From NCBI RefSeq assembly GCF_000152265.2, contig NC_021592.1, positions 1,302,001 through 1,366,000 of the forward strand: a stretch of DNA of 64,000 nucleotides, given 5' to 3'. Below the pieces are notes generated by a model. That model did no database searches and was not told where the DNA came from. It was given only the letters and a program-made list of their open reading frames with translations. The stretch's first letter is position 1. Every line of letters begins with the position of its first letter. The stretch is from Ferroplasma acidarmanus Fer1. Lineage in GTDB: Archaea > Thermoplasmatota > Thermoplasmata > Thermoplasmatales > Thermoplasmataceae. Both the position numbers and the translations under genes were made by a program. Positions 1-64,000 of the stretch are shown here, piece after piece.

Positions 1-698
1 AGTATTTGATCTGCTGGAACATCAGCCTGTACTGTTATATTCAATGGATAGGTATAGCTTCCATTTTTCGTGCGGAATTCTGTGATTACACTGTTGCCAA
101 GTATCTCTGAATTGGGCAGGTAAATTATATTATTATCCTTTGTAAGCATCTGTGAAAACAGTGTTTTAACATCAATTATTTTTCCGGTGGTTTCTATGCT
201 CCATACCCATGAATTTACAGATATAACTTCACCGTATTTTATCGTGTTTGTAGATGTGGCGAATATGCTTGATAATAGATTGGAAGCAACCGTCTGTACC
301 GCAAGCCCAAGGACAACACCGCCAATAGCACTACCGGCCAGTATGCCTGTTACACTTATATGAAAAGCACTCATTACAAGTGCCAGTATAATAATATAAA
401 ATACTATTCTTATAATCAATGAGACCCCGTATAATGACCTGTTTGTCTTTATCAAAGCTTCTTTCAGGTATTTCAGGAAAGATCCTACTACCAAGAACCC
501 TATTATAAGTATTATAACTGCATGTACAGCTTCAACGATAAATGGTTGATAACTTTTATACTGTGGCAGAAATTTGTTAATTACTATATCAATAGCAAAA
601 CCTGCGAGAAGGGCAAGTACTATTCCTATTATTACTTCCACAACTATTTTCAGTACCTCATTCCGCATTTTACCTAGTTTATGTTTGTCTATTGCCAT
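1..698 (-). CDS. Small-conductance mechanosensitive channel (MscS family), C-terminus cut by window edge
   Basis: I translated this by hand. The first residues are MAIDKHKLGKMRNEV, followed by three hydrophobic segments, then a Gly/Ala-rich pore-helix-like stretch (GILAGSAIGGVVLGLAVQ) and the start of a beta domain with an IIYLPNSEILGNSVI motif. All of these are typical of MscS, a homo-heptameric membrane channel that opens under turgor stress. The ATG overlaps the stop codon of serS by one base (TAATG), so it is probably translated by coupling at the end of the eno-dphB-serS-mscS run. About 232 codons are visible; the cytoplasmic C-terminus lies outside the window. The family call is firm; gating properties cannot be judged. 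Confidence 0.85.
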   Translation of the reverse strand, partial: MAIDKHKLGKMRNEVLKIVVEVIIGIVLALLAGFAIDIVINKFLPQYKSYQPFIVEAVHAVIILIIGFLVVGSFLKYLKEALIKTNRSLYGVSLIIRIVFYIIILALVMSAFHISVTGILAGSAIGGVVLGLAVQTVASNLLSSIFATSTNTIKYGEVISVNSWVWSIETTGKIIDVKTLFSQMLTKDNNIIYLPNSEILGNSVITEFRTKNGSYTYPLNITVQADVPADQI

Positions 699-2029
699 TA
701 TATATCATCCATACCTATTCTGCTGAATCCTGTATAGGGTACAAGTACATCCGGAACCTTAATATAATCATCTTCCTGGAAATTTTCCATTATTGCCACA
801 AGTACCCTTTCAGTTGCTATTGCTGTGCTATTTAATGTATGGGCAAATTTATTTCCGTCCTTTGCCCTGTAACGGATATTTAAAGACCTCGCCTGGTAAT
901 CCGTGTCATTTGAAGCCGATACCACCTCCCTGAATTTTCCCTGTGAAGGGTACCATACCTCTATGTCATACTTTTTTGCAGCCAAACTCCCGAGGTCGCC
1001 GGAGCATATGTTTACTATCCTATATGGCAAGCCAAGACTTTTGTATATATCTTCAGAATTCTTTACAAGCTCATCAAAAAAGTCCCATGACTCTTCCGGG
1101 CGGCAATAGATAAACTGTTCTATCTTGTTGAACTGGTGTACCCTGAATATTCCCTTTGTGTCACGCCCATGGGCTCCTGCCTCCCTTCTGAAGCATGGAG
1201 AAACGCCGCTTACCCTCAGTGGCAACTCTGATTCTTCCAGTATCTCTCCTGATAGCATGGAAGCAAGAGGGTGTTCAGCAGTGGCTATAAGGTAAAGGTC
1301 ATCGCCTTCTATTTTATACAGGGACTCCTTAAATGTTTCTATGTCTGTGGCCCCGGACATGGATGCGTAATTAATCATAAAAGGTGGCTCCATAACGGTA
1401 AAATTTCTCTGTGACAGGAAATCTACTCCATAATTTATGAGTGCCAGTTCAAGCTTAAACAATCTATTTTTTAGAAAATAAAATCTGGAGCCGGCAATTT
1501 TGCCTGCCCTTTCGATATCTGCCAGATTATATTTTTCCATTAATGTTTGATGGTCAACCGGCTTTTTATCAATTACCGTATAATCCTTTGAATTGCCGCT
1601 GCCTTCCCTGAAATTTTCGATATCATCTTTAAAAACCCTTGCATTTCCGACATATCTGACAAGCTTGCTATTTTCATCTCCCTTGCATATTGGAACATCT
1701 TCCGCAAGCAGGTTGGGTATTAACCTTGCTAATTCATTTCTCTTTGATTCTATATCATTCTGCTCCTCTTCCAGGAGGCTAATTTTTTTGTTTATCTTCT
1801 CAACTTCTAATTTTAGGTTGTCAATATTTTCCCCTTTTTTAACAAGTGAAGAAATATCAGCGGTGATAATATTCTTGTCATGCTTATAAGTATTTAATAT
1901 CTTAAGGTTCTCCCTCCATTTTAAATCAAGTGAGAAAAATTCATCCAGTATATTCAGATCAAAGCCCCTGGCCCTGCATGAATTGTAAAATCTTTCCTTA
2001 TCTGACCTTAGAAGTTTTATATCTATCAT
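698..2029 (-). CDS. serS: Seryl-tRNA synthetase
   Basis: Class II aminoacyl-tRNA synthetase that charges tRNA-Ser with serine in the cytoplasm. The 443-residue length is usual for the common (non-methanogen) SerRS. Residues about 30-100 form the long antiparallel coiled-coil arm that grips the tRNA-Ser variable arm. Motif 2 is visible as PCFRREAGAHGRDTKG and motif 3 as TAIATERVLVAIMENFQ near the C-terminus. The ATG at 2029 follows a 53-base gap after dphB. The downstream channel gene overlaps its stop by one base. No oddities seen. Confidence 0.96.
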   Translation of the reverse strand: MIDIKLLRSDKERFYNSCRARGFDLNILDEFFSLDLKWRENLKILNTYKHDKNIITADISSLVKKGENIDNLKLEVEKINKKISLLEEEQNDIESKRNELARLIPNLLAEDVPICKGDENSKLVRYVGNARVFKDDIENFREGSGNSKDYTVIDKKPVDHQTLMEKYNLADIERAGKIAGSRFYFLKNRLFKLELALINYGVDFLSQRNFTVMEPPFMINYASMSGATDIETFKESLYKIEGDDLYLIATAEHPLASMLSGEILEESELPLRVSGVSPCFRREAGAHGRDTKGIFRVHQFNKIEQFIYCRPEESWDFFDELVKNSEDIYKSLGLPYRIVNICSGDLGSLAAKKYDIEVWYPSQGKFREVVSASNDTDYQARSLNIRYRAKDGNKFAHTLNSTAIATERVLVAIMENFQEDDYIKVPDVLVPYTGFSRIGMDDI

Positions 2030-2082
2030 AATTTAACCTTTCATAATTGATATAAATATAGTATATGTTTTTTATGCTATAA

Positions 2083-2847
2083 TTAATTAATTTTTCTTGC
2101 AAACGCCTCTAAAAATTCCCTTTCATTATCATTTATTATTGCCGGTATTATTATTGAAGCCGGAGAGCCGGGTGGATTGTATTCCATTACCTTTTCCAGC
2201 TCGCCATAAATTATGCTCTCATTTTCTGACCCTATACCGATGCCTGCTATTACTGTCCTTTCCGGTTCTATCAGTCCTTTTTTCTGCCTATCTTCCATTC
2301 TTTTAAGAATTCCCAGTGCATCCTGTATACCCATGGTTTTTCCATCCTTTAAATCCAGCAATAGCAATGTATGCATATTATTTGAGTAATTAATATATAT
2401 TCTATCATAAACGCTCACAGGGAAAAAATTTTCGTAAATAAAGGGCATGGATACAATGTTTCCGAATTTGTAATTAAAAAGCCCGGTTTTAGAAATAAAT
2501 GCTGTAATTATGGATGCATTTTCAAATATTCTTACCTCAACACCTGCCTTCTGCGCCTCCATCCTCAGCTCATTGTGGGTGGTAGCTGATAATGCGTCTC
2601 CTGTGACAAGGAGGGTAACAATTTTATTTTTTGCTTCATTGATTATTTCGCTGTCTGTTTCAATCAGATTTCTGTCTGCCAGCCTTATCATTCCTCCGGT
2701 TAATGATGACAGGGAATCAACTGTATTGCCGGGGGATATTGATGTATATATTTCGAAATATACGAGATCTGATTCCTTCAAGGCATCTGCTTCTTCCAGT
2801 GTAAGGCTTTTTGTTCCCCGTAATCCCAGGCCCATAATATTAAGCAT
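2083..2847 (-). CDS. dphB: Diphthine synthase
   Basis: S-adenosylmethionine-dependent methyltransferase that methylates the modified histidine of elongation factor 2 during diphthamide synthesis, a pathway of archaea and eukaryotes. The 254-residue length matches archaeal DphB/Dph5. The N-terminus (MLNIMGLGLRGTKSLTLEEA) has the tetrapyrrole-methylase fold signature of the family. GDALSATTH around residues 84-92 corresponds to the conserved SAM-binding GDPxxATTH loop, with Ala in place of the usual Pro. The start is only 2 bases after the enolase stop, so the two are co-transcribed. Confidence 0.94.
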   Translation of the reverse strand: MLNIMGLGLRGTKSLTLEEADALKESDLVYFEIYTSISPGNTVDSLSSLTGGMIRLADRNLIETDSEIINEAKNKIVTLLVTGDALSATTHNELRMEAQKAGVEVRIFENASIITAFISKTGLFNYKFGNIVSMPFIYENFFPVSVYDRIYINYSNNMHTLLLLDLKDGKTMGIQDALGILKRMEDRQKKGLIEPERTVIAGIGIGSENESIIYGELEKVMEYNPPGSPASIIIPAIINDNEREFLEAFARKIN

Positions 2848-2849
2848 TT

Positions 2850-4058
2850 TTAAATCAAATCCTCTTCCAGGCGTATAACTTCATTGAGTTTCGCTAATCT
2901 TTCACCACCTATTGTTCCTGTCTTTATAAATTTTGAATTAAAAGCCACTGCCAGGTGTGCTATGAAATCATCGGTAGTTTCTCCACTTCTATGTGAAACA
3001 ACGGTATCCATTGAATTTTTAGTCGCGAGCTTAACAGATTTTACAGTGTCGGAAAGTGTTCCTATCTGGTTTACTTTTATAAGTACTGCATTGGTAGATT
3101 TCATATCTATGCCTTTCTGTATTCTGGCGGAATTTGTTGTGTAAAGGTCATCTCCTACTATCAAACTATCTTCTCCAATTTTCTTTGTAATTTCTGCAAA
3201 ACCTTCAAAATCATTATCGTATAATGGATCTTCTATAAAGTAAAATCCATGTTCTTTATTTAATGAGACTGCATAATCGATCTGCTCATCCTGTGTTTTC
3301 TTTGATGTTTTATAATCATATTTGCCATTATTATAGAATGAATCTGCGGCAAAATCTACTCCGAGATAAATTTTAACTTTGTTTTCAGATGATATTTCGC
3401 CTGCAGCTTCTTTCATTATTTCTATTGCTTCCTCATCAGAAACATCCGCTGTCCATGCTTTCTCATCGCCGAGACCAACGCTCTGGCCCTTTAGCTTCTC
3501 TGATAATTTCTCACCAACTCTCCTGTGTACCAGAATATTATAATATACGGAATCATAAAATGTTTTTCCCTGCGAAGAGACAAGAAATTCCTGTATTGTA
3601 GTTCCATTCTTTGAGTGTTTTCCGCCACCTATTATATTTCCCATAGGACGCGGTATCTGTGGATGCAGGCCTCCAACATATCTGTATAAAGGTATCTCAA
3701 GATAGTTTGATACTGCCTTTGCATTTGCTATCGAAAGGGCAGTAGCAAGATTTCCTCCCATTTCAGAGAAGTTATCCGTTCCATCCAGTTCGTGCAATAA
3801 TGTGTCAAATCCACTCTGATTCAGTGCATTGAAACCTTTTAATGCATTTCTTACGTGCTTATTATAGAAATCCACACTGTTGTCAATATTATTTTTGGGA
3901 TACGCAATTACTTCTGTTTTTCCCGTGCTCGCACCTGCAGGTGCTGAACTTGTGCCGGTTGCATAATTTAAAATAATTGTTGCCTCAATAGCCGGGTTTC
4001 CCCTTGAATCAAATATTTTTGTGATTCTTGAATCTGTTATTTCTATACTCTCTACCAT
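2850..4058 (-). CDS. eno: Enolase (phosphopyruvate hydratase)
   Basis: Converts 2-phosphoglycerate to phosphoenolpyruvate in the lower glycolytic/gluconeogenic trunk; Mg-dependent cytoplasmic enzyme. Family signatures include the N-terminal [23 protein letters not shown], the metal-site segment [22 protein letters not shown], the catalytic lysine in [13 protein letters not shown], and [19 protein letters not shown]. The 402 residues are slightly short of the usual 415-430, but all active-site blocks are present. It is the first gene of the minus-strand run. Its promoter lies in the 178-base divergent gap with the AIM24-like gene. Confidence 0.97.
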
Positions 4059-4236
4059 ATATGTATAACCATATAGAAAATAAATATTTATTGGTTATAA
4101 ATAAAATATTGACCTGTGTTAAACTAATAATGCTCAGAGTCCCCCATTAAATAGCATCTTTTATTGCATGGAGTTAGAACAAGGGTTTTTACTGGATTCA
4201 TGCAAAATATTAAATTTATAATTCCGTTCACCACAT

Positions 4237-4896
4237 ATGGTTAAATATGAAATAAGGGGCGGAGATGTACAGTATCTTCATGCAACGCTTGAAGCTGGAG
4301 AATCTGCATATATCGAACCGGGACATTTGATATATAAAACTCCCGGTGCCCGGCTGGATACCGGTACCGGTGGCTTAAGGGGGGCATTTTCCCACATGCT
4401 TGCAGGTTCAGCTGTTTTCCTTTTAAAGGTTGATGGCCCTGGCAATTTTGGGTCCGCAGGCTTTCTACCCGGTAAAGTTTTTGAAATAAAGCTGAATAAC
4501 AATTCAATTTTCGCTGAATTCAATGCTTTTCTATGTATGGATTCCACAATTAAGTATTCAACAAAATTTGCCGGATTCTGGCAGGCAATATTTGGCGGCG
4601 AGGGCATATTCCTGGAAGAATTCTCAGGCACAGGCTCTGTAATGCTTCATGGGCATGGGCAGGTAATAGAATATGAATTAAAAGACGGTGAAGAAATACA
4701 GGCAGAACTCAGCCATGTACTGGCATTTGAGTCATCTGTTTCCTATAACGTCTCCAGAATTGGCGGTATTAAAACTATGGTTCTAGGCGGCATGGAGGGT
4801 GAGGGATTTTTCTTCGCCAATATGCGTGGTCCGGGCAAAGTATGGTTGCATTCGATCTCCCTTCTGGAACTGTCCGCAAAATTAGCCAGAAGATAA
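4237..4896 (+). CDS. AIM24-family (TIGR00266-like) beta-rich protein
   Basis: A 219-residue soluble protein with repeated Gly-rich beta strands. The opening (YEIRGGDVQYLHATLEAGESAYIEPGH), the central LAGSAVFLLKVDGPGNFGSAG and the late GEGFFFANMRGPGKVWLHS fit the AIM24/TIGR00266 double-psi-like beta family. Mitochondrial AIM24 is linked to inner-membrane organisation, but the role in prokaryotes is not known. The ATG lies about 26 bases after an AT-rich TTAAATTTATAATT element, consistent with a leaderless transcript. It stands alone between the divergent enolase operon and lonB. Family assignment is good; function is unassigned. Confidence 0.8.
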   Translation: MVKYEIRGGDVQYLHATLEAGESAYIEPGHLIYKTPGARLDTGTGGLRGAFSHMLAGSAVFLLKVDGPGNFGSAGFLPGKVFEIKLNNNSIFAEFNAFLCMDSTIKYSTKFAGFWQAIFGGEGIFLEEFSGTGSVMLHGHGQVIEYELKDGEEIQAELSHVLAFESSVSYNVSRIGGIKTMVLGGMEGEGFFFANMRGPGKVWLHSISLLELSAKLARR

Positions 4897-4992
4897 ATAC
4901 TTTTTTTAAAATAATTTTTTTATTTTGTTATATAAATTAGTTAGTTAAACCAGCATAAGAAAGTTTAATTATTAAGATTAGATAATGATTAC

Positions 4993-6966
4993 GTGGACTC
5001 TAATAATGATGACGTTGAAGAATGGATATCTAAACAGGGCATCAAAACTACCAAGGAGATTGAGGTGCCCAAGCTTCTGTTTAATCAGGTGATTGGACAG
5101 GAGCATGCCGGGGAAGTCATACAAAAAGCAGCCATGCAAAAAAGGCATGTCCTTCTTATCGGTGAACCGGGCACAGGAAAATCTATGTTAGCCCAGTCTA
5201 TGGTAGATTTCCTCCCCAAAGAGGATTTAGAGGATGTATTATGTTTTCCAAATCCAGAAGATTCCAATAAGCCCAAGATTAAAACTTTCCCTGCAGGCAA
5301 GGGAAAAGAAATACTCAGGCAATACCAGATAAAAGCAGAAAGGGAGAAAAAGGATAGATCAAAAAGCCTTCTTTTCATAGTTTTATCAATCATACTTTTA
5401 GGTGCAATACTTGCTATTTATCTCTGGGTGAGTGGCAATACTGCCGTTGCAATAGAAGTAATGTTTCTTGCTGTTATAGGTGCAGCATTCCTTTACATAA
5501 TAATGGCCATGAATCCTGCGGCGAGGATGGAACGGGCAATGGTTCCAAAGCTGCTGGTAGGTCATAACCCTAATGATAAACCACCATTTATAGACTCTAC
5601 TGGAGCACATTCCGGGGCACTTTTAGGTGATGTCAGGCATGATCCGTTCCAATCCGGCGGACTTGAAACCCCTGCTCATGAAAGAGTTGAAGCGGGCAAC
5701 ATGCAAAAAGCTGACAAAGGTGTCCTTTTCATTGATGAAATTAACCTGTTAAGGCCAGAAGACCAGCAGGCATTGCTTACTGCAATGCAGGAAAAGCACT
5801 TTTCCATATCAGGGCAGAGCGAGAGGAGTGCAGGAGCAATGGTTCAAACAGAACCGGTTCCATGCGACTTTGTCCTTGTAGCTGCGGGTAATCTTGATGC
5901 AATAAGAAATATGCATCCTGCACTGAGATCCAGGATAAGAGGGTATGGATATGAAGTTTATATGAACGATACCATGGAAGACAGCGATGATAACAGAAAG
6001 AAAATAGTTCAATTCATAGCACAGGAAATCGCAAAGGATAAGAAAATTCCGCCCTTCGATGATGGCGCAATTATCGAAATATTAAAGGAAGCACAGAAAC
6101 GTGGCGGAAGAAAAGGAAGGCTCACATTAAGATTAAGGGAACTTGGCGGGCTTGTGAGGGTAGCAGGAGATATAGCTGTAACAAACAAGCAGCCAATTGT
6201 CACAGCAGATGATGTGAATCAGGCTAGAAACCTTAGCAAACCAGTTGAACAGCAGATAGCAGATAGGGCCATAGAAGTCAAGAAACTCTATAAAATGTTC
6301 ACAGGAAATGGAAGCGCCATAGGGAAAGTAAACGGGCTTGCTGTTATGGGTTCTTCTGATATGTCCGATTTCACCGGAGTTGTGATGCCAATTGTTGCAG
6401 AAGTTACACAGGCACAGCATCCTCATAATGGAGGAGTATACGCAACAGGCAAACTGGGTGAAATTGCCAAGGAAGCAGTTCAAAATGTTTCTGCAGTAAT
6501 TAAAAAATTGAGTGGCAAAAATGTATCTGATGTTGATATACATATACAGTTTATAGGAACCTATGAAGGTGTAGAAGGGGATTCAGCAAGTGTGTCAATA
6601 GCAACAGCGGTTATATCATCACTTGAATCCATTCCCATAGACCAGACAGTTGCTATGACGGGTTCTCTCAGTGTTCGCGGTGATGTACTCCCCGTAGGTG
6701 GAGTTACTGCAAAGGTTGAGGCTGCAATTGACACAGGGCTAGCCAAGGTTATAGTTCCTGCAAGCAATTTTAATGACATTATACTGGATGAGGCACATAA
6801 GGGTAAAATACAGATAATAGGTGCATCCAGAATAGAAGAAGTACTGGAAAACGCACTGATAATGGGTCCGGAAAAAGATAAGTTCCTCCAGAAAATAAAG
6901 GATATCGTAAACCCTGCCACAGATATCAAAAAACCCGCCCAGAGAAGGGGCACACATGTTGCATGA
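4993..6966 (+). CDS. lonB: Archaeal membrane-bound ATP-dependent protease LonB
   Basis: Membrane-anchored AAA+ protease for protein quality control. In order: a Walker A (GEPGTGKS, residues 57-64) opening the AAA+ module; two transmembrane helices (about 125-146 and 150-172) inserted into it, the hallmark of archaeal LonB; a Walker B-type LFIDEINLL; and the C-terminal Lon protease domain. The Ser/Lys dyad is S531 (GDSASVS) and K574 (GVTAKVEAA), 43 residues apart as in other archaeal Lon. The start is GTG ([11 protein letters not shown]). The next gene overlaps its 3' end by 11 bases, implying coupled expression. Confidence 0.96.
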
Positions 6967-7378
6967 TTTACAGTATTTTATTTTAAAATATTATAACAAT
7001 AAAATTTTTGATTATTTGAAAACCAGAACCAGCCTTATTCAACTTATTGATGGCAATTCAATATCTTCAGAGTTGGAATTAAGTGAAGCAATCAGGAAAA
7101 CAGATCGTTATCTGGAACACAATGGAAAGATCCATTTTCCAGGTACTGTCCTTTTAATGTATCTTGCACATACAAATCAGATCAATGTTGCCATAAACAG
7201 GTGCGGCATTAATCCAGATACGCAATCCGGTGTTGTTGTTTACTCAAACAGGGAAGACCTGGATTTTTTAATAGAAGGAGGATATATAAAATTAACAGAA
7301 AGATTCATTCCATACGACCTCCCCAGAAAGGATTTCGAGGTTTTTTCCAGCATGGCCCGGCTTGAAACTATGATTTAA
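6956..7378 (+). CDS. cgi121: Probable KEOPS complex subunit Cgi121
   Basis: A 140-residue protein. The central segment (a helix ending [20 protein letters not shown], then [13 protein letters not shown]) resembles the Cgi121 pattern, in which archaeal members have an LLYxSGxRQIxEAIxxxGIK block followed by a valine-rich strand. Cgi121 binds the kinase Bud32 in the KEOPS complex, which makes t6A37 in tRNA, and recruits the tRNA 3' end. This is recognition by pattern only; sequence identity in the family is low. The ATG overlaps lonB by 11 bases. The 3' end overlaps the convergent PfkB gene by 11 bases. Confidence 0.55.
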
Positions 7379-8258
7379 TGGTTTTAAATAGTTTCAATAT
7401 ATCCTGGAAATTAAGGTTAAATTCATTTATATTATTTTCAATAGCTTTTGAGGCCGTTATATTTCCAATACTTACAGAATCTTTTAATGTATACCCATTT
7501 GAAAGTGCTGTAAATAGGCCGGCCCTGAACGAATCACCCGCACCAATAGTGTCTGCAATGCGATCCGGTTTTATTCCAGGCATCAGAGTAGATTCTCCAT
7601 TTTCAATCAAAGTTGCACCTTTTTCACCTTCCGTTATAATTATATTATTTACTGTTTTATATACGGCTGCACTATCTGTATTCAGCAATTCAAGGAGGTG
7701 GTAAAACTCCTTTCTGTTCATAATAATCATATTGCTGTGATTAACCATATACTCTGCACTTTCCTTATTGTACGTATACCATATTTCCTGTCCCGGGTCA
7801 AATACTACTTTAGCTTTCTTCTCCCTATCCAGAATTTTCATATACTCTTTCACCGGTCCTGTACCGATATTTAAGAATGTATAATTTCCATATTCAAAAT
7901 GTTTTGAAGCTTCCCAATTATTCATCGGGCCCTGAAACATATATGCAATCTGTTCCCTTCCATCAGAGGGTAGGTAACAAATAGGCCCATTTTCTTCTTT
8001 CATAATGTCAACATGTTCTGTATTAATTCCTACTTTTTTTAGATTTGCAAGGTATTTTTCATGGGATATTTCACCAACAGCGGAATACAGATCAAATTTC
8101 AGTCCCAGCGCATTTGCAACGTATGCAAAATTCCCTGCAGTGCCTGCAAATTTCTCTCTAAGGGCCTTTACACCAGTAGCCTGGCCTGGAGACGGTAGAG
8201 ATGGCACGGATAGGGTTACATCTATATTTAAGTGGCCAAAGAAAGCCAAAAATTTCAT
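7368..8258 (-). CDS. PfkB-family carbohydrate or nucleoside kinase
   Basis: A 296-residue ribokinase-fold kinase. The N-terminal strand (FGHLNIDVTLSVPSLPSPG) and the GTAGNFAYVANALGL helix bind the sugar. The C-terminal DTIGAGDSFRAGLF carries the anion-hole GAGD, whose Asp is the catalytic base. Close relatives in Thermoplasma and methanogens are nucleoside kinases, but the substrate cannot be read from sequence; sugars or ribonucleosides are both possible. The ATG faces the TTG-start surface protein gene across a 200-base divergent promoter region. The stop lies inside the 3' end of the convergent cgi121 gene. Confidence 0.88.
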   Translation of the reverse strand: MKFLAFFGHLNIDVTLSVPSLPSPGQATGVKALREKFAGTAGNFAYVANALGLKFDLYSAVGEISHEKYLANLKKVGINTEHVDIMKEENGPICYLPSDGREQIAYMFQGPMNNWEASKHFEYGNYTFLNIGTGPVKEYMKILDREKKAKVVFDPGQEIWYTYNKESAEYMVNHSNMIIMNRKEFYHLLELLNTDSAAVYKTVNNIIITEGEKGATLIENGESTLMPGIKPDRIADTIGAGDSFRAGLFTALSNGYTLKDSVSIGNITASKAIENNINEFNLNFQDILKLFKTIKS

Positions 8259-8458
8259 AGCTAGCGATTGTAATTAAATATTTAACAAATTTGACCGGGA
8301 AAAGGAATATTTCCTATCAACTGGAGCCGGCATCTATATTTCCCACAGCAATTTATTTTATATTGCTTAATTATTATCACATAGAAATAATATATAATAC
8401 ATTACATACTTTCACTATTTCAAAACATTTATATTGGTAAATTAACTCATTATATATA

Positions 8459-10036
8459 TTGAATCATAAAGTTATAATTGCCGTTGCAGTTAGTGCAATT
8501 CTTATTGCAATGGTCTTTGCAGGTGCAAATATTCCATATCCGGGTTACAATCCAACCGATCATCTCATATCTGGAAAACACCCTATTTCCAATGTATCAG
8601 AGGTACCCAAGAATTTTACTTTATCTGGAAACGTATCTAATTCTAATAATAATTTGCCACTTTCCGGAACTATAACAGTAAGCAATTCCACAATGTCCAG
8701 AACATTTAATACCAGCAGCAATGGAAGCTATAATATCACTCTCCCGCAAGGGAATTATAGTATATCGTCTTCAATACCTGGATTTCAAAATTATTCATCC
8801 ACAATCAATCTGGATAGCAATAAAACGCAGAATATATCAACGCCTCCTGCTACTACCATAGGAAATGGAATTAATCAGGTTCCAGGTTCTACCAATGTGT
8901 CAACACTGGTTCCATATCTCAATAATAGTATTATGTCCGGAGGGCTTAATACTGACAATATAACCGGAACATTTGATAAAAATATCACAATAGATCTGGG
9001 CAAGAAATTAAACAATACACAATTTGTTGTATTGATGAAGTTAGACGGTGCAGTATATAGCTATAATTGGGTGACAAACGGAAGCGGGATGGCGAAATTA
9101 TTCCTTAAATATTCCGGAAATTATACAATGTCCGCATATACACTGTATTATAATTCTAGTGTAATTCATTACAATACTGCAAATAATGATACTGCCAGAT
9201 TCAATATGACAGAGCGTATAACATTCATTTCCTCTGTTATTCTTCAAAGTGCAGTCCCATTACATGATAATTCATCAGTTGCAAACTCAACACTCACAGT
9301 CAAAGGGGGAGTTTTCTCTGTACCTTCCTTATCCGTTAACAGTAATTTAACAGGGACTTACTATAAATATGAGGTACCCGCTGGTTTCTATAATTTTGCT
9401 TACAGTAATGCCCATTACGTTTCAAAAAATTTTGGCGTTGATGTAACAGGAAACAGTACAGTAAATAAAACAATTGACCCTTATTTAATATCCATAAATA
9501 TAAGGAATAATACCGGGAATACATTTAATTATACACTTGGTAGCACATTTTATAGTGGTAATGGCATACACATGGCTACTTCAGGCATAACCACCCTATT
9601 AGTGTTCCATGACGGTAAAATAGTATACGACAATACAATACTCCTAACCAGTGCAAATCCATACTACCAGCTTAACCTTACTATTAGCAACAAAAATCTT
9701 ACATTTAACGGCATTGAAACGGATTCGACAAATCTTTCCATTGTATATTCAGGCAATGTAACTTCTAACTTTTATATTGCATCCCTCGAATTTGAAAACT
9801 TTAGCACATCTGCCACTAACGGAATGATAATTATTTCCGGTGCTGCGAGTGGAAGCTACCCCCTAGACAGTGGATTATATACATACAATATGTCACAATC
9901 CCTTCCAACATCAGCGGGCAACCTCACAATAAAACTCGTTTATGATAATGATTCTAAGGTAAGCACAGATGGGCGTATGACTGTAGAGGTATATGGTTAT
10001 AATATATCCACACTAGGAAATTATATTACGGAGTGA
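8459..10036 (+). CDS. Secreted Asn/Ser/Thr-rich surface protein, first gene of the MoxR operon
   Basis: A 525-residue exported protein. A single hydrophobic N-terminal helix (residues about 4-23, IIAVAVSAILIAMVFAG) acts as signal or anchor. Next comes a segment like a carboxypeptidase-regulatory beta domain (LSGNVSNSNNNLPLSGTITV ... GSYNITLPQGNYSISSSIPG), then long beta-rich sequence crowded with N-x-S/T sequons. That suggests heavy N-glycosylation outside the cell. No C-terminal membrane segment and no cysteine are apparent. The start is TTG, about 30 bases after a TTTATATT element. The gene is followed after 6 bases by a cytoplasmic protein and then moxR and DUF58 genes. Its composition resembles acidophile cell-surface glycoproteins; the ligand is unknown. 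Confidence 0.8.
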   Translation: MNHKVIIAVAVSAILIAMVFAGANIPYPGYNPTDHLISGKHPISNVSEVPKNFTLSGNVSNSNNNLPLSGTITVSNSTMSRTFNTSSNGSYNITLPQGNYSISSSIPGFQNYSSTINLDSNKTQNISTPPATTIGNGINQVPGSTNVSTLVPYLNNSIMSGGLNTDNITGTFDKNITIDLGKKLNNTQFVVLMKLDGAVYSYNWVTNGSGMAKLFLKYSGNYTMSAYTLYYNSSVIHYNTANNDTARFNMTERITFISSVILQSAVPLHDNSSVANSTLTVKGGVFSVPSLSVNSNLTGTYYKYEVPAGFYNFAYSNAHYVSKNFGVDVTGNSTVNKTIDPYLISINIRNNTGNTFNYTLGSTFYSGNGIHMATSGITTLLVFHDGKIVYDNTILLTSANPYYQLNLTISNKNLTFNGIETDSTNLSIVYSGNVTSNFYIASLEFENFSTSATNGMIIISGAASGSYPLDSGLYTYNMSQSLPTSAGNLTIKLVYDNDSKVSTDGRMTVEVYGYNISTLGNYITE

Positions 10037-10042
10037 TTTTTA

Positions 10043-10609
10043 TTGCTATTCAAAAAGAATGTACAGAAAACAGAGAAAATTGAAGAGAAGACTAAAACTG
10101 TGTTGAAAATAAAAACAGTTGACGATATACCTGTAATAAAGGAAATGAGGAAGAAGATAGGGAATGGGGAACGAAAGGAAGCAATAATATACGGGTACAC
10201 AAACCTGAAAAATGATTATACCAGATTTTACGGTTGCCAGAAATATTCATCAAACCGGGATTTTATCCTCTCAGAAATAAGCCATTTTGATATAGTTCCG
10301 GATCGTACTGAATTCAGTACGGATAATTTTACCATCAAAAATTTAATAGAAAATTCAATATACAATAAAGAGGAAACAGATGCTACTCCAGATAATGCTG
10401 GTAAAGCGGATAGCGTGGAAAAGACTACCCGTTTTTTTGCAATAAAAAAAATAGCATTGTTTTATTTTAACTACTATGAAATTGCCCGTTTTGGTGATTA
10501 TAACTGGGATGCGTTGGATGAAAAGGAGATAATAGACCCTGTCAAAGACGCATATAATTATATGGATATAATGAAATTGTTTTACGGTGGTGAACCTCAT
10601 GGGGATTAA
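10043..10609 (+). CDS. Hypothetical cytoplasmic protein in the MoxR operon
   Basis: I do not recognise this 188-residue protein. It starts with TTG and has a Lys/Glu-rich N-terminus (MLFKKNVQKTEKIEEK), no signal peptide and no membrane helix. A central acidic linker (about 110-130) precedes an aromatic-rich helix (KKIALFYFNYYEIARFGDY), and the last 30 residues are Tyr/Asp-rich. Such helix-rich C-termini occur in DUF4129-type proteins that sit in bacterial MoxR operons, but the match is too weak to claim. It begins 6 bases after the surface protein and overlaps the next gene by 11 bases. Confidence 0.6.
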   Translation: MLFKKNVQKTEKIEEKTKTVLKIKTVDDIPVIKEMRKKIGNGERKEAIIYGYTNLKNDYTRFYGCQKYSSNRDFILSEISHFDIVPDRTEFSTDNFTIKNLIENSIYNKEETDATPDNAGKADSVEKTTRFFAIKKIALFYFNYYEIARFGDYNWDALDEKEIIDPVKDAYNYMDIMKLFYGGEPHGD

Positions 10610-11072
10610 TATAATTGGTCTTTTTCTTGATTACCGTACCAGCTTCAAATTTTTCTATCCTGTGGTTGTTCTACTTTTCCTTACCCTGGTTGTGACATTT
10701 CATTCCAGGAAATATAAAAATAAGGAAATGGACGAAATTATCCGTGATGCAAACCTGAAAATTGAAGATACACATTTCCTGAAAGAACTTAAACTCATAA
10801 AATCAGGGGATTTCTCATCCTACCTCATGGAAATAGATAATGATATGTCTCAAGTAACCCTTCTATTAAAGCACTATAAACTTATGGTCAGGAAATATCA
10901 TAAATATAACGCGAAAAGCAAAAACTCTTCGAGGATTATGAGAAAACATGCTGCAAAAATGAAAGATGCATATCTTCAATATATTTTAGATGACTATGAA
11001 TCGATTAAGAAAATAAAAATGAATATGATAAATACGGAGGTGTACGATGAATGGAAGAAACAGAAAATATAA
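10599..11072 (+). CDS. Hypothetical membrane-anchored protein in the MoxR operon
   Basis: About 157 residues from the ATG at 10599. I chose this over the in-frame GTG at 10587 because GGTGGTGA at 10586-10593 makes a good ribosome site for the ATG. One N-terminal transmembrane helix (FFYPVVVLLFLTLVVTF) is followed by a basic, helical cytoplasmic tail (KYHKYNAKSKNSSRIMRKHA). No family recognised. The gene overlaps its neighbours on both sides, so it belongs to the operon. It may be a small partner of the DUF58 protein, but this is inference from position only. Confidence 0.65.
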   Translation: MGINIIGLFLDYRTSFKFFYPVVVLLFLTLVVTFHSRKYKNKEMDEIIRDANLKIEDTHFLKELKLIKSGDFSSYLMEIDNDMSQVTLLLKHYKLMVRKYHKYNAKSKNSSRIMRKHAAKMKDAYLQYILDDYESIKKIKMNMINTEVYDEWKKQKI

Positions 11073-12004
11073 GGGATACAATAATTGATATGGAAACATC
11101 CATAGGAAATACGGTAATAGGTTCTTCGAGAATAGTCCGTTTTATGCTTATTTCTCTATTTACAAATAACCACATACTTATGGAAAGTGTTCCGGGGCTT
11201 GCCAAAACAATGCTTGCATCAGAATTTTCCAAGCATCTTGGCTTGCAATTCAAGAGAATACAGTTTACCCCCGATATGCTCCCCTCAGACGTAACAGGGA
11301 ATATGGTTTTTAACCCAGAAACAAGGAAAATGGAATTCAGGGAAGGCCCTGTATTTTCAAACATTGTCCTGGCAGATGAAATAAACAGGACACCACCAAA
11401 GGTCCAATCTGCCCTGCTTGAAGCCATGGAAGAAAAGCAGGTATCAGTATACGGGCTCACAACAAAACTACCATCACCATTTCTTGTAATTGCAACCCAG
11501 AACCCCATAGAGCAGGAAGGCACATTTCCCCTTGCAGAAGCCTTGATGGACAGATTCCTGTTCAGGTACTATATTGATTACCCTGATAGGGAAGACGAGA
11601 TAAAAATTTTAAAATCTATTTACAGAAACGCAGCTAAAAAATATAATACCCTGGATTCAGCCACTATACTGCATTACCGGAATTTAGTAAACGAAGTTTA
11701 TGTTAATGAAGAAATAATAGAATACATTATAAATATAATCAGGAAGAGCAGGGAATCAGATATGGTATACCTGGGTGCCAGTACACGTACTGCAGTGAAA
11801 TACCTTAATGCTGCAAGGGCAAATGCTATGCTAAGCGGGAGGAAATACGTTATTCCTGAGGACGTAATCTTTATTGCCCGGGAAATCCTAAACCATCGCC
11901 TTATTATGCGCCCTGAGTCACTCATAGATTCAGAGGCAGATTACAGAAAAATTATATACAATGTCATAGATTCAATAATAAATTCTGTAGAGGCACCCCA
12001 ATGA
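11051..12004 (+). CDS. MoxR-type AAA+ ATPase
   Basis: A 317-residue AAA+ ATPase of the MoxR (APE2220/MoxR proper) class. Walker A-like ESVPGLAKTMLASEF (residues about 47-61; Ala stands where many P-loops have Gly), Walker B LADEINRTPPKVQSALLEAMEE, and the sensor ATQNPIEQEGTFPLAEA are all canonical for this family. The C-terminal lid has the GASTRTAVKYLNAARANAM motif. MoxR proteins work as chaperones that insert cofactors or activate partners carrying von Willebrand A domains; the partner is normally the adjacent DUF58 protein. GGAGGTG about 9 bases before the ATG is the ribosome site. The 3' end overlaps the DUF58 gene by 4 bases (ATGA). Confidence 0.93.
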   Translation: MEETENIRDTIIDMETSIGNTVIGSSRIVRFMLISLFTNNHILMESVPGLAKTMLASEFSKHLGLQFKRIQFTPDMLPSDVTGNMVFNPETRKMEFREGPVFSNIVLADEINRTPPKVQSALLEAMEEKQVSVYGLTTKLPSPFLVIATQNPIEQEGTFPLAEALMDRFLFRYYIDYPDREDEIKILKSIYRNAAKKYNTLDSATILHYRNLVNEVYVNEEIIEYIINIIRKSRESDMVYLGASTRTAVKYLNAARANAMLSGRKYVIPEDVIFIAREILNHRLIMRPESLIDSEADYRKIIYNVIDSIINSVEAPQ

Positions 12005-13296
12005 TCCGGAAGGCAGGTTATGCTATACTGGCTGTATTGACATACGGAATACTTGAATCAGTTCTGTTAGGATATAAATATTACATTATATTTACGATTC
12101 TTACATTCTTCATGGTTGCATTTGATGTTGTATATTTTAATATATCAGGTTCGAAGGCGATAAATCATATTTCGGTTACAAGAAGGTATGATACAATTAA
12201 ATTCAGAAAAAACAGGAAATTTCAGATAACCCTGCTTTTTGAAAATAAAAATCCATTTCCAGTCTCAGTGCATTTTTTTGATGAAGCCATAGATGTGCTG
12301 GAGATTTCCGGAAAAACAGGTGGAAATATAACCATTCCTGAAAATGGGTCATACGAAACATCTTATTCAACAATTCCGCGTTATATAGGAAAATATAAAC
12401 TGGGAAATATAACAATCAGTATCTCAGACCTGTTTCATATTGCTTCAGTTAATAAGACAATAGCCATGGATATGGCGATTCGCATATCACCTTCTACACG
12501 TGACATAAAATCTATCCGGAGTGAAATGATAAGCAGTTTTATTTATACCCAGGGCAACCATTATTCCCACCATGTTGGCCAGGGGTACAATCTATACGGT
12601 GTAAGGCCCTATACATTTGAAGACGATCCCCGGTTTATTGTATGGAGCAGATACAGTGAAGGCAATGAGGATAGCATAATGGTAAAAGAAATGGAGGAAG
12701 AGCGTGAAATTACAACAATTTTTATCATAGACTACAGCATAGCCATGAATTACGGCGATATAGACAGGGTTTACGACAGTTCTATAGTAGATATTATTAA
12801 TTCAGCCCATTTTATGGCAAAAAACCGTGACAATGTAGGATTTTTACTATATTCAAGCAAAATTAATGTATATATCCCGCCTGGCAAGAGTGGCGAGAGT
12901 ATAAGCAGATTGGAAAAATCAGTTTCCAGTATTCTTCCAGATGGGGAATTTAGAATTGGGGATGCCCTAAAAGAACTACAGCTAAAGCAAAAAAAGCATT
13001 TTCTAACATTTATTATAACCGCATCCAGATCATACATACCGCGAAAATTTTTAAATTATAGCTCAACAAGCATATTCCTTATAGACAGTGAATCATACTA
13101 TGAATATTCGCCAACCGGGAAATTCGACGGGCTTCTCATACAGAATATGCGGAAAAAAGATCTGGAAAACCTGTCACGAAACGTTAAGGAGATCAGGGAT
13201 TATGGCATTAGATGCACATATGTGAACAGGAAAAATATGCTTTCAAAAATTATGGTAGAATATAATTACAGGAGGAGCATGAATGCAGGTGCGTGA
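12001..13296 (+). CDS. DUF58-family protein with vWA-like domain
   Basis: 431 residues. Two N-terminal hydrophobic helices (about 5-45) are followed by a beta-sandwich region and then the DUF58 signature LYGVRPYTFEDDPRFIVWSRYSEGN (conserved R-x-Y-x-x-x-D-D-x-R-x-I-x-W pattern). Next comes a von Willebrand A-like fold beginning TTIFIIDYSIAMNYGD. The MIDAS motif is degenerate: D-x-S-x-A instead of D-x-S-x-S, so metal binding may be weak. DUF58 proteins pair with MoxR ATPases, here directly upstream with a 4-base overlap. It is probably membrane-anchored with the vWA part in the cytoplasm. Confidence 0.9.
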   Translation: MIRKAGYAILAVLTYGILESVLLGYKYYIIFTILTFFMVAFDVVYFNISGSKAINHISVTRRYDTIKFRKNRKFQITLLFENKNPFPVSVHFFDEAIDVLEISGKTGGNITIPENGSYETSYSTIPRYIGKYKLGNITISISDLFHIASVNKTIAMDMAIRISPSTRDIKSIRSEMISSFIYTQGNHYSHHVGQGYNLYGVRPYTFEDDPRFIVWSRYSEGNEDSIMVKEMEEEREITTIFIIDYSIAMNYGDIDRVYDSSIVDIINSAHFMAKNRDNVGFLLYSSKINVYIPPGKSGESISRLEKSVSSILPDGEFRIGDALKELQLKQKKHFLTFIITASRSYIPRKFLNYSSTSIFLIDSESYYEYSPTGKFDGLLIQNMRKKDLENLSRNVKEIRDYGIRCTYVNRKNMLSKIMVEYNYRRSMNAGA

Positions 13297-14155
13297 TAAC
13301 ATAAATAAATATTTAATTCCTGTACTGGCAGCTATTATATTTATTCCTGACTTTATAATGTTTTACGCACTGGGAAATGTGATTTATAATTCAACGGTTT
13401 TCTACTTTGTTATTTTATTCACAGTTGAAATTATACTTTCAAAATTTATTAAACTCTATGGTTTCCTGATCTTCCTTTTTACCCTCATGGCTGTGTTATT
13501 GTTGTATATCAAAACACTTTATTATTATACACATATTGTAGGAAGGTATTTTTATTATCTGCCCAATATGCCTGTAACCACCAGGTTGGTTTATACCCTT
13601 GTGGTTATATTTATTATTGGCATAATGGTAGAAGGATTATTCTCCAGAAAATTCTGGCATCTAATTTCATCATATATTATTGTAACCGGTACCATGCTCA
13701 TGCAAATGGCAACACTTGCATATATGCATGCTGGTGGAATAACCATTAATTATAATTCCTACATGACTAGCCTTTACAGTGTATCTGTATTAGAATACAA
13801 ATCTATTCTCTCACTATTCCTTCACGGATACCAGACCTACCTTCCACTGTACAAACTCGCGCTTCCCATGGCATTTCCGATTGCAATAGGATTTATGGTA
13901 TCTGTAATAGGAACAATACTGTGGTTATATTCTATACAAAGCAGTAAAACGGACAATGTTTTTGGATACTTTTCCATAGTTATCGGGCTTGCAATCGGTT
14001 ATCTGTTCTTTCTCACAATTCACTATGTTACCCCTGTTAAGTTTGAATTTTTATCAATAGCCATAGCCGTTGTATCTGTTTACCTCATTATTTCATACAG
14101 CAATAGTAAAAGCAAGGATATTACGGTCAAAGCTGATCCAGATTATGAAAAGTAA
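13283..14155 (+). CDS. Polytopic membrane protein closing the MoxR operon
   Basis: 290 residues with about eight predicted transmembrane helices (for example ILFTVEIILSKFI, VVIFIIGIMVEGLF, FPIAIGFMVSVIGTIL, FGYFSIVIGLAIGYLFFL) and short loops. No transporter or enzyme motif is recognised. The start overlaps the DUF58 gene by 14 bases, and a GGAGG-like site (TACAGGAGGAGC) lies just before the ATG. As the last gene of the operon it may be the membrane component on which MoxR and DUF58 act, but that is inference from position. Confidence 0.75.
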   Translation: MQVRDNINKYLIPVLAAIIFIPDFIMFYALGNVIYNSTVFYFVILFTVEIILSKFIKLYGFLIFLFTLMAVLLLYIKTLYYYTHIVGRYFYYLPNMPVTTRLVYTLVVIFIIGIMVEGLFSRKFWHLISSYIIVTGTMLMQMATLAYMHAGGITINYNSYMTSLYSVSVLEYKSILSLFLHGYQTYLPLYKLALPMAFPIAIGFMVSVIGTILWLYSIQSSKTDNVFGYFSIVIGLAIGYLFFLTIHYVTPVKFEFLSIAIAVVSVYLIISYSNSKSKDITVKADPDYEK

Positions 14156-14230
14156 ATTGCTGATTAAGCCATATAAACTATCCCTATTTTATAACAAAAA
14201 AACGGTATGTTTATGTACTTAATTGGCATT

Positions 14231-14240
14231 ATTATATAAA
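14231..14240 (+). promoter_or_regulatory. TATA-like element upstream of a possible small RNA
   Basis: ATTATATAAA on the plus strand, placed about 25-30 bases before the first base of the hairpin region at 14266. No protein start follows it on the plus strand apart from a five-codon ORF and shadows of the rhodanese gene. This spacing is what an archaeal promoter for a small RNA would look like. AT-rich DNA gives such matches often, so the call is modest. Confidence 0.35.
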
Positions 14241-14261
14241 TTTGCATTAATAAAAAGCATT

Positions 14262-14332
14262 ATGAAGCTATCCAGCTAAAATCTGATGTAGTCCCATCAG
14301 TATTGCTGAAAGGTGGCTGCATATGAAATGCA
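14262..14332 (+). ncRNA. Candidate structured small RNA between convergent genes
   Basis: Two consecutive hairpins can be drawn. The first (14266-14318) has an outer helix AGCUA-CC (14266-14273) with GGUGGCU (14312-14318), a middle AGC/GCU pair (14274-14276 with 14305-14307) and a perfect apical stem CUGAUG/CAUCAG (14283-14288 with 14295-14300; 6-base loop). The second is UGCAU/AUGCA (14318-14322 with 14328-14332) with a 5-base loop; it shares base 14318 with the outer helix. No run of T follows, so it does not look like an intrinsic terminator. It matches no RNA class I know. It lies 107 bases past the stop of the MoxR operon and runs into the 3' end of the rhodanese gene. Confidence 0.35.
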
Positions 14333-14334
14333 AA

Positions 14335-14649
14335 CTATACCAGTGGCTTGTCCTCTATTTCCCATCCATACAATCCATTGTATAGATTATATACATTTGT
14401 TATGCCATTTTCCTCAAGAAACTTTCCTGTATAGTAACTTCTATGACCGGAGCTGCATACCAGCACTATTTTTTTATCTCTGTACTTTTCTACCAGAGAT
14501 ATATTATTAAAAATATCGTACATAGGAATTGGCACAGAATTTTCTATATGGCCGGATTCATATTCAAATTGTTCCCTTACATCTATAATCACGCATTCAT
14601 TCTTTTCTGCCATTTCCGATACTTCATCAGCATCTATGTTGAGAACCAT
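14335..14649 (-). CDS. Single-domain rhodanese-like protein
   Basis: About 104 residues from the ATG at 14649; an upstream in-frame TTG would add three residues but has no support. The rhodanese fold is clear: IIDVREQFEYESGHIENSVPIP at the N-terminal CH2A block, and the active-site loop CSSGHRS with Cys65 as the persulfide-carrying residue. The C-terminus ends NLYNGLYGWEIEDKPLV, typical of stand-alone sulfurtransferases. It may move sulfane sulfur for tRNA thiolation, FeS assembly or detoxification; the acceptor is unknown. It is a monocistronic gene. Confidence 0.9.
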   Translation of the reverse strand: MVLNIDADEVSEMAEKNECVIIDVREQFEYESGHIENSVPIPMYDIFNNISLVEKYRDKKIVLVCSSGHRSYYTGKFLEENGITNVYNLYNGLYGWEIEDKPLV

Positions 14650-14782
14650 AAAACACAAATATAAAATTATTATTTAATTTTTAAAACGCTTTGAATGCTA
14701 CATATTTTAAATAAACATAAGAATTACCAATAATAACAATAAATGGGGTTGCCTGACAACACTATGCGACTCTAAAATATAT

Positions 14783-16696
14783 TCAGTCTTTCTGATTCCG
14801 GTAAGCAGATGAATATTCAAGAATGGCTATTATAAATTCGGCATTGCTCCATACTAGCGGGGAAACAGAATGTGGTTCTCCTGTGTAGGGGTTGATCTGT
14901 TCTGAAAAAATTCCAGATTTTTGCCTGTGGGATTTTACCCATTCTATAAGGGACCATGATTTTTCTAAATTTCCTATTCTAATATAGTAACGAGCCATCC
15001 AGAGTGTTGTAATTATCCAGGGATTTCCAGTTATGTTGCTATCTTCCCTTATCCGCATATAATTGTCATTTTCATATCTCGCTATGCCTCCGCTTCCATT
15101 TACCCACAATTTTTCCATAATCGCTTCCATTGTTGAAAGCACCCTCGAATCCGTTGGGTTTTTCATTCCGAATATGGCAATTGATGATAATGCGCTATCC
15201 ACCGTGAAATCCAGTTTTCCATTGATAATGGCACGGGCATACCTTCTATATTCATCCGAATAAAATTTCTGATCAAAGGCATTTACCATTCTATCTGCAG
15301 CATCTGAATACTTTCTCGAAAGTGCCTGGTCGCCAAAAACCCCCGCGAAATTGGATGCGGCTTTAAGTGCAGCAAAGGTGGTAGATACAGTATATGCATG
15401 TATCCCGTATCTTTCTTCCCAGAGGTCAAACGATTCCCTGGGCAGGCCGTCAGCGTCTACAAACCCTGTCATAAATTCAGCGGCCCTAATCACAATACTT
15501 TCGTAAAAAGGCGCAGTAAACCCTATATCATTATATTTTTTGAAATATTCCCACAGGACATATATAAGTAGTGCGGTTTCATCCTCCTGGATCGGATATA
15601 TCTCTTTGCCATTCATTATATGGGGAAGCCAGCTACTGGCAGGGCTCCCATCCATATTGTACTTATGGTACATATAGCCTTTTCCGGACATCAATGATGT
15701 TGACATTGAAAAGAATTTCCTTCCCGATTCAGTATGTCCGGCTATACTGAGTGCATAAGCTGCTATGGACGCATCCCTCGGCCACATATAATAATAGCCG
15801 TCGTGGCTTATCTTTAGGATATCACTATCACATGAAGCAGCTATTGCTCCAATGGAATTGGAATGGCTTTTCACTATAAAGAGCGATCTACGGAAAATGG
15901 CATTTGTCTCAGAATCCAGGCCGGGCAACACTTTGGATGACCATAGCTCCCAGTAATTTGTGGTTCTCCTGTTAAGTTTTTCCATATACTCAAGATTTAT
16001 ATCCATGCTGATTTCTTCTATATCTTCATAGTTTTCCCCAGCTATAATATAATAATAGAGGTAAAATTTACTTTCTGCTTCTATATCAAAGGAATGCCGT
16101 AAAACAGAATCCACAGATCCTATGGAGACCGGATTCATTGAAAGCTCATTATCCTCAGCATCTTTCCATGTGCCCTTAAGGTTGCCTACATCCTTGACAC
16201 CGGTAGCATACTGGTCTATGGATTTTCCGTTCTGGTCTATTGTTGACGCCATAAAGTACCGTTTTTCCTTATAATGTAAAATTCCGTTAAATTCTGGATA
16301 AAAGGCTGCTGTGTCTCCTATATCATTCCCGTAAATGTAAAAATTCTGGTGGAAAAATAATTTTACATTCTTCTTGACACCACTGTTATTTGAAATGGTA
16401 ATGAATCTTACATATACATTTCTGTAAATATCTACAAAATCCTTATTTTCGAAATTGATGCCGTCAGAAGAATAATTTACGGTCCCCACCATTGTGTGGT
16501 CATAATAATCCATGGAGTCTATCTGGTTCCTATCAATCCATTTAAAATTATCATCTACGGAAACACCATACATAAAGGGGTGGCCAGCCGCATGATTCCC
16601 GGATGCGGTTTCAGAAAAATAAAAATCAACAATTCTATAATCTTCATCAAAGGTTAATAACATCTTTCCATTTCCCAATGGAATATATCTTACCAT
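14783..16696 (-). CDS. Glucoamylase-like glycoside hydrolase (GH15)
   Basis: 637 residues. An N-terminal beta-sandwich (residues about 1-240) is followed by an (alpha/alpha)6 barrel, as in archaeal/bacterial GH15 enzymes. Motifs: YMWPRDASIAAYAL, PIQEDETALLIYVLWEY, the candidate acid in SFDLWEERYGIHAYT, and the second carboxylate in GIFSEQINPYTGEP with SVSPLVWSNAEF near the end. GH15 enzymes release glucose from alpha-glucan ends; some archaeal members act on trehalose. No signal peptide is seen, so it is probably cytoplasmic. It diverges from the debranching enzyme gene across 188 bases and belongs functionally to the glycogen cluster. Confidence 0.92.
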   Translation of the reverse strand: MVRYIPLGNGKMLLTFDEDYRIVDFYFSETASGNHAAGHPFMYGVSVDDNFKWIDRNQIDSMDYYDHTMVGTVNYSSDGINFENKDFVDIYRNVYVRFITISNNSGVKKNVKLFFHQNFYIYGNDIGDTAAFYPEFNGILHYKEKRYFMASTIDQNGKSIDQYATGVKDVGNLKGTWKDAEDNELSMNPVSIGSVDSVLRHSFDIEAESKFYLYYYIIAGENYEDIEEISMDINLEYMEKLNRRTTNYWELWSSKVLPGLDSETNAIFRRSLFIVKSHSNSIGAIAASCDSDILKISHDGYYYMWPRDASIAAYALSIAGHTESGRKFFSMSTSLMSGKGYMYHKYNMDGSPASSWLPHIMNGKEIYPIQEDETALLIYVLWEYFKKYNDIGFTAPFYESIVIRAAEFMTGFVDADGLPRESFDLWEERYGIHAYTVSTTFAALKAASNFAGVFGDQALSRKYSDAADRMVNAFDQKFYSDEYRRYARAIINGKLDFTVDSALSSIAIFGMKNPTDSRVLSTMEAIMEKLWVNGSGGIARYENDNYMRIREDSNITGNPWIITTLWMARYYIRIGNLEKSWSLIEWVKSHRQKSGIFSEQINPYTGEPHSVSPLVWSNAEFIIAILEYSSAYRNQKD

Positions 16697-16884
16697 AACA
16701 TAGAGATATGATATGCAGTTTAAAACGTTTTTGTATATGGAGGTATTAAGGCCTTATCTGGAATTGCTATTTGCCTTTTATACCATCTGCTGTATTGCCT
16801 GAATTTAGAGATGAAAGTTTCTGGAAATCAATCATATCCATGAAATATTGAAAAGGTTTATTAACACATTAACCTTAAATATTT

Positions 16885-18717
16885 ATGAATTTTAAAGAAG
16901 AATGGCTTATTGCTAATTCAAAGGGTTCCTATTCTTCTTCAACAATCTCATTTGCAAATACCAGGACATATCACGGGATTCTGGTCAAATCCGAACAGAA
17001 TAATTATAATAGATATGTTATATTATCGAAACTTTATGAGGAACTTGCATTTCAGGGGAAACAGTATGCAATAGATACAAATTATTACCCGGGAACAATG
17101 TGGCCTGAAGGATTCAGGTACATACAGGATTACTCCACCACACCATATCCTTCGTTAACATTTAATCTGGAGGGCAATATATGCAAAAAATCATTAATTC
17201 TGGATCCGGATGCAGATACAGTTGTTATAAGATATGAATTTCCTGAAAAAACTCCTGATACGATGAACCTTTATCCGCTGCTGGCATTCAGGAGCTTTCA
17301 TAATGTAATAAAATCCGGGCAAAAGGAATTTGTTGCAGACGAAGATAAAGGCTCTTATAGTTTCACAGATGGAATTTATTCCCTTAAAATTTCAAAGATT
17401 GGGAAATTTATTAATAAGGGATTATGGTATTATAATTTTATTTACCCTGAAGAGCAGGAGAGAGGAACAAATAGTATGGAAGATTTATACATGCCCGGGG
17501 TAATAAGCATAAGCAATATCAAAAGCCCGCTGGATATAGCAATAACAACGGATGACAATTTCTCAGGGAATTTTCAGGACATCCAGCAAAGATTAACAAC
17601 CAGGGGGGAAAATAATGAGGAGGACCCTGCAATTAACGCATTGAGAAGAAACTCATATAATTTGAGGTTAAAAAATGATTTAATTGCCGGATTCCACTGG
17701 TTTGGCCCATGGGCAAGGGATACCTTTATATCAATGCCAGGACTCTTATTAATAGAAAAGAATTTTGATATGGCAAGGGAAATTTTCTTAAATTATGCTG
17801 GCAAAATGAAGGAAAACCTAGTACCTAACAATCTTTATAGCCAATCTTTTGAAAGGTCTGCGGATGCACCATTGTGGTTTATATACGCTCTTTACAAATA
17901 CTATGCTTATTCAAATGACAGTTCATTTGTCAGATCATTATTAAAGAATGTCAGAGATATAATAAATTCGTATATCTCCGGGAATGAAGATTTTTCCCTC
18001 GATGGTAAATTCATAAAGGTCAGCAATGCACCTATGACATGGATGGATGCTAAAAACGGCAACACCAGTTTCACTCCGAGAATCGGCAAACCTGTTGAAA
18101 TCAATGCACTCTGGTATAATTCCCTGAAAATATATACTTATTTTTGCAACATTTCAGGGGAACAACCGGAAAAAACGGTAAATGATATACTTTCCGAGTT
18201 TGAGGATGAATTCACAGGCAAATTCATTATTAACGGGGAAATAGCTGATACTATAGACCCTGTGGACACATCTTTCAGGCCCAATTTTCTATTTGCATAC
18301 TCACTCCCTTTTCCCCTCCTAAACCAGAAGCAATTCCTCGAGAAAGCACGATTAGAACTTGTAACCCCATACGGATTGAGAAGCCTCTCTCCCCGCAGCA
18401 ATAAATTTGCAGGTACATACTCCGGTCCGGTCATGGAAAGGGATAGGGCATACCATAATGGCACTGTGTGGCCATGGCTTGCAGGGCCCTATATAACAGC
18501 ATGTGTTCGGAATGGATATGATGCCGGAAACCTGTACAGATTCTTTTCTGACTTATACTCTATGGAAATGGTTCCTGAAATCTTTGACGGATTATCTCCA
18601 GGAGAACCACGTGGATGTATTATGCAGGCATGGAGCTATGGTGAGCTCATAAGGGCATATTATGAAGATATTAGAAAATACTCCCCGGGTACCACTGTAA
18701 AGAGGGGAGTGAAATGA
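16885..18717 (+). CDS. Archaeal-type glycogen debranching enzyme (amylo-alpha-1,6-glucosidase)
   Basis: 610 residues matching the archaeal GDE family. The N-terminal glucan-binding beta domain begins EEWLIANSKGSYSSSTIS with NTRTYHGILV. The C-terminal (alpha/alpha)6 domain contains AGFHWFGPWARDTFISMPGL (the Asp of ARDTF is conserved), APMTWMDAKNG and HNGTVWPWLAGPYITA. It removes alpha-1,6-linked residues from glycogen-type polymers. It is first in a tight three-gene plus-strand operon: its stop overlaps the next ATG by 4 bases (ATGA). The ATG at 16885 follows an AACCTTAAATATTT element, suggesting a short or absent leader. Confidence 0.93.
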   Translation: MNFKEEWLIANSKGSYSSSTISFANTRTYHGILVKSEQNNYNRYVILSKLYEELAFQGKQYAIDTNYYPGTMWPEGFRYIQDYSTTPYPSLTFNLEGNICKKSLILDPDADTVVIRYEFPEKTPDTMNLYPLLAFRSFHNVIKSGQKEFVADEDKGSYSFTDGIYSLKISKIGKFINKGLWYYNFIYPEEQERGTNSMEDLYMPGVISISNIKSPLDIAITTDDNFSGNFQDIQQRLTTRGENNEEDPAINALRRNSYNLRLKNDLIAGFHWFGPWARDTFISMPGLLLIEKNFDMAREIFLNYAGKMKENLVPNNLYSQSFERSADAPLWFIYALYKYYAYSNDSSFVRSLLKNVRDIINSYISGNEDFSLDGKFIKVSNAPMTWMDAKNGNTSFTPRIGKPVEINALWYNSLKIYTYFCNISGEQPEKTVNDILSEFEDEFTGKFIINGEIADTIDPVDTSFRPNFLFAYSLPFPLLNQKQFLEKARLELVTPYGLRSLSPRSNKFAGTYSGPVMERDRAYHNGTVWPWLAGPYITACVRNGYDAGNLYRFFSDLYSMEMVPEIFDGLSPGEPRGCIMQAWSYGELIRAYYEDIRKYSPGTTVKRGVK

Positions 18718-19832
18718 AGGTTGCAGTTGTAGGATGGGAACTTCCCCCGGCATTTTCCGGCGGGCTGGGAATACACACATCCAATATTTTTTCAATAATA
18801 GGAAAAATAGTTCCGACAGAGATTTATCTCCCTGATATGGGCTATTCTTTTCCATATTACCCATTCAGTATAATAACAGTGAAAATAACGAAAGGTGTTG
18901 CCGGTGGTTCCTATTCACAGGTAACCAACTTTATCGATGCTGTAGAGGATTATAACCGGAATGTTATTGAAAATTTCAGGCCAGATGGTGTGTCGGTAAT
19001 ACATTGCCACGACTGGATAACATTCAGGGCTGGAATAGATATAAAGGAAAAATTTGGCATTCCACTTGTTGTAACATTCCACAGCACCGAGTACGATAGG
19101 TCAGCATACTTTAACCCCCAGGGCAATATAATGAAAATTGAAAAAGAAGGTGCTGAAAAAGCCGATGCAATAATAACAGTTTCAAACTCTACAAAAGGGG
19201 TTCTGGTAGAAAAGTATGGAATAGATGCTGACAAGATAACAACCGTTTATAATGGAGTTAAATCCTCAGCTTACACACAGGGTGTGAGTTATAAAAGAGA
19301 GAGGATGCTCCTTTATTTTGGTAGGGTAACAAGCCAGAAAGGGCCTAAATTTTTCATGGAAATGGCGGATAAGGTCAACCAGTATGAGAAAAATGTTAAA
19401 TTTGTTATGGCAGGAACAGGGGATATGATAGGTGAGATGGAGAGCTATGCAGTAAACCATGGATTCAGGGAAAAAGTATTCTTTCCCGGATTTGTGGATT
19501 TCCACAAGGCCATTGAGTATTATAAAAGGTCCGGAGTATTTGTTATACCTGCAGTCTCTGAGCCATTTGGCATCACTGTCCTTGAATCCATGGTTTCCGG
19601 ATCGCCGGTAATAATGAGCAAAACTACCGGTGTTGGTGAAGCGCTTAACAACGTATTGAAGGTGGATTACTGGGACACTGATGTCATGTCTTCCTATGCT
19701 ATTTCTATACTGAACCATAAGAGCCTCCGGGAAACCCTTTCACTCTATGGAAAGTATGAGGGCATGTCATTTACCTGGGAAAAATCTGCAATTAAGACAA
19801 TGGAGGTGTACAGGTCAATATGGAAAATATAG
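18714..19832 (+). CDS. Glycosyltransferase of the GT4/GT5 type, probable glycogen synthase-like
   Basis: 372-residue GT-B fold glycosyltransferase. The N-terminal Gly-rich loop PPAFSGGLGIHTSNI resembles glycogen/starch synthases, and VIHCHDWIT follows. The C-terminal domain has LLYFGRVTSQKGPKFFMEM for nucleotide-sugar binding and the E-x7-E signature in SEPFGITVLESMVSGSPVI. Its position between a debranching enzyme and a GH57 enzyme argues that the acceptor is an alpha-glucan and that it extends glycogen from an ADP- or UDP-glucose donor. The donor is inferred, not visible. It overlaps its neighbours by 4 and 13 bases. Confidence 0.88.
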   Translation: MKVAVVGWELPPAFSGGLGIHTSNIFSIIGKIVPTEIYLPDMGYSFPYYPFSIITVKITKGVAGGSYSQVTNFIDAVEDYNRNVIENFRPDGVSVIHCHDWITFRAGIDIKEKFGIPLVVTFHSTEYDRSAYFNPQGNIMKIEKEGAEKADAIITVSNSTKGVLVEKYGIDADKITTVYNGVKSSAYTQGVSYKRERMLLYFGRVTSQKGPKFFMEMADKVNQYEKNVKFVMAGTGDMIGEMESYAVNHGFREKVFFPGFVDFHKAIEYYKRSGVFVIPAVSEPFGITVLESMVSGSPVIMSKTTGVGEALNNVLKVDYWDTDVMSSYAISILNHKSLRETLSLYGKYEGMSFTWEKSAIKTMEVYRSIWKI

Positions 19833-20953
19833 CCTTTTACTTTGAACTGCACCAGCCCTTAAGGCTTCGCCCATTAAAAATACAGGACAGGCCTGATAAG
19901 ATGGGCATATTCTGGGAAGAACAGAACAGGGATATTTTTAAGAGAATATCAGAAATTTCTTACATCCCAGCAACAAAACTTTTAATGGAAAGCGGGATTA
20001 AATCAACATTTTCCCTGTCAGGGACGTTTATTGAACAGGCATTGAAATACAGCCCTGAAACTATAGATGTTATAGATGACTATGTAAAATCAGGATTGTG
20101 TGAACTGATGGGAGAAACATATTTCCATTCCCTTGCTTCAATCTGGAATGAAGATGAATTTAAATACCAGGTAAATGAACAGATGCATTCAATAAAAAGC
20201 ATCTTTAATTATTCCCCTGTGTCATTCAGGAATACGGAACTCATATACAATAACAGGATTGCAGAGATGGCCAGGGATATGGGCTTCCGGAATATCCTGG
20301 CGGAGGGCACAGAAGAAATCTCAAGGCGTTATAGCCCTAATTTCAGGTATTTATCCCCATCCGGTGTAAACCTCTACCTTAGAAATTATCCTATGAGTGA
20401 TAATATTTCGTTCAGATTTTCCAACACTGCCTGGAGCGGGTATCCACTGACAGCAGACAAATACATTCAATGGATTCAAAATAGCCCGGGAGATATAATG
20501 AACCTTTACATGGACTATGAGACTTTCGGCGAACACCAGAGAAAGGAAACGGGCATATTCGATTTCGTCCACTACCTGGGAAAATATATCGAGCAATATG
20601 GCATGGAAACCCTGAAGATTGATGAAATACAGGCAAAATTTAGCGTGAAGGATACAGTCAGCATTGACAAAACAATTTCCTGGGCGGATACAAGGAGAGA
20701 CCTCTCTGCCTGGCTCGGGAATAAAATGCAGAATGAAGCATTTAGCCGGCTAAAGCACTGTGAAGATTGCCCGGATAAAAAACTGTGGAGATACCTCCAG
20801 ACTTCAGATCTTATATACTATATGTCCATGGGAGAGCCGGAAGATTTTACAGTGCACGAATATTTTAATCCATACCGGTCGCCATACCTTGCCTTCATTT
20901 ATTATATGTACGCACTTGATAACGTATGCGAAAATGCTGGAAAACAACTGTAA
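19820..20953 (+). CDS. GH57 family alpha-glucan hydrolase or transferase
   Basis: 377 residues. The GH57 conserved regions can be seen: HQP at 11-13, GETYFHS at 98-104, the candidate nucleophile E140 in SFRNTELIYNN, and the candidate acid D232 in LYMDYETFGEH. A helical domain follows. GH57 includes alpha-amylases, branching enzymes and 4-alpha-glucanotransferases; this length is closer to the single-domain amylase type than to branching enzymes (500+ residues). It is the last gene of the glycogen operon, starting 13 bases inside the glycosyltransferase gene. No signal peptide, so it acts in the cytoplasm. Confidence 0.9.
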   Translation: MENIAFYFELHQPLRLRPLKIQDRPDKMGIFWEEQNRDIFKRISEISYIPATKLLMESGIKSTFSLSGTFIEQALKYSPETIDVIDDYVKSGLCELMGETYFHSLASIWNEDEFKYQVNEQMHSIKSIFNYSPVSFRNTELIYNNRIAEMARDMGFRNILAEGTEEISRRYSPNFRYLSPSGVNLYLRNYPMSDNISFRFSNTAWSGYPLTADKYIQWIQNSPGDIMNLYMDYETFGEHQRKETGIFDFVHYLGKYIEQYGMETLKIDEIQAKFSVKDTVSIDKTISWADTRRDLSAWLGNKMQNEAFSRLKHCEDCPDKKLWRYLQTSDLIYYMSMGEPEDFTVHEYFNPYRSPYLAFIYYMYALDNVCENAGKQL

Positions 20954-21020
20954 TTTATTCTTTATACCGGTAAAAACTATGCTGGCATATTTTTAAATAG
21001 ATAAAGGCAATGTAAATAAT

Positions 21021-21254
21021 ATGAAATGCTCAACACCTGACTGTGCAGGCGAAATGGAACCTGCAGGCAATATGAATTTTAGAGTTGGTGGATATACCGG
21101 AATAGGTGGAATGTTTCTGGGTGGATGGAATGACCTTACCGAAACCACACAGACATTCACATTGTACAAATGCAATACCTGCGGGAAGGTTGAACTCTAT
21201 GAACCACAGCCCGTTCAGGATGACCGGGGAGAAAAGAAACATCACTTCCTTTAA
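21021..21254 (+). CDS. Small zinc-ribbon-like protein
   Basis: 77 residues with two cysteine pairs: MKCSTPDC at the N-terminus and YKCNTCGKVELYEP near the end, separated by a Gly-rich middle (VGGYTGIGGMFLGGWNDL). The arrangement suggests one zinc site formed by C-x4-C and C-x2-C. Similar small nucleic-acid-binding-like ribbons of unknown role are common in archaea. The ATG follows an AT-rich TTTTTAAATAGA element by about 30 bases. The last 4 bases overlap the convergent small gene. Confidence 0.65.
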   Translation: MKCSTPDCAGEMEPAGNMNFRVGGYTGIGGMFLGGWNDLTETTQTFTLYKCNTCGKVELYEPQPVQDDRGEKKHHFL

Positions 21255-21490
21255 TGCCCGAAATAATTTGTTGAATCCTTTTTTTCGTTATCCTTTTTTA
21301 TAACTTTCTTCTGTCTATTTATCCCGAATGGGTCTATACGTGTGTTTGTCTCAGAAATTGTATTCTCTTTCTGGCCTTTAATTTTACTCTCCTTCCCCTT
21401 ATCAGGCAATGTCTCCTTAACATTTTTAAGCGCAATCTTGCTCCTCACAGGCTTTATTGAATTCCTGTTTCCATTATTATCCTCACTCAT
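21251..21490 (-). CDS. Small, charged, probably disordered protein
   Basis: 79 residues from the ATG at 21490. I chose this start because a strong ribosome site (AGGAGGTGG, about 21497-21505) lies just before it; the in-frame GTG three codons earlier lies partly within that site. The sequence is very rich in Lys, Glu and Asn (MSEDNNGNRNSIKPVRSK, KGKESKIKGQKENTISE) with no hydrophobic core, so it is likely disordered. The family is not recognised. The strong ribosome site and position directly after the methyltransferase gene support it as real. Confidence 0.5.
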   Translation of the reverse strand: MSEDNNGNRNSIKPVRSKIALKNVKETLPDKGKESKIKGQKENTISETNTRIDPFGINRQKKVIKKDNEKKDSTNYFGH

Positions 21491-21505
21491 ATATTCCACC
21501 TCCTA

Positions 21506-22039
21506 TTATTTTTCCAGATAATACGAATCAAAATAATTGTATTCAAAATCCATATGCAGGGCGGGCTGGAATCCCGATTCAGTGAATATTTTATTTAGCT
21601 CATCATGGCAGATCCTTATATCCAGTGGAGGGCCCATGGCACTTTTTTTGTTAAATTCTATCAGGTAAACGTTCAATGGCTTCTTAGAGTTCCGGATCAT
21701 AAAATCGATTATATCCTCTCTGCATTCTATATCGTGGAAAACAGTTGAAAAGAATATTTTGTTAAACCCTTTAATGTCTACATGGCACATATTTTCATTG
21801 ACAACTTCAAAATTCTTCATTTCCATTAAATTCCTCTGTAGATGGGGCAAAACATCTGGATTGCGTTCAATTGCATACACCTTCCCATTTTTGAGTTTAT
21901 CGGCAAATAATTTACTGTAAAATCCATCCCCAGCCCCCATATCAATTATTACATCATCGGGTTTAAGGTCCATTTTTTCAACAATTTTATTGTAAGGGAT
22001 ATATTTCTCCCTGAATTCTTTAATCCTCTCGTATCTCAT
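21506..22039 (-). CDS. Class I SAM-dependent methyltransferase
   Basis: 177 residues if it starts at the ATG at 22039 (MRYERIKEFREKYIP). Motif I is VIIDMGAGDGFYSKLFADKL, then VYAIERNPDVLPHLQ (acidic residue for SAM ribose) and a later FFSTVFHDI block, as in small UbiE-like methyltransferases; the substrate is unknown. An open frame also extends upstream to 22096, but those 19 residues begin MQHTT, which is encoded by the end of the neighbouring insertion sequence. In the sequence restored by removing the IS there is no ATG there and a TAG lies shortly upstream. I therefore take 22039 as the native start. Confidence 0.85.
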   Translation of the reverse strand: MRYERIKEFREKYIPYNKIVEKMDLKPDDVIIDMGAGDGFYSKLFADKLKNGKVYAIERNPDVLPHLQRNLMEMKNFEVVNENMCHVDIKGFNKIFFSTVFHDIECREDIIDFMIRNSKKPLNVYLIEFNKKSAMGPPLDIRICHDELNKIFTESGFQPALHMDFEYNYFDSYYLEK

Positions 22040-22074
22040 TCCTAATAGATAATTATATAATATTTGAATATTCT

Positions 22075-22083
22075 CATTTTTCG
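22075..22083. repeat. Target-site duplication, left copy (CATTTTTCG)
   Basis: Nine bases directly abutting the left inverted repeat of the insertion sequence. They are repeated exactly at 23124-23132 on the other side. Nine-base duplications are known for the IS903 group of the IS5 family. The exact match fixes the ends of the element. Confidence 0.9.
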
Positions 22084-23123
22084 TAGTGTGTTGCATAATT
22101 AATAGGCATGTGTCATCCCCCTCATAATATTGTAATTAACAACCTTAAGAGCTAATTCCTGTATAATATACTCTATTTTCTTAGCTTTAATAACCTCTGT
22201 CATTACTCTTTTTAATCCTGAAAAATATATTTCTACAATCCACCTTTTACCATAGCTATTATTCTCCTTCCACTGTTCCATGGAATTCTTTTTTATAAAT
22301 CTTACAATCTTGGCCCTTGTGGATGAACCTCTGGATTTAGTAGAGGCATTTTTCCTGGGGGGTATTACTGCATTATATCCGAACATATTGTAGATATATT
22401 TTGAATCATATCCCCTATCCCCAAATATTCTTAGAATATTATTTTTCATTTTACTCAATAGTTTTCTAGCAGCTTTAGAATCATGTGTATGCTCATCTGT
22501 TATAGTGAATGATAATACATTAACATCCTTCAATGATATTATTACATGTAATTTGAGCCACCCCTTCCTTTTCTTATGCCATTTATGGCCTAAGTAATCT
22601 CCCCTTATTGTTATTTTATATCCAGTAGAATCTATAATGCAATCCAGTTTATTGTTAATATTATTCAATTCAGGCTTAATTCTCCTTATCCTCCTGAATA
22701 TTTCACTGTATGATATTGATTTTATTCCTGTTATAATCGCTAAGGATCTCAATATCCCTTCAAGTGACCTGAACGGTACATTAAATATAGATCTTAATCT
22801 CGCTAAATACATTATCAATGCATCGGGTACTTTGTATGGATGGCCTATTTTTCCACTATTCTTTTCCTCTAATAGAGTATCATAATCCTTTATAAATGAC
22901 AGATCTGTAAGGTATTCCACCCTGTCTACAAGTGATTCATTATACTTTTCCCATCTTCTGTTGGAACCAATCCAGTATCTTTTTATACTTCTATTTATTT
23001 TATTATTGATTTGTGGTGTCAAAGCAAATCGCCCCTATATTTCACTATATAGGGGTTTACCTTTTAAGTTTTAAATTTATTATGGAATAATTATTAAATT
23101 AGAATGAATTATGCAACACACTA
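22084..23123 (-). mobile_element. IS5-family (IS903-like) insertion sequence, complete
   Basis: A 1040-base element. Perfect 17-base terminal inverted repeats read TAGTGTGTTGCATAATT at 22084-22100 and its complement at 23107-23123. A 9-base duplication CATTTTTCG flanks it (22075-22083 and 23124-23132). One transposase gene fills it; its stop codon lies inside the left repeat. Intact ends, exact duplication and an intact gene point to a recent insertion. It sits about 45 bases upstream of the methyltransferase start on the same strand, and its left end supplies an extra in-frame ATG (MQHTT) to that gene. Confidence 0.95.
22099..23022 (-). CDS. IS5-family DDE transposase
   Basis: 307 residues, full length and without frameshift. 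The DDE triad is visible: Asp in DCIIDSTGYKI, Asp in RIFGDRGYDSKYI, and Glu in KRWIVEIYFSGLKRVM; IPPRKNAS and WLKLHVIISLKD are also typical of the IS903/IS5 group. It cuts and joins the element's ends by direct DDE chemistry. The start ATG at 23022 leaves 101 bases to the right end. The host promoter is probably within the right-end non-coding stretch. Confidence 0.95.
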   Translation of the reverse strand: MTPQINNKINRSIKRYWIGSNRRWEKYNESLVDRVEYLTDLSFIKDYDTLLEEKNSGKIGHPYKVPDALIMYLARLRSIFNVPFRSLEGILRSLAIITGIKSISYSEIFRRIRRIKPELNNINNKLDCIIDSTGYKITIRGDYLGHKWHKKRKGWLKLHVIISLKDVNVLSFTITDEHTHDSKAARKLLSKMKNNILRIFGDRGYDSKYIYNMFGYNAVIPPRKNASTKSRGSSTRAKIVRFIKKNSMEQWKENNSYGKRWIVEIYFSGLKRVMTEVIKAKKIEYIIQELALKVVNYNIMRGMTHAY

Positions 23124-23132
23124 CATTTTTCG
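23124..23132. repeat. Target-site duplication, right copy (CATTTTTCG)
   Basis: Exact copy of 22075-22083, directly after the right inverted repeat of the insertion sequence. Joining 22083 to 23133 restores the empty site. Confidence 0.9.
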
Positions 23133-23199
23133 GTATGATTATTATGTTATTCTATCCAGGGATTTTTGCAATCAATGCCATTATAAACAATTGCTTCCA

Positions 23200-23829
23200 T
23201 TATCTTTCTATCATTTTAGCTGAAATTATCTTAAACGCATCTGTCAGGTCTTTCTCCTCAAGAATAATTATTGTATCACTATAAAATGAGATAATCTGCA
23301 GAATATTAATGCCAGCCCTGTACAGCAGCATGGTTATAAAATTAATATATCCCTTTGTTTTTTCTATCTCTTCCGGGCTTATGATGGATAGTTGCCCCAG
23401 ATCCTTCTTATGCTCTATTATCTGTTCGTCTGAAAAGAAATTTGAAAACCCTTTAATTGTTTCATTGTCCCCAATAAGGGAAAAGGAATTTTTTGTCTCA
23501 ACAAGGTTTATGGAATTCAATTTTTTTAGATTCCCTATAATTCCTGTTATAATTTTAAGGCTTTCATAGCTTTTTTTAATAACTATAAGGGAAATATTGG
23601 ATGACATTTCAAGGTTTGACCTGTCTAAAATTTCAGAATTATATACAGCCTGCCCATTGCTTCTATACCGTTTCAGGGCAGCCATCGTAGCATCAAAATC
23701 TTCTATTCCTGTATTTGCCATAATTTCCCGGGAAAGGGCTGAAATATTGATAATACCTCTATTCAGGTAATCTTTTAGGTCTGGATTCCCATCGATGTAC
23801 TTTCTAACTATTTCTGCGGTGTTAACCAT
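23200..23829 (-). CDS. Protein with C-terminal ACT-like domain, possible regulator
   Basis: About 209 residues from the ATG at 23829 (MVNTAEIVRKYIDGNPDLKD). Thirteen more residues are open upstream but unlikely to be used. The N-terminal third looks like a small helical (possibly winged-helix) domain (NRGIINISALSREIMANTG). The C-terminal part (YRAGINILQIISFYSDTIIILEEKDLTDAFKII) has the strand-helix-strand pattern of ACT domains. ACT modules bind amino acids or related ligands. Small archaeal proteins of this make-up are conserved but uncharacterised. It diverges from NOG1. Confidence 0.65.
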   Translation of the reverse strand: MVNTAEIVRKYIDGNPDLKDYLNRGIINISALSREIMANTGIEDFDATMAALKRYRSNGQAVYNSEILDRSNLEMSSNISLIVIKKSYESLKIITGIIGNLKKLNSINLVETKNSFSLIGDNETIKGFSNFFSDEQIIEHKKDLGQLSIISPEEIEKTKGYINFITMLLYRAGINILQIISFYSDTIIILEEKDLTDAFKIISAKMIER

Positions 23830-23910
23830 TTTATCATGTATATACAAATTGTTAAAATAATTTATCAATTGATAATGAAAAGGATATTAACCAGCTTGAA
23901 ATTGGGTTGT

Positions 23911-24894
23911 ATGTTTGATTATATTCCTACAGTATTAAGATCACAGGAAATCATAGATAAATCATTTCATAAGGCTTCAAATATCGTTGAACCTTACTTC
24001 CCGAAAAAAGAAATGAAAATCAGGAAGGAGGTTACTGACAGAATATCCACAATTGAAAGTATTTCAACGGGCCACCTGGATAAAATAATTAGAAAATTCC
24101 CTACCATTGAAACACTACATCCCTTCTACTTTGACCTAATTGATTTAATGTTCGACGTTGACAAATATAAGCTGAGCCTTGGAAATGTCCAGTGGACAAC
24201 GGATAAAATTAAGGACTTCAGCACAGTTTATATCAAAAAACTCAAAGGAGTAAAAACAATAAATGAAATGAATAATATAATGAAGCAGTACTACGGAAGA
24301 TTCTCATCACTTATAAAAAACATAAACAAAGACCTGCTTTACCTTGGAGAATGCAGAAATTATCTGCGCAGGCTTCCAGGTATTATAACAGATATACCAA
24401 CGTTCATAATCGCCGGTATTCCTAACTCCGGAAAAAGCTCACTGATACAGAAGCTTACAGGAACAACACCAGACATTGCCAGTTACCCCTTTACAACAAA
24501 GGAGATACTTATAGGCTATAAGAATATAGGCACCAGGAGGGTTCAGTTCATAGATACCCCTGGAATTCTGGATCGCCCCATGGATGACAGAAATGATATA
24601 GAAAGGAGGGCAATAATAGCCTTATCAAAAATAGAAGGTACTATACTATTCCTCTTTGATTACTCCGGGACTTCCAGTTATACGGAGGATCAGCAGAATA
24701 ATTTATTCAATGAAATTTCTGGAAGCTTTCCCAATAAAATAATAAGAATCCAGACAAAAATTGATATAAGTGAAAGAAAGGAAAACATATGCATATCATC
24801 TGTAACTTCTCCCGGGCTTAAGGAGCTTGATGATGTGGTAATTGCCGAGGTGGAAAATTTTTATGCAGCAAGAAATCAGGAAACAGGTTATTAA
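23911..24894 (+). CDS. NOG1-type GTPase (Obg superfamily)
   Basis: About 327 residues from the ATG at 23911. I chose this start because archaeal NOG1 proteins begin MFDxIPTVLxxxEII, exactly as here ([15 protein letters not shown]); an upstream open stretch of 25 codons is not part of the family. A helical N-terminal domain is followed by the G domain: G1 [16 protein letters not shown]3 [12 protein letters not shown]4 probably QTKID, G5 near ISSVTS. NOG1 acts in large ribosomal subunit assembly. The 3' end overlaps the GluRS gene by 32 bases. Confidence 0.92.
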
Positions 24895-26506
24895 AAACGC
24901 ATATATGCATGGTGGGAAAGCGGATATTTCCTCAGTTGTTGGAAAGTTGATTTCCATTAACCCGGATGCAAAAAAGGATATGAAAACCCTTATGGGAACA
25001 ATAAGGAAATATGTTGACGAGGTAAATGCAATGGGTGCTGACCAGCTGGAGGAGATCGTTAACACCGAGTACCCGGATATACTTATAAAGGAAAAGAAAG
25101 AAGAAAGGCATGAACTGCCTGATCTTCCCGGGGTAAATGGGAGTGTTGTTATGAGGATGGCTCCGTCCCCCTCAGGACCCCTGCACATAGGCCATTCGAG
25201 AATGGCTATCCTCAACGATGAGTATGTAAAGCGTTATGGCGGGAAACTGATACTTAGAATAGAAGACACAAATCCGGGCAACATTGATCCGGATGCATAT
25301 ACAATGATTCCGGAGGATCTAAAATGGCTGGGCGTTGATGTTACAGAAACTGTAATCCAATCATCCCGGATGGAGTTCTATTATTCTGAAGCAAAGCGCA
25401 TGATTTCTGAAGGGTATATGTACGTTATTGAAGAAAATCAGCAGGAATTCCATGATCTCAAATTGAAGAAAGTACCTGTAAAAGAAAGGGATGCCGACCC
25501 TTCAGTTAACCTTGAAAAATTCGATAAGATGATTTCAGGCCATTACTCCGAGGGTGAAGCAGCACTGGTAATGAAAACGGACATAAATCACCCGAATCCC
25601 TCGATAAGGGACTGGATTGCATTCAGGATAAATACCACCGAGCACCCGCTAACCGGATCAAAATATTCAGTATATCCTACTATGAATTTTTCAGTGTCTG
25701 TTGACGACCATTATCTGGGGCTTACACATGTTATAAGGGGAATTGACCATCTTGTCAATACCGAGAAGCAGAAATATGTTTTTATGTACAATAACTGGAA
25801 AATACCTGAATATTTCCATTATGGTTTCATAACAATTCCCGATACAATTCTTAAAACAACAATAATCAAGGAAGGCATAAAATCCGGAAAGTACAGTGGA
25901 TGGGACGATATCAGGCTTGGAACTTTAAAGGCATTGAAGAAGAGAGGATATAATCCTGAAACATTCAGGAAGTACTGGGTCCGTTCAGGAATGAATAAAA
26001 GCAATGCAACCTTTTCATGGGAAATATTTGATTCCATGGATAGGGAAATAATAGATTATAATACAGAAAGGTATTCCTTTGTACCACATCCGGAACTCAT
26101 TAGCCTTCAGAATGCAGAACCCTTAAAAAGCCATGCCCTGCTACATCCACAGCGCCCAGATTCCGGTTTCAGGGAATATAGCATTCCGGCACAGGCATCT
26201 GTTTATTTCCCTGGCGATGAAATTGATAAAATAAATGAAGGGGAAGTAATAAGGTTAAAAGACCTCTGTGTGGCGGTAAAAAAGGGCAATAAACTTGTTT
26301 ATAGCAATATTGAACCGGAAGGCAGGGTGAAGATAATCCAGTGGGCACCTGAAAATTCCGGAGACCTCCAGATATTTTATCCGGACGGGAACATAGACAA
26401 GGGAAAACTGGAACCTTTAGCAACAGAGAAACGGGGAGTTGTACAGCTGGAACGTTACGGATATGTCAACCTGGATGGCAAAAATGGTTATTTCCTCCAT
26501 AAATGA
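24863..26506 (+). CDS. gltX: Glutamyl-tRNA synthetase (archaeal type)
   Basis: 547 residues from the ATG at 24863 ([12 protein letters not shown]); GAGGTG at 24847-24852 is the likely ribosome site. Archaeal N-terminal domain, then the Rossmann catalytic domain with HIGH as [10 protein letters not shown], and a C-terminal beta-barrel anticodon-binding region. Archaeal GluRS is typically non-discriminating, charging both tRNA-Glu and tRNA-Gln; Gln is then made by GatDE. The KMSKS loop is unusual: where relatives have a Ser/Lys-rich loop, this protein reads [21 protein letters not shown]. It overlaps NOG1, and a perfect hairpin lies 28 bases past its stop. Confidence 0.95.
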
Positions 26507-26533
26507 TTGTTATAGCTTTATATCGTAAAATTC

Positions 26534-26554
26534 ATGTTTGTGTGGCACAAACAT
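26534..26554 (+). terminator. Perfect hairpin downstream of gltX, possible 3'-end element
   Basis: ATGTTTGTG (26534-26542), loop TGG, CACAAACAT (26546-26554): nine perfect pairs with a three-base loop, 28 bases after the gltX stop. No T-run follows directly (the next bases are ATTAAATTAATTT). It may stabilise the mRNA end, mark termination, or be a protein-binding palindrome. It is too regular to ignore. Confidence 0.4.
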
Positions 26555-26774
26555 ATTAAATTAATTTCAGCCCCTTTATGGTTTTGCATATAACTGTGAA
26601 GATAAATAATAATATTTATTACGCTTCATAAGATGTGAGTTCCTTATAAATAAACCTGTAATAGACTACAGAATTTAGGAATCGATAGAAAATGATGGTC
26701 AAAGATAAAAAGCATCAGAATATTACACATATTTTATGTGCTGGAATACATAAATTTATAATGTTTTTAACAGG

Positions 26775-26784
26775 CATAAATAAT
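26775..26784 (+). promoter_or_regulatory. TATA-like promoter element of the 79-residue gene
   Basis: CATAAATAAT about 27-30 bases before the ATG at 26811, the spacing expected for a leaderless archaeal transcript. There is no ribosome site before that ATG, which agrees. Confidence 0.4.
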
Positions 26785-26810
26785 AAGTCCTTAATTGTAA
26801 TGTTGTGCTT

Positions 26811-27050
26811 ATGAATGTAGATGACCAGAGAGAGGTTATATGTGGCGGAGACCCCGATAATTATCTGAAAGCCTATCTTAAAGGGCTATATTTTGACCTG
26901 GATGATGGCCAGGAAATAAAAGTCATATTTTCATCTGAAAAATTTCCATTTAACAATGAAAAGTTCAGTGAGATGGTAAAAGCTGCAAAGCTAACACTTC
27001 TAAATTACAGTGGTACAGAGGATACTAAAACACTTATAATAAAAAAATAA
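26811..27050 (+). CDS. Hypothetical small acidic protein
   Basis: 79 residues from the ATG at 26811; a GTG two codons earlier is possible but fits the promoter spacing less well. Sequence MNVDDQREVICGGDPDNYLKA, then YLKGLYFDLDDGQEIKVIFSSE and a C-terminal TKTLIIKK. It is predicted mixed alpha/beta, soluble, with a single Cys and no known motif. It is convergent with the next gene, with only one base between their stop codons. Family unknown. Confidence 0.55.
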   Translation: MNVDDQREVICGGDPDNYLKAYLKGLYFDLDDGQEIKVIFSSEKFPFNNEKFSEMVKAAKLTLLNYSGTEDTKTLIIKK

Positions 27051-27051
27051 A

Positions 27052-27744
27052 TTATATTTTTCCCTGGATTTTCCCCAGTGCATTGCCCAATTTATAGAGG
27101 AATAAATGGTCGTTCCCCCCCTGTAAAATGCCGGAACATTTCTTCTCATCAAAGCTTATCCTGTGTATTTTTAAACGGTTATAATCCAGTTTGGCATTTA
27201 TTATTTCCTCACCAAATGAAATTCTTTCCTGGAATGTTTCCTTATCCCTCATTATTTCCGCATCAATTATGAAATTTGTATTTACAGGTATTATGCCCTG
27301 GCAAAATGAATTATTATTATCATAGTTAAGAATAAATTTTTTCTTATCATCCATGTGAAATGATGAGGCAATTATATATTTCACGGAACATGTATTAAAT
27401 ATTTTTACAGGTATGTTACCATTTTTTCCTTTAAAATAGTTTTTGTCTGCAATAAATATATACTCTTTATTATTCCTGACTTCAATCCTGTAAAATCCCA
27501 GATGGCCGTAACTATCATACACAAATCCAAGTGTGAGGTAATTAACCCTGTTCAATGGATCATAAAATAAAGGCAGTGATTTTATTCCATGGAACACATG
27601 CCTGAATTTCTTATTTTTTATTGAAAAATTATTCTCGACTTTAACAGCATTGGTTGAATTTATTTTATTTACGAACTCATCTAACTGTGTGTTCCTGAAA
27701 AAATCCACATAAACCTGCCACCCATTAGCTTTAACATATTCCAT
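27052..27744 (-). CDS. Hypothetical protein
   Basis: 230 residues, soluble and beta-rich, with many aromatic and Asn/Lys residues (KKFILNYDNNNSFCQGIIPVN, FVYDSYGHLGFYRIEVRNN). I recognise no domain. A TATA-like CATATAAAATC lies about 20-30 bases before the ATG, which supports expression as a leaderless gene. It stands between a small acidic gene and gyrB, facing away from gyrB. Nothing links it to the gyrase functionally. Confidence 0.6.
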   Translation of the reverse strand: MEYVKANGWQVYVDFFRNTQLDEFVNKINSTNAVKVENNFSIKNKKFRHVFHGIKSLPLFYDPLNRVNYLTLGFVYDSYGHLGFYRIEVRNNKEYIFIADKNYFKGKNGNIPVKIFNTCSVKYIIASSFHMDDKKKFILNYDNNNSFCQGIIPVNTNFIIDAEIMRDKETFQERISFGEEIINAKLDYNRLKIHRISFDEKKCSGILQGGNDHLFLYKLGNALGKIQGKI

Positions 27745-27913
27745 GAAGGTAGATTTTATATGATTAATTAAACATTAACAATTGTTGCACCCGGCAGTTA
27801 TTGCTTCTCGCCTTCATATAACGATGTTATCAAACAATAACCACGATGCCGGAAATAACAATTCCGCCAAACTCAATAAAACTTATTACGTTATATTGTA
27901 TTACAGTAATAGT

Positions 27914-29857
27914 ATGGATAAAGCTATGGATAATTATGATGCATCTCAGATACAAATTCTTGAGGGATTGAAGGCAGTAAGAAAAGTACCAGGCATGTAT
28001 ATAGGCTCAACGGGGCCTGATGGCCTACACCATATGGTTTATGAAGTTGTTGATAACTGTATAGACGAAGCCATGGCCGGTTTCGGTTCTGATATAAATA
28101 TAGTAATATATAAAGACGGTTCAATATCTGTAGAGGATGATGGAAGAGGTATTCCGGTAGATATACACCCTAAATATAAGCGTCCAGGACTTGAAATAGT
28201 AATGACCGAGCTCCACAGTGGTGCTAAATTCGATAAAAAAGTGTATAAGGTTACAGGAGGGTTGCATGGCGTTGGTGTGCATGTAGTAAATGCACTTTCT
28301 GATTATTTGGTTGCCGTAGTAAAAAAGGGAACTAAAATTTATTATGAAAAATTTCAACAGGGAGTTCCGGTATCCGGGCTACAGGTTCTTGATGCTAAAA
28401 ATAAATCAGCTGATCCGGAAATTGGCGATATAGAAATGAAATATCCGGAACACGGGACAATTATAAAGTTCTACCCTGATGCAACAATTTTTGATACTAT
28501 AGATTTCTCATACCCGGTTATTTCACAGAGAATCATGGACCTTGCTTTTTTAAATCCAAATATAACAATAGAATTGAGTGATTTAAGGTCAGGCAAGCAC
28601 GAAAAATTCCATTTTGATGGCGGGCTTGTAGAATACGTCCAGTTCCTCGACCAGGGAAAGGATATTGTTAATAAGGAGCCAATTTACTGCCGTGAGGAAT
28701 ACAAAGAGTACGTGGTAGAATTCGCATTGCAGTATATAGACAATGTAACCGGCACAGAGGAAAGCTTTGTAAATAATATAAAGACCCCTGAAGGCGGAAC
28801 CCATATAACCGGTTTCCATACGGGGCTTTCACGTGCTGTTCTTGAATATGCAAAGGCTAAAAACCTGGTAAAGGGTGTAAGCGGGCTTATAGGCGATGAT
28901 ACCAGAGAGGGCTTAACCGCCGTGTTGCATGTAAAGATGTTTAATCCACAGTTTGAAGGGCAAACAAAGGAAAAATTAGGAAATTCAGTGGTGAAAAGCA
29001 TAGTATCTTCAATTACTGAAAAATATCTCAAAGATTATTTTGAATCATATCCTCCTATAGCAGATGCAATAATTAAGAGAGTACTGGCAGCTGCCATAGC
29101 AAGGGAAGCTTCCAGGAAGGCAAAGGATCTGGTAAGGAGGAAAACTGCACTGGAAAGCGGAACATTGCCGGGAAAGCTTGCAGATTGCTCATCCAGTGAT
29201 TCAGATCAGACCGAAGTATACATCGTAGAGGGAGACTCTGCAGGTGGATCAGCAAAACAGGCGAGGAACAGGGAATACCAGGCAATACTTCCACTGAGGG
29301 GAAAAATACTCAATGTGGAAAAATCAAACGATAACAAGGCTCTGGAGAACGAGGAAATTAAAAACCTTATTACCGCAATTGGTACAAATATCAAGGATAA
29401 ATTTGAAATAAAAAATCTCCGTTATGGCAAGATAATAATAATGACAGATGCCGATGTTGATGGAGCCCATATAAGAACACTTCTCCTGACATTTTTCTAC
29501 AGGTTCATGAATGAACTTATCCAGGGCGGGCACATTTACTTTGCCCAGCCACCATTGTTCAGGGTACAGAAGGGCAACGATATAGTATATGTATTCAGCG
29601 AGGATGAAAAAGACCGTGAAGTGGCAAAGATGGGTAAAAATGTGGTAATACAGAGATTTAAGGGTCTCGGGGAGATGAACCCGGAACAGCTCTGGGAAAC
29701 CACAATGAATCCTGAATCAAGAAAACTGGTGCAGGTAAGCATAGAGGATGCCTTATATGCCGACCAGCTGTTTAACATACTTATGGGAGAGAAAGTAGAG
29801 CCAAGGAGAAAATTCATAGAGGATAATGCAAAATACGTCCAGAATCTGGATATATAG
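27914..29857 (+). CDS. gyrB: DNA gyrase subunit B
   Basis: ATPase subunit of the type IIA topoisomerase that introduces negative supercoils. About 647 residues from the ATG at 27914 (MDKAMDNYDASQIQILEGL). ATG 27926 is also possible; the open frame further upstream (to 27782) has no family similarity. GHKL ATP site: VVDNCIDEAMAG, DGRGIPVDIHPK, TGGLHGVGVHVVNAL. Toprim domain: VEGDSAGGSAKQARNR and MTDADVDGAHIRTLLLTFFYR. The closeness to bacterial GyrB fits an old bacterial transfer known for Thermoplasmata. gyrA follows after 9 bases. Confidence 0.97.
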   Translation: MDKAMDNYDASQIQILEGLKAVRKVPGMYIGSTGPDGLHHMVYEVVDNCIDEAMAGFGSDINIVIYKDGSISVEDDGRGIPVDIHPKYKRPGLEIVMTELHSGAKFDKKVYKVTGGLHGVGVHVVNALSDYLVAVVKKGTKIYYEKFQQGVPVSGLQVLDAKNKSADPEIGDIEMKYPEHGTIIKFYPDATIFDTIDFSYPVISQRIMDLAFLNPNITIELSDLRSGKHEKFHFDGGLVEYVQFLDQGKDIVNKEPIYCREEYKEYVVEFALQYIDNVTGTEESFVNNIKTPEGGTHITGFHTGLSRAVLEYAKAKNLVKGVSGLIGDDTREGLTAVLHVKMFNPQFEGQTKEKLGNSVVKSIVSSITEKYLKDYFESYPPIADAIIKRVLAAAIAREASRKAKDLVRRKTALESGTLPGKLADCSSSDSDQTEVYIVEGDSAGGSAKQARNREYQAILPLRGKILNVEKSNDNKALENEEIKNLITAIGTNIKDKFEIKNLRYGKIIIMTDADVDGAHIRTLLLTFFYRFMNELIQGGHIYFAQPPLFRVQKGNDIVYVFSEDEKDREVAKMGKNVVIQRFKGLGEMNPEQLWETTMNPESRKLVQVSIEDALYADQLFNILMGEKVEPRRKFIEDNAKYVQNLDI

Positions 29858-29866
29858 GTGGGATAA

Positions 29867-32242
29867 ATGTTATTAAGGCCAATTGAAGAGGAAATTAAAA
29901 CATCGTATCTTGACTATGCGATGAGTGTAATAGTGAGCAGGGCAATACCTGATTTCAGGGATGGATTAAAACCGGTACAGAGGAGAATAATATACTCCAT
30001 GTACGAACTGGGTGTTACCCATGACAAGCCCTATAAAAAGTCTGCACGTATAATAGGAGAAACCATGGGTAAATACCATCCACATGGCGATTCGTCAATA
30101 TACGAAGCACTGGCAAGAATGGCCCAGGATTTTTCGTTGCGGTATACACTGATTGACGGGCAGGGAAATTTTGGTTCTATAGACGGGGATGCCCCTGCTG
30201 CTATGAGGTATACAGAAGCCAGATTAGGCAAAATGGCAGAGGAAATGGTAAGGGACATAGAAAAGGAAACAGTTCCATTTAGCCCGAATTTTGATGGTTC
30301 ACTTGACGAGCCGGTGTATTTCCCGTCAAGAATACCCCAGTTATTAATAAATGGAACATCTGGAATAGCTGTTGGAATGGCAACCAATATGGTACCACAT
30401 AACCTTTCAGAAATTTCAGATGCAATAATGTACGGAATAGACCATCCAGACTGCAGTGTTGAAGATTTACTGAAATTTGTTCAGGGCCCGGATTTTCCCG
30501 GTGGCGGAATGATTTATAGAAATTCGGACCTTCTGAATATTTACAGGACAGGCCATGGCAAGGTATTCTGCCAGGGAGAAATAGATGATGAAGAAAAGAA
30601 AAAAATCATCATTAAAACACTGCCATATGGGGTTAATAAAGCTCTTTATATCCAGAACGTTGCCGAACAGGTAAAAAACGGAATTATAAGCAACATATCT
30701 GATATAAGGGATGAAAGCGACAGAAACGGCATACGGGTAGTTATCAAGATTAAAAATGATGACAGCAAGGGACTTACAATTAACCAGTTATATGAACACA
30801 CCCCACTGGAAACCACCATAGGTGTGAATAATCTGGTTTTGCTGAACAACGAACCAAAGGTCATGACACTTGATGAAATGATTCTGGGCTTCATAGATTT
30901 CAGGCTTGAAATAATAAGGAAGCGTTCAGTTTTTGAAGTAAATAAATTGATGGACCGGGAGCATATACTATCAGGGCTTGTTATTGCACTGGAGAACATA
31001 GATCGCGTGATAAAAATTATCAGGTCTTCCGACAATGCTGATATGGCTAAAACATCCCTGATGGATCAATTATCACTTTCCGAGAAGCAGGCTCTAGCCA
31101 TACTGGATATGAGGCTTCAGCGCTTAACTGGATTGGAAATCAAAAAAATTAATGATGAGCTTATAAGCATAAAGGAAAACATTGAAAGGTTAAATGAGAT
31201 AATAAATAATGAATCCAAACGGAGGGACGTACTTAAGCAGGAAACCCTCGAAATAAAGAAGCAGTTCGGCGATGTGAGGCGCACAAAGGTTCTCAACAGG
31301 GATATCAACGCAAGAAACGATGAGGACATCATACCTAATGAGGAATCCATAATGATACTCAGTGAAAATGGGCTTCTTAAAAGGGTTTCTTCTGAGGAAT
31401 ACAATGTTCAGAAAAGGGGCGGAAAGGGAACTATCACAGCAACCAGGAAAGAAGATACAGTTAGAAGCATTTTATCCTGCATGTCCCATGATATGATTTA
31501 TTTCTTCACGAATACCGGGAGAGTATTGAGAACTAAAGCATATACAATAGAGAAAAAATCAAGGACATCACTTGGTAGTGTCGGCGGAACTTTCCTTAAA
31601 ATGAATGAAAATGAAAAGATAAAACAGATAATGAAATCGCCCGCAAGCCCTAAAAACTTCCTGATAATAATTACAAAGAAAGGCTTTATAAAGAGAACTC
31701 CTGTAAAGGAAATACTGGATATGAGGGAATCTGGCCTGAAGATTATTAAACTCGACGATCAGGATGAGGTAGTTTCTGTAATGGATCTTGAAAAACCATC
31801 AAAGATATTTGTCGCAGCCAGCAATAACAAAGCGGCAGTATTCCTTTCCGATGAGGTATCTTCAACCGGCAGAGCTTCAAGGGGAGTTAAATCCATGAGG
31901 CTAAACGGTGCTGAAGTAATCAACTCATTTTTAGTGGATGACAACGATACTGTAATGAGCATAACGGAAAATGGGTTGGGAAAAAGAACAAAGATAACTG
32001 ATTTTTCCATACACCATAGAGGGTCTTCTGGAAATCTCATCTTTAAGGAAAGTGAAAGGACCGGTTCACTGGTTACTGCATTACCTGTTGGCGATTCCCA
32101 GGAAGTCCTGATAGTTACCAGAAACAATAAAACTATCAGATTGAATTCTGATGAAATCAAAATACAGTCAAGGGTTACCTCAGGTGTAAAACTTATAAAT
32201 GTAGACGATGACGATCTTGTTGTTGCCGCCTCGGTACTTTGA
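29867..32242 (+). CDS. gyrA: DNA gyrase subunit A
   Basis: 791 residues; DNA cleavage and wrapping subunit. The N-terminal breakage-reunion domain has the catalytic Tyr115 in [10 protein letters not shown] and [20 protein letters not shown] coiled-coil tower follows, and a C-terminal beta-pinwheel with the GyrA box QKRGGKG at 515-521. The box identifies it as gyrase rather than topoisomerase IV; its Arg-to-Lys change is mild. A ribosome site (AGGTGGGA) precedes the ATG. Works with GyrB as an A2B2 tetramer. Confidence 0.97.
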
Positions 32243-32331
32243 ATACATATTGATTAAATACCATAAATTTAAGTTTTTAATTTAAAATTTTTTATATTCA
32301 ATTGAAAATGAAATAAGATTATAGTATACGC

Positions 32332-32979
32332 CTATTCAACAGCGACTACCCTTGCCATAGCCCCACTGCCTCCATAAATCTTTAGTGGGAGTGCAATAAC
32401 AGTGTATTCCCTTCCAGTTTCAAGCTTATCGAGATTCGCTAAATCCTCTATAAAGACCATATTTTTTGAAAGCAAAGCCTTGTGGACTCTGAAATCACCG
32501 TGGCTATATGGGTCTATGCCTAACGTATCTATGCCTATAACTTTCGGATGGTGTTCTATCAAAAAATCAACAGTATCGTCGGCCAACCCTGGAAAATCGT
32601 ATTGAAATTCTTTTGTAAACCCACGTTTTTTATCCCAATTCGTGTTTATTAAAATAATCTTATTGTCATATTCAGGTTTCCATATTTTTTTCAATGCATT
32701 AAGCTTAATTTCAGTGCCATCTACTTCTGGCCTTATGCAATATCCCGGGCCAATAATCTGGCTAAGTGGTATTTTGTCCACAGTCATACCGTTATCGATC
32801 ATGTGATAAGGAGCATCTATATGTGTTCCAGTATGAGTTACCGTTTCAAACTTTTCAACACTGTAGCCATCTCTTGAAAGAACGCCTATCGGATCTATCC
32901 TTACTATTGGATTTGTTGGCCAGCAGGGCATATTTGGTTTCAATTCCACGGACAAATCAAAGTATTTTTTAGTATCCAT
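32332..32979 (-). CDS. Cyclase-family metal-dependent hydrolase (kynurenine formamidase-like)
   Basis: 215 residues. The signature HTGTHIDAPYH (about residues 52-62) supplies the zinc/manganese ligands of the cyclase/arylformamidase fold. VIGIDTLGIDPYS and a late FIEDLANLDKL are also conserved. Relatives hydrolyse N-formylkynurenine, isatin or cyclic amides; the substrate here cannot be chosen from sequence, and no tryptophan-catabolic genes are nearby. Convergent with gyrA with 89 bases between. Confidence 0.88.
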   Translation of the reverse strand: MDTKKYFDLSVELKPNMPCWPTNPIVRIDPIGVLSRDGYSVEKFETVTHTGTHIDAPYHMIDNGMTVDKIPLSQIIGPGYCIRPEVDGTEIKLNALKKIWKPEYDNKIILINTNWDKKRGFTKEFQYDFPGLADDTVDFLIEHHPKVIGIDTLGIDPYSHGDFRVHKALLSKNMVFIEDLANLDKLETGREYTVIALPLKIYGGSGAMARVVAVE

Positions 32980-33119
32980 ATATGAATAATGATTTAGTAA
33001 TATATATAATTAACCTAATATAATTTAAACATTTTATTCAAAAATCTCCTGATTGGATTTTCAATTATACATACCATTACAAAATTTTATTTTATCAAAT
33101 TAATGATATATTCTAATTC

Positions 33120-33626
33120 TTATACCTGTGATATTTCAGTGGGTATAGGATTCATTATTGCATATAAGGCAGGGCATGCTTTTCTTGAATGCTCCAGCAC
33201 GACTTTTATATCCTGATCTGCTTCAACCTCTATCTTTAAAGATTTGATTATGGGAAAGTCGGATTCAACCACAACAGGGCCTATGTCATAATATAGATGC
33301 CCTTTAAATTTTAATTTTTTTAATACGATGCCCCTCTTTGCAGCCTGAATTGCAACTGTGGATGCAAAGCATGACATAACTCCCATCATCAGGTAGTTAA
33401 GTGGGGTCGCATGTACTCCCTGCCCACCGAGAATTCCCGGCTCATCTGCCCCTAATATAAATTTTGCCTTCTCAGAACCAAGTTCTGCGGTAAACATTGG
33501 GCTGCCACTTAAATTAAATTCTCCATTTATGTGTTTTTCTACAAATAAATGCCCACCACTAGATTTAATTTTATTTTCAGTTTTTTCCAGTTCAACCATA
33601 TTTATATTATCTATTATATCTGCCAT
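33120..33626 (-). CDS. OsmC/Ohr-family protein
   Basis: 168 residues. The two redox cysteines of the OsmC fold are present in VMSCFASTVAIQAAKRG and SRKACPALYAIM. NYLMMGVMSC is the family's central-helix start. OsmC/Ohr proteins reduce organic hydroperoxides as thiol peroxidases; some act as sulfur carriers. An N-terminal extension of about 30 residues precedes the core. Monocistronic. In an aerobic acidophile a peroxide-defence role is plausible, but the substrate is not shown. Confidence 0.88.
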   Translation of the reverse strand: MADIIDNINMVELEKTENKIKSSGGHLFVEKHINGEFNLSGSPMFTAELGSEKAKFILGADEPGILGGQGVHATPLNYLMMGVMSCFASTVAIQAAKRGIVLKKLKFKGHLYYDIGPVVVESDFPIIKSLKIEVEADQDIKVVLEHSRKACPALYAIMNPIPTEISQV

Positions 33627-33770
33627 AAAACATTAAATCTTATCTGTATTTAAATATATCTAAAATAATTAGTAAGTATGCTAAATCGATACATTCAGAT
33701 AATCCTGTAACGTATACTGTAGCTATATCACATAAAAAATGTAAAAAATGTTTGAAATAAAAAAATTAAT

Positions 33771-35366
33771 TCATTCCGGGTTGCCCGCTTTTTTATTAGT
33801 TATATAATTTACACTTTTTACTCCTAGATTTACACCTACAAAATAGAACACCATTGTAACAATAATAAAAACTATTGTATCATATGGAAACGCGATATAA
33901 TTTAATCCGTGGAACAGGCTACTTCCTATACGGGACATTATAAGTATAAATATAAGGTATACTGGCATCCATATTCCATACATTGCATACTTCATGTCAA
34001 TTTTTGTGTAGTGGCTGTAAACAAGTACAAGCAGTATACCGGCGAAATCCAATGGAATGATAATCTCAACTGCTGCCCATCCTGACCAGTATACCAGAAG
34101 ATTGGCAACAATAAATGCTATGGGTGCAAGTATTTTAGCAAATGGAAGCTTAAATGGCCTCTTTGTAACCATATCTGTTTTTCTGAATACCATTAAGCTA
34201 ATGGCTCCAGGGGCGTATGATAATAAAAAGCCATCAACCATAATGCCTATAATTGTTGCCAGTGACCTCCCCAGTGCTACTAAAACTATTGTGATTATTA
34301 ATACAAGAACGATAGAATATACCGGTATTCCTCTTACATTCATCCTGTCAAATAGCTTTGGAAGAAATTTATCTTCCCTTGCCAGAACTTCTCCCACTCT
34401 AGCAGTGCCACCATAATATATAACACCATCCTTAAACGTGGCTATAAGTGCAACAATTATTGCAATTATTACTATGGCGGGCAATACAAGTACTTTCGAT
34501 AGTGTAGCATACGGAGAACTGTAGGCAAACAACGCAGACCAATTACCCGTACTTATTCCAAGTTTAGAGAAATTGATAGCACCTGCGAATACAAGTGATT
34601 CAAGAGAAAATACAAGACCAGAAACAAGCAGTGCTACTATAATTGCTATTGGTATGCTTTTGCCTGGATTTTTGACTTCCTCTGAATAATCTATAGGTTG
34701 CCTGAATCCTCCGTAACCGAATACGGTCAGGGTTATTGCTCCGAAAAACCCGGTGAAGCCGTATGGTATAACTCCTCCTGCGGTGGAAGTAATATTGGAT
34801 AGTTTAAAATAGAAAGCAAGGGCAATGATCACAACACCAATAAGCAAAAGTGTAATTGCTGTGAGAATGAGGTTTATAGCACCCATATGCTTTATCCTCA
34901 GTATATTAACAAGAAATACAAGTATGAGTACTATTTCCGCCACAATTATTCCAAGATATGTTAATGTCCCGTTTGCATAGAGTGATGGAAAATAAAAACT
35001 CAAATATTCCACAACTGCAAATACTATGACCGGTCCTACAAATAGATATCCAACCATGGATGACCAACCATTTATCGCTCCTACTATAGGCCCATTGCTT
35101 TTAGAAGGATAATATGCAACACCACCTGCCTTTGGCCATGTTGTACCCAGTTCAGCGTATACCAGTCCTATGGGAATTATCATAACCATGGCTATTGGCC
35201 ACGCCAGTATGCCTATAGGTCCAGCATAGGCAAGTGTGTACACAGGTGCATAGGCGACGGCAGGCCCTAAAATTCCACCAAGTGCCAGCATAATAACACT
35301 CCAGAGTCCCAGATCCTTTTTGTATTTACTTTTAACAACATTATTCTGAGTTTCAATATCAACCAT
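33771..35366 (-). CDS. APC-superfamily amino acid/polyamine permease
   Basis: 531 residues with about 12-14 hydrophobic helices. The first helix carries the helix-breaking Gly-rich motif of the APC fold (VIMLALGGILGPAVAYAP), and VFGYGGFRQPIDYSEEVKNPGKSIP matches the conserved loop after TM6. It is a secondary transporter in the plasma membrane, in an acidophile probably proton-coupled. Substrate unknown. Single gene; TATA-like ATTAGGAAATATATAA lies upstream of the ATG on the minus strand. Confidence 0.9.
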   Translation of the reverse strand: MVDIETQNNVVKSKYKKDLGLWSVIMLALGGILGPAVAYAPVYTLAYAGPIGILAWPIAMVMIIPIGLVYAELGTTWPKAGGVAYYPSKSNGPIVGAINGWSSMVGYLFVGPVIVFAVVEYLSFYFPSLYANGTLTYLGIIVAEIVLILVFLVNILRIKHMGAINLILTAITLLLIGVVIIALAFYFKLSNITSTAGGVIPYGFTGFFGAITLTVFGYGGFRQPIDYSEEVKNPGKSIPIAIIVALLVSGLVFSLESLVFAGAINFSKLGISTGNWSALFAYSSPYATLSKVLVLPAIVIIAIIVALIATFKDGVIYYGGTARVGEVLAREDKFLPKLFDRMNVRGIPVYSIVLVLIITIVLVALGRSLATIIGIMVDGFLLSYAPGAISLMVFRKTDMVTKRPFKLPFAKILAPIAFIVANLLVYWSGWAAVEIIIPLDFAGILLVLVYSHYTKIDMKYAMYGIWMPVYLIFILIMSRIGSSLFHGLNYIAFPYDTIVFIIVTMVFYFVGVNLGVKSVNYITNKKAGNPE

Positions 35367-35619
35367 ATGAGTTAAATAATTAGGAAATATATAATACTAT
35401 GTTATGTAATGACATGACACTGTATACTTTTAATTTAAAAATTGAGATAGAATGAAATATAAAAAGTTATTAAACCTGAAAAATATCCAGTATTATTTTA
35501 TATACTTAGGGATTTAAAGTTACTTCGAGGGAAAGGTTGTGTACATAATCTCTGTAAAAATATAAATACACCTATATTAGATTATCGCATGTAATATTTT
35601 ATTTACAATTTAATGACCA

Positions 35620-36825
35620 TTATGCATACCTCTTATAATTCCCTACCATTTTCTCCTTATATGGTTTATGATTCTTCATAATGCTGTATATATGGAATAA
35701 TAATCTTTTTGAAACTGCTATATATGCCTGTACATTGGATTTCTTTTTTCCTATTTCCCTGTTGAATATATCATAGAATTCCTTATTTTTATTCATTACA
35801 AGTGAAATTGCACTCTCATATACAGCATTGCTAAGAAATTTATTCCTTACATGTGTTATTCCCTTAGAATGTGTTTTACCTCCTGAACCCTCTATATCAG
35901 GACATTTTCCTGCATATGACTGCAATTTCAATGCTGATTCGAACTGTTCTATATTTCCTATCTCAGATACTATTATTGCAGAATTTATAATCCCAAGGCC
36001 CCTGAGATTGGTGAGGTTATTAACATCCCCATTATTGCTGCTTCTACTTATAATCTCTTTTTCAATATTCTTTAAATTATTCATCTCATCCCTTAGCCTG
36101 GATATATTCATCCTTATTTTGAATTTATATGCATCATCTTTATCAGGGATTCCTATGCTGTTTTCAGCAGTTTCCATTAGCCTGTTTATATCTTCTATTC
36201 TATAATGCCCCTTGCTTGCCTTTTTTATCGATTTTATAATATTATCAATACCTGCATTTAGAATACTGTACGGTGTTGCATATTCATAGAGTATTGCCAT
36301 TCCTGCAGCAGAATTAATGCTGTACAAATCTGTAAATTCAGGGAATACAGCTGCAAGGTCACTATGTATATAATTCTTTATTGCAGTAATACTTTTAACA
36401 ACAATACTCCTTTCCCTTGAAATACTGGACAATGAAGACCTATTATGGCCTGTATATTCCCTGTATTTAGGATCATGCCATGGTGTAGCTGCTAAGATAT
36501 GTGCATCTTCACTGTCTGATTTAATAGTATTAAGGTTTATCATCTTTCTTAAATTCAATGTCTTCCTTGCATCTACCATGTATACAGTAAAATTATTATT
36601 TTCCAGGAAATATTTCAATGGAATATGGTAATTCCCTGTAGGATTCATAAATATAAATTCAACCTTATCATTATTGCTATTCTCTATTTTCTTTATTTTA
36701 TCAATCAAAGATTCAAAATCTTCTTTTATATTCCTGATCTTTCCATGCCATAGTTTATTTTCTTTTTCATCCTGTATTTCTGCATAATGTATTCTTTCAT
36801 GCGTATCAATTCCTACGGATAACAT
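35620..36825 (-). CDS. IS110-family DEDD transposase/recombinase
   Basis: 401 residues. The N-terminal RuvC-like DEDD domain starts LSVGIDTHERIHYAEI (D7) and has KSDSEDAHILA (D104, D107). The C-terminal transposase_20 part has NLRGLGIINSAIIVSEIG (helix-hairpin-helix) and SYAGKCPDIEGSGGKTH with the conserved serine. The expected second acidic residue, usually Glu before P/A-TG-x-Y, appears as N61 in FMNPTGNYH, which is unusual. Other IS110 enzymes use a bridge RNA from the element's non-coding end to pair donor and target DNA. The gene is intact. Confidence 0.93.
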   Translation of the reverse strand: MLSVGIDTHERIHYAEIQDEKENKLWHGKIRNIKEDFESLIDKIKKIENSNNDKVEFIFMNPTGNYHIPLKYFLENNNFTVYMVDARKTLNLRKMINLNTIKSDSEDAHILAATPWHDPKYREYTGHNRSSLSSISRERSIVVKSITAIKNYIHSDLAAVFPEFTDLYSINSAAGMAILYEYATPYSILNAGIDNIIKSIKKASKGHYRIEDINRLMETAENSIGIPDKDDAYKFKIRMNISRLRDEMNNLKNIEKEIISRSSNNGDVNNLTNLRGLGIINSAIIVSEIGNIEQFESALKLQSYAGKCPDIEGSGGKTHSKGITHVRNKFLSNAVYESAISLVMNKNKEFYDIFNREIGKKKSNVQAYIAVSKRLLFHIYSIMKNHKPYKEKMVGNYKRYA

Positions 36826-36924
36826 TTATATTTCTTCCACCCATACATATACAGGGATTAAAGATTCATTAAGCAGACACCTATTACTTTCCCATTGGAA
36901 AGAGAATGCCTATCAGCAATGATG

Positions 36925-37023
36925 AATCAGGGGAGATTCACAGAACAGTACGTAAGTACAGTATTTATATACTCCCCCTCCCTATACACATCTGGATAAC
37001 TCCAGATTGATTTTTAGTATAGG
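36925..37023 (-). ncRNA. Candidate bridge RNA at the IS110 5' non-coding end
   Basis: Read on the minus strand, 5' to 3'. Stem-loop 1 is CCUAUAC (37023-37017) with GUAUAGG (36987-36981), enclosing a hairpin UCUGGA/UCCAGA (36991-37006) plus an unpaired 10-base flank. Stem-loop 2 is GGGGAG (36977-36972) with CUCCCC (36935-36930), enclosing 36 bases that include GUAC/GUAC. An alternative hairpin UGAAUC/GAUUCA uses 36923-36940. All these stems are perfect. It lies 98 bases before the transposase ATG, where IS110 bridge RNAs are encoded. Loop sequences would be the target and donor guides. The rest of 36826-37153 is the leader to the transposase and the hom promoter. Confidence 0.5.
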
Positions 37024-37153
37024 TTATTTCTCATATAGCATTCACAATAGAAATATAAATATCGCGTAATTAGTATATCTATAGGGTTTTGAAATATTCT
37101 ACAAATAAAAATCAACATAAGAAGTTTTATAAAATAAGTTATAATAAGCAATT

Positions 37154-38137
37154 ATGGATGTTTCTCTTGTGGGGTTGGGCCATATAGGAAAGGCTGTAGT
37201 GGGTATTTTGAATGAAAATCATGAGTATTTTAAAACCAGATTTGGTTCCGATATCCATGTCATTTCTGTATCAGATTCAAAAACAACAGTTTATGATAAA
37301 AATGGATTGAATCTTGACAAGGTTCTCATGTACAAGGAAAGGGGCGAACTGGATGAAGTTGCAGATGTAATGAAAATGGAAGATATCTATTCCCTTAATT
37401 CAGATGTAATAGTAGATATGTCGCCGGCAACAAAGGACGGGCTTGCAGGCATGCGTATGTATAAAAATGCTTTCGATAGTGGGAAACAGGTAGTAACCTG
37501 CAATAAGGCTCCGCTGGCTCTGCACTGGAAGGAGATCATGGAATCATCCAGAAAGCAGAAAAAGAATATACTCTATGAATCAGCTGTTGGAGGCGGTGTT
37601 CCCTTATTCAATCTTAACAGGTATTCACTAAAATCATCAAAACTTTTGGAATTCAAGGGGCAGGTAAGTTCAACAATTAATTTTGTTCTGAACCACCTGA
37701 TGGGAAATGTGGATTTCCATGAAGCAATAAAAACTGCCCAGAGCATGGGCATAGCTGAAACTGATTACCATGACGATACCAATGGGCTGGATGGAGCCAG
37801 AAAGACTGTTATTATAGCCAATGCACTTCTAGGGCTTGATTACACATTAAAGGATGTGGAATATGATGGCATAGAAAATCTTGATAATATTGAATACATG
37901 AGGAATTCTGGTGAAGTATACCGTGTTCTTTCACATATCACTGCGGGAACAAATCCTATCATTGAATCTAAAATATTCAGCATAAAGCCAGGTGATTCTA
38001 TGGCCGCTATGGATTCACTATCAATGGGATACCTTGAGAAAACAGATAATAATGACGACCTCATGGTATTTGAAAAGCATGATGGGCCACTGGAAACTGC
38101 TGCACAGGTTGTAAATGATATTCTTTTATTAGCCTGA
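37154..38137 (+). CDS. hom: Homoserine dehydrogenase
   Basis: 327 residues. The N-terminal Rossmann fold (VSLVGLGHIGKAVVGIL) is followed by the catalytic region with TCNKAPLALHWKEI, ESAVGGGVPLFNLNRY, LNHLMGNVDFHEAI and the lysine/aspartate-bearing GIAETDYHDDTNGLDGARKTVIIAN signature. It reduces aspartate semialdehyde to homoserine on the way to threonine and methionine. There is no C-terminal ACT domain, so allosteric control of that type is absent. The promoter has TTTTATAAAATAAG about 25 bases before the ATG. Confidence 0.94.
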   Translation: MDVSLVGLGHIGKAVVGILNENHEYFKTRFGSDIHVISVSDSKTTVYDKNGLNLDKVLMYKERGELDEVADVMKMEDIYSLNSDVIVDMSPATKDGLAGMRMYKNAFDSGKQVVTCNKAPLALHWKEIMESSRKQKKNILYESAVGGGVPLFNLNRYSLKSSKLLEFKGQVSSTINFVLNHLMGNVDFHEAIKTAQSMGIAETDYHDDTNGLDGARKTVIIANALLGLDYTLKDVEYDGIENLDNIEYMRNSGEVYRVLSHITAGTNPIIESKIFSIKPGDSMAAMDSLSMGYLEKTDNNDDLMVFEKHDGPLETAAQVVNDILLLA

Positions 38138-38246
38138 ATTATATATTTATTTATTCTTTTTTCCAGGAAATAACAGGAAAAAGTGAACCCCTATTGAAGC
38201 AAAATATAACAACATGCATTAATCAGAACCCGGGTATCAGTATTGT

Positions 38247-38618
38247 TCAAATTAAGGCAAAGAAAGCACCCAGTATGCCTGTGAACAGGAAGAATAAGAA
38301 CCACATGATAATTTCCATTACTGCCAGGATAAAGCTCCGTCCCAGGCTAATATCATATATAGCGCTATATGTGTAGAGTAAAATAAACAGTGTAATCAGA
38401 AAAGCTATAATACTTCCTGCAACTGCAAGTGGTGCAAAGAGAACATGCAGGCCCAGGGAAAAAAATACCAGTATGATCACTGTTAAAATTGTTGCTGCTA
38501 TTGCCTTACCAAAGCTGGAATTTCTACCGGAAACTACAATTTTTGATGCAACATACATAGGAATAGAGAGTATAACTATTGCAATTAACAATGCAATTAA
38601 ATCGAATAATATTATCAT
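38247..38618 (-). CDS. Small four-helix membrane protein
   Basis: 123 residues from the ATG at 38618 (MIILFDLIALLIAIVIL). The frame stays open beyond it across the start of proC on the other strand, but that part is antisense to a real gene and not used. Four hydrophobic helices: about 3-24, 40-62, 63-88 and 95-122. Short basic loops (SKIVVSGRNSSFGKA). No known family. A TATATATAATA element lies just upstream, shared with the divergent proC promoter region of 79 bases. Confidence 0.6.
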   Translation of the reverse strand: MIILFDLIALLIAIVILSIPMYVASKIVVSGRNSSFGKAIAATILTVIILVFFSLGLHVLFAPLAVAGSIIAFLITLFILLYTYSAIYDISLGRSFILAVMEIIMWFLFFLFTGILGAFFALI

Positions 38619-38697
38619 AGTATTATATATAACATATCCTATTAAACCTATGGTATCTAAATCAACAAAGTAATATAATATACTTCGATTATAAATT

Positions 38698-39483
38698 ATG
38701 AAAGCAGCTATTATAGGAGCAGGTACAGTAGGAAGGTCAATAGGTGAAGGCATAAAAAATGATTTTGAAGTTTCATTCAGTTCCGGTTCATTTGAAAAGC
38801 TGGAAAAATGGAGTAAGGGGGAGTTCAAGATTTTCGATAACAACGTTGAAAATGCGAAATACGGGGATGTAATACTTCTAGCAATCAAACCCGGAATATC
38901 AGATTCCGTTATGGAGGAAATAAGAAGTGCAGCAAAGGGCAAACTTGTAATATCCTTTATGGCAGGGATTACATTATCACACATGCAGGAGATGTTAAAA
39001 GATTCAATGGTCGCCCGTGGAATGCCCAGCATACCCATGCTTGTCCAGAAATCAGTCACAGCATATAGTTACAAAAATCTGGATAAGGAACATAAGGATG
39101 TACTGGAGAAAGTTTTGAAAGGCTTTGGTTCTGCTGTGCATATAGATGAATCATATATGGATGCTGTAACAGGATTAAGTGGCAGCGGACCCGCATTCGT
39201 TGCTATAATGGCAGATTCAATGATTAATGCAGGAATACTGGCCGGAATACCAAAAATCCAGGCACGTGAGCTGGTCATTGATACTTTCATCAATACTATG
39301 TCCCTTATGAGAGAGAAAGGGTTTTCGGCATCCGATCTGAGGGATGAAGTTATGACTCCAGGAGGCACCACAGTAGCCGGCATATATGAAATGGAAAAGG
39401 CAAATGCCAGGACAGCAATAGCGAATGCAGTTTTAGGTTCATACAGGAGAGCAAAGGAAATAAGCAAAAATTCCAGGGATTAA
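38698..39483 (+). CDS. proC: Pyrroline-5-carboxylate reductase
   Basis: 261 residues. N-terminal NAD(P)-binding MKAAIIGAGTVGRSIGEG, central FMAGITLSHMQEML and RGMPSIPMLV, and the C-terminal signature GLSGSGPAFVAIMADSMINAGILAG with TPGGTTVAGIYEME. Makes proline from pyrroline-5-carboxylate in the cytoplasm. Complete and ordinary. Followed after 44 bases by a CaiB-like gene in the same direction, without an obvious functional link. Confidence 0.95.
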   Translation: MKAAIIGAGTVGRSIGEGIKNDFEVSFSSGSFEKLEKWSKGEFKIFDNNVENAKYGDVILLAIKPGISDSVMEEIRSAAKGKLVISFMAGITLSHMQEMLKDSMVARGMPSIPMLVQKSVTAYSYKNLDKEHKDVLEKVLKGFGSAVHIDESYMDAVTGLSGSGPAFVAIMADSMINAGILAGIPKIQARELVIDTFINTMSLMREKGFSASDLRDEVMTPGGTTVAGIYEMEKANARTAIANAVLGSYRRAKEISKNSRD

Positions 39484-39527
39484 TTCCCTGATGAATATAT
39501 TATATATTTCAAAGGTATACTTTTTTG

Positions 39528-40469
39528 ATGGAAACAGTGATTGATGCCACAAGGTTAATCCCCGGTGCTATAACAACAAGAATTTTATCTGACAGGGGCT
39601 ACAATGTCATAAAATTTGAGGATACCGGCAAAGGGGATTACATGGATGAACTCTCCCCCGGAGCCAATGATTTCCTTAACCATGGAAAGAAGAGCATATG
39701 TGTTGACCTGAAAACCAGCGAGGGCAAGAAGATATTCTACAGATTAATTAAAAATGCTTCAGTTTTTATTGAGAATTTCAGTGAAGGGGTGACTGAAAGG
39801 TTGGGTATAGATTATTTAACATTGCACAGGCTTAATCCACAGCTGGTATACTGCTCCATCAAGGGATACAGGGAAAATCCAGAGCTGCCTGCCCACGATA
39901 TAAATTTTACGGCATTCTCTGGAATAGATATCACACTACCTGTGCAGATCGCCGATGCCGGTTCCGGTATCTATGCTGCTATGGAGATAATTAATCATTT
40001 AAAGAACAGAGATTATTCAAAAGTTACTGTGAACATGTCAGATATTCCACTATATTTTAATGCATATAACCTGTTTACAGAAAACAACGTACTGAACGGA
40101 AAATTCCCCTGTTACAGAATTTATCAGGTTTCTGATGGCAAAGTTGCTCTGGGGTGCCTGGAACAGAAATTCTGGGCAAATTTTACAGAAGCAATACAGA
40201 GAAAGGATCTGGAAAATTCCCGGTTAAATCTGAATATTAATAAAGAAATTGAGAATATCTTTCTGCAATACAATTCCATGGAAATACTTGAACTTGGCAG
40301 AAAATATAATTTTCCGGTCTCGGCTGTCAGGGCAAAAGAAGAAATAATTTCAGGGCTGAATAGTGAGCATGCACCCGGGCATGGGGAAAATACAGATAAA
40401 ATTTTAAAAAATAATGATTATAAAAACGATGAAATTGATAATTTGAAAAATAAAAAGATAGTAAAATAA
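39528..40469 (+). CDS. CaiB/BaiF-type class III CoA transferase, short form
   Basis: About 313 residues from the ATG at 39528; the preceding TTG adds one residue. The N-terminal region is typical (RLIPGAITTRILSDRGYNVIKFE, FLNHGKKSICVDLKTSEGKKIFYRLI, FIENFSEGVTERLGIDY, with the conserved Asp-bearing region after VYCSIKGY). The family is usually 360-400 residues; this one lacks part of the middle/C-terminal small domain and ends in a Lys/Asn-rich tail (ILKNNDYKNDEIDNLKNKK). Known reactions are CoA transfer between acids or 2-methylacyl-CoA racemisation. Activity is uncertain given the short length. Confidence 0.75.
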   Translation: METVIDATRLIPGAITTRILSDRGYNVIKFEDTGKGDYMDELSPGANDFLNHGKKSICVDLKTSEGKKIFYRLIKNASVFIENFSEGVTERLGIDYLTLHRLNPQLVYCSIKGYRENPELPAHDINFTAFSGIDITLPVQIADAGSGIYAAMEIINHLKNRDYSKVTVNMSDIPLYFNAYNLFTENNVLNGKFPCYRIYQVSDGKVALGCLEQKFWANFTEAIQRKDLENSRLNLNINKEIENIFLQYNSMEILELGRKYNFPVSAVRAKEEIISGLNSEHAPGHGENTDKILKNNDYKNDEIDNLKNKKIVK

Positions 40470-40694
40470 TTATATATCTTCCTCTCCAAAACCTACAACG
40501 AGGAGTACAAATCCTACGAAAGAAAAGAAAAATGATATCCAGCTAGATAGCTGATGTGGGCCTATATTCGAATTGATTGTTGGGAACATATTATAATCCA
40601 GGAAAGTTGGAAGTGAAATTATCAGAAATACTATTCCTGTTACAATCATATACCTAGAGCTTTTTTTCATTTTTTCCCATGTTTGACTTATCAT
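40470..40694 (-). CDS. Small two-helix membrane protein of the bc-complex operon
   Basis: 74 residues with two transmembrane helices (MIVTGIVFLIISLPTFL and WISFFFSFVGFVLLVVGF). It overlaps the preceding 112-residue gene by 4 bases and is the last gene of the minus-strand run headed by the Rieske and cytochrome b genes. No motif for cofactor binding. It may be an accessory subunit of the respiratory complex, on operon evidence alone. Confidence 0.6.
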   Translation of the reverse strand: MISQTWEKMKKSSRYMIVTGIVFLIISLPTFLDYNMFPTINSNIGPHQLSSWISFFFSFVGFVLLVVGFGEEDI

Positions 40695-41029
40695 ATCACA
40701 GCCACCCCTATTACAGCGAAAGTAAATATATACAGCAATATTGGAGCTATTATCGTTCTCGACGATATCTTGCCATGCCTCCCCCTATTGTGCATCAATG
40801 ATATGGCATAGAGAATTATTGACAGTATTACCATCACAAGTGTAATAACCAGTAATCCCTCTTCGTAAACGCCAAAGTTCCCGAATACCGGTGAAACCAT
40901 CTGGAACGGGTGTTCATGGTACATGGCACCGATTGGTTTTATCAGTACCGCATATAAAATAAACGGTACACTGCCGAACAGGTAAATTATCATGGAATAA
41001 TAGTATAGATATATAGATTTTTTATCCAT
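40691..41029 (-). CDS. Three-helix membrane protein of the bc-complex operon
   Basis: 112 residues. Helices at about 8-29 (YSMIIYLFGSVPFILYAVLI), 54-76 (GLLVITLVMVILSIILYAISL) and 90-112 (IIAPILLYIFTFAVIGVAVI). One external His-rich segment (MYHEHPFQM) lies between helices 1 and 2; no firm heme or metal motif. Starts 1 base after the 64-residue gene. Family not recognised; a respiratory accessory role is inferred from position. Confidence 0.6.
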   Translation of the reverse strand: MDKKSIYLYYYSMIIYLFGSVPFILYAVLIKPIGAMYHEHPFQMVSPVFGNFGVYEEGLLVITLVMVILSIILYAISLMHNRGRHGKISSRTIIAPILLYIFTFAVIGVAVI

Positions 41030-41030
41030 T

Positions 41031-41225
41031 TTAAACCCTCGCTTTTATTGTTCTCTGTAGCATGAGAAATATTATCGCAGCAAACAGAAACAGATTTATA
41101 ACAAGCGTTATCGCCCATAGGCTCTCATACCTGAATGGATGAACCTGGGTAAAGTACCACATTATAGGATCAACCACAACAAGCTGAATTATGCCTATTA
41201 AATAAATTATATTAGTTGTTTTCAC
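41031..41225 (-). CDS. Two-helix membrane protein of the bc-complex operon
   Basis: 64 residues with two helices (TNIIYLIGIIQLVVVDPIMWY and LWAITLVINLFLFAAIIFLML) and a basic C-terminus (QRTIKARV). It overlaps the cytochrome b gene by 14 bases, so translation is coupled. No known domain. Likely a small subunit of the same membrane complex. Confidence 0.6.
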   Translation of the reverse strand: MKTTNIIYLIGIIQLVVVDPIMWYFTQVHPFRYESLWAITLVINLFLFAAIIFLMLQRTIKARV

Positions 41226-42138
41226 TTAACTCACCATCCCTTTTTGCAAATCTCATAGCGTATACTGTTATGAACGATATGAATGTTATACTCCACCATA
41301 GATACATGGTCATCAGCCTTGTCTGTGTTAATCCTGGTTGTGAATATCCCCAGACAGTCATGACCGCAAGCCCTATAAGCATGAATATGCCAAAAGCAGT
41401 AATCCATGGCCTTTCCAGGACACCTTTATTATGATACCTGTCAATGAAGGGCAGTAACAGTATGAATACCAGCATACCTATGATTAATGGCACACCTCCA
41501 GTACTTAATCCATAACCTGCTACATCCATCAACTTATAAACGGGAGTAATGTACCAGTCAGGCACCGGAAAAGTTCCGTAAGCAAGAGACCCATAAGCCA
41601 GTGTCAACTGCTGCGGAAATGCTGCTGATATTATGAGTATTACACCAACCATAACTATGCCTGAAAATACAGCGTAGAGTAAGTTAGTGGGGAACCATGG
41701 TATCATTTCGCCCTTTTTGGGTTTCTCGCTTGCCAGTCCTGATCTTTCAAACAGCATGAAATGTATCGCAAATATTGCAAGCATTAATGTTGAAAATACC
41801 GCCACATGCAGGGCAAGCAGGTGAGAGAATAGCGCAGGAGTTGTATAATTTCCCACCAGTATAGCTTCCAGCCAGTTAATTAATGCACCTGGAAGTATCC
41901 TTCCAAGTACGCTCCTCTGCATGAATAATATGCCTATATGAACAGCAGCCATTGCTATTGCGGTATTTGCAAGCATGTATCCGAGTATTGCTGTGAATAT
42001 TGTAAGCAAAAACAGTACAACTCCAAGTATCCACTGGAGCCATCTCCACTTTCCCCTATAAGAACCTACGAACCACTGTCTCATCATATGGAAATATACA
42101 AGACCTATCATGGCGTATTGAATAATTGTGACCACCAT
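41212..42138 (-). CDS. Cytochrome b of a bc-type complex, N-terminus missing
   Basis: 308 residues, about eight membrane helices. YFHMMRQWFVGSYRG at residues 15-29 corresponds to the end of helix B, where the second heme histidine sits (H17). The helix D pair is present as LLALHVAVFSTLMLAIFAIHFM (14 residues apart, as in the b6 type), and VPDWYITPVYKLM is the PxWY quinol-site motif region. Helix A and the first half of helix B are absent; position 3, where the first heme histidine would fall, is Val. Thus one heme-ligand pair is incomplete. The start ATG lies in frame with the Rieske gene 12 bases upstream. See the finding on the shared junction. Confidence 0.8.
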   Translation of the reverse strand: MVVTIIQYAMIGLVYFHMMRQWFVGSYRGKWRWLQWILGVVLFLLTIFTAILGYMLANTAIAMAAVHIGILFMQRSVLGRILPGALINWLEAILVGNYTTPALFSHLLALHVAVFSTLMLAIFAIHFMLFERSGLASEKPKKGEMIPWFPTNLLYAVFSGIVMVGVILIISAAFPQQLTLAYGSLAYGTFPVPDWYITPVYKLMDVAGYGLSTGGVPLIIGMLVFILLLPFIDRYHNKGVLERPWITAFGIFMLIGLAVMTVWGYSQPGLTQTRLMTMYLWWSITFISFITVYAMRFAKRDGELSENN

Positions 42139-42150
42139 AACTTATGTATA

Positions 42151-42549
42151 TTATTCCATCCATAGGCGCTTGTTTGATGGTGATATAGGAGAATACCCTG
42201 AAGTTGGAACAATGCTCTTGTCCGGTGTTGTTACTTGTACATCTTTAAGAACCAGGAGGAAATTTGGTTCATCCTGAAGCGGGTAATCGAATACCAGCAT
42301 CGGAGTAGATGTGCTTGATTTGCTAGCAGCAGCATATTCAATAACATCTTTAATAGTTATTCTGCTTCCACTCGGGTCCTCGAGAACAGCCAGTGGAAAA
42401 TTATCCATTACCGGCACACCCCGGTCCTTAGGCACAACATACCTTTCAACAGATATTCCACCGATTAAAAGAGCAGCAATAGAGAGTCCGGCTCCTTTCA
42501 GGAATGCTCTCTTTTCTGGCTCTGGAATATAATTTTTATCGTTCGCCAT
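42151..42549 (-). CDS. Rieske-type iron-sulfur protein, cluster domain missing
   Basis: 132 residues. N-terminal membrane anchor after a basic stretch (EKRAFLKGAGLSIAALLIGG), as in Rieske proteins that use the Tat route (only one basic pair, KR, is present). The early soluble part (DYPLQDEPNFLLVLKDVQV) looks like the Rieske base domain. The protein then stops at NKRLWME without any CxH or CxxH cluster motif, so it cannot bind a [2Fe-2S] cluster. The break is followed at once by the truncated cytochrome b. tatA and tatC lie divergently upstream, which fits a Tat-dependent substrate. Confidence 0.7.
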   Translation of the reverse strand: MANDKNYIPEPEKRAFLKGAGLSIAALLIGGISVERYVVPKDRGVPVMDNFPLAVLEDPSGSRITIKDVIEYAAASKSSTSTPMLVFDYPLQDEPNFLLVLKDVQVTTPDKSIVPTSGYSPISPSNKRLWME

Positions 42550-42657
42550 AAAACGGCATATTTTTTTAGTCTAAATGTTTATTTAATTTTGTGAATATAT
42601 TCAATAAAAAGGCAATGTATTTTTAACAATATTATAATTATGAATCAGTGATGTATA

Positions 42658-42996
42658 ATGTTTGATTCATATATGGACATATTGATTATAGCAGTAGTTG
42701 CCCTGATTATCTTCGGCGGCACTAAAAAGATTCCTGAAATGGCCAGAAATCTTGGAAAAGCTACAGGGGAATTCAAGAGAGGTCAGATGGAAATAGAAAA
42801 TGAGTTGAGAAATGGAGGCAATACAGCATCCAGTGTAAATAAGGACCAGATTAACTATATGAAAATAGCTGAAGACCTTAATATCGAGACAAAGGACAAG
42901 ACCATAGACCAGATTGTAGGCGAAATAAACCAGAAACTTGGAAGAGTGCCTGCTAAAGAATCAAGTGAAGCAACTATAGAAGCAAAGCAAAATTAA
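42658..42996 (+). CDS. tatA: Sec-independent translocase component TatA/E
   Basis: 112 residues. One N-terminal helix (ILIIAVVALIIFGGTKKIPEMARNLGKATGEFKRG) with the canonical FGG-x-K-x-P hinge and an amphipathic helix, then an acidic/Gln-rich C-terminal tail. TatA oligomers form the passage for folded proteins. It is followed after 1 base by tatC. The adjacency to the Rieske gene, a classical Tat substrate, is a common arrangement in archaea. Confidence 0.94.
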   Translation: MFDSYMDILIIAVVALIIFGGTKKIPEMARNLGKATGEFKRGQMEIENELRNGGNTASSVNKDQINYMKIAEDLNIETKDKTIDQIVGEINQKLGRVPAKESSEATIEAKQN

Positions 42997-42997
42997 T

Positions 42998-43822
42998 ATG
43001 GAAAACCAGCTTCTTAATTACCTGGTAAAATATTCGGATGAAATCAGGGTAAGATTAATAAAGATACTGGAAGTTTTTGGAATTCTTTTCGGTATTTTCG
43101 TTATTTTCAGGCTTCAATATATATCTCTTTTCGGTTATAGATTCATGTTCCTTTATCCGGACCCATATGACAATATAGGTGCCCAGGTACTCTTTCTGCT
43201 TAAAGCCCACACATTGACCAGCGATACGACTCTTCTGGTTCTCAAGCCTGTTGATGGAGTAATGGCAGATTTTTACACCTGTATGGCAATTGCACTGATA
43301 ATCTCAATGCCTGTTATTATATATGAGGTTTCTAAATTCATAGATCCCGCACTGAAAACCAGCGAAAAAGAAATGTTAAGATCAATAATATTGCCAGCTT
43401 CACTTCTGTTTTTTGCCGGTGCATTTGTTGGCATTTACTTCATAGCGCCGATCCTATTCAAAATTTTTGCCAGTTTTGACATTGGCGTAGGTGCTGATGT
43501 TACAATGGGAATATCCAGTTTTGTATCCTTTATGTTTATGTATACAATTGCATTCGGGCTCTCATTTGAAATTCCAGTTTTTATGGTTGGCCTGAGCAGA
43601 TTTGGGATTGTTACAGCGGATACCTGGAAAAAGAACTGGAGATACGCAGTTATAGGCTCACTTGTATACGGCATGATATTTTCACCTGGCGTAACTGGCT
43701 TTACAATGGTTGTTATCGCTATACCTATGATAGCACTTTATTTTGCTGGAATACACTTTGCAATAAACGCAGAGAAAAAATTTGAAGAAGATCAGGCATA
43801 CTCAAACAGCGCTGACCAGTGA
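42998..43822 (+). CDS. tatC: Sec-independent translocase component TatC
   Basis: 274 residues with six membrane helices. The family pattern is seen in the N-terminal EIRVRLIKILEVFGILFG, the long periplasmic loop, FIDPALKTSEKEMLRSIILPASLLFFAGAFVGIYF (conserved F-x-x-PAL-x-x-xE), and FGLSFEIPVFMVGLSRFGIV. TatC is the receptor for twin-arginine signals. An extended first loop (about 45-85) is longer than in bacterial TatC. Its 3' end overlaps the convergent 107-residue gene by 21 bases. Confidence 0.95.
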   Translation: MENQLLNYLVKYSDEIRVRLIKILEVFGILFGIFVIFRLQYISLFGYRFMFLYPDPYDNIGAQVLFLLKAHTLTSDTTLLVLKPVDGVMADFYTCMAIALIISMPVIIYEVSKFIDPALKTSEKEMLRSIILPASLLFFAGAFVGIYFIAPILFKIFASFDIGVGADVTMGISSFVSFMFMYTIAFGLSFEIPVFMVGLSRFGIVTADTWKKNWRYAVIGSLVYGMIFSPGVTGFTMVVIAIPMIALYFAGIHFAINAEKKFEEDQAYSNSADQ

Positions 43823-44125
43823 AAACCCTTTAATTTCTGGTTTTCCCTTCAAAGAAATTTTTAGTTTTATGTGTTGCCTCTCCCTGTCAATGGAGTTATA
43901 CACTTCCTGTGGCATTTCTATTTTAACAGGATTCTGAATTTTATACAATGTGCCTGTGCTAAAATTATCTTTTATCTCACATACAGCCGTTTTTATAAGC
44001 GGGCACATTTCATCAGTGCAGGCACCCTGTGTGGTTAAAATAGATATTGATAAAACCCTGTTCCCTATTAATTTAACGGCCTTATCCCCAATATCTATAC
44101 TTCCCTTTCCTATTTGAATATCCAT
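43802..44125 (-). CDS. Hypothetical beta-rich protein
   Basis: 107 residues, soluble. MDIQIGKGSIDIGDKAVKLIG begins an alternating strand pattern. A cysteine cluster occurs at TTQGACTDEMCPLIKTAVCEI (three Cys in about 14 residues), which could hold a metal or disulfide. Family unknown. The gene ends inside tatC on the opposite strand (21-base overlap). It is divergent from the copper regulator gene. Confidence 0.6.
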   Translation of the reverse strand: MDIQIGKGSIDIGDKAVKLIGNRVLSISILTTQGACTDEMCPLIKTAVCEIKDNFSTGTLYKIQNPVKIEMPQEVYNSIDRERQHIKLKISLKGKPEIKGFSLVSAV

Positions 44126-44231
44126 ATGAAGATAATATGCTATTATTATTAAAGCATTACTATAAATTGTATATCAGTTTTTCTTTTGTATATATGCAAA
44201 ATGCTTATAATATACAGAATAATTAGATATT

Positions 44232-44738
44232 ATGCATAGCAATATGAATAGGAACGAATCGAGAGTATTAAAGCTTCTCTTTGAAAATTCAAAAATGCCA
44301 ATATCTGAAATATCTGACAGGCTGCTTCTTAACAGGAATACGGTTTCAAAAATTATAACTAAGCTTAATAGGGAATACATTGAACGGTATACGGTTACAC
44401 TCAAGGAACGTGAAAATAGCCTGTATATAATAGCAGAAATGGAAAATATTGATGGGTTGGATGATGATATAATAGAATATTATAAGATGGCCAATGGTAA
44501 TTATCTCGTAGTAATGAATAAGGATGCTATTTCCGATAATTTACAATATAAAAATCTGAATATCGCATATAAAAGGGTATTAAACAATGATATGGAAAAA
44601 GTTGACCTGTATTGCGATTATTGTGATAGCATCATCAGTGGAAAACCGCATATTCTCGACGCTAACCACAATAAACTGTATTTTTGCTGTGAAACCTGTA
44701 AATCAGAATACATTCAGAATCATAATGCTACAATATAG
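44232..44738 (+). CDS. copY: Copper-responsive regulator: HTH plus TRASH domain
   Basis: 168 residues. N-terminal Lrp/MarR-like winged helix (RNESRVLKLLFENSKMPISE, ISDRLLLNRNTVSKIITKL), a middle effector region, and a C-terminal TRASH metal domain CDYCDSIISGKPHILDANHNKLYFCCETCKSEY with the C-x2-C ... C-x2/3-C pattern. This is the architecture of archaeal copper regulators (CopR/CopT in Sulfolobus, CopY in Ferroplasma acidarmanus). The metal-binding domain probably senses Cu(I) and controls the copZ-copB transcript that follows after 60 bases. The name copY follows Ferroplasma usage, not homology to bacterial CopY. Confidence 0.88.
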   Translation: MHSNMNRNESRVLKLLFENSKMPISEISDRLLLNRNTVSKIITKLNREYIERYTVTLKERENSLYIIAEMENIDGLDDDIIEYYKMANGNYLVVMNKDAISDNLQYKNLNIAYKRVLNNDMEKVDLYCDYCDSIISGKPHILDANHNKLYFCCETCKSEYIQNHNATI

Positions 44739-44767
44739 CCATGAATACATGCATAGTGAACGGTGAA

Positions 44768-44775
44768 TATATAAA
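44768..44775 (+). promoter_or_regulatory. TATA element of the copZ-copB transcript
   Basis: TATATAAA, with its centre about 28 bases before the copZ ATG at 44799, placing the transcript start at or just before the ATG (leaderless). Upstream are TGAACGGTGAA (two TGAA four-mers 7 bases apart) and ATGCAT, either of which could be part of an operator for the regulator; neither is proven. Confidence 0.55.
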
Positions 44776-44798
44776 TACCCCTTATTAATAATACAAAT

Positions 44799-44933
44799 AT
44801 GGCAACAGATCCAGTATGTGGAATGAAAGGAAAAAAAGAGATAGAGAGCGAGTATGATGGAAAGAAATATTATTTCTGTAATGATAATTGCAAAAAAGAA
44901 TTTGACGCAAACCCTTTAAAATATATCAGGTAA
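44799..44933 (+). CDS. copZ: Copper chaperone-like YHS-domain mini-protein
   Basis: Only 44 residues, missed by usual length cut-offs. It reads MATDPVCGMKGKKEIESEYD and ends FDANPLKYIR, with DPVCGM at the start and YYFCNDNCKKEFD. This is a complete YHS domain, with Cys7 in DPVCGM and the Cys pair in YFCNDNC. The role as copper chaperone comes from the Ferroplasma copYZB cluster with the same gene order. Note it is a YHS and not an HMA-type (GMTCxxC) CopZ. copB starts 4 bases after its stop, and the N-terminus of CopB is a second copy of the same domain. Confidence 0.88.
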   Translation: MATDPVCGMKGKKEIESEYDGKKYYFCNDNCKKEFDANPLKYIR

Positions 44934-44937
44934 ATTT

Positions 44938-46968
44938 ATGGCAGTAGACCCTGTTTGCGGAATGTATGTATCCGAAGATTCAAAAATATACTCTGATCGT
45001 GATGGAACCAGATATTACTTCTGTTCTCAGGGTTGCAAAGATAAGTTTGACAAACCAGATTCTGAAAGCAAAAGCCTGAAATTAAAATTAATGGTTGCAT
45101 GGCCATTTTCAATTGCCATCATGGCTATCAATTACCTTTTTAGTTTTCCTTTGAAAAATTATGTGTTGCTTTTGCTGGTCCTTCCGGTGCAGTTTTATGT
45201 GGGGCTCGATTTTTACAAGGGAGCATATGCTGCAATAAAAAACAAAATGGGCAATATGGACCTGCTTATAAGCCTTGGAACGCTTACCGCATTTTTCTTT
45301 TCTTTAATAATAACGCTTGTACCTGGATTATTCCCGGTAAAATATACCTATTTTGACGCATCCGCTTTTATTATAACGTTGTTGATGACCGGAGGCTACA
45401 TAGAAGATTTGACAAAAAAACGTGCAAATTCTTCTGCCAATGCTCTCCTATCGCTGATTCCTGATAGGGTACATATTTTGAAAGACGGGATTGCAAAAGA
45501 TATTCCCATGGAAAACCTTGTGCCCGGGGATATTATACAGATAAAGCCCGGTGAAAACATTCCTGCCGATGGAACTGTGGTGGATGGAACATCAGAGATA
45601 GACGAATCAATGCTCACCGGGGAAGCCGAATCAGTGCTGAAAGCCCCCGGGTCACCTATAACCTCCGGTACATTAAACCTCAATGGTGTGTTATCGGTCA
45701 AAGTTACAGCCACCGGGAAAAATTCTACTGTAAATAAGCTATATTCAATGATACAGATGGCATCAATGGGTAGGGCAAAGATACAGAAAATATCTGATAT
45801 ATTTTCATCATATTTCGTGCCAATTGTCCTGGCTGCAGCTTTTTCCTCAGCACTATTCTGGTACTTTTACCTGAGGTCTGTATCAAATCCATTATACTCT
45901 ATAATTGCAGTACTGGTATTTGTCTCTGTTGTGGTAATAGCCTGCCCATGCGCCATAGGTCTCGCAGCACCTATTACGCTCTTAATTTCTTCCAATGAAT
46001 CATCAAGAAACGGCATATTAATTAAAAATTCAAGCTCAATGGATAGGTTATCAAAAATAGATACTGTTATATTTGATAAAACAGGTACAATTACAGATAA
46101 TGAACCAGAGATTACAGCGTTTACGACTACCGGTGATAAGCATCTGGCTGTTTCTCTCCTGTATTCTATTGAATCAGGTTCCAACCATCCCGTAGCACAT
46201 GCAATTGTCAACTACTTAAAAGATATGAACCCTGAAAAACTTGATATTTCTGAATTCCGGGAGATTCCAGGTTCAGGCGTTTATGGCAAATATGACGGCA
46301 AGAATGTAGAGGCAAGCCGTGCTGGAGACCATACATCCCTTACTATGGATGGGATAGAACTGGCTTCAATCAATCTGAAACACAAGCTTCGCAGTGGAAT
46401 AGAGAACGATATTAAGAATCTCCAGAAAAATCATATCCGGGTATTGATAGTGACAGGGGATTCCCTGGAAAATACCAGAGACGTAGCCGAATATCTACAT
46501 GTAGACAAATATTATTATTCAATAAAGCCCGAAGGAAAGGCCGAAATAGTTAAAGAAGAGCAGAAAACGGGAAAATATGTAATGTTTGTTGGTGATGGAA
46601 TAAATGACACAGTTGCCATGCAAACCGCAGATGTAGGGGTCGCCATGGCTTCAGGATCAGATATTGCAACTGCAACCGGGGATATAATTTTACTCAACAA
46701 CGATTTGAAAAATATACTCAGTACACTTATAATAGGAAAATACACAATAAAAAAGATTAAACAAAATGTGGGATGGGCAATAGGGTACAACTCTGCACTT
46801 ATACCTGTAGCTGCAGGAATTTTGACTCCGCTTCTCGGTTTAGGAATATATTATGTATTGCCCATATTTGCTGCTCTGGCTATGGGATTAAGTTCGACAA
46901 CTGTAGTACTGAATTCCATGCAATTGAGAAAACATATGGAGCGGAAAATTGCCATGGCTTCCATGTAA
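44938..46968 (+). CDS. copB: Copper-transporting P1B-type ATPase with N-terminal YHS domain
   Basis: 676 residues. A YHS domain at residues 1-40 (VDPVCGMYVSED, YFCSQGCKDKFD) replaces the usual HMA metal-binding domain. Then the P1B core: TGEAES actuator loop, VVIACPCAIGLA with the transmembrane CPC metal motif, phosphorylation site IFDKTGTITD, GSNHPVAHAI (HP motif), and VGDGINDTVAMQ. CPC marks a Cu(I) exporter of the CopA class, although the Ferroplasma literature name is copB. Acts in the plasma membrane to expel copper. Co-transcribed with copZ. Confidence 0.94.
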   Translation: MAVDPVCGMYVSEDSKIYSDRDGTRYYFCSQGCKDKFDKPDSESKSLKLKLMVAWPFSIAIMAINYLFSFPLKNYVLLLLVLPVQFYVGLDFYKGAYAAIKNKMGNMDLLISLGTLTAFFFSLIITLVPGLFPVKYTYFDASAFIITLLMTGGYIEDLTKKRANSSANALLSLIPDRVHILKDGIAKDIPMENLVPGDIIQIKPGENIPADGTVVDGTSEIDESMLTGEAESVLKAPGSPITSGTLNLNGVLSVKVTATGKNSTVNKLYSMIQMASMGRAKIQKISDIFSSYFVPIVLAAAFSSALFWYFYLRSVSNPLYSIIAVLVFVSVVVIACPCAIGLAAPITLLISSNESSRNGILIKNSSSMDRLSKIDTVIFDKTGTITDNEPEITAFTTTGDKHLAVSLLYSIESGSNHPVAHAIVNYLKDMNPEKLDISEFREIPGSGVYGKYDGKNVEASRAGDHTSLTMDGIELASINLKHKLRSGIENDIKNLQKNHIRVLIVTGDSLENTRDVAEYLHVDKYYYSIKPEGKAEIVKEEQKTGKYVMFVGDGINDTVAMQTADVGVAMASGSDIATATGDIILLNNDLKNILSTLIIGKYTIKKIKQNVGWAIGYNSALIPVAAGILTPLLGLGIYYVLPIFAALAMGLSSTTVVLNSMQLRKHMERKIAMASM

Positions 46969-47006
46969 TTCAGTTAAATTTATAAGTATTTTATGTATTG
47001 TTGTAT

Positions 47007-47459
47007 ATGGAATTGAGAGTTATAGGGATGTCTGAAGGGCGCAGGATTCCTGACAAATTTACCTGCAGCGGGAAAAACCACTCCCCGAAGATTGAGATAC
47101 ATGACCGCAATGAAACAGGATATTATTTTATAGTTATGAATGACCCGGATGCGCCTTCAGGTTTATTCACGCACTGGATCATATACAATATTCCGGCGGG
47201 AATAGTAACACTTGAAGAAAATATCGGGAATAAAGAAATTACAGAAGAGGGATATTATCAGGGATTGAATGATTTTGGGGAGCTAGGATATGGTGGCCCA
47301 TGCCCTCCAAGAGGCGATGGAGACCACAGATATTTCATTAAAATATACAGGACCGATGAAGCAGTAAGCAGAAAGAAAATTGATGCAGAACACGCATATG
47401 AAATTCTGGATAAATTGAGCCCGGAAGCCGAATTTTACGCTCTTTTCAGCAGGGAATAA
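47007..47459 (+). CDS. YbhB/PEBP-family protein
   Basis: About 150 residues from the ATG at 47007 (MELRVIGMSEGRRIPDKFT). PEBP signatures DPDAPSGLFTHWIIYNIP and GGPCPPRGDGDHRYFIKIY form the anion-binding pocket; the conserved Asp and His residues are present. Phosphatidylethanolamine-binding-like proteins bind phosphate-bearing ligands; their archaeal role is unknown. Single gene, no signal peptide. Confidence 0.9.
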   Translation: MELRVIGMSEGRRIPDKFTCSGKNHSPKIEIHDRNETGYYFIVMNDPDAPSGLFTHWIIYNIPAGIVTLEENIGNKEITEEGYYQGLNDFGELGYGGPCPPRGDGDHRYFIKIYRTDEAVSRKKIDAEHAYEILDKLSPEAEFYALFSRE

Positions 47460-47465
47460 TTTTTA

Positions 47466-48401
47466 TTATTCCATACCTTCCAGTGCATTCAAAAGGGCTC
47501 TATATGCCTCAGGGAAATCTTTTCCGGTAATACAGACTCTTAAATATGGCCCTGAAATTCCAAAATACTTTGCAGGAAGTGCTATAATCCCTTTCTTTGC
47601 AAGCTTTTCGCTTATACTTTCTGATCCCTCTGCAATATACTCTGAATAATCAACAAAGGATACGGGCATTGCAAGCGGGTCTTTGCCACCATAAAATTTC
47701 AGTTTTCCCTTTTCACGGGTCAGGACTTTATGGTTGCTGTTTATAATTTCCTTCACATTTGCAAGCAGCTCATCGTGTTTTTTCAGGATTTCATATCCAG
47801 CAGAAACGTTTATCCAGGACACATCTTCAGTAATGAGCCCTTTGAAGCCTTCAAGTTTCGCAGCTTCATCCTTGTCCGGCGCTATAATATATCCAAGCCT
47901 CAGGTCTCCACCGCCATATACCTTTGTAAATGTGTTGACTATATATCCATTGCTATACCTGTATTTATCAAGTTTTTCAACAAATTCCATAAATGTTTCA
48001 TCTATTAAGCATGAAGAATATGTATCAGGGAATTTAATCAAGGTTCCTGTAGGGTTATTGGGATTGCTTGCAACAAACAATTCATTTCCTTTTTTATAAC
48101 CAAATATTTCAGGTGTTTTGTATATCATCTCATATTCTGGCTTATTTACAATGAATGTGTTATATTTCGCACGCAGGTGGTAAAGTACCATTGAAAAAGC
48201 TTCTGTGGCGCCATGTGTTAAAACAACGTTCTTTGCATCCACGCCATGAAGATCGCCTATCTGCTCTTTAAGGTCTGTTTCATGCCCCGGCGTAGATTTA
48301 TTAAAATACTCCTTTAAATCAAAAACCCCTGACATGCCACTATGGCTAAGTTCGTATTTTCCGCTGTGTTTGTTGAGCCAGTCTATTGTTTCGCAATTCA
48401 T
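47466..48401 (-). CDS. Class I/II aminotransferase (HisC/CobD-like)
   Basis: 311 residues, PLP-dependent fold type I. LTHGATEAFSMVLYHL is the phosphate-binding helix, VASNPNNPTGTLI the Asn-containing NPNNPTG signature, LIDETFMEF the Asp contacting the pyridine N, and VNTFTKVYGGGDLRLGYI carries the Schiff-base lysine and a following Arg. Short for the family (usually 350-400) and most like histidinol-phosphate aminotransferases. The substrate is not certain; no histidine genes are adjacent. Convergent with the PEBP gene by 6 bases. Confidence 0.88.
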   Translation of the reverse strand: MNCETIDWLNKHSGKYELSHSGMSGVFDLKEYFNKSTPGHETDLKEQIGDLHGVDAKNVVLTHGATEAFSMVLYHLRAKYNTFIVNKPEYEMIYKTPEIFGYKKGNELFVASNPNNPTGTLIKFPDTYSSCLIDETFMEFVEKLDKYRYSNGYIVNTFTKVYGGGDLRLGYIIAPDKDEAAKLEGFKGLITEDVSWINVSAGYEILKKHDELLANVKEIINSNHKVLTREKGKLKFYGGKDPLAMPVSFVDYSEYIAEGSESISEKLAKKGIIALPAKYFGISGPYLRVCITGKDFPEAYRALLNALEGME

Positions 48402-48510
48402 AGCCGTATATTATCAGGTTATTATATAAATTTGATGTTTTATTTTCCATATTTTATGCGAATAAAAGAGAACCACAATGATTTATGTATTTATTGGCAA
48501 TTATATATGC

Positions 48511-48987
48511 ATGGAATCCGGTAAATATCTTTATTATGGCCCGGTTGCAGGCTTTATTTCCGCAATATTCGAAGCTATCATGTTCTACCTATTTGATATA
48601 GCTGCATCGCTTCCTCCTGGATACCAGTTCACGGCAATAGGTTCCCGGCTTCTGCACATATCCGGATTTTATGGAACTTTATACGGAATGTTGCTGCATT
48701 TCGTGGTGGGTACAGTTGTAGGCATGGTGGCCGCGTTAATCTCTTATTATGTGATTGCTTTGAGAATAAAAACAGTTAAATCAGGGCTTTTTATAGGAAT
48801 TCTGGCAGGATTCCTAGTTCTGCTGGTATTTAGCCTCCCGGTAAATATATTATTGCTGCATCTTTACGTATACGAAAAATATTATCTCCCATCCACAGCT
48901 TTTTATTATTCAATGCACATATTTTACGGCGCCGTATGGGGAATTTTTCTTGGGTATTTTATACCAAGGCAAAGGAAATCATCATAA
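48511..48987 (+). CDS. Four-helix membrane protein of unknown role
   Basis: About 158 residues from the ATG at 48511 (MESGKYLYYGPVAGFIS); the in-frame start at 48478 adds 11 residues and is less likely. Helices at about 8-30, 55-80, 90-115 and 130-152; the C-terminus is basic (YFIPRQRKSS). Gly-rich membrane segments (LHFVVGTVVGMVAALIS) suggest tight helix packing, but no family is recognised. Upstream AT-rich DNA (TTATTGGCAATTATATATGC) may hold the promoter. Confidence 0.6.
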   Translation: MESGKYLYYGPVAGFISAIFEAIMFYLFDIAASLPPGYQFTAIGSRLLHISGFYGTLYGMLLHFVVGTVVGMVAALISYYVIALRIKTVKSGLFIGILAGFLVLLVFSLPVNILLLHLYVYEKYYLPSTAFYYSMHIFYGAVWGIFLGYFIPRQRKSS

Positions 48988-49054
48988 ATTTGTGAAGTCT
49001 ACTTCTATTATAATCGAATAGATATATTTTTATTTAATATTGCTATGGTGTCGC

Positions 49055-49729
49055 ATGGATATAAGCGAAAAGATAGCAGGGGAAATAACAATATCCGATA
49101 TACCCGGTGTAACAATTAAAAAATGGCGGGAAGAGTTTGGCATATCACAGATGGAATTGTCAAAGTTTATGGATGTTTCACCATCAGTAATAAGCGATTA
49201 TGAATCGGGAAGAAGAAAATCTCCCGGTGCAAATTCTATAAAAAAAATTGTTGATGCGCTGGTAAAAATAGACGAGTCCCGGGGAGGGCATCTTGTTCGC
49301 AGGTATAACAGTGGGATACCTTCGGATGCACTGCTCGACATAAAGGATTATGACCATGACATAGAATTGCGGTATATTTTAACAAAAATCCACGGGACAC
49401 CCTGTTCAACTGCAAATTTGAAACGCAACATACGTGGTTATACCATGATAGATGGAATTAAGGCAGTACTGAAATTTTCCTACGCAGAATATACAAAGCT
49501 TTATGGATGGTCCAGCCAGAGGATAATATTCATTACAGACGTTTCAATTGGAAGGAGCCCGATGATAGCAATAAGGGCACATCCATTGAAGCCTGCAGCT
49601 GTGGTTTATGTAAAGCCCGACAATGTGGATGAACTTGCAATAAAACTTTCTGAAATTGAAAATATACCACTGATAAAGACAGATATGGACCATAAATCCA
49701 TATCAGCTGTTATGAACAGCTTAAGATGA
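49055..49729 (+). CDS. Archaeal XRE-family transcriptional regulator
   Basis: About 224 residues from the ATG at 49055 (MDISEKIAGEITISDIPG). The helix-turn-helix is EEFGISQMELSKFMDVSPSVISDYESGRRKSPG at about residues 26-58. The C-terminal domain (about 90-224) is a conserved archaeal ligand-binding-like alpha/beta domain (IIFITDVSIGRSPMIAIRAHP, AAVVYVKP), as in the widely conserved archaeal COG1709-type regulators. The target and effector are unknown. It converges with ftsY, overlapping it by 9 bases. Confidence 0.85.
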   Translation: MDISEKIAGEITISDIPGVTIKKWREEFGISQMELSKFMDVSPSVISDYESGRRKSPGANSIKKIVDALVKIDESRGGHLVRRYNSGIPSDALLDIKDYDHDIELRYILTKIHGTPCSTANLKRNIRGYTMIDGIKAVLKFSYAEYTKLYGWSSQRIIFITDVSIGRSPMIAIRAHPLKPAAVVYVKPDNVDELAIKLSEIENIPLIKTDMDHKSISAVMNSLR

Positions 49730-50656
49730 AAATATCTTTTTCAGATACCATTCCACATCAAATGGGATAATATCATCCATTTCCTGCCCTATCCCTACAA
49801 AGAGAATAGGTTTCTTGATTCCAGCTGAAATACTTATTATTGATCCGCCTTTTGCATCCGTGTCAAGCTTTGTTACTATCACACTGTCATAGTTTATTTC
49901 ACTTGAAAATGTCAGGGCCTGGTTTATTACATCCTGGCCTATCATGGCATCCAGTACGAGGATTGTCATGTCCGGTTTTGCAACACGCTTAATTTTTTTC
50001 ATTTCATCCAGGAGATTTTTGTTTGTCTGCATCCTTCCTGCTGAATCTATTAAAACATAGTCCATTTTTCTTGCTTTAGCATGTTCTATGGCGTCAAATG
50101 CAACGGACGCAGGATCGCTCCTGAAATCATGTTTAATGATTTCCACCCCAACATTGCCAGCAAGAATGTTTAGCTGGTCAATAGCTCCAGCCCTGAAAGT
50201 ATCGGACGCAGATAATACTACACTTTTATTATTGCTCTTAAGATAGTACGCCAGTTTCCCTATGGTTGTTGTTTTTCCGGTTCCGTTTATGCCAAGAAAT
50301 AGTATTACAAATGGTTTTTTCTCAACGGTGAGGAGGTTAACAGCATCCTTATTATTGTGCTGGATAACATCACGAACCACACTCTTTAATTCTTCTTCAA
50401 CTGCAGGATAATCGATTTTTCTCTTTAATTTGCCCAGATTCGCCTTTAATTTTTCAATAATTTCTTCTGTGGCATCATAGCTTACATCTGCCTCAAGGAG
50501 AGTTTCCTCTATGGTGCTTTCAAGTTCATCCCGCCTTATTGTTTTTTCTTTCTGTGGAGCTACAGAATCCCGGGTTGCTGTTAACGAATCTTTTGGCCCA
50601 TTTTCCTTATTTCCGGAAAATATATCGGAAAATTTCTTTTTTAATTTGTCGAACAT
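49721..50656 (-). CDS. ftsY: Signal recognition particle receptor FtsY
   Basis: 311 residues. Charged N-terminal A region, then the N domain and the SRP GTPase G domain: G1 LGINGTGKTTTIGKLAYYL, DTFRAGAIDQL (I-box), G3 LIDSAGRMQTN, G4 VTKLDTDAKGG. Receives ribosome-nascent chain complexes bound to SRP54 at the membrane. The ATG overlaps the prefoldin alpha stop by one base (both at 50656), the common archaeal pfdA-ftsY pairing. Confidence 0.96.
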   Translation of the reverse strand: MFDKLKKKFSDIFSGNKENGPKDSLTATRDSVAPQKEKTIRRDELESTIEETLLEADVSYDATEEIIEKLKANLGKLKRKIDYPAVEEELKSVVRDVIQHNNKDAVNLLTVEKKPFVILFLGINGTGKTTTIGKLAYYLKSNNKSVVLSASDTFRAGAIDQLNILAGNVGVEIIKHDFRSDPASVAFDAIEHAKARKMDYVLIDSAGRMQTNKNLLDEMKKIKRVAKPDMTILVLDAMIGQDVINQALTFSSEINYDSVIVTKLDTDAKGGSIISISAGIKKPILFVGIGQEMDDIIPFDVEWYLKKIFSS

Positions 50657-51057
50657 TACCTGTTTCCTTCCTGGGCCCTCTGGACAGAATACATGAGGGC
50701 ATCGTAATTATTCTGAGCTGACTGTTTCTGCTTTAACAGGTTGTTGTATGTATCCTGCAGGCTCTGTATATTTTCTTCCATCCTTTTTATAGTTTTTTCT
50801 TTTTCCTCCTCTATAAAAACACCGGAGCCTACCGGCACAATAATTTTTGATGTATCCAGTGCAGCCTTGGAAAATAGGCCGGATCCGATGGATATTTTTA
50901 CATCCTTTGATTTCTCATAATCTGTATCCTTTAACAAAGCAAGTGTATCATTCGATTCTTCAAGTGTCTTCAATAATAAATTCATTCTTGAATCTATAGT
51001 TTCCAGTAAGTTTTTTAAATATTCAATCTGTTCTACCAGTTCATTTTCTCCTGCCAT
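50656..51057 (-). CDS. pfdA: Prefoldin alpha subunit
   Basis: 133 residues. Two long coiled-coil helices (about 5-45 and 90-130) flank a beta-hairpin core with VKISIGSGLFSKAALDTSKIIVPVGSGVFIEEE, the alpha-type prefoldin signature. Forms the alpha2-beta4 jellyfish-shaped chaperone holding unfolded proteins for the thermosome. Tightly packed between pgk (no gap) and ftsY (one-base overlap), so it is part of one transcript. Confidence 0.95.
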   Translation of the reverse strand: MAGENELVEQIEYLKNLLETIDSRMNLLLKTLEESNDTLALLKDTDYEKSKDVKISIGSGLFSKAALDTSKIIVPVGSGVFIEEEKEKTIKRMEENIQSLQDTYNNLLKQKQSAQNNYDALMYSVQRAQEGNR

Positions 51058-52296
51058 TTAATTACCTCCAAATTTTTTCCTGTTATAAACAAGTGAGTCT
51101 ATTACAGGTATAGGCTCACCGGATAAATAATTTATCAGGGCGCCACCCCCGGTTGATATATATCCCATGGAATCTGAAAGCCCGAATTCATTAATTGCAT
51201 TTATTGTGTGCCCTCCCCCGACTATTTTTGATGCAGGGCTCTGGGAAACTGCATTAAATATTTCCCTGGTTCCAAGTGAGTATTCATTTATTTCATACAT
51301 TCCCATCGGGCCATTGAGAAATATATTTTTTGCTTTTTCTATAATACTGCTAAAAGTTTTAATGGACTCAAATCCAATATCCGCCAGCAACTGCCCATCT
51401 GGAACCTTCTCACCTGTTTTTATTTCTGTCTGTAAGGGATTAAGCATGAAATCTTCAGGGAGGTATATGCGATCGGAGAATCGGGATAACAACGATTTGC
51501 ATTCCTCCAGCAATTTCTTATAATTTTTATCCTGTTTTTCGATGAATTCCATGTTCCTTTTCCCTATGTCTATCCCGGAAGCCCACAGGAATATGTTTGC
51601 TGCCACACCACCAAAAATTATATTGTCCACTATCCCTTTCTCCAGGAATGGGCCTGTTACCTTTATAGCATCCCTTATTTTGGCTCCACCCATTATAGCC
51701 AGTTTCGGATGTGATTTAGAATTCATGAACCTGTCTATGCTATTAATTTCAGTTTCCATAAGCCTGCCAGCTATATTGGGTTTTATATCCTTGAATCCGG
51801 TAAGTGTTGTCTGGTCCCTGTGTATCGCAGGAAAAGCATCGATTATAAAGTAATCAAATAATTTTGATAAATTCCTGACAATAAATGTGTTTTTCTGGGC
51901 AGCCCCATCATCTTTTATAAGTATTTCTTCGCTATAGAATCTGGAGTTCTCCAGCATGATAATATCTCCATTTTTCATGTTCCTTATAGCTGTTTCCACT
52001 GCAGACCCTATCAATGAATCAACGAATAAAACATCTCTGCCTAACAGCCTGCCAAGATGCCCTGCATGTTGCCGCAAACTTACAAAATCACTGTCGCCCG
52101 GCCTTCCCTGGTGGGCAATAATAACAACCTTTGAGTTTTTAAGTTCGTTAATTGTCCTCAAATAATGAATGAATCTTGTATCATCCACTACTTCTCCGGT
52201 TATAGGGTTAATTGGGGAATTTATATCTATTCTAAGATACACTCTCTTGCCATTGAAATCAAAATCGTCCATAGTGTAAAACGGGGACCTATCCAT
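51058..52296 (-). CDS. pgk: Phosphoglycerate kinase
   Basis: 412 residues, archaeal type. VYLRIDINSPINP with AHQGRPGDSDFVSLRQHA (substrate-binding N domain), MGGAKIRDAIKV at the hinge, LNGPMGMYEI and the nucleotide-binding VGGGHTINAINEFG with STGGGALINYL at the C-terminus. Transfers phosphate between 1,3-bisphosphoglycerate and ADP. First gene of the pgk-pfdA-ftsY run. Confidence 0.97.
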   Translation of the reverse strand: MDRSPFYTMDDFDFNGKRVYLRIDINSPINPITGEVVDDTRFIHYLRTINELKNSKVVIIAHQGRPGDSDFVSLRQHAGHLGRLLGRDVLFVDSLIGSAVETAIRNMKNGDIIMLENSRFYSEEILIKDDGAAQKNTFIVRNLSKLFDYFIIDAFPAIHRDQTTLTGFKDIKPNIAGRLMETEINSIDRFMNSKSHPKLAIMGGAKIRDAIKVTGPFLEKGIVDNIIFGGVAANIFLWASGIDIGKRNMEFIEKQDKNYKKLLEECKSLLSRFSDRIYLPEDFMLNPLQTEIKTGEKVPDGQLLADIGFESIKTFSSIIEKAKNIFLNGPMGMYEINEYSLGTREIFNAVSQSPASKIVGGGHTINAINEFGLSDSMGYISTGGGALINYLSGEPIPVIDSLVYNRKKFGGN

Positions 52297-52429
52297 AGTT
52301 CATAATATGTAAGTTGTATATGATTATTTTTTAATCCACCATTGAAAGATATGGTATGCCGGTTTTAAATTCAGGGCAACATATTATTCTATGTGCGAAT
52401 ATTTTAATAATGCCTGTATATATTATTAT

Positions 52430-53035
52430 ATGTATGTTCCCCGTGAATTCAAAATTGATGATATGGAAAAAATTGTAGATTTTGTTAAAAATTATGGCTT
52501 TGGCATAGTTCTAAGCATATACAATGGAGAGATATATAATACTCAAATCCCTCTGATGCTTGATGCTTCAGGCAATAATATAGTATTGAAGGGGCATATG
52601 GCCCGTGCAAACATGCAATGGTATCATTCAAAAAACAATAAGGTTGCAGTTCTTTTTACAGGGCCACACCATTATATATCGCCAGAATGGTATAAAGAAA
52701 AAGATTCAGTTCCAACATGGGATTATATGACAGTACGTTTTGATGGCATGCTGGAAACTATGGATGATATAGAAACTAAAAATTTCCTGGTTGATCTCTC
52801 TAAATCTTATGATCCAGAATGGGCAAATAAAGGATACGATAAAAAGGAGTATTATGCGAAAATGGTTAAGCAAATTGTTGCATTTACCATTAAGGTTAAT
52901 AAAATAACTGCTAAATTTAAACTTACCCAGAACCACCAGGAAGATATGGAGAACGTTGCGATTAATCTGGACAAAGTTGGAGACGAAGACGCACGCTTAA
53001 TAGCCAGCTATATAAGAAGGGAAGCAGGAAAATAA
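52430..53035 (+). CDS. PaiB-like FMN-binding split-barrel protein
   Basis: About 201 residues from the ATG at 52430 (MYVPREFKIDDMEKIVDFV), which matches the MYxPxxF start of the family; the ATG at 52391 would add 13 unrelated residues. Conserved KGHMARANMQW and FTGPHHYISPEWY and later VPTWDYMTVRFDG are PaiB signatures. Bacterial PaiB is described as a transcriptional regulator of protease synthesis and sporulation, but the fold suggests FMN or heme binding. Real function in archaea unknown. Confidence 0.9.
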   Translation: MYVPREFKIDDMEKIVDFVKNYGFGIVLSIYNGEIYNTQIPLMLDASGNNIVLKGHMARANMQWYHSKNNKVAVLFTGPHHYISPEWYKEKDSVPTWDYMTVRFDGMLETMDDIETKNFLVDLSKSYDPEWANKGYDKKEYYAKMVKQIVAFTIKVNKITAKFKLTQNHQEDMENVAINLDKVGDEDARLIASYIRREAGK

Positions 53036-53036
53036 C

Positions 53037-53045
53037 TTTTTATAC
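53037..53045 (+). promoter_or_regulatory. TATA-like element for the tRNA-Pro gene
   Basis: TTTTTATAC centred about 26 bases before the first base of the mature tRNA. This is the expected spacing for an archaeal tRNA promoter. It directly follows the stop of the flavoprotein gene. Confidence 0.5.
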
Positions 53046-53066
53046 GGTTAATCTATTATGACATCA

Positions 53067-53139
53067 GGGTTTGTGGGGTAGCCTGGCATCCTTCCAGCTT
53101 CGGGAGTTGGAGACTCCGGTCCAAATCCGGACAGACCCA
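53067..53139 (+). tRNA. tRNA-Pro (anticodon CGG)
   Basis: 73 bases fold into a full cloverleaf. Acceptor stem GGGTTTG (53067-53073) with CAGACCC (53132-53138; one T-G pair); D arm around GGGTAGCCTGGCATCC; anticodon stem CCAGC/GTTGG closing loop TTCGGGA with anticodon CGG (Pro codon CCG); T stem TCCGG/CCGGA with loop TCCAAAT. The discriminator is A at 53139, and CCA is not encoded. No intron. A tyrosine recombinase gene starts 49 bases downstream, so its 3' part is the probable attachment site of the integrated element. Confidence 0.93.
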
Positions 53140-53153
53140 TAGATGTTCATAAT

Positions 53154-53185
53154 CGAATACCTTATATATTTCTAGTGTATATTCG
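53154..53185 (+). promoter_or_regulatory. Integrase promoter inside an inverted repeat
   Basis: CGAATA (53154-53159) and TATTCG (53180-53185) form a perfect inverted repeat with TTATATATTT between them. That TATA element is about 23-25 bases before the integrase ATG at 53189. A repressor or the integrase itself binding this palindrome would cover the promoter. No factor is known. Confidence 0.4.
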
Positions 53186-53188
53186 TTT

Positions 53189-54496
53189 ATGACTTTCGTA
53201 GCGAAATACAAGCATTTGTTAGAGAATGAGGAAATAAGCCGGTGGTTTGGGAACCTCAATGCTAAATCATATCTTACGGCAACTGTTTACCTCAGAGGGC
53301 TTGGCTATTATTGTGAGCTTACAGGGGCTACTCCAGATACTATTATTCAGGATGCGAAGTCCGGGAAATTGAGAAATGACTTTATGGATTTTGTCAGGAA
53401 AATGGAAAGTGAAGGAAAGGCAGGTTCATATATTTCCCGATACAAAAAGGTTTTACGTTCTTGGTTAGGATTCAACGGACTGGACTTCAAGCTTAATGTC
53501 AACATTGCCTATGAGAACAGATCTCCGAGAGTGGAAGGGGAGAGGATACCGGAAAAGTCTGAACTTGCAAAAATGCTGAGGAAAGGTTCAGGAAGGGCAA
53601 AAGTGGCAATTTCATTGTTAGCATTCAGTGGTTTGAGGCCCGAAACCCTTGGAAATGCAGAAGGCAAAGATGGTTTGAAACTATCAGACTTCCCGGAAAT
53701 GAAGATAGAAAATGGCAAAGTGGAATTTGAAAAAATTCCCACTATGGTTAATGTGAGATACACACTGAGCAAGGCAAGGCATACCTATTTTTCATTTCTG
53801 GGGCAAGAAGGAACGAAATACCTGAAAGAATACCTTGAAGTAAGGATAAGGGAAGGAGATAACCTGAAAGCAGACACTCCTCTATTCAAATTAGACTCAC
53901 AGGGACGTATTAGCCATGAATACATAAGAACGCTACTCGCAACAAGGGATATCAGAAAAGCTATCACCGAATCCGGTTTTTCATGGAGACCTTACGTTTT
54001 GAGGGCTTATTTTGCCACCGCTCTCGATAATGCTGAAAATAAGGGAATTATTTCCCATCCCTGGAGAATGTTTCTAATGGGTCATACCGGTGATATTGAG
54101 GCCCGTTATTCTACCAATAAGAGGCTTCCGCCGGATATGATTGAAGAAATGAGATCCGCATACCTGAAGTGTTCCAAGTTCTTTGAGACTGAGGAGAAGG
54201 GCATAAAAGAAGAGGACTATCAAAAAATACTAAGGGATGCTGCCATCGATACACTTACCGGTGCATTAGGCGTTACCCTGGATGAAGACCAGAAAGAGGA
54301 GCTCCGGAATCTTGACAGTGCTGAATATCAGAAAAGGCTTGGGGAAATATTCAAAACCAAGAAGGCTGACATCCTGAACAATGGGAATTCTCAAAAAGTG
54401 ATACCTTTCAAGGACGTGGAAACATACATTGAACGGGGATGGGAATATGTGAGGGACTTTCCGGGAAGCAAGGCTATAGTGAAGCTCCCCCAATAG
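53189..54496 (+). CDS. Tyrosine recombinase (integrase) of an archaeal mobile element
   Basis: 435 residues. N-terminal SAM-like DNA-binding helices (about 15-110), then the catalytic domain: R150 in AFSGLRPETLG, K195 in TLSKARHT, YVLRAYFATALDNA (R272; the usual His before it is replaced by Tyr269), H299 in LMGHTGDIEARYST and the nucleophile Y307. A C-terminal helical extension of about 110 residues is longer than in phage integrases. Like other archaeal plasmid/virus integrases it probably acts at the adjacent tRNA gene. Apparently intact, so excision may still be possible. Confidence 0.93.
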   Translation: MTFVAKYKHLLENEEISRWFGNLNAKSYLTATVYLRGLGYYCELTGATPDTIIQDAKSGKLRNDFMDFVRKMESEGKAGSYISRYKKVLRSWLGFNGLDFKLNVNIAYENRSPRVEGERIPEKSELAKMLRKGSGRAKVAISLLAFSGLRPETLGNAEGKDGLKLSDFPEMKIENGKVEFEKIPTMVNVRYTLSKARHTYFSFLGQEGTKYLKEYLEVRIREGDNLKADTPLFKLDSQGRISHEYIRTLLATRDIRKAITESGFSWRPYVLRAYFATALDNAENKGIISHPWRMFLMGHTGDIEARYSTNKRLPPDMIEEMRSAYLKCSKFFETEEKGIKEEDYQKILRDAAIDTLTGALGVTLDEDQKEELRNLDSAEYQKRLGEIFKTKKADILNNGNSQKVIPFKDVETYIERGWEYVRDFPGSKAIVKLPQ

Positions 54497-54895
54497 GCAT
54501 GTGGACAGGTAAAATCATATTAAGGGTAGAATTACACCACCCATGCCTCTTACACTGTAAAATCATTGAGATAACGGTTAATTTATTTTCAGTTTAGAAT
54601 TGTTTTTACACCCTCTTATCTTGCGATTAAAAAATAGGTTAAAATACCCCTAATTCGCTTCTAAAGTATGTTAATGGTTATTCTACTGTAAGCATACTTT
54701 CTTTTAAATTTGCCCTCATTTGCTTCATTTTTAAAACCGGAATTTTTGATTAATTATTTTGAAGTTTATTATGTTCATTATTAGTAAAAATACTACATAC
54801 AACACAGACACTCAATATCCGGCATAGATAGAAGCACAAACATTATTATCTGATGTTGATATTGTAAATAGAAAATTAAAAAAAGAGGCTTTATT
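54497..54895. other. Gene-free 399-base stretch between integrase and restriction genes
   Basis: AT-rich, without a credible ORF. Near its start AGGCATG (just after the integrase stop) and CATGCCT about 40 bases later form an inverted repeat that might end the integrase transcript. The last 60 bases are AT-rich and probably contain the promoter for the methyltransferase gene; no clear ribosome site precedes its ATG. I see no tRNA or repeat array. Confidence 0.5.
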
Positions 54896-56755
54896 ATGGA
54901 AAAAGATGAAAAATATGTGGAACTCCTTTGGTACGATAAATATAAAAAAATGAATTTAAGTAATAGGTTACCTATTGATTATCCCAACTTACCGTTTCAG
55001 GTCATAGAGACCGTTAATAAGCCTCGTCCCAAAGGCGGTTTAAACAATTCCCTTTTCCCGGAAGATAAATGGCCAGATAGATATCCAATTGATTGGAAGA
55101 ATAAGCTTATTTGGGGCGATAACAAACTGGTAATGTCATCGCTTTTAAAACAGGGTTGGGCAGGGAAAATAAATCTAATATACATTGACCCTCCATTTTA
55201 TACCGGAGCCGACTTTTCATATACCACACAGGTTAATGACGATACAGAAGTAGAGAAGGAACCATCAGTAATAGAGCAGAGAGCCTATAGAGATACTTGG
55301 AGTGGTGGTATATCTTCATATCTTAAGTATATGTATGAGAGATTATCAATAATGAGAGATCTATTAGCCGATAATGGCTCGATTTACATTCATTTGGATT
55401 GGCGTGTGAGCCATTATGTAAAAATTATATGTGACGAAATTTTTGGTATCAACTTTATGGCTGATATAGTATGGCATTATCATACTGGTGGTGTAAGCAA
55501 GCTAAATTGGGGAAGAAAACATGATACCATACTGTTTTATGTAAAGAATAAGGATTCCGACTTCACATTTAACCTAATTAAGGAGAAGCGATATTATGAA
55601 AAACCCTTTTTTAACTCCACAGAGGGATACCAAACAGATGAGAATGGAAAAATATACGTCATGGCACATCCTGATGATGTGTGGGATATCCCTGCCGTGC
55701 TAAACGTATCAAGCCAATTTATAGGATACCCCACTCAGAAACCTGAAGCACTGCTTGAGCGCGTAATAAAGGCATCAAGCAATAAAGGAGACATTGTTGC
55801 CGACTTCTTCTGCGGTTCCGGTACAACATTGGCCGTGGCAGAGAAATTAGGTAGAAGATGGATCGGTTCTGATTTGTCCAAATATGCAATTCAAGTTAGT
55901 AGGAAGAGATTGCTAGATATCCATAACTCCAAGAATTTAACTAATGAAGAAGTTAATAAATATGGAAAACCTGCAAGACCATTTGAAATACATAATATAG
56001 GAAATTACGAAATGGCGTATTGGAAGGAAAACCCAACAGACTACATCGAATTTATGATTAAATTATATAAATCCAAACGGGAAAATGGGTACAAATATAT
56101 ACATGCATCAATTGGTAACAGAGCAGTGCACATAGGTCCAATCAACGCACCCGTTTCCATGGATGAGATTGGAAATTTTGTATCTGAATGCATCTCCAGT
56201 GGATTTAACAAGGCAGATGTTCTTGGATGGGAGTGGAATTACGAAGTAAATGAACTTGCAAAAAAGGTTGCAGAAGGAGATGGTGTGGAACTTAACCTAA
56301 TTCAAATACCAAACGTAAATGAGCTAAAGTCTGCACTTGCAGATACAAAAATAGATTTAAAATTGTTAAAAATTCCAGACCAAGTGATAGAGAAAAATCT
56401 GATTCCAACAGTTAAATTTAACCCGCTTGCATATCTCGAGGTCTCTAAGAAAATAAAGGGGAAAGAAATAATTTTGAAAATTGAGGATTTTCAAATTTCA
56501 GAAACGCCTGACATTTCTGATATAATTGAAACGATAAAGGACTCAAGGCAGTTAATTGATTATTGGGCTATCGATTGGGATTATAAAAGCGATACTTTTC
56601 ATAATCAATGGCAGAGCTATAGAACTAAAAAAGATTTAAAAGTAGAGTACGAAGCCAAACATAATTACGAAAATAATGGAGAATATACAATAATGGTAAA
56701 AGTTGTTGATGTTTTTGGAAACGATACCAATAAGGTGCTGAAGGTGGAGATATGA
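54896..56755 (+). CDS. Type III restriction-modification DNA methyltransferase (Mod)
   Basis: 619 residues. The catalytic motif DPPF at 98-101 (IYIDPPFYTG) comes before the SAM-binding motif FCGSG at 305-309 (VADFFCGSGTTLAVAEKLG): beta-class order, as in type III Mod subunits. DPPF predicts an N6-adenine or N4-cytosine target; in type III systems it is N6-adenine. The region between the motifs and the C-terminal 200 residues hold target recognition. The stop overlaps the Res gene by 4 bases (ATGA). Codon use and AT content resemble the host roughly; transfer is inferred from the element context. Confidence 0.93.
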   Translation: MEKDEKYVELLWYDKYKKMNLSNRLPIDYPNLPFQVIETVNKPRPKGGLNNSLFPEDKWPDRYPIDWKNKLIWGDNKLVMSSLLKQGWAGKINLIYIDPPFYTGADFSYTTQVNDDTEVEKEPSVIEQRAYRDTWSGGISSYLKYMYERLSIMRDLLADNGSIYIHLDWRVSHYVKIICDEIFGINFMADIVWHYHTGGVSKLNWGRKHDTILFYVKNKDSDFTFNLIKEKRYYEKPFFNSTEGYQTDENGKIYVMAHPDDVWDIPAVLNVSSQFIGYPTQKPEALLERVIKASSNKGDIVADFFCGSGTTLAVAEKLGRRWIGSDLSKYAIQVSRKRLLDIHNSKNLTNEEVNKYGKPARPFEIHNIGNYEMAYWKENPTDYIEFMIKLYKSKRENGYKYIHASIGNRAVHIGPINAPVSMDEIGNFVSECISSGFNKADVLGWEWNYEVNELAKKVAEGDGVELNLIQIPNVNELKSALADTKIDLKLLKIPDQVIEKNLIPTVKFNPLAYLEVSKKIKGKEIILKIEDFQISETPDISDIIETIKDSRQLIDYWAIDWDYKSDTFHNQWQSYRTKKDLKVEYEAKHNYENNGEYTIMVKVVDVFGNDTNKVLKVEI

Positions 56756-59280
56756 ATCCAGCAGATATTTTAATACCTGAAGATAGGGATAAAAGTAAGT
56801 GTTATTTGGTTAACAAATTAAGACTGGCTATTCACCAGTGGAGAACCACGGGTTATCCAGGCACAACAAATACTACTAAGAGGCTTCTAAACTATTGGTT
56901 CAACGAAGATCATATTATCAACAACGAAAAATTTGAATTCTGGTATGCGCAAAGGGAATCTATTGAGACCTTAATCTACATCTATGAAGTTATGAAAAAG
57001 AAATCTTTCATAGATTTAGCTAGAGAATTTGGAGATGGTCCCATAAGATTTTATGATCCTGAGACAGACCTGTATCCCTTGTATGGCTTTAAAATGGCTA
57101 CTGGCTCCGGTAAAACCTATGTTATGGCTTTAACAATAATATGGCAGTATTTAAATTATCAGTTAGAAGACAGAAATAATTACACTTCTAAATTTCTTAT
57201 TATAGCAGGTGAAAAAAATATAATATATGATAGGCTGAAAAGAGATTATCAGGATGGTAAAATATTCACAGCAATCCCCTTAATTCCACCTGAATTGTAT
57301 GATTCTTTCAATCTTAAAGTTATACTTAAGGAGGACCCATTCTACACAGTACCTGATTCTGTGTTGTTCCTGACTAATATACAGCAACTTCAAGAAAAAT
57401 CTAATAGAAAAAAAGAATCTGAGAAATTTGTGGACGATGTATTAGACCTGAAAGAAGTTGACCGTACAAATATATCGCAGGAAAACAGAATACTAGAAGT
57501 CCTTGAAAAAATACCGAATATAATGATACTTAAGGATGAAGCACATCACATATACAACTATGAAAAAAAGTGGAAGAACATTTTAGTTGAACTCCATAGG
57601 CATTTAGAATCCACCTTTGGAAAAGGAATAATAACTGAATTAGACTTTTCCGCCACACCAAAATCAGAAAATGGTGCCCTTTTCCCATGGTTAATTGTTG
57701 ATTTTACACTAAAAGAAGCCATAGATATGAATATCGTTAAAAGACCGCTAAAGGGTATTGTTGATAATGCAACAGAAATCTCATCGGAAAATATAGTAGA
57801 GAGATACAAAGCCTGGATAGAAGCGGGAATAAGAAGATGGCAGGAGTATAAGAATGCTTTATCTAAGTTATCAAAGAAGCCCATAATATTTTTCCAATGC
57901 CCAAGCAATAAAGAAGCGGATGAGTTAAAGGGTTACCTTAGTTCGCTTCCCGGTTTAAAGGATAAAATTCTCCTTATACATACAGACAGTACAGGAGAGG
58001 TTGTTAAATCGGATATAGAAAATGCAAGAAAATCTGCTCAGAATATAGATAGTAATGCAAATCCATTCGAAGTGATTGTTAGCACTATGATGTTAAATGA
58101 AGGATGGGACGTCAGGAACGTCAACGTTATTGTAGGATTGAGATCCTATACTTCCGAACGGAATGTACTTCCTGAACAGGTTATTGGAAGAGGACTCAGA
58201 AAGATGTTTCCGGATCAGAATGCGGATGTAAACCAATCACTTGACGTTCTAGAGGTTATTGGCCCACCCGGATTGATGCAGATAATAGAGGAACTTGAAA
58301 AAGAGGAAAACATCAACTTTGGAAAGGTTAACGTTGATACTCCGCTAAACATAACTACAATTTATGTTGACATGGACAAAATATCCCAAGATATAGAAAT
58401 ACCCGTCTTGACTAACAGAATTATAATAAGGGAATTTCAAATTGATGAAGCCGTTATTGACAAAATTAAGGCACTATCACTACCCCTAGAAAACAAGGTA
58501 CTTAAGACAACATACAAAGCTTATGATATGATTACAAATGTAGTGGCGGTAGAAAGAGTGTGGGACCTTCCAGTCCCTAAAGATACTAAGAGCGTTATTG
58601 CTTACTATACTGATATAATACTGAAACAACTTAAACTACCAAATATGTTCTCAGACTTCTATCCATTTATAAAATCATATGTTGAGACAAAACTCTTTGA
58701 CCAGCAAGTCGATTTAAACGATCCCCGTGTATTATATCAATTAAGCACTCCCGAAATACAGCAAAAACTTGTAGATTTGTTTGTAAGCAGCTTGAAAGAC
58801 TTATCATTTACTGAAAGAGAGCCTAATATTTATGATTACATAAAGATATCCAGCACACAACCATTTACTTGGACAAAGCAGGTGTATTCTTCATCTAAGT
58901 GTATTTTTAACTATGTTACATGCGATAATGATTTAGAGGTGAATTTTTCAAAATTTTTACACTCTGCCAATGATGTAATTTCTTTCTGTAAAATTGTTCG
59001 ACAAATACATTTTTTTGTTGAATACAGAGATTCAGCTGGCGATCTTAGAGTTTACAATCCAGACTTTATAGCTATCACCAAAGATACAAATTTTGTGCTA
59101 GAAACAAAAGGAAGGGAAGATGTGGATGTCAAATTCAAAGATAAGAGAATAGTTGCATGGTGTAGAGATGCTTCCAATATTACGGGCAAATCCTGGAAAT
59201 ATGTAAGAATTAATGAAGAAGACTTTAACAAGTACCATTTCGATAATTTGAAAGATTTGATTAAAGCTTTAGTTGGTTAA
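56752..59280 (+). CDS. Type III restriction enzyme Res subunit
   Basis: 842 residues. SF2 helicase motifs: Walker A ATGSGKTYVM at 116-125, DEAH at 262-265 (ILKDEAHHIYNY), MMLNEGWDVRNVNVIVGLR (motif V), and EQVIGRGLRKMFP (motif VI). The nuclease site PD-ExK is near the C-terminus: D771 in NPDF, E784 and K786 in VLETKGRED. Together with Mod it forms the translocating and cleaving complex that cuts DNA with two inversely oriented unmethylated sites. It appears intact from start to stop. Confidence 0.93.
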   Translation: MNPADILIPEDRDKSKCYLVNKLRLAIHQWRTTGYPGTTNTTKRLLNYWFNEDHIINNEKFEFWYAQRESIETLIYIYEVMKKKSFIDLAREFGDGPIRFYDPETDLYPLYGFKMATGSGKTYVMALTIIWQYLNYQLEDRNNYTSKFLIIAGEKNIIYDRLKRDYQDGKIFTAIPLIPPELYDSFNLKVILKEDPFYTVPDSVLFLTNIQQLQEKSNRKKESEKFVDDVLDLKEVDRTNISQENRILEVLEKIPNIMILKDEAHHIYNYEKKWKNILVELHRHLESTFGKGIITELDFSATPKSENGALFPWLIVDFTLKEAIDMNIVKRPLKGIVDNATEISSENIVERYKAWIEAGIRRWQEYKNALSKLSKKPIIFFQCPSNKEADELKGYLSSLPGLKDKILLIHTDSTGEVVKSDIENARKSAQNIDSNANPFEVIVSTMMLNEGWDVRNVNVIVGLRSYTSERNVLPEQVIGRGLRKMFPDQNADVNQSLDVLEVIGPPGLMQIIEELEKEENINFGKVNVDTPLNITTIYVDMDKISQDIEIPVLTNRIIIREFQIDEAVIDKIKALSLPLENKVLKTTYKAYDMITNVVAVERVWDLPVPKDTKSVIAYYTDIILKQLKLPNMFSDFYPFIKSYVETKLFDQQVDLNDPRVLYQLSTPEIQQKLVDLFVSSLKDLSFTEREPNIYDYIKISSTQPFTWTKQVYSSSKCIFNYVTCDNDLEVNFSKFLHSANDVISFCKIVRQIHFFVEYRDSAGDLRVYNPDFIAITKDTNFVLETKGREDVDVKFKDKRIVAWCRDASNITGKSWKYVRINEEDFNKYHFDNLKDLIKALVG

Positions 59281-59332
59281 TGAGAAAATATGCACATTCG
59301 CTATAAAACCTATTATTACTTTCAGGTTATGG

Positions 59333-59628
59333 CTAATTTTGATACTTTGCTTTATTGACCTTGATTTTCACCAACGTGAGAAAAAGGCCGTCATTTGCAA
59401 CTTTGTTTATATTATTCCTTTTCTTGATTTTTATAGTTAAAGAAATTACGAATTCATACATTCTGACATAGTGTTTCTTGTATTTGACATAATTCTTTAC
59501 ATACCACTTTTCATCTACTCTTTATACGTTCTGTTGTCTTTCAATGACTCGACTATATGCTCATAGTATCTTGTGTACTTACAAAGGACACACCACTTGG
59601 AACATTTCTCTAATTGTAGCTGTATCAG
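59333..59628 (-). pseudogene. Remnant of a frameshifted Cys-rich protein gene
   Basis: In a 482-base region with no intact gene (59281-59762), the minus strand has two open pieces in different frames that read on from each other. The upstream piece includes KCSKWCVLCKYTRYYEH and ends at TAG. The downstream piece, starting just past that stop in another frame, runs about 57 codons (DEKWYVKNYVKYKKHYVRM ... VKIKVNKAKYQN) to TAG at 59333. Sequence character is continuous (Tyr/Lys-rich with a Cys cluster like a zinc finger). There is no start codon for the first piece. The parent family is unknown. Confidence 0.35.
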
Positions 59629-59762
59629 CTACCGGAATTACACAAAAATGATTTGTGATCCTAGATCTTTGATATAAACAACGAAGTCTATTATGAAAGA
59701 TTTCTTTTGAGCCTTAAATTGTTGATAGTAAAAATTAATAGTAATGGCTATCTTATTATTTT

Positions 59763-60728
59763 GTGAGTGAAAACGGATATATAACAAAAAAAGAAATAAT
59801 AGAGGAGTTACTGTATAAAGATCGGAATTTCTTCTCAAGCAATAATCCGGAATTTAACATTTTCAAGTATACTGCATTTTTTGCTGTCCTGACATTTACC
59901 TTTCAATTCATCATCGTTATAATAAATAGTTTTCGCGGTTTTGGTTATCTGGCATATTCCCACTCCCTTGTGTTTGAATTGAGCATTATCTTTATTATTG
60001 CCCTAATAGAGCTTTATTATGGGCTCACTCATGCTATGAGAAAGTCTTATCACAACGGAAAGGGTGTTTATCTGAGGTTATATAAGTGTATGAGCTGTGA
60101 TTTTACATCTTATTCTGAATTCTATTCAAACCTTCACATAGTCTCGCACCCAGACCACACATTGAAGGATAACCAGATTTTGATTAAATACGAAAATTTT
60201 AACTATAGACCATGGTTTTTGAGAATTTCAGTTATTAGTAGGCGTAATAGGATTGATAAAAACTCTGATCGTGAGTTTGCCGTTCAAGGTGAATCTGACT
60301 TGAGGAACAGCGAAGAAATAAAAGGTAGCAAATGGGATTTGGTTCGCCTCATAGGCGTTATACTGTTGATATCTATTATACCAGTTTATCTATATTGGGT
60401 ATACTCTCTATATAGGTCGCCAGAAATCGTTATAGTATCCCTAATCATTTTTGGTACTGGTTTAATGATTCGGTCTTACATACAGATTGCACTTATGAAT
60501 GAAGATATCAAAAATGTATATTTATTCAAGGTAGAACTAGTAGATCAGGAAGAAAAAGGAAATCCTTATATAATATTCAAATACGTCAAAATGGCTCCTT
60601 CGTACTGGGAATGGGTTGAAAAGAAGTCAGAAATGGAACCTATTGAGGTGCAAGATGGAGAATTATATATTGTCGACAAGATTGTCCTAAATAAATTCGC
60701 AGAGATTATTGAAGTAAGTCATGAATAA
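59763..60728 (+). CDS. Membrane protein with a C2H2 zinc finger
   Basis: 321 residues, GTG start (MSENGYITKKEIIEELL). Two helices at about 36-58 and 66-90, a cytoplasmic middle part, then two more helices at about 200-220 and 224-243, and an acidic C-terminal domain. Between the helix pairs is a textbook finger CMSCDFTSYSEFYSNLHIVSH: C-x2-C-x12-H-x3-H. Such fingers are typical of archaeal virus and plasmid proteins, but one between membrane helices is unusual. I recognise no family. It stands alone downstream of the restriction genes; a role in element defence or membrane-linked DNA handling is speculation. Confidence 0.65.
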   Translation: MSENGYITKKEIIEELLYKDRNFFSSNNPEFNIFKYTAFFAVLTFTFQFIIVIINSFRGFGYLAYSHSLVFELSIIFIIALIELYYGLTHAMRKSYHNGKGVYLRLYKCMSCDFTSYSEFYSNLHIVSHPDHTLKDNQILIKYENFNYRPWFLRISVISRRNRIDKNSDREFAVQGESDLRNSEEIKGSKWDLVRLIGVILLISIIPVYLYWVYSLYRSPEIVIVSLIIFGTGLMIRSYIQIALMNEDIKNVYLFKVELVDQEEKGNPYIIFKYVKMAPSYWEWVEKKSEMEPIEVQDGELYIVDKIVLNKFAEIIEVSHE

Positions 60729-61119
60729 TCATAAGGTCTCTCTACGCTAGCTTTTTTGAGACTTAAATGCCTTTGAATTCCCATCTTTAATAAAAGTCTA
60801 TAACAGCACACCACGCAAAGCTTCTCTCTCTATCTCCGAGGTAATCACAACATAGTTTTGACGCATGGTTATGGTTTATTATACCGGGGTAAGACCAATT
60901 AAAAATTATAAGGAAAATGCGAAATAAGGCAATTTTACAGGGATTTAATTTTATAATACGGCTTTATATAAAAGAAATAAGTGAGTTAAAATGTCTTAAA
61001 GGTAATATAACACGTGGTTTGGAAAATATTTATCGTTAAAGTTCACCCGGTCCTTCATCCCCATCATCTTCAGGGAATGTTATTCTTGCCTCTTGGGAAC
61101 TCAATTTAAAACAGCGATT
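60729..61119. other. Gene-poor 391-base stretch with a coding tail on the minus strand
   Basis: The right end (61036-61119, minus strand) continues the frame of the 127-residue gene past its TAA for 27 codons to a second stop, reading NRCFKLSSQEARITFPEDD then GDEGPGEL. It could be a separate 22-codon ORF from a TTG at 61104 or the true tail of the upstream protein. The remaining DNA is AT-rich with a possible plus-strand promoter (CGGCTTTATATAAAAG near 60959-60974) but no ORF follows it. Nothing else seen. Confidence 0.45.
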
Positions 61120-61503
61120 TTAAAAGGTATTCTTAATCTTCTGTTTTCCCAGGTGGCTAAAATCAAAACCGGTCAGTATTTCATACCGAATTTCTGATAT
61201 ATCTGAAACTATGGTTTTTTTGAGTTCTTCCCAGATATTCCGTTTCTGTTCTTCCATTTCACGGTCTAATATTTCCATATACTGGTTATCTTTTGTATTC
61301 ATGAATTTGCCCAGTTTTCCCCAGTAATTCTTATGGTATTTCAGGTATAATCCCAGTTCATGTTCTGAATATTTGTAAAGGTGGGATGGCACTGCAAAAC
61401 ATGGCACCGGTTTAGATCCTCTAACCCTTATCAATGTATAATACGATAGGTATGAGTCATCTTTCCTCTTAATTTTAAATTTTTCCAATTGATTCAGTGT
61501 CAT
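61120..61503 (-). CDS. Hypothetical element protein
   Basis: 127 residues, soluble and basic. MTLNQLEKFKIKRKDDSYLS opens, YTLIRVRGSKPVPCFAVPSHLYKYS follows as possible beta strands, and the second half is a long charged helix (EILDREMEEQKRNIWEEL) ending HLGKQKIKNTF. No family recognised. Located between the 119-residue gene and the integrated element's non-coding stretch. Sequence after its stop stays open in the same frame for 27 codons, so its C-terminus may have been shortened by a nonsense mutation. Confidence 0.55.
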   Translation of the reverse strand: MTLNQLEKFKIKRKDDSYLSYYTLIRVRGSKPVPCFAVPSHLYKYSEHELGLYLKYHKNYWGKLGKFMNTKDNQYMEILDREMEEQKRNIWEELKKTIVSDISEIRYEILTGFDFSHLGKQKIKNTF

Positions 61504-61633
61504 TCATAGCACCTTGATTTTCCGTATTGCCGCCTATCCCTATTTTTTTAAACCATTCTTGCATACACATATACCAATCTAAGCCCTGAAAACCATTAAA
61601 ATTCTGGTATTTTAATTTTTTAAAAATACGGTA

Positions 61634-61993
61634 TTAATCATTGCTCACACCCCCTATTTTACGAATAAATCTTATTCCGTATGGTTCCTGGATAGAAGAA
61701 TAGTCAAAGCCGAAACCTTTCATTATCTCTTTTAAATGGATAAAGCGCTCCAGTGAAAGTTTAGTTGGGTGGATATATAGCTGGAAATATTTCTTGTCAA
61801 ATGAGGAGCCAGTATTGCCATCCAGTATAAATTTCTCAGTAGATAATTTCCTCCTTATTGCATCGATAAGTTCTTTAGTTATCTCAGCATTGAATTTTTC
61901 TGGAAGAACATTAACGGGTTCTGCGTCTCCTCTCATTTCCTTGCTAGTAGAAAAATCACTCTGGACATCGGAAATCGCGGTTTTACCATCCAA
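61634..61993 (-). CDS. Hypothetical protein, possible +1-frame extension of the P-loop ATPase
   Basis: 119 residues if begun at the TTG at 61993 (MDGKTAISDVQSDFSTSKE), but there is no ribosome site there and the frame is open for 28 more codons upstream, to the A9 run at 62070-62078. The second half (KYFQLYIHPTKLSLERFIHL, then FGFDYSSIQEPYGIRFI) resembles a compact DNA-binding-like domain with helix and strands. It may therefore be the C-terminal domain of the neighbouring ATPase, reached by a +1 shift or split off by a mutation. No family recognised. Confidence 0.5.
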   Translation of the reverse strand: MDGKTAISDVQSDFSTSKEMRGDAEPVNVLPEKFNAEITKELIDAIRRKLSTEKFILDGNTGSSFDKKYFQLYIHPTKLSLERFIHLKEIMKGFGFDYSSIQEPYGIRFIRKIGGVSND

Positions 61994-62066
61994 TGCTGGA
62001 CGATTAGGACTATTAGGACGATTATTATGGAAGGTGCCCTCTTTTTTTTCATTATTTTCTTTCTCT

Positions 62067-63875
62067 TCATTTTTTTTTATGTGGAGTTCCCCGTTGTTCG
62101 TCCTGTTCGTCCTGTTCGTCCACGATTGCTTGCTGAGCCTTAAAAATACTGGATAAAATTGCTTTCATGTATTCTGGGTCATATCTGGATTTCAATTCAT
62201 TGAGCTTTTTGTCATCTGGAATCCTAACAACGGATATTTTCTTCTTGTACGTTTCCATCCGGTCCTGTGTTTTGCGTGTGAATTCTACCCTTGGCCTGTC
62301 TGTCTTGATGCCCAGTGCTGACAGGATTCTCCCTGCTCTCTGTTTATAGTTCTCTCCAATATCCTCATAGATTGAAGTAAGATATATCCCCGTATGTGCT
62401 TTCCCATTTATTGTATATTCGCACTGATCCTCGCCTGAATCAATCTTGCTGAGGACTGTTTCAGCTATAATGCCGTTGGGAGTCCCCCTCGCAACCTCAA
62501 CATTTCTTATGATCTGATCTTCCAGAACCTTCGTGATTTCGGGTTTGATTTCCGGAATTATCTCGATTAGATCTTCGAAAAATGATATAACTTCGAAAAG
62601 CCGGGGCTCTGTCTTGTCTTCATATTTCTTAAGGAATTCACTTGGCTGCACATTATTTATTTTATCGTGCCAGTTTATACGGAATTGCAGCAACTTGCTT
62701 CTGAGTTCCCGGGCCTTTGCTATGTATGCCTCGTATATTTTCCCTTTGATTTTGCGTGGTATGTCCTCACGGTTCAATGGATAATCCATGTTGATCTGCA
62801 AGCTTTTTGATTCTATTGCATCGTCCTTGAATGGCTCTCTTCCTGCAAGTAACATAGGGCCGTAGATAGAGTAACCAATGATGGAGCTGAACCCCGACTG
62901 TATCTCGGTGCTTGCGTTGAGCACTATAGAATTTCTGTTGTATTTCGCGTTGATTATTGCTGAAGTTTCCTGGTCCATCTGTCCCTTCTCATCAACAAAC
63001 AATATTACTTTGTAGAGTTCGGAAACACGCTTCAAAGGCGCTGACTTAATATCTATGGCATAAAAGCCGTATGGGGTTAACTCACACAGGACAGTCAGCA
63101 GGCGGGATTTCCCTTTGCCGTATGGGGCAATCATGTGCACGAACGGGAAGGAGGAATCCTTGAGAGCATCAAAAAGGATAGCTTTGAGCGTGTAAAGGGA
63201 GAGAACAATCTCGTCATCTGGCCTTAGTTCTACGTAAGTGTGAATGAACCCTCTTATCTCATTGAAGAGCCCGTATTCCGAATCGTATCTTTGGGGTTTT
63301 CCTGGAAATTTGACTGGTTCTGTTTCCTCTTCCTGAAGTATTCTATCCTTTTTTGTTTGAGCTATCTGCGGAGCCGGCACTACAGTGTACTCCTTTTCAG
63401 GATCTTCAGGATCCGGAACCTCAACACTATCCACAACCTCGAAGGAACTATATCTATACTTCAGGAACCTGAACTGCCCATCGTCTGAAAACTCGGCATA
63501 ATGGAAACCGTCAAGGTTAAAGCGTGTTTTATAAATGGCACTCATGTTTTCCTGTTTTTCCTTATCACTTTTCTTGCTTGGTGTGAAGTTGATAACCTCA
63601 AGATAGAGGTTCGCACCCAGTTGTGCCTTGTATTTCCTTAGAATAGTTTTCGCGGTTTTCAATTCTTCATAGGTCAAGGTCTCTTTGTTGGCTAGTGCAT
63701 GCCCCAGTTCCGTGTCGATTTTGTTGAAGCCCTTTCCGTTTTCCTCGAAAGCGTGATCCGTATCCATGCCCGCAAGAAGCTTTAAGCCCCTCGCAATAGG
63801 ATTTTCCCTCATTTCACCTTCTTTGAATTTCCTTTTGGCATCCTCTGCTGTATCTTTGTTATCTTTGCTTGCCAT
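62067..63875 (-). CDS. P-loop ATPase, probable replication helicase of the integrated element
   Basis: 602 residues. Walker A at 251-259 (APYGKGKSRLL, G-x-GKS) and Walker B ILFVDE at 291-296, followed by a sensor-like NASTEIQSGFSS and an arginine-rich segment. About 250 N-terminal residues may hold a separate DNA-binding or primase-related domain. The C-terminus has a winged-helix-like part (about 480-560) and ends DEQDEQDEQRGTPHKKK at an A9 tract. The overall plan resembles plasmid/virus SF3- or primase-associated helicases, but I cannot name the family. It starts 1 base after the upstream gene's stop. Confidence 0.6.
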   Translation of the reverse strand: MASKDNKDTAEDAKRKFKEGEMRENPIARGLKLLAGMDTDHAFEENGKGFNKIDTELGHALANKETLTYEELKTAKTILRKYKAQLGANLYLEVINFTPSKKSDKEKQENMSAIYKTRFNLDGFHYAEFSDDGQFRFLKYRYSSFEVVDSVEVPDPEDPEKEYTVVPAPQIAQTKKDRILQEEETEPVKFPGKPQRYDSEYGLFNEIRGFIHTYVELRPDDEIVLSLYTLKAILFDALKDSSFPFVHMIAPYGKGKSRLLTVLCELTPYGFYAIDIKSAPLKRVSELYKVILFVDEKGQMDQETSAIINAKYNRNSIVLNASTEIQSGFSSIIGYSIYGPMLLAGREPFKDDAIESKSLQINMDYPLNREDIPRKIKGKIYEAYIAKARELRSKLLQFRINWHDKINNVQPSEFLKKYEDKTEPRLFEVISFFEDLIEIIPEIKPEITKVLEDQIIRNVEVARGTPNGIIAETVLSKIDSGEDQCEYTINGKAHTGIYLTSIYEDIGENYKQRAGRILSALGIKTDRPRVEFTRKTQDRMETYKKKISVVRIPDDKKLNELKSRYDPEYMKAILSSIFKAQQAIVDEQDEQDEQRGTPHKKK

Positions 63876-63876
63876 T

Positions 63877-64000
63877 TTATGCAGTCCCTAAGGCTTTTGC
63901 AAGTTTTTCATAGCTTAACGCGTATCTGTTATGGGCTGCAGCTATCACTTGCCAAAACAAATCTCCCTTTATCTTTCCAGGAACCGATTCCTCGCATCCA
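63877..64000 (-). CDS. C-terminus of an unidentified gene, cut by window edge
   Basis: Forty residues and a stop are visible on the minus strand: KIKGDLFWQVIAAAHNRY then ALSYEKLAKALGTA. It has a helical character with an LSYEKLAKALG segment like a helix-turn-helix end. The stop lies 1 base before the ATPase ATG, so the two form one transcript. By position it may encode a primase or other replication factor, but nothing in the visible part proves this. Confidence 0.6.
   Translation of the reverse strand, partial: GCEESVPGKIKGDLFWQVIAAAHNRYALSYEKLAKALGTA

Follow-up and report, generated by a model that had tools for sequence, protein, structure and literature searches.

A clade-restricted structured RNA in a Thermoplasmata genus: a candidate loop-seeded antisense repressor of a TrpY-family mRNA

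INTRODUCTION

Excerpts of a review (PMC5867862) describe the archaeal intergenic RNAs that have a known target as very few, and the two closest to the RNA reported here come from Methanosarcina mazei. The first, sRNA162, has been examined genetically and in mobility-shift assays; according to passages of the original report (PMC3510493), it is independently encoded and is proposed to cover the initiation region of a transcription-factor mRNA, which it does through an unstructured linker that pairs with a Shine-Dalgarno-type site in a bicistronic mRNA. The second, sRNA154, has a hairpin loop of the anti-ribosome-binding-site type and is reported in the review excerpts (PMC5867862) to repress the translation of glnA2; it has several targets, others of which it stabilises. 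The proposed target of the present RNA belongs to the TrpY family. In Methanothermobacter TrpY is the repressor of the trp operon, whereas a Thermococcus homologue does not repress that operon (parts of PMC6737238). Widespread use of leaderless mRNAs in Thermoplasma is noted in sections of another review (PMC7531240).

The window is the whole stretch of 64,000 nucleotides that was analysed, part of the archaeal chromosome (1,935,211 bases) of the window genome, G000. It contains a structured RNA that resembles sRNA162 in being archaeal, possibly independently encoded and potentially directed at the initiation region of a regulator mRNA. In contrast to sRNA162, this candidate would use a hairpin loop and would bind just past the AUG, on an mRNA that is probably leaderless. 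The hairpin loop is a likeness to sRNA154, although sequence, lineage and target are all different. It seems fairly likely, by analogy, that the RNA works in the manner of these two systems; membership of their families is not claimed. Among the papers listed in searches of open-licence PubMed Central, none dealt with small RNAs of this group or with this RNA.

RESULTS

The Locus

The intergenic gap at positions 14156–14334 of the window is 179 nt long and is flanked by convergent genes. On the plus strand, the gene at 13283–14155 encodes a 290-residue protein that is hydrophobic by eye, matched no family and has relatives in 17 of the 101 genomes in the searched set. On the minus strand, the gene at 14335–14658 encodes a rhodanese-domain protein (PF00581, E 5.5e-21) and ends at 14335. 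The 290-residue protein is the last of three encoded by adjacent plus-strand genes at 11051–14155, the other two being a MoxR-type AAA ATPase and a DUF58 protein. A sequence-only reading of the window had placed a structured RNA between the convergent genes; the gap and the layered hairpin that it described are present (14266–14272/14312–14318, 14273–14276/14305–14308 and 14283–14288/14295–14300), but three of its details fail.

Overall Structure of the RNA

When five distinct sequences were each folded alone, they gave a common architecture comprising an outer helix (P1), an AAA bulge, a second helix (P2), an A-rich internal loop and an apical helix (P3) closed by the loop UAGUCC. All of these elements lie on the plus strand. 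P1 is formed by UAUG-A-AGCUAUC (14261–14272) and GGUGGCU-G-CAUA (14312–14323), and six of its 11 pairs show changes on both sides. P2 pairs CAGC (14273–14276) with GCUG (14305–14308); in one relative, G008, the compensatory form CGAU/GUCG replaces the CAGC/GCUG of the other genomes. The AAA bulge at the junction of P2 and P1, on the 3′ side (14309–14311), is invariant. P3 pairs CUGAUG (14283–14288) with CAUCAG (14295–14300) and is almost invariant, with 97% of its cells paired. The apical loop (14289–14294), the proposed seed, is identical in six genomes and costs only 0.0–0.07 kcal/mol to open. A second hairpin, UGCAU/AUGCA at 14318–14332, had also been read from the sequence; the window sequence allows this pairing, but relatives do not conserve it, and the bases of its 5′ arm belong to the outer helix.

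The fold of the single window sequence is moderately unusual on the plus strand (z −2.86; 2 of 200 shuffles equal or better), the corresponding values for the minus strand being −2.05 and 5 of 200. With the five-sequence alignment, RNAalifold gave z −10.0 on the plus strand, and none of 1000 column shuffles was as good; the minus strand also scored highly (z −8.9), as expected for the complement of a hairpin. Changes on both sides are found in eight of the 24 pairs among the five sequences, a number matched by none of 500 shuffles (the count made by RNAalifold itself is seven). Standard pairs occupy 94.9% of the cells in the alignment as compared with 87.9% in shuffles, and they fall to 25–54% when the partners are slid by one to three columns. 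P3 is nearly invariant and therefore contributes little covariation evidence on its own. The 120 pair cells comprise 103 Watson-Crick pairs, nine G-U, one A.C and seven others or gaps. The 9:1 ratio of G-U to A.C cells, together with the better z score of the plus strand, indicates that the RNA is read from the plus strand.

Fold, covariation and strand bias strongly support the initial description of an unassigned structured RNA on this strand. No Rfam match was found: the window gave none at the gathering score of Rfam release 15, in a fast scan that also missed a tRNA-Pro, and a permissive search gave eight sub-threshold matches that touch the stretch, the best for the hairpin having an E value of 1.5 (15.8 bits against a gathering score of 65.3). 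Three related loci gave nothing up to E 1 in the same release. The tRNA-Pro lies at 53067–53139 of the window and was identified by ARAGORN and by a whole-genome tRNA search (46.3 bits).

Two well-known classes of guide RNA were compared with the fold. In H/ACA guide RNAs the guide pocket is internal and two-sided, and an ACA box directly follows the lower stem on its 3′ side; inspection of the present RNA showed only an AAA bulge on one side and a small internal loop rich in A, and a conserved ACA after P1 is absent. C/D box RNAs carry conserved boxes C and D. Such conserved boxes are not seen here: the stretch resembling CUGA reads UCGA in G008, where the opposite side of the helix has changed to match. 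Short reading frames near the hairpin, read by eye, vary between genomes and break, and a peptide was therefore rejected as the product.

Distribution among Relatives

When 61 genomes were searched at the DNA level, six had matches, namely the window genome and five others. In four of these (G003, G005, G006 and G008) the match sits between the same gene pair; the fifth (L007, in G004) is an AT-rich stretch at a site other than the gene pair and was regarded as a chance match. A covariance model, R1, was then built from five sequences. Its match in the window covers 83 positions (14249–14331, plus strand) and scores 91.1 bits, a value that is not independent since the window sequence is one of the five. 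The copy in G101, a genome of the window species outside the training set, lies between the same flanking genes and reaches 87.8 bits. Among 10 genomes of the genus, R1 found six strong copies (E 9.7e-21 or better). With stricter filters it found the same six only among 117 genomes of the order, and five copies, all from the same genus, in a sample of 400 genomes of the class.

Several weaker matches were discarded. Two R1 hits with E values of 0.043 (G008) and 0.125 (G004) reproduce the outer-stem pattern only, the inner parts being different or absent, and are ascribed to chance. So are three sites in viral contigs that fit an 18-base pattern exactly, where R1 covers just those 18 positions (18.8 bits). 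No second credible copy was found in the window genome, the one further site given by R1 having an E value of 7.35, and there was no credible sign of a mobile origin. Weak R1 hits also drew attention to a pair of opposed hairpins about 80 nt apart (L079, contig C41 of G008, 1345–1418 and 1501–1574) with near-identical arms, UUGGGACA.. and ..UGUCCCAA; they are possibly a small inverted-repeat element.

The gap measures 144–216 nt in the six RNA-bearing genomes. Conservation of the gap, the point on which the sequence-only reading could have failed, holds within one clade. In four relatives that lack the RNA, the same two genes are separated by 3 nt (G004) or 9 nt (G002 and G007) or overlap by 11 nt (G065). 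Two further genomes, G025 and G077, with matched ends at most 57 and at most 54 nt apart, were excluded from this count of four. In a tree of TrpY proteins, the RNA-bearing genomes and G001 share one fork with a support of 100/100. Neither the RNA nor the two neighbour genes were found in the G001 assembly, which is 80% complete. Since the six RNA-bearing genomes form one clade, they count as one event and not six; a single clade of a Thermoplasmata genus may have acquired the RNA gene once, or may be the only one to have retained it. Taken as a plus-strand, lineage-specific gene for a structured small RNA, the locus is almost certainly correctly classified on these comparisons.

Promoter-like Sites and Probable RNA Ends

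A promoter matrix was derived from 30 tRNA genes of the window genome (consensus TAAAAAAATTTATA). As background, the best scores in random 120-position stretches had a median of 4.5, with 8.7 as the 95% level. In four relatives a promoter-like site occupies a common position, 58–62 nt upstream of P1; G003 (10.2) and G006 (9.1) exceed the 95% level, and G005 (7.0) and G008 (6.5) are below it. The BRE/TATA box at this position is AAAAATTTATA in G003 and G006, and the aligned site in the window, at 14210–14215 on the plus strand, is degenerate (TTTATG). G000 and G101 have no promoter-like box at the position shared by the relatives, and their best site (5.4) precedes the hairpin by just 14 nt, a spacing too short for a promoter of this RNA. 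The TATA-like element from which the RNA had been proposed to start, at 14231–14240 on the plus strand, is a candidate alternative promoter for the window species, but it scores 3.3, below the random median, and is not at the position that the relatives share. The proposal that the RNA has its own promoter thus has moderate support in relatives, at a different place, and is weak in the window genome.

The observation that no T-run follows the hairpin is correct for the plus strand of the window genome, where the test for an intrinsic terminator found none directly after the stem. In four relatives, TTTT or TTTTT occurs 38–39 nt downstream of P3, within the reversed coding end of the rhodanese gene; G000 and G101 have no such T-run after P3. 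On the minus strand, a terminator scan listed the apical hairpin as terminator-like. We infer an RNA of about 70–110 nt.

Complementarity to the trpY-family Start

A loop segment of the RNA is accessible and matches, in antisense, the initiation region of an mRNA from a distant gene. The antisense segment, UGAUGUAGUCCCA (14284–14296, plus strand), is the complement of nucleotides +4 to +16 of the reading frame of a trpY-family gene. The product of this gene has 170 residues and matches NCBIfam TrpY_fam with an E value of 9.2e-50 and 168.9 bits, against a curated cut-off of 180; no Pfam family matched it. A TATA-like box lies about 28 nt upstream of the ATG, and for this reason the trpY mRNA is probably leaderless.

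The exact 11-mer TGGGACTACAT, the reverse complement of the loop centre, occurs 12 times across the six RNA-bearing genomes: five times in the RNA itself, six times at the trpY start, once per genome, and one more time in a second trpY fragment in G003. In all six genomes, the 11-mer at trpY occupies nucleotides +4 to +14 of the reading frame (ATG-TGG-GAC-TAC-AT). The RNA of G006 lacks the exact 11-mer owing to one base, an A-to-G exchange that is the sole change in the antisense segment and that leaves a G-U pair in the stem as well as in the duplex with the mRNA. The complementarity extends over 13 nt in G003, G005 and G008, over 13 nt with one G-U in G006, and over 11 nt in G000 (14286–14296) and G101. 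The second fragment (L123, G003:C69:2935-3030) is a trpY-family 5′ end at the end of a contig, and its protein is 88% identical to the version of the window species; it probably derives from another strain mixed into the assembly.

To gauge how unusual the match is, the 13-nt segment was compared with the start regions of sampled genes, taken from −25 to +35 and allowing as many as four alternative starts. Among 376 genes of G005, trpY ranked first with 13 nt and the next best had 8 nt; among 388 genes of G000, trpY had 11 nt and the next best again had 8 nt. By duplex energy in G000, trpY ties for best and is listed second. When the full 18-nt P3 core with both stem halves served as the query, trpY ranked fourth of 389 by duplex energy and two other genes reached 10 nt. 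Of 20,000 shuffled 13-mers compared with the 764 genes, 0.11% reached 13 nt and 4.6% reached 11 nt; scaled by 2.49 to an assumed number of about 1900 genes, these chances become approximately 0.3% and 11%. Another 13-mer of the hairpin has up to 12 nt of complementarity somewhere in the 764-gene sample. Matches to the 11-mer outside the RNA itself number seven, which is not above the nine of a reversed-pattern control, and the unusual feature is their placement. Opening the whole antisense segment costs 8.8–11.4 kcal/mol, and the net energy of RNA-trpY pairing after both partners have been opened is favorable, at −5.6 to −7.3 kcal/mol.

Relatives that lack the RNA have other sequences in place of the 11-mer: TGGGATTATAT in G004, TGGGACTATAT in G002 and G007, TGGGATTACGC in G025 and G077, and TGGGACTACGC in G065. 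G001, of the same clade, retains the 11-mer at trpY. In G004, G002 and G007, 11 standard pairs, one or two of them G-U, could still form, with energies of −14.1 to −16.4 kcal/mol. The value for G065 is −17.1 kcal/mol, as compared with −18.3 to −22.5 kcal/mol in the RNA-bearing genomes. The contrast in duplex energy is therefore modest. No compensatory exchange between the RNA and trpY was found; codon 5 has switched between ATC and ATA with the RNA unchanged. Across the clade and G001, 20 of 111 comparable trpY codons are invariant, including the D and Y codons of the site; by residue, the invariant codons include three of nine for D and one of three for Y. This invariance may fit a pairing constraint, but only weakly, since the site (W-D-Y-I-N) is also under protein constraint and the invariance of its D and Y codons is only mildly unusual. 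The pattern ATRTARTCCCA has 49 sites in seven genomes in which the RNA was not found, G001 included, and no equivalent antisense hairpin was seen among the 30 loci that were folded; two of these (L192 and L203) are loop-like, both with wide, weak loops.

DISCUSSION

The most likely function of the RNA, judged from its sequence, is that of a loop-seeded antisense repressor of trpY translation, and we regard this candidate role as probable. The loop UAGUCC and the 5′ half of P3 would pair with codons 2–6 of the mRNA for the TrpY-family regulator, which is made elsewhere on the chromosome. Because this mRNA is probably leaderless, a duplex right behind its 5′-terminal AUG should exclude the ribosome, and less of the regulator would be made. 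A more specific proposal is offered more tentatively, at slightly less than even confidence: an antisense RNA dedicated to this task arose between two genes in one Thermoplasmata clade, is aimed at the TrpY-family regulator and, seeded by its loop, silences the leaderless mRNA by pairing just past the 5′-terminal AUG.

A genuine small RNA whose invariant stem-loop binds a protein or another RNA, with a coincidental match to trpY, is a somewhat unlikely alternative. P3, the loop and the AAA segments are more invariant than pairing requires, and a match of 11–13 nt at some start region has the chance of about 0.3–11% given above. However, the unpaired loop is at the center of the match, which spans 13 nt in four genomes and in all six follows immediately on the start codon of the same gene, and the RNA shows no kink-turn, C/D or H/ACA anatomy that would point to a particular protein. 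It is improbable that the hairpin is a structured 3′ untranslated element that protects or ends the mRNA of the upstream operon (MoxR, DUF58 and the 13283–14155 gene). The RNA is on the same strand and downstream of the 13283–14155 gene in all six genomes, and a strong promoter is absent in the window genome; but the RNA begins about 105 nt past the stop codon, with the promoter-like box in between in four relatives (above the 95% level of random stretches in G003 and G006 only), the window genome lacks a following T-run, and relatives have the same gene pair without the RNA.

Two further alternatives involve the rhodanese gene. It is very improbable that the hairpin is a terminator or 3′ untranslated hairpin of the rhodanese mRNA on the minus strand, even though it follows the rhodanese stop codon directly, the minus strand folds too and it has a T-rich tail there: wobbles possible only on the plus strand outnumber the reverse nine to one, the plus-strand alignment score is the better one, and a terminator needs neither an invariant loop nor invariant bulges. 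The cis-acting antisense RNA of the rhodanese gene that the sequence-only reading proposed is less probable still. The hairpin ends at 14323–14331, before the rhodanese stop at 14335, so that an antisense overlap could arise by read-through only; read-through would overlap the end of the gene, and the TTTT(T) of four relatives lies within that overlap, but the conserved fold stops short of the gene and the overlap follows coding constraint. We found no positive evidence for action in cis: the convergent pair is kept in relatives without the RNA, and the invariant part matches the trpY start instead.

For this antisense candidate, a single target gene and its exact pairing site can be named, and there is a clade in which some genomes have the RNA and others lack it. 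If the proposal is true, a small RNA would control a probably leaderless archaeal mRNA, which has no Shine-Dalgarno site that could be covered; such translation control would suit archaea with leaderless mRNAs.
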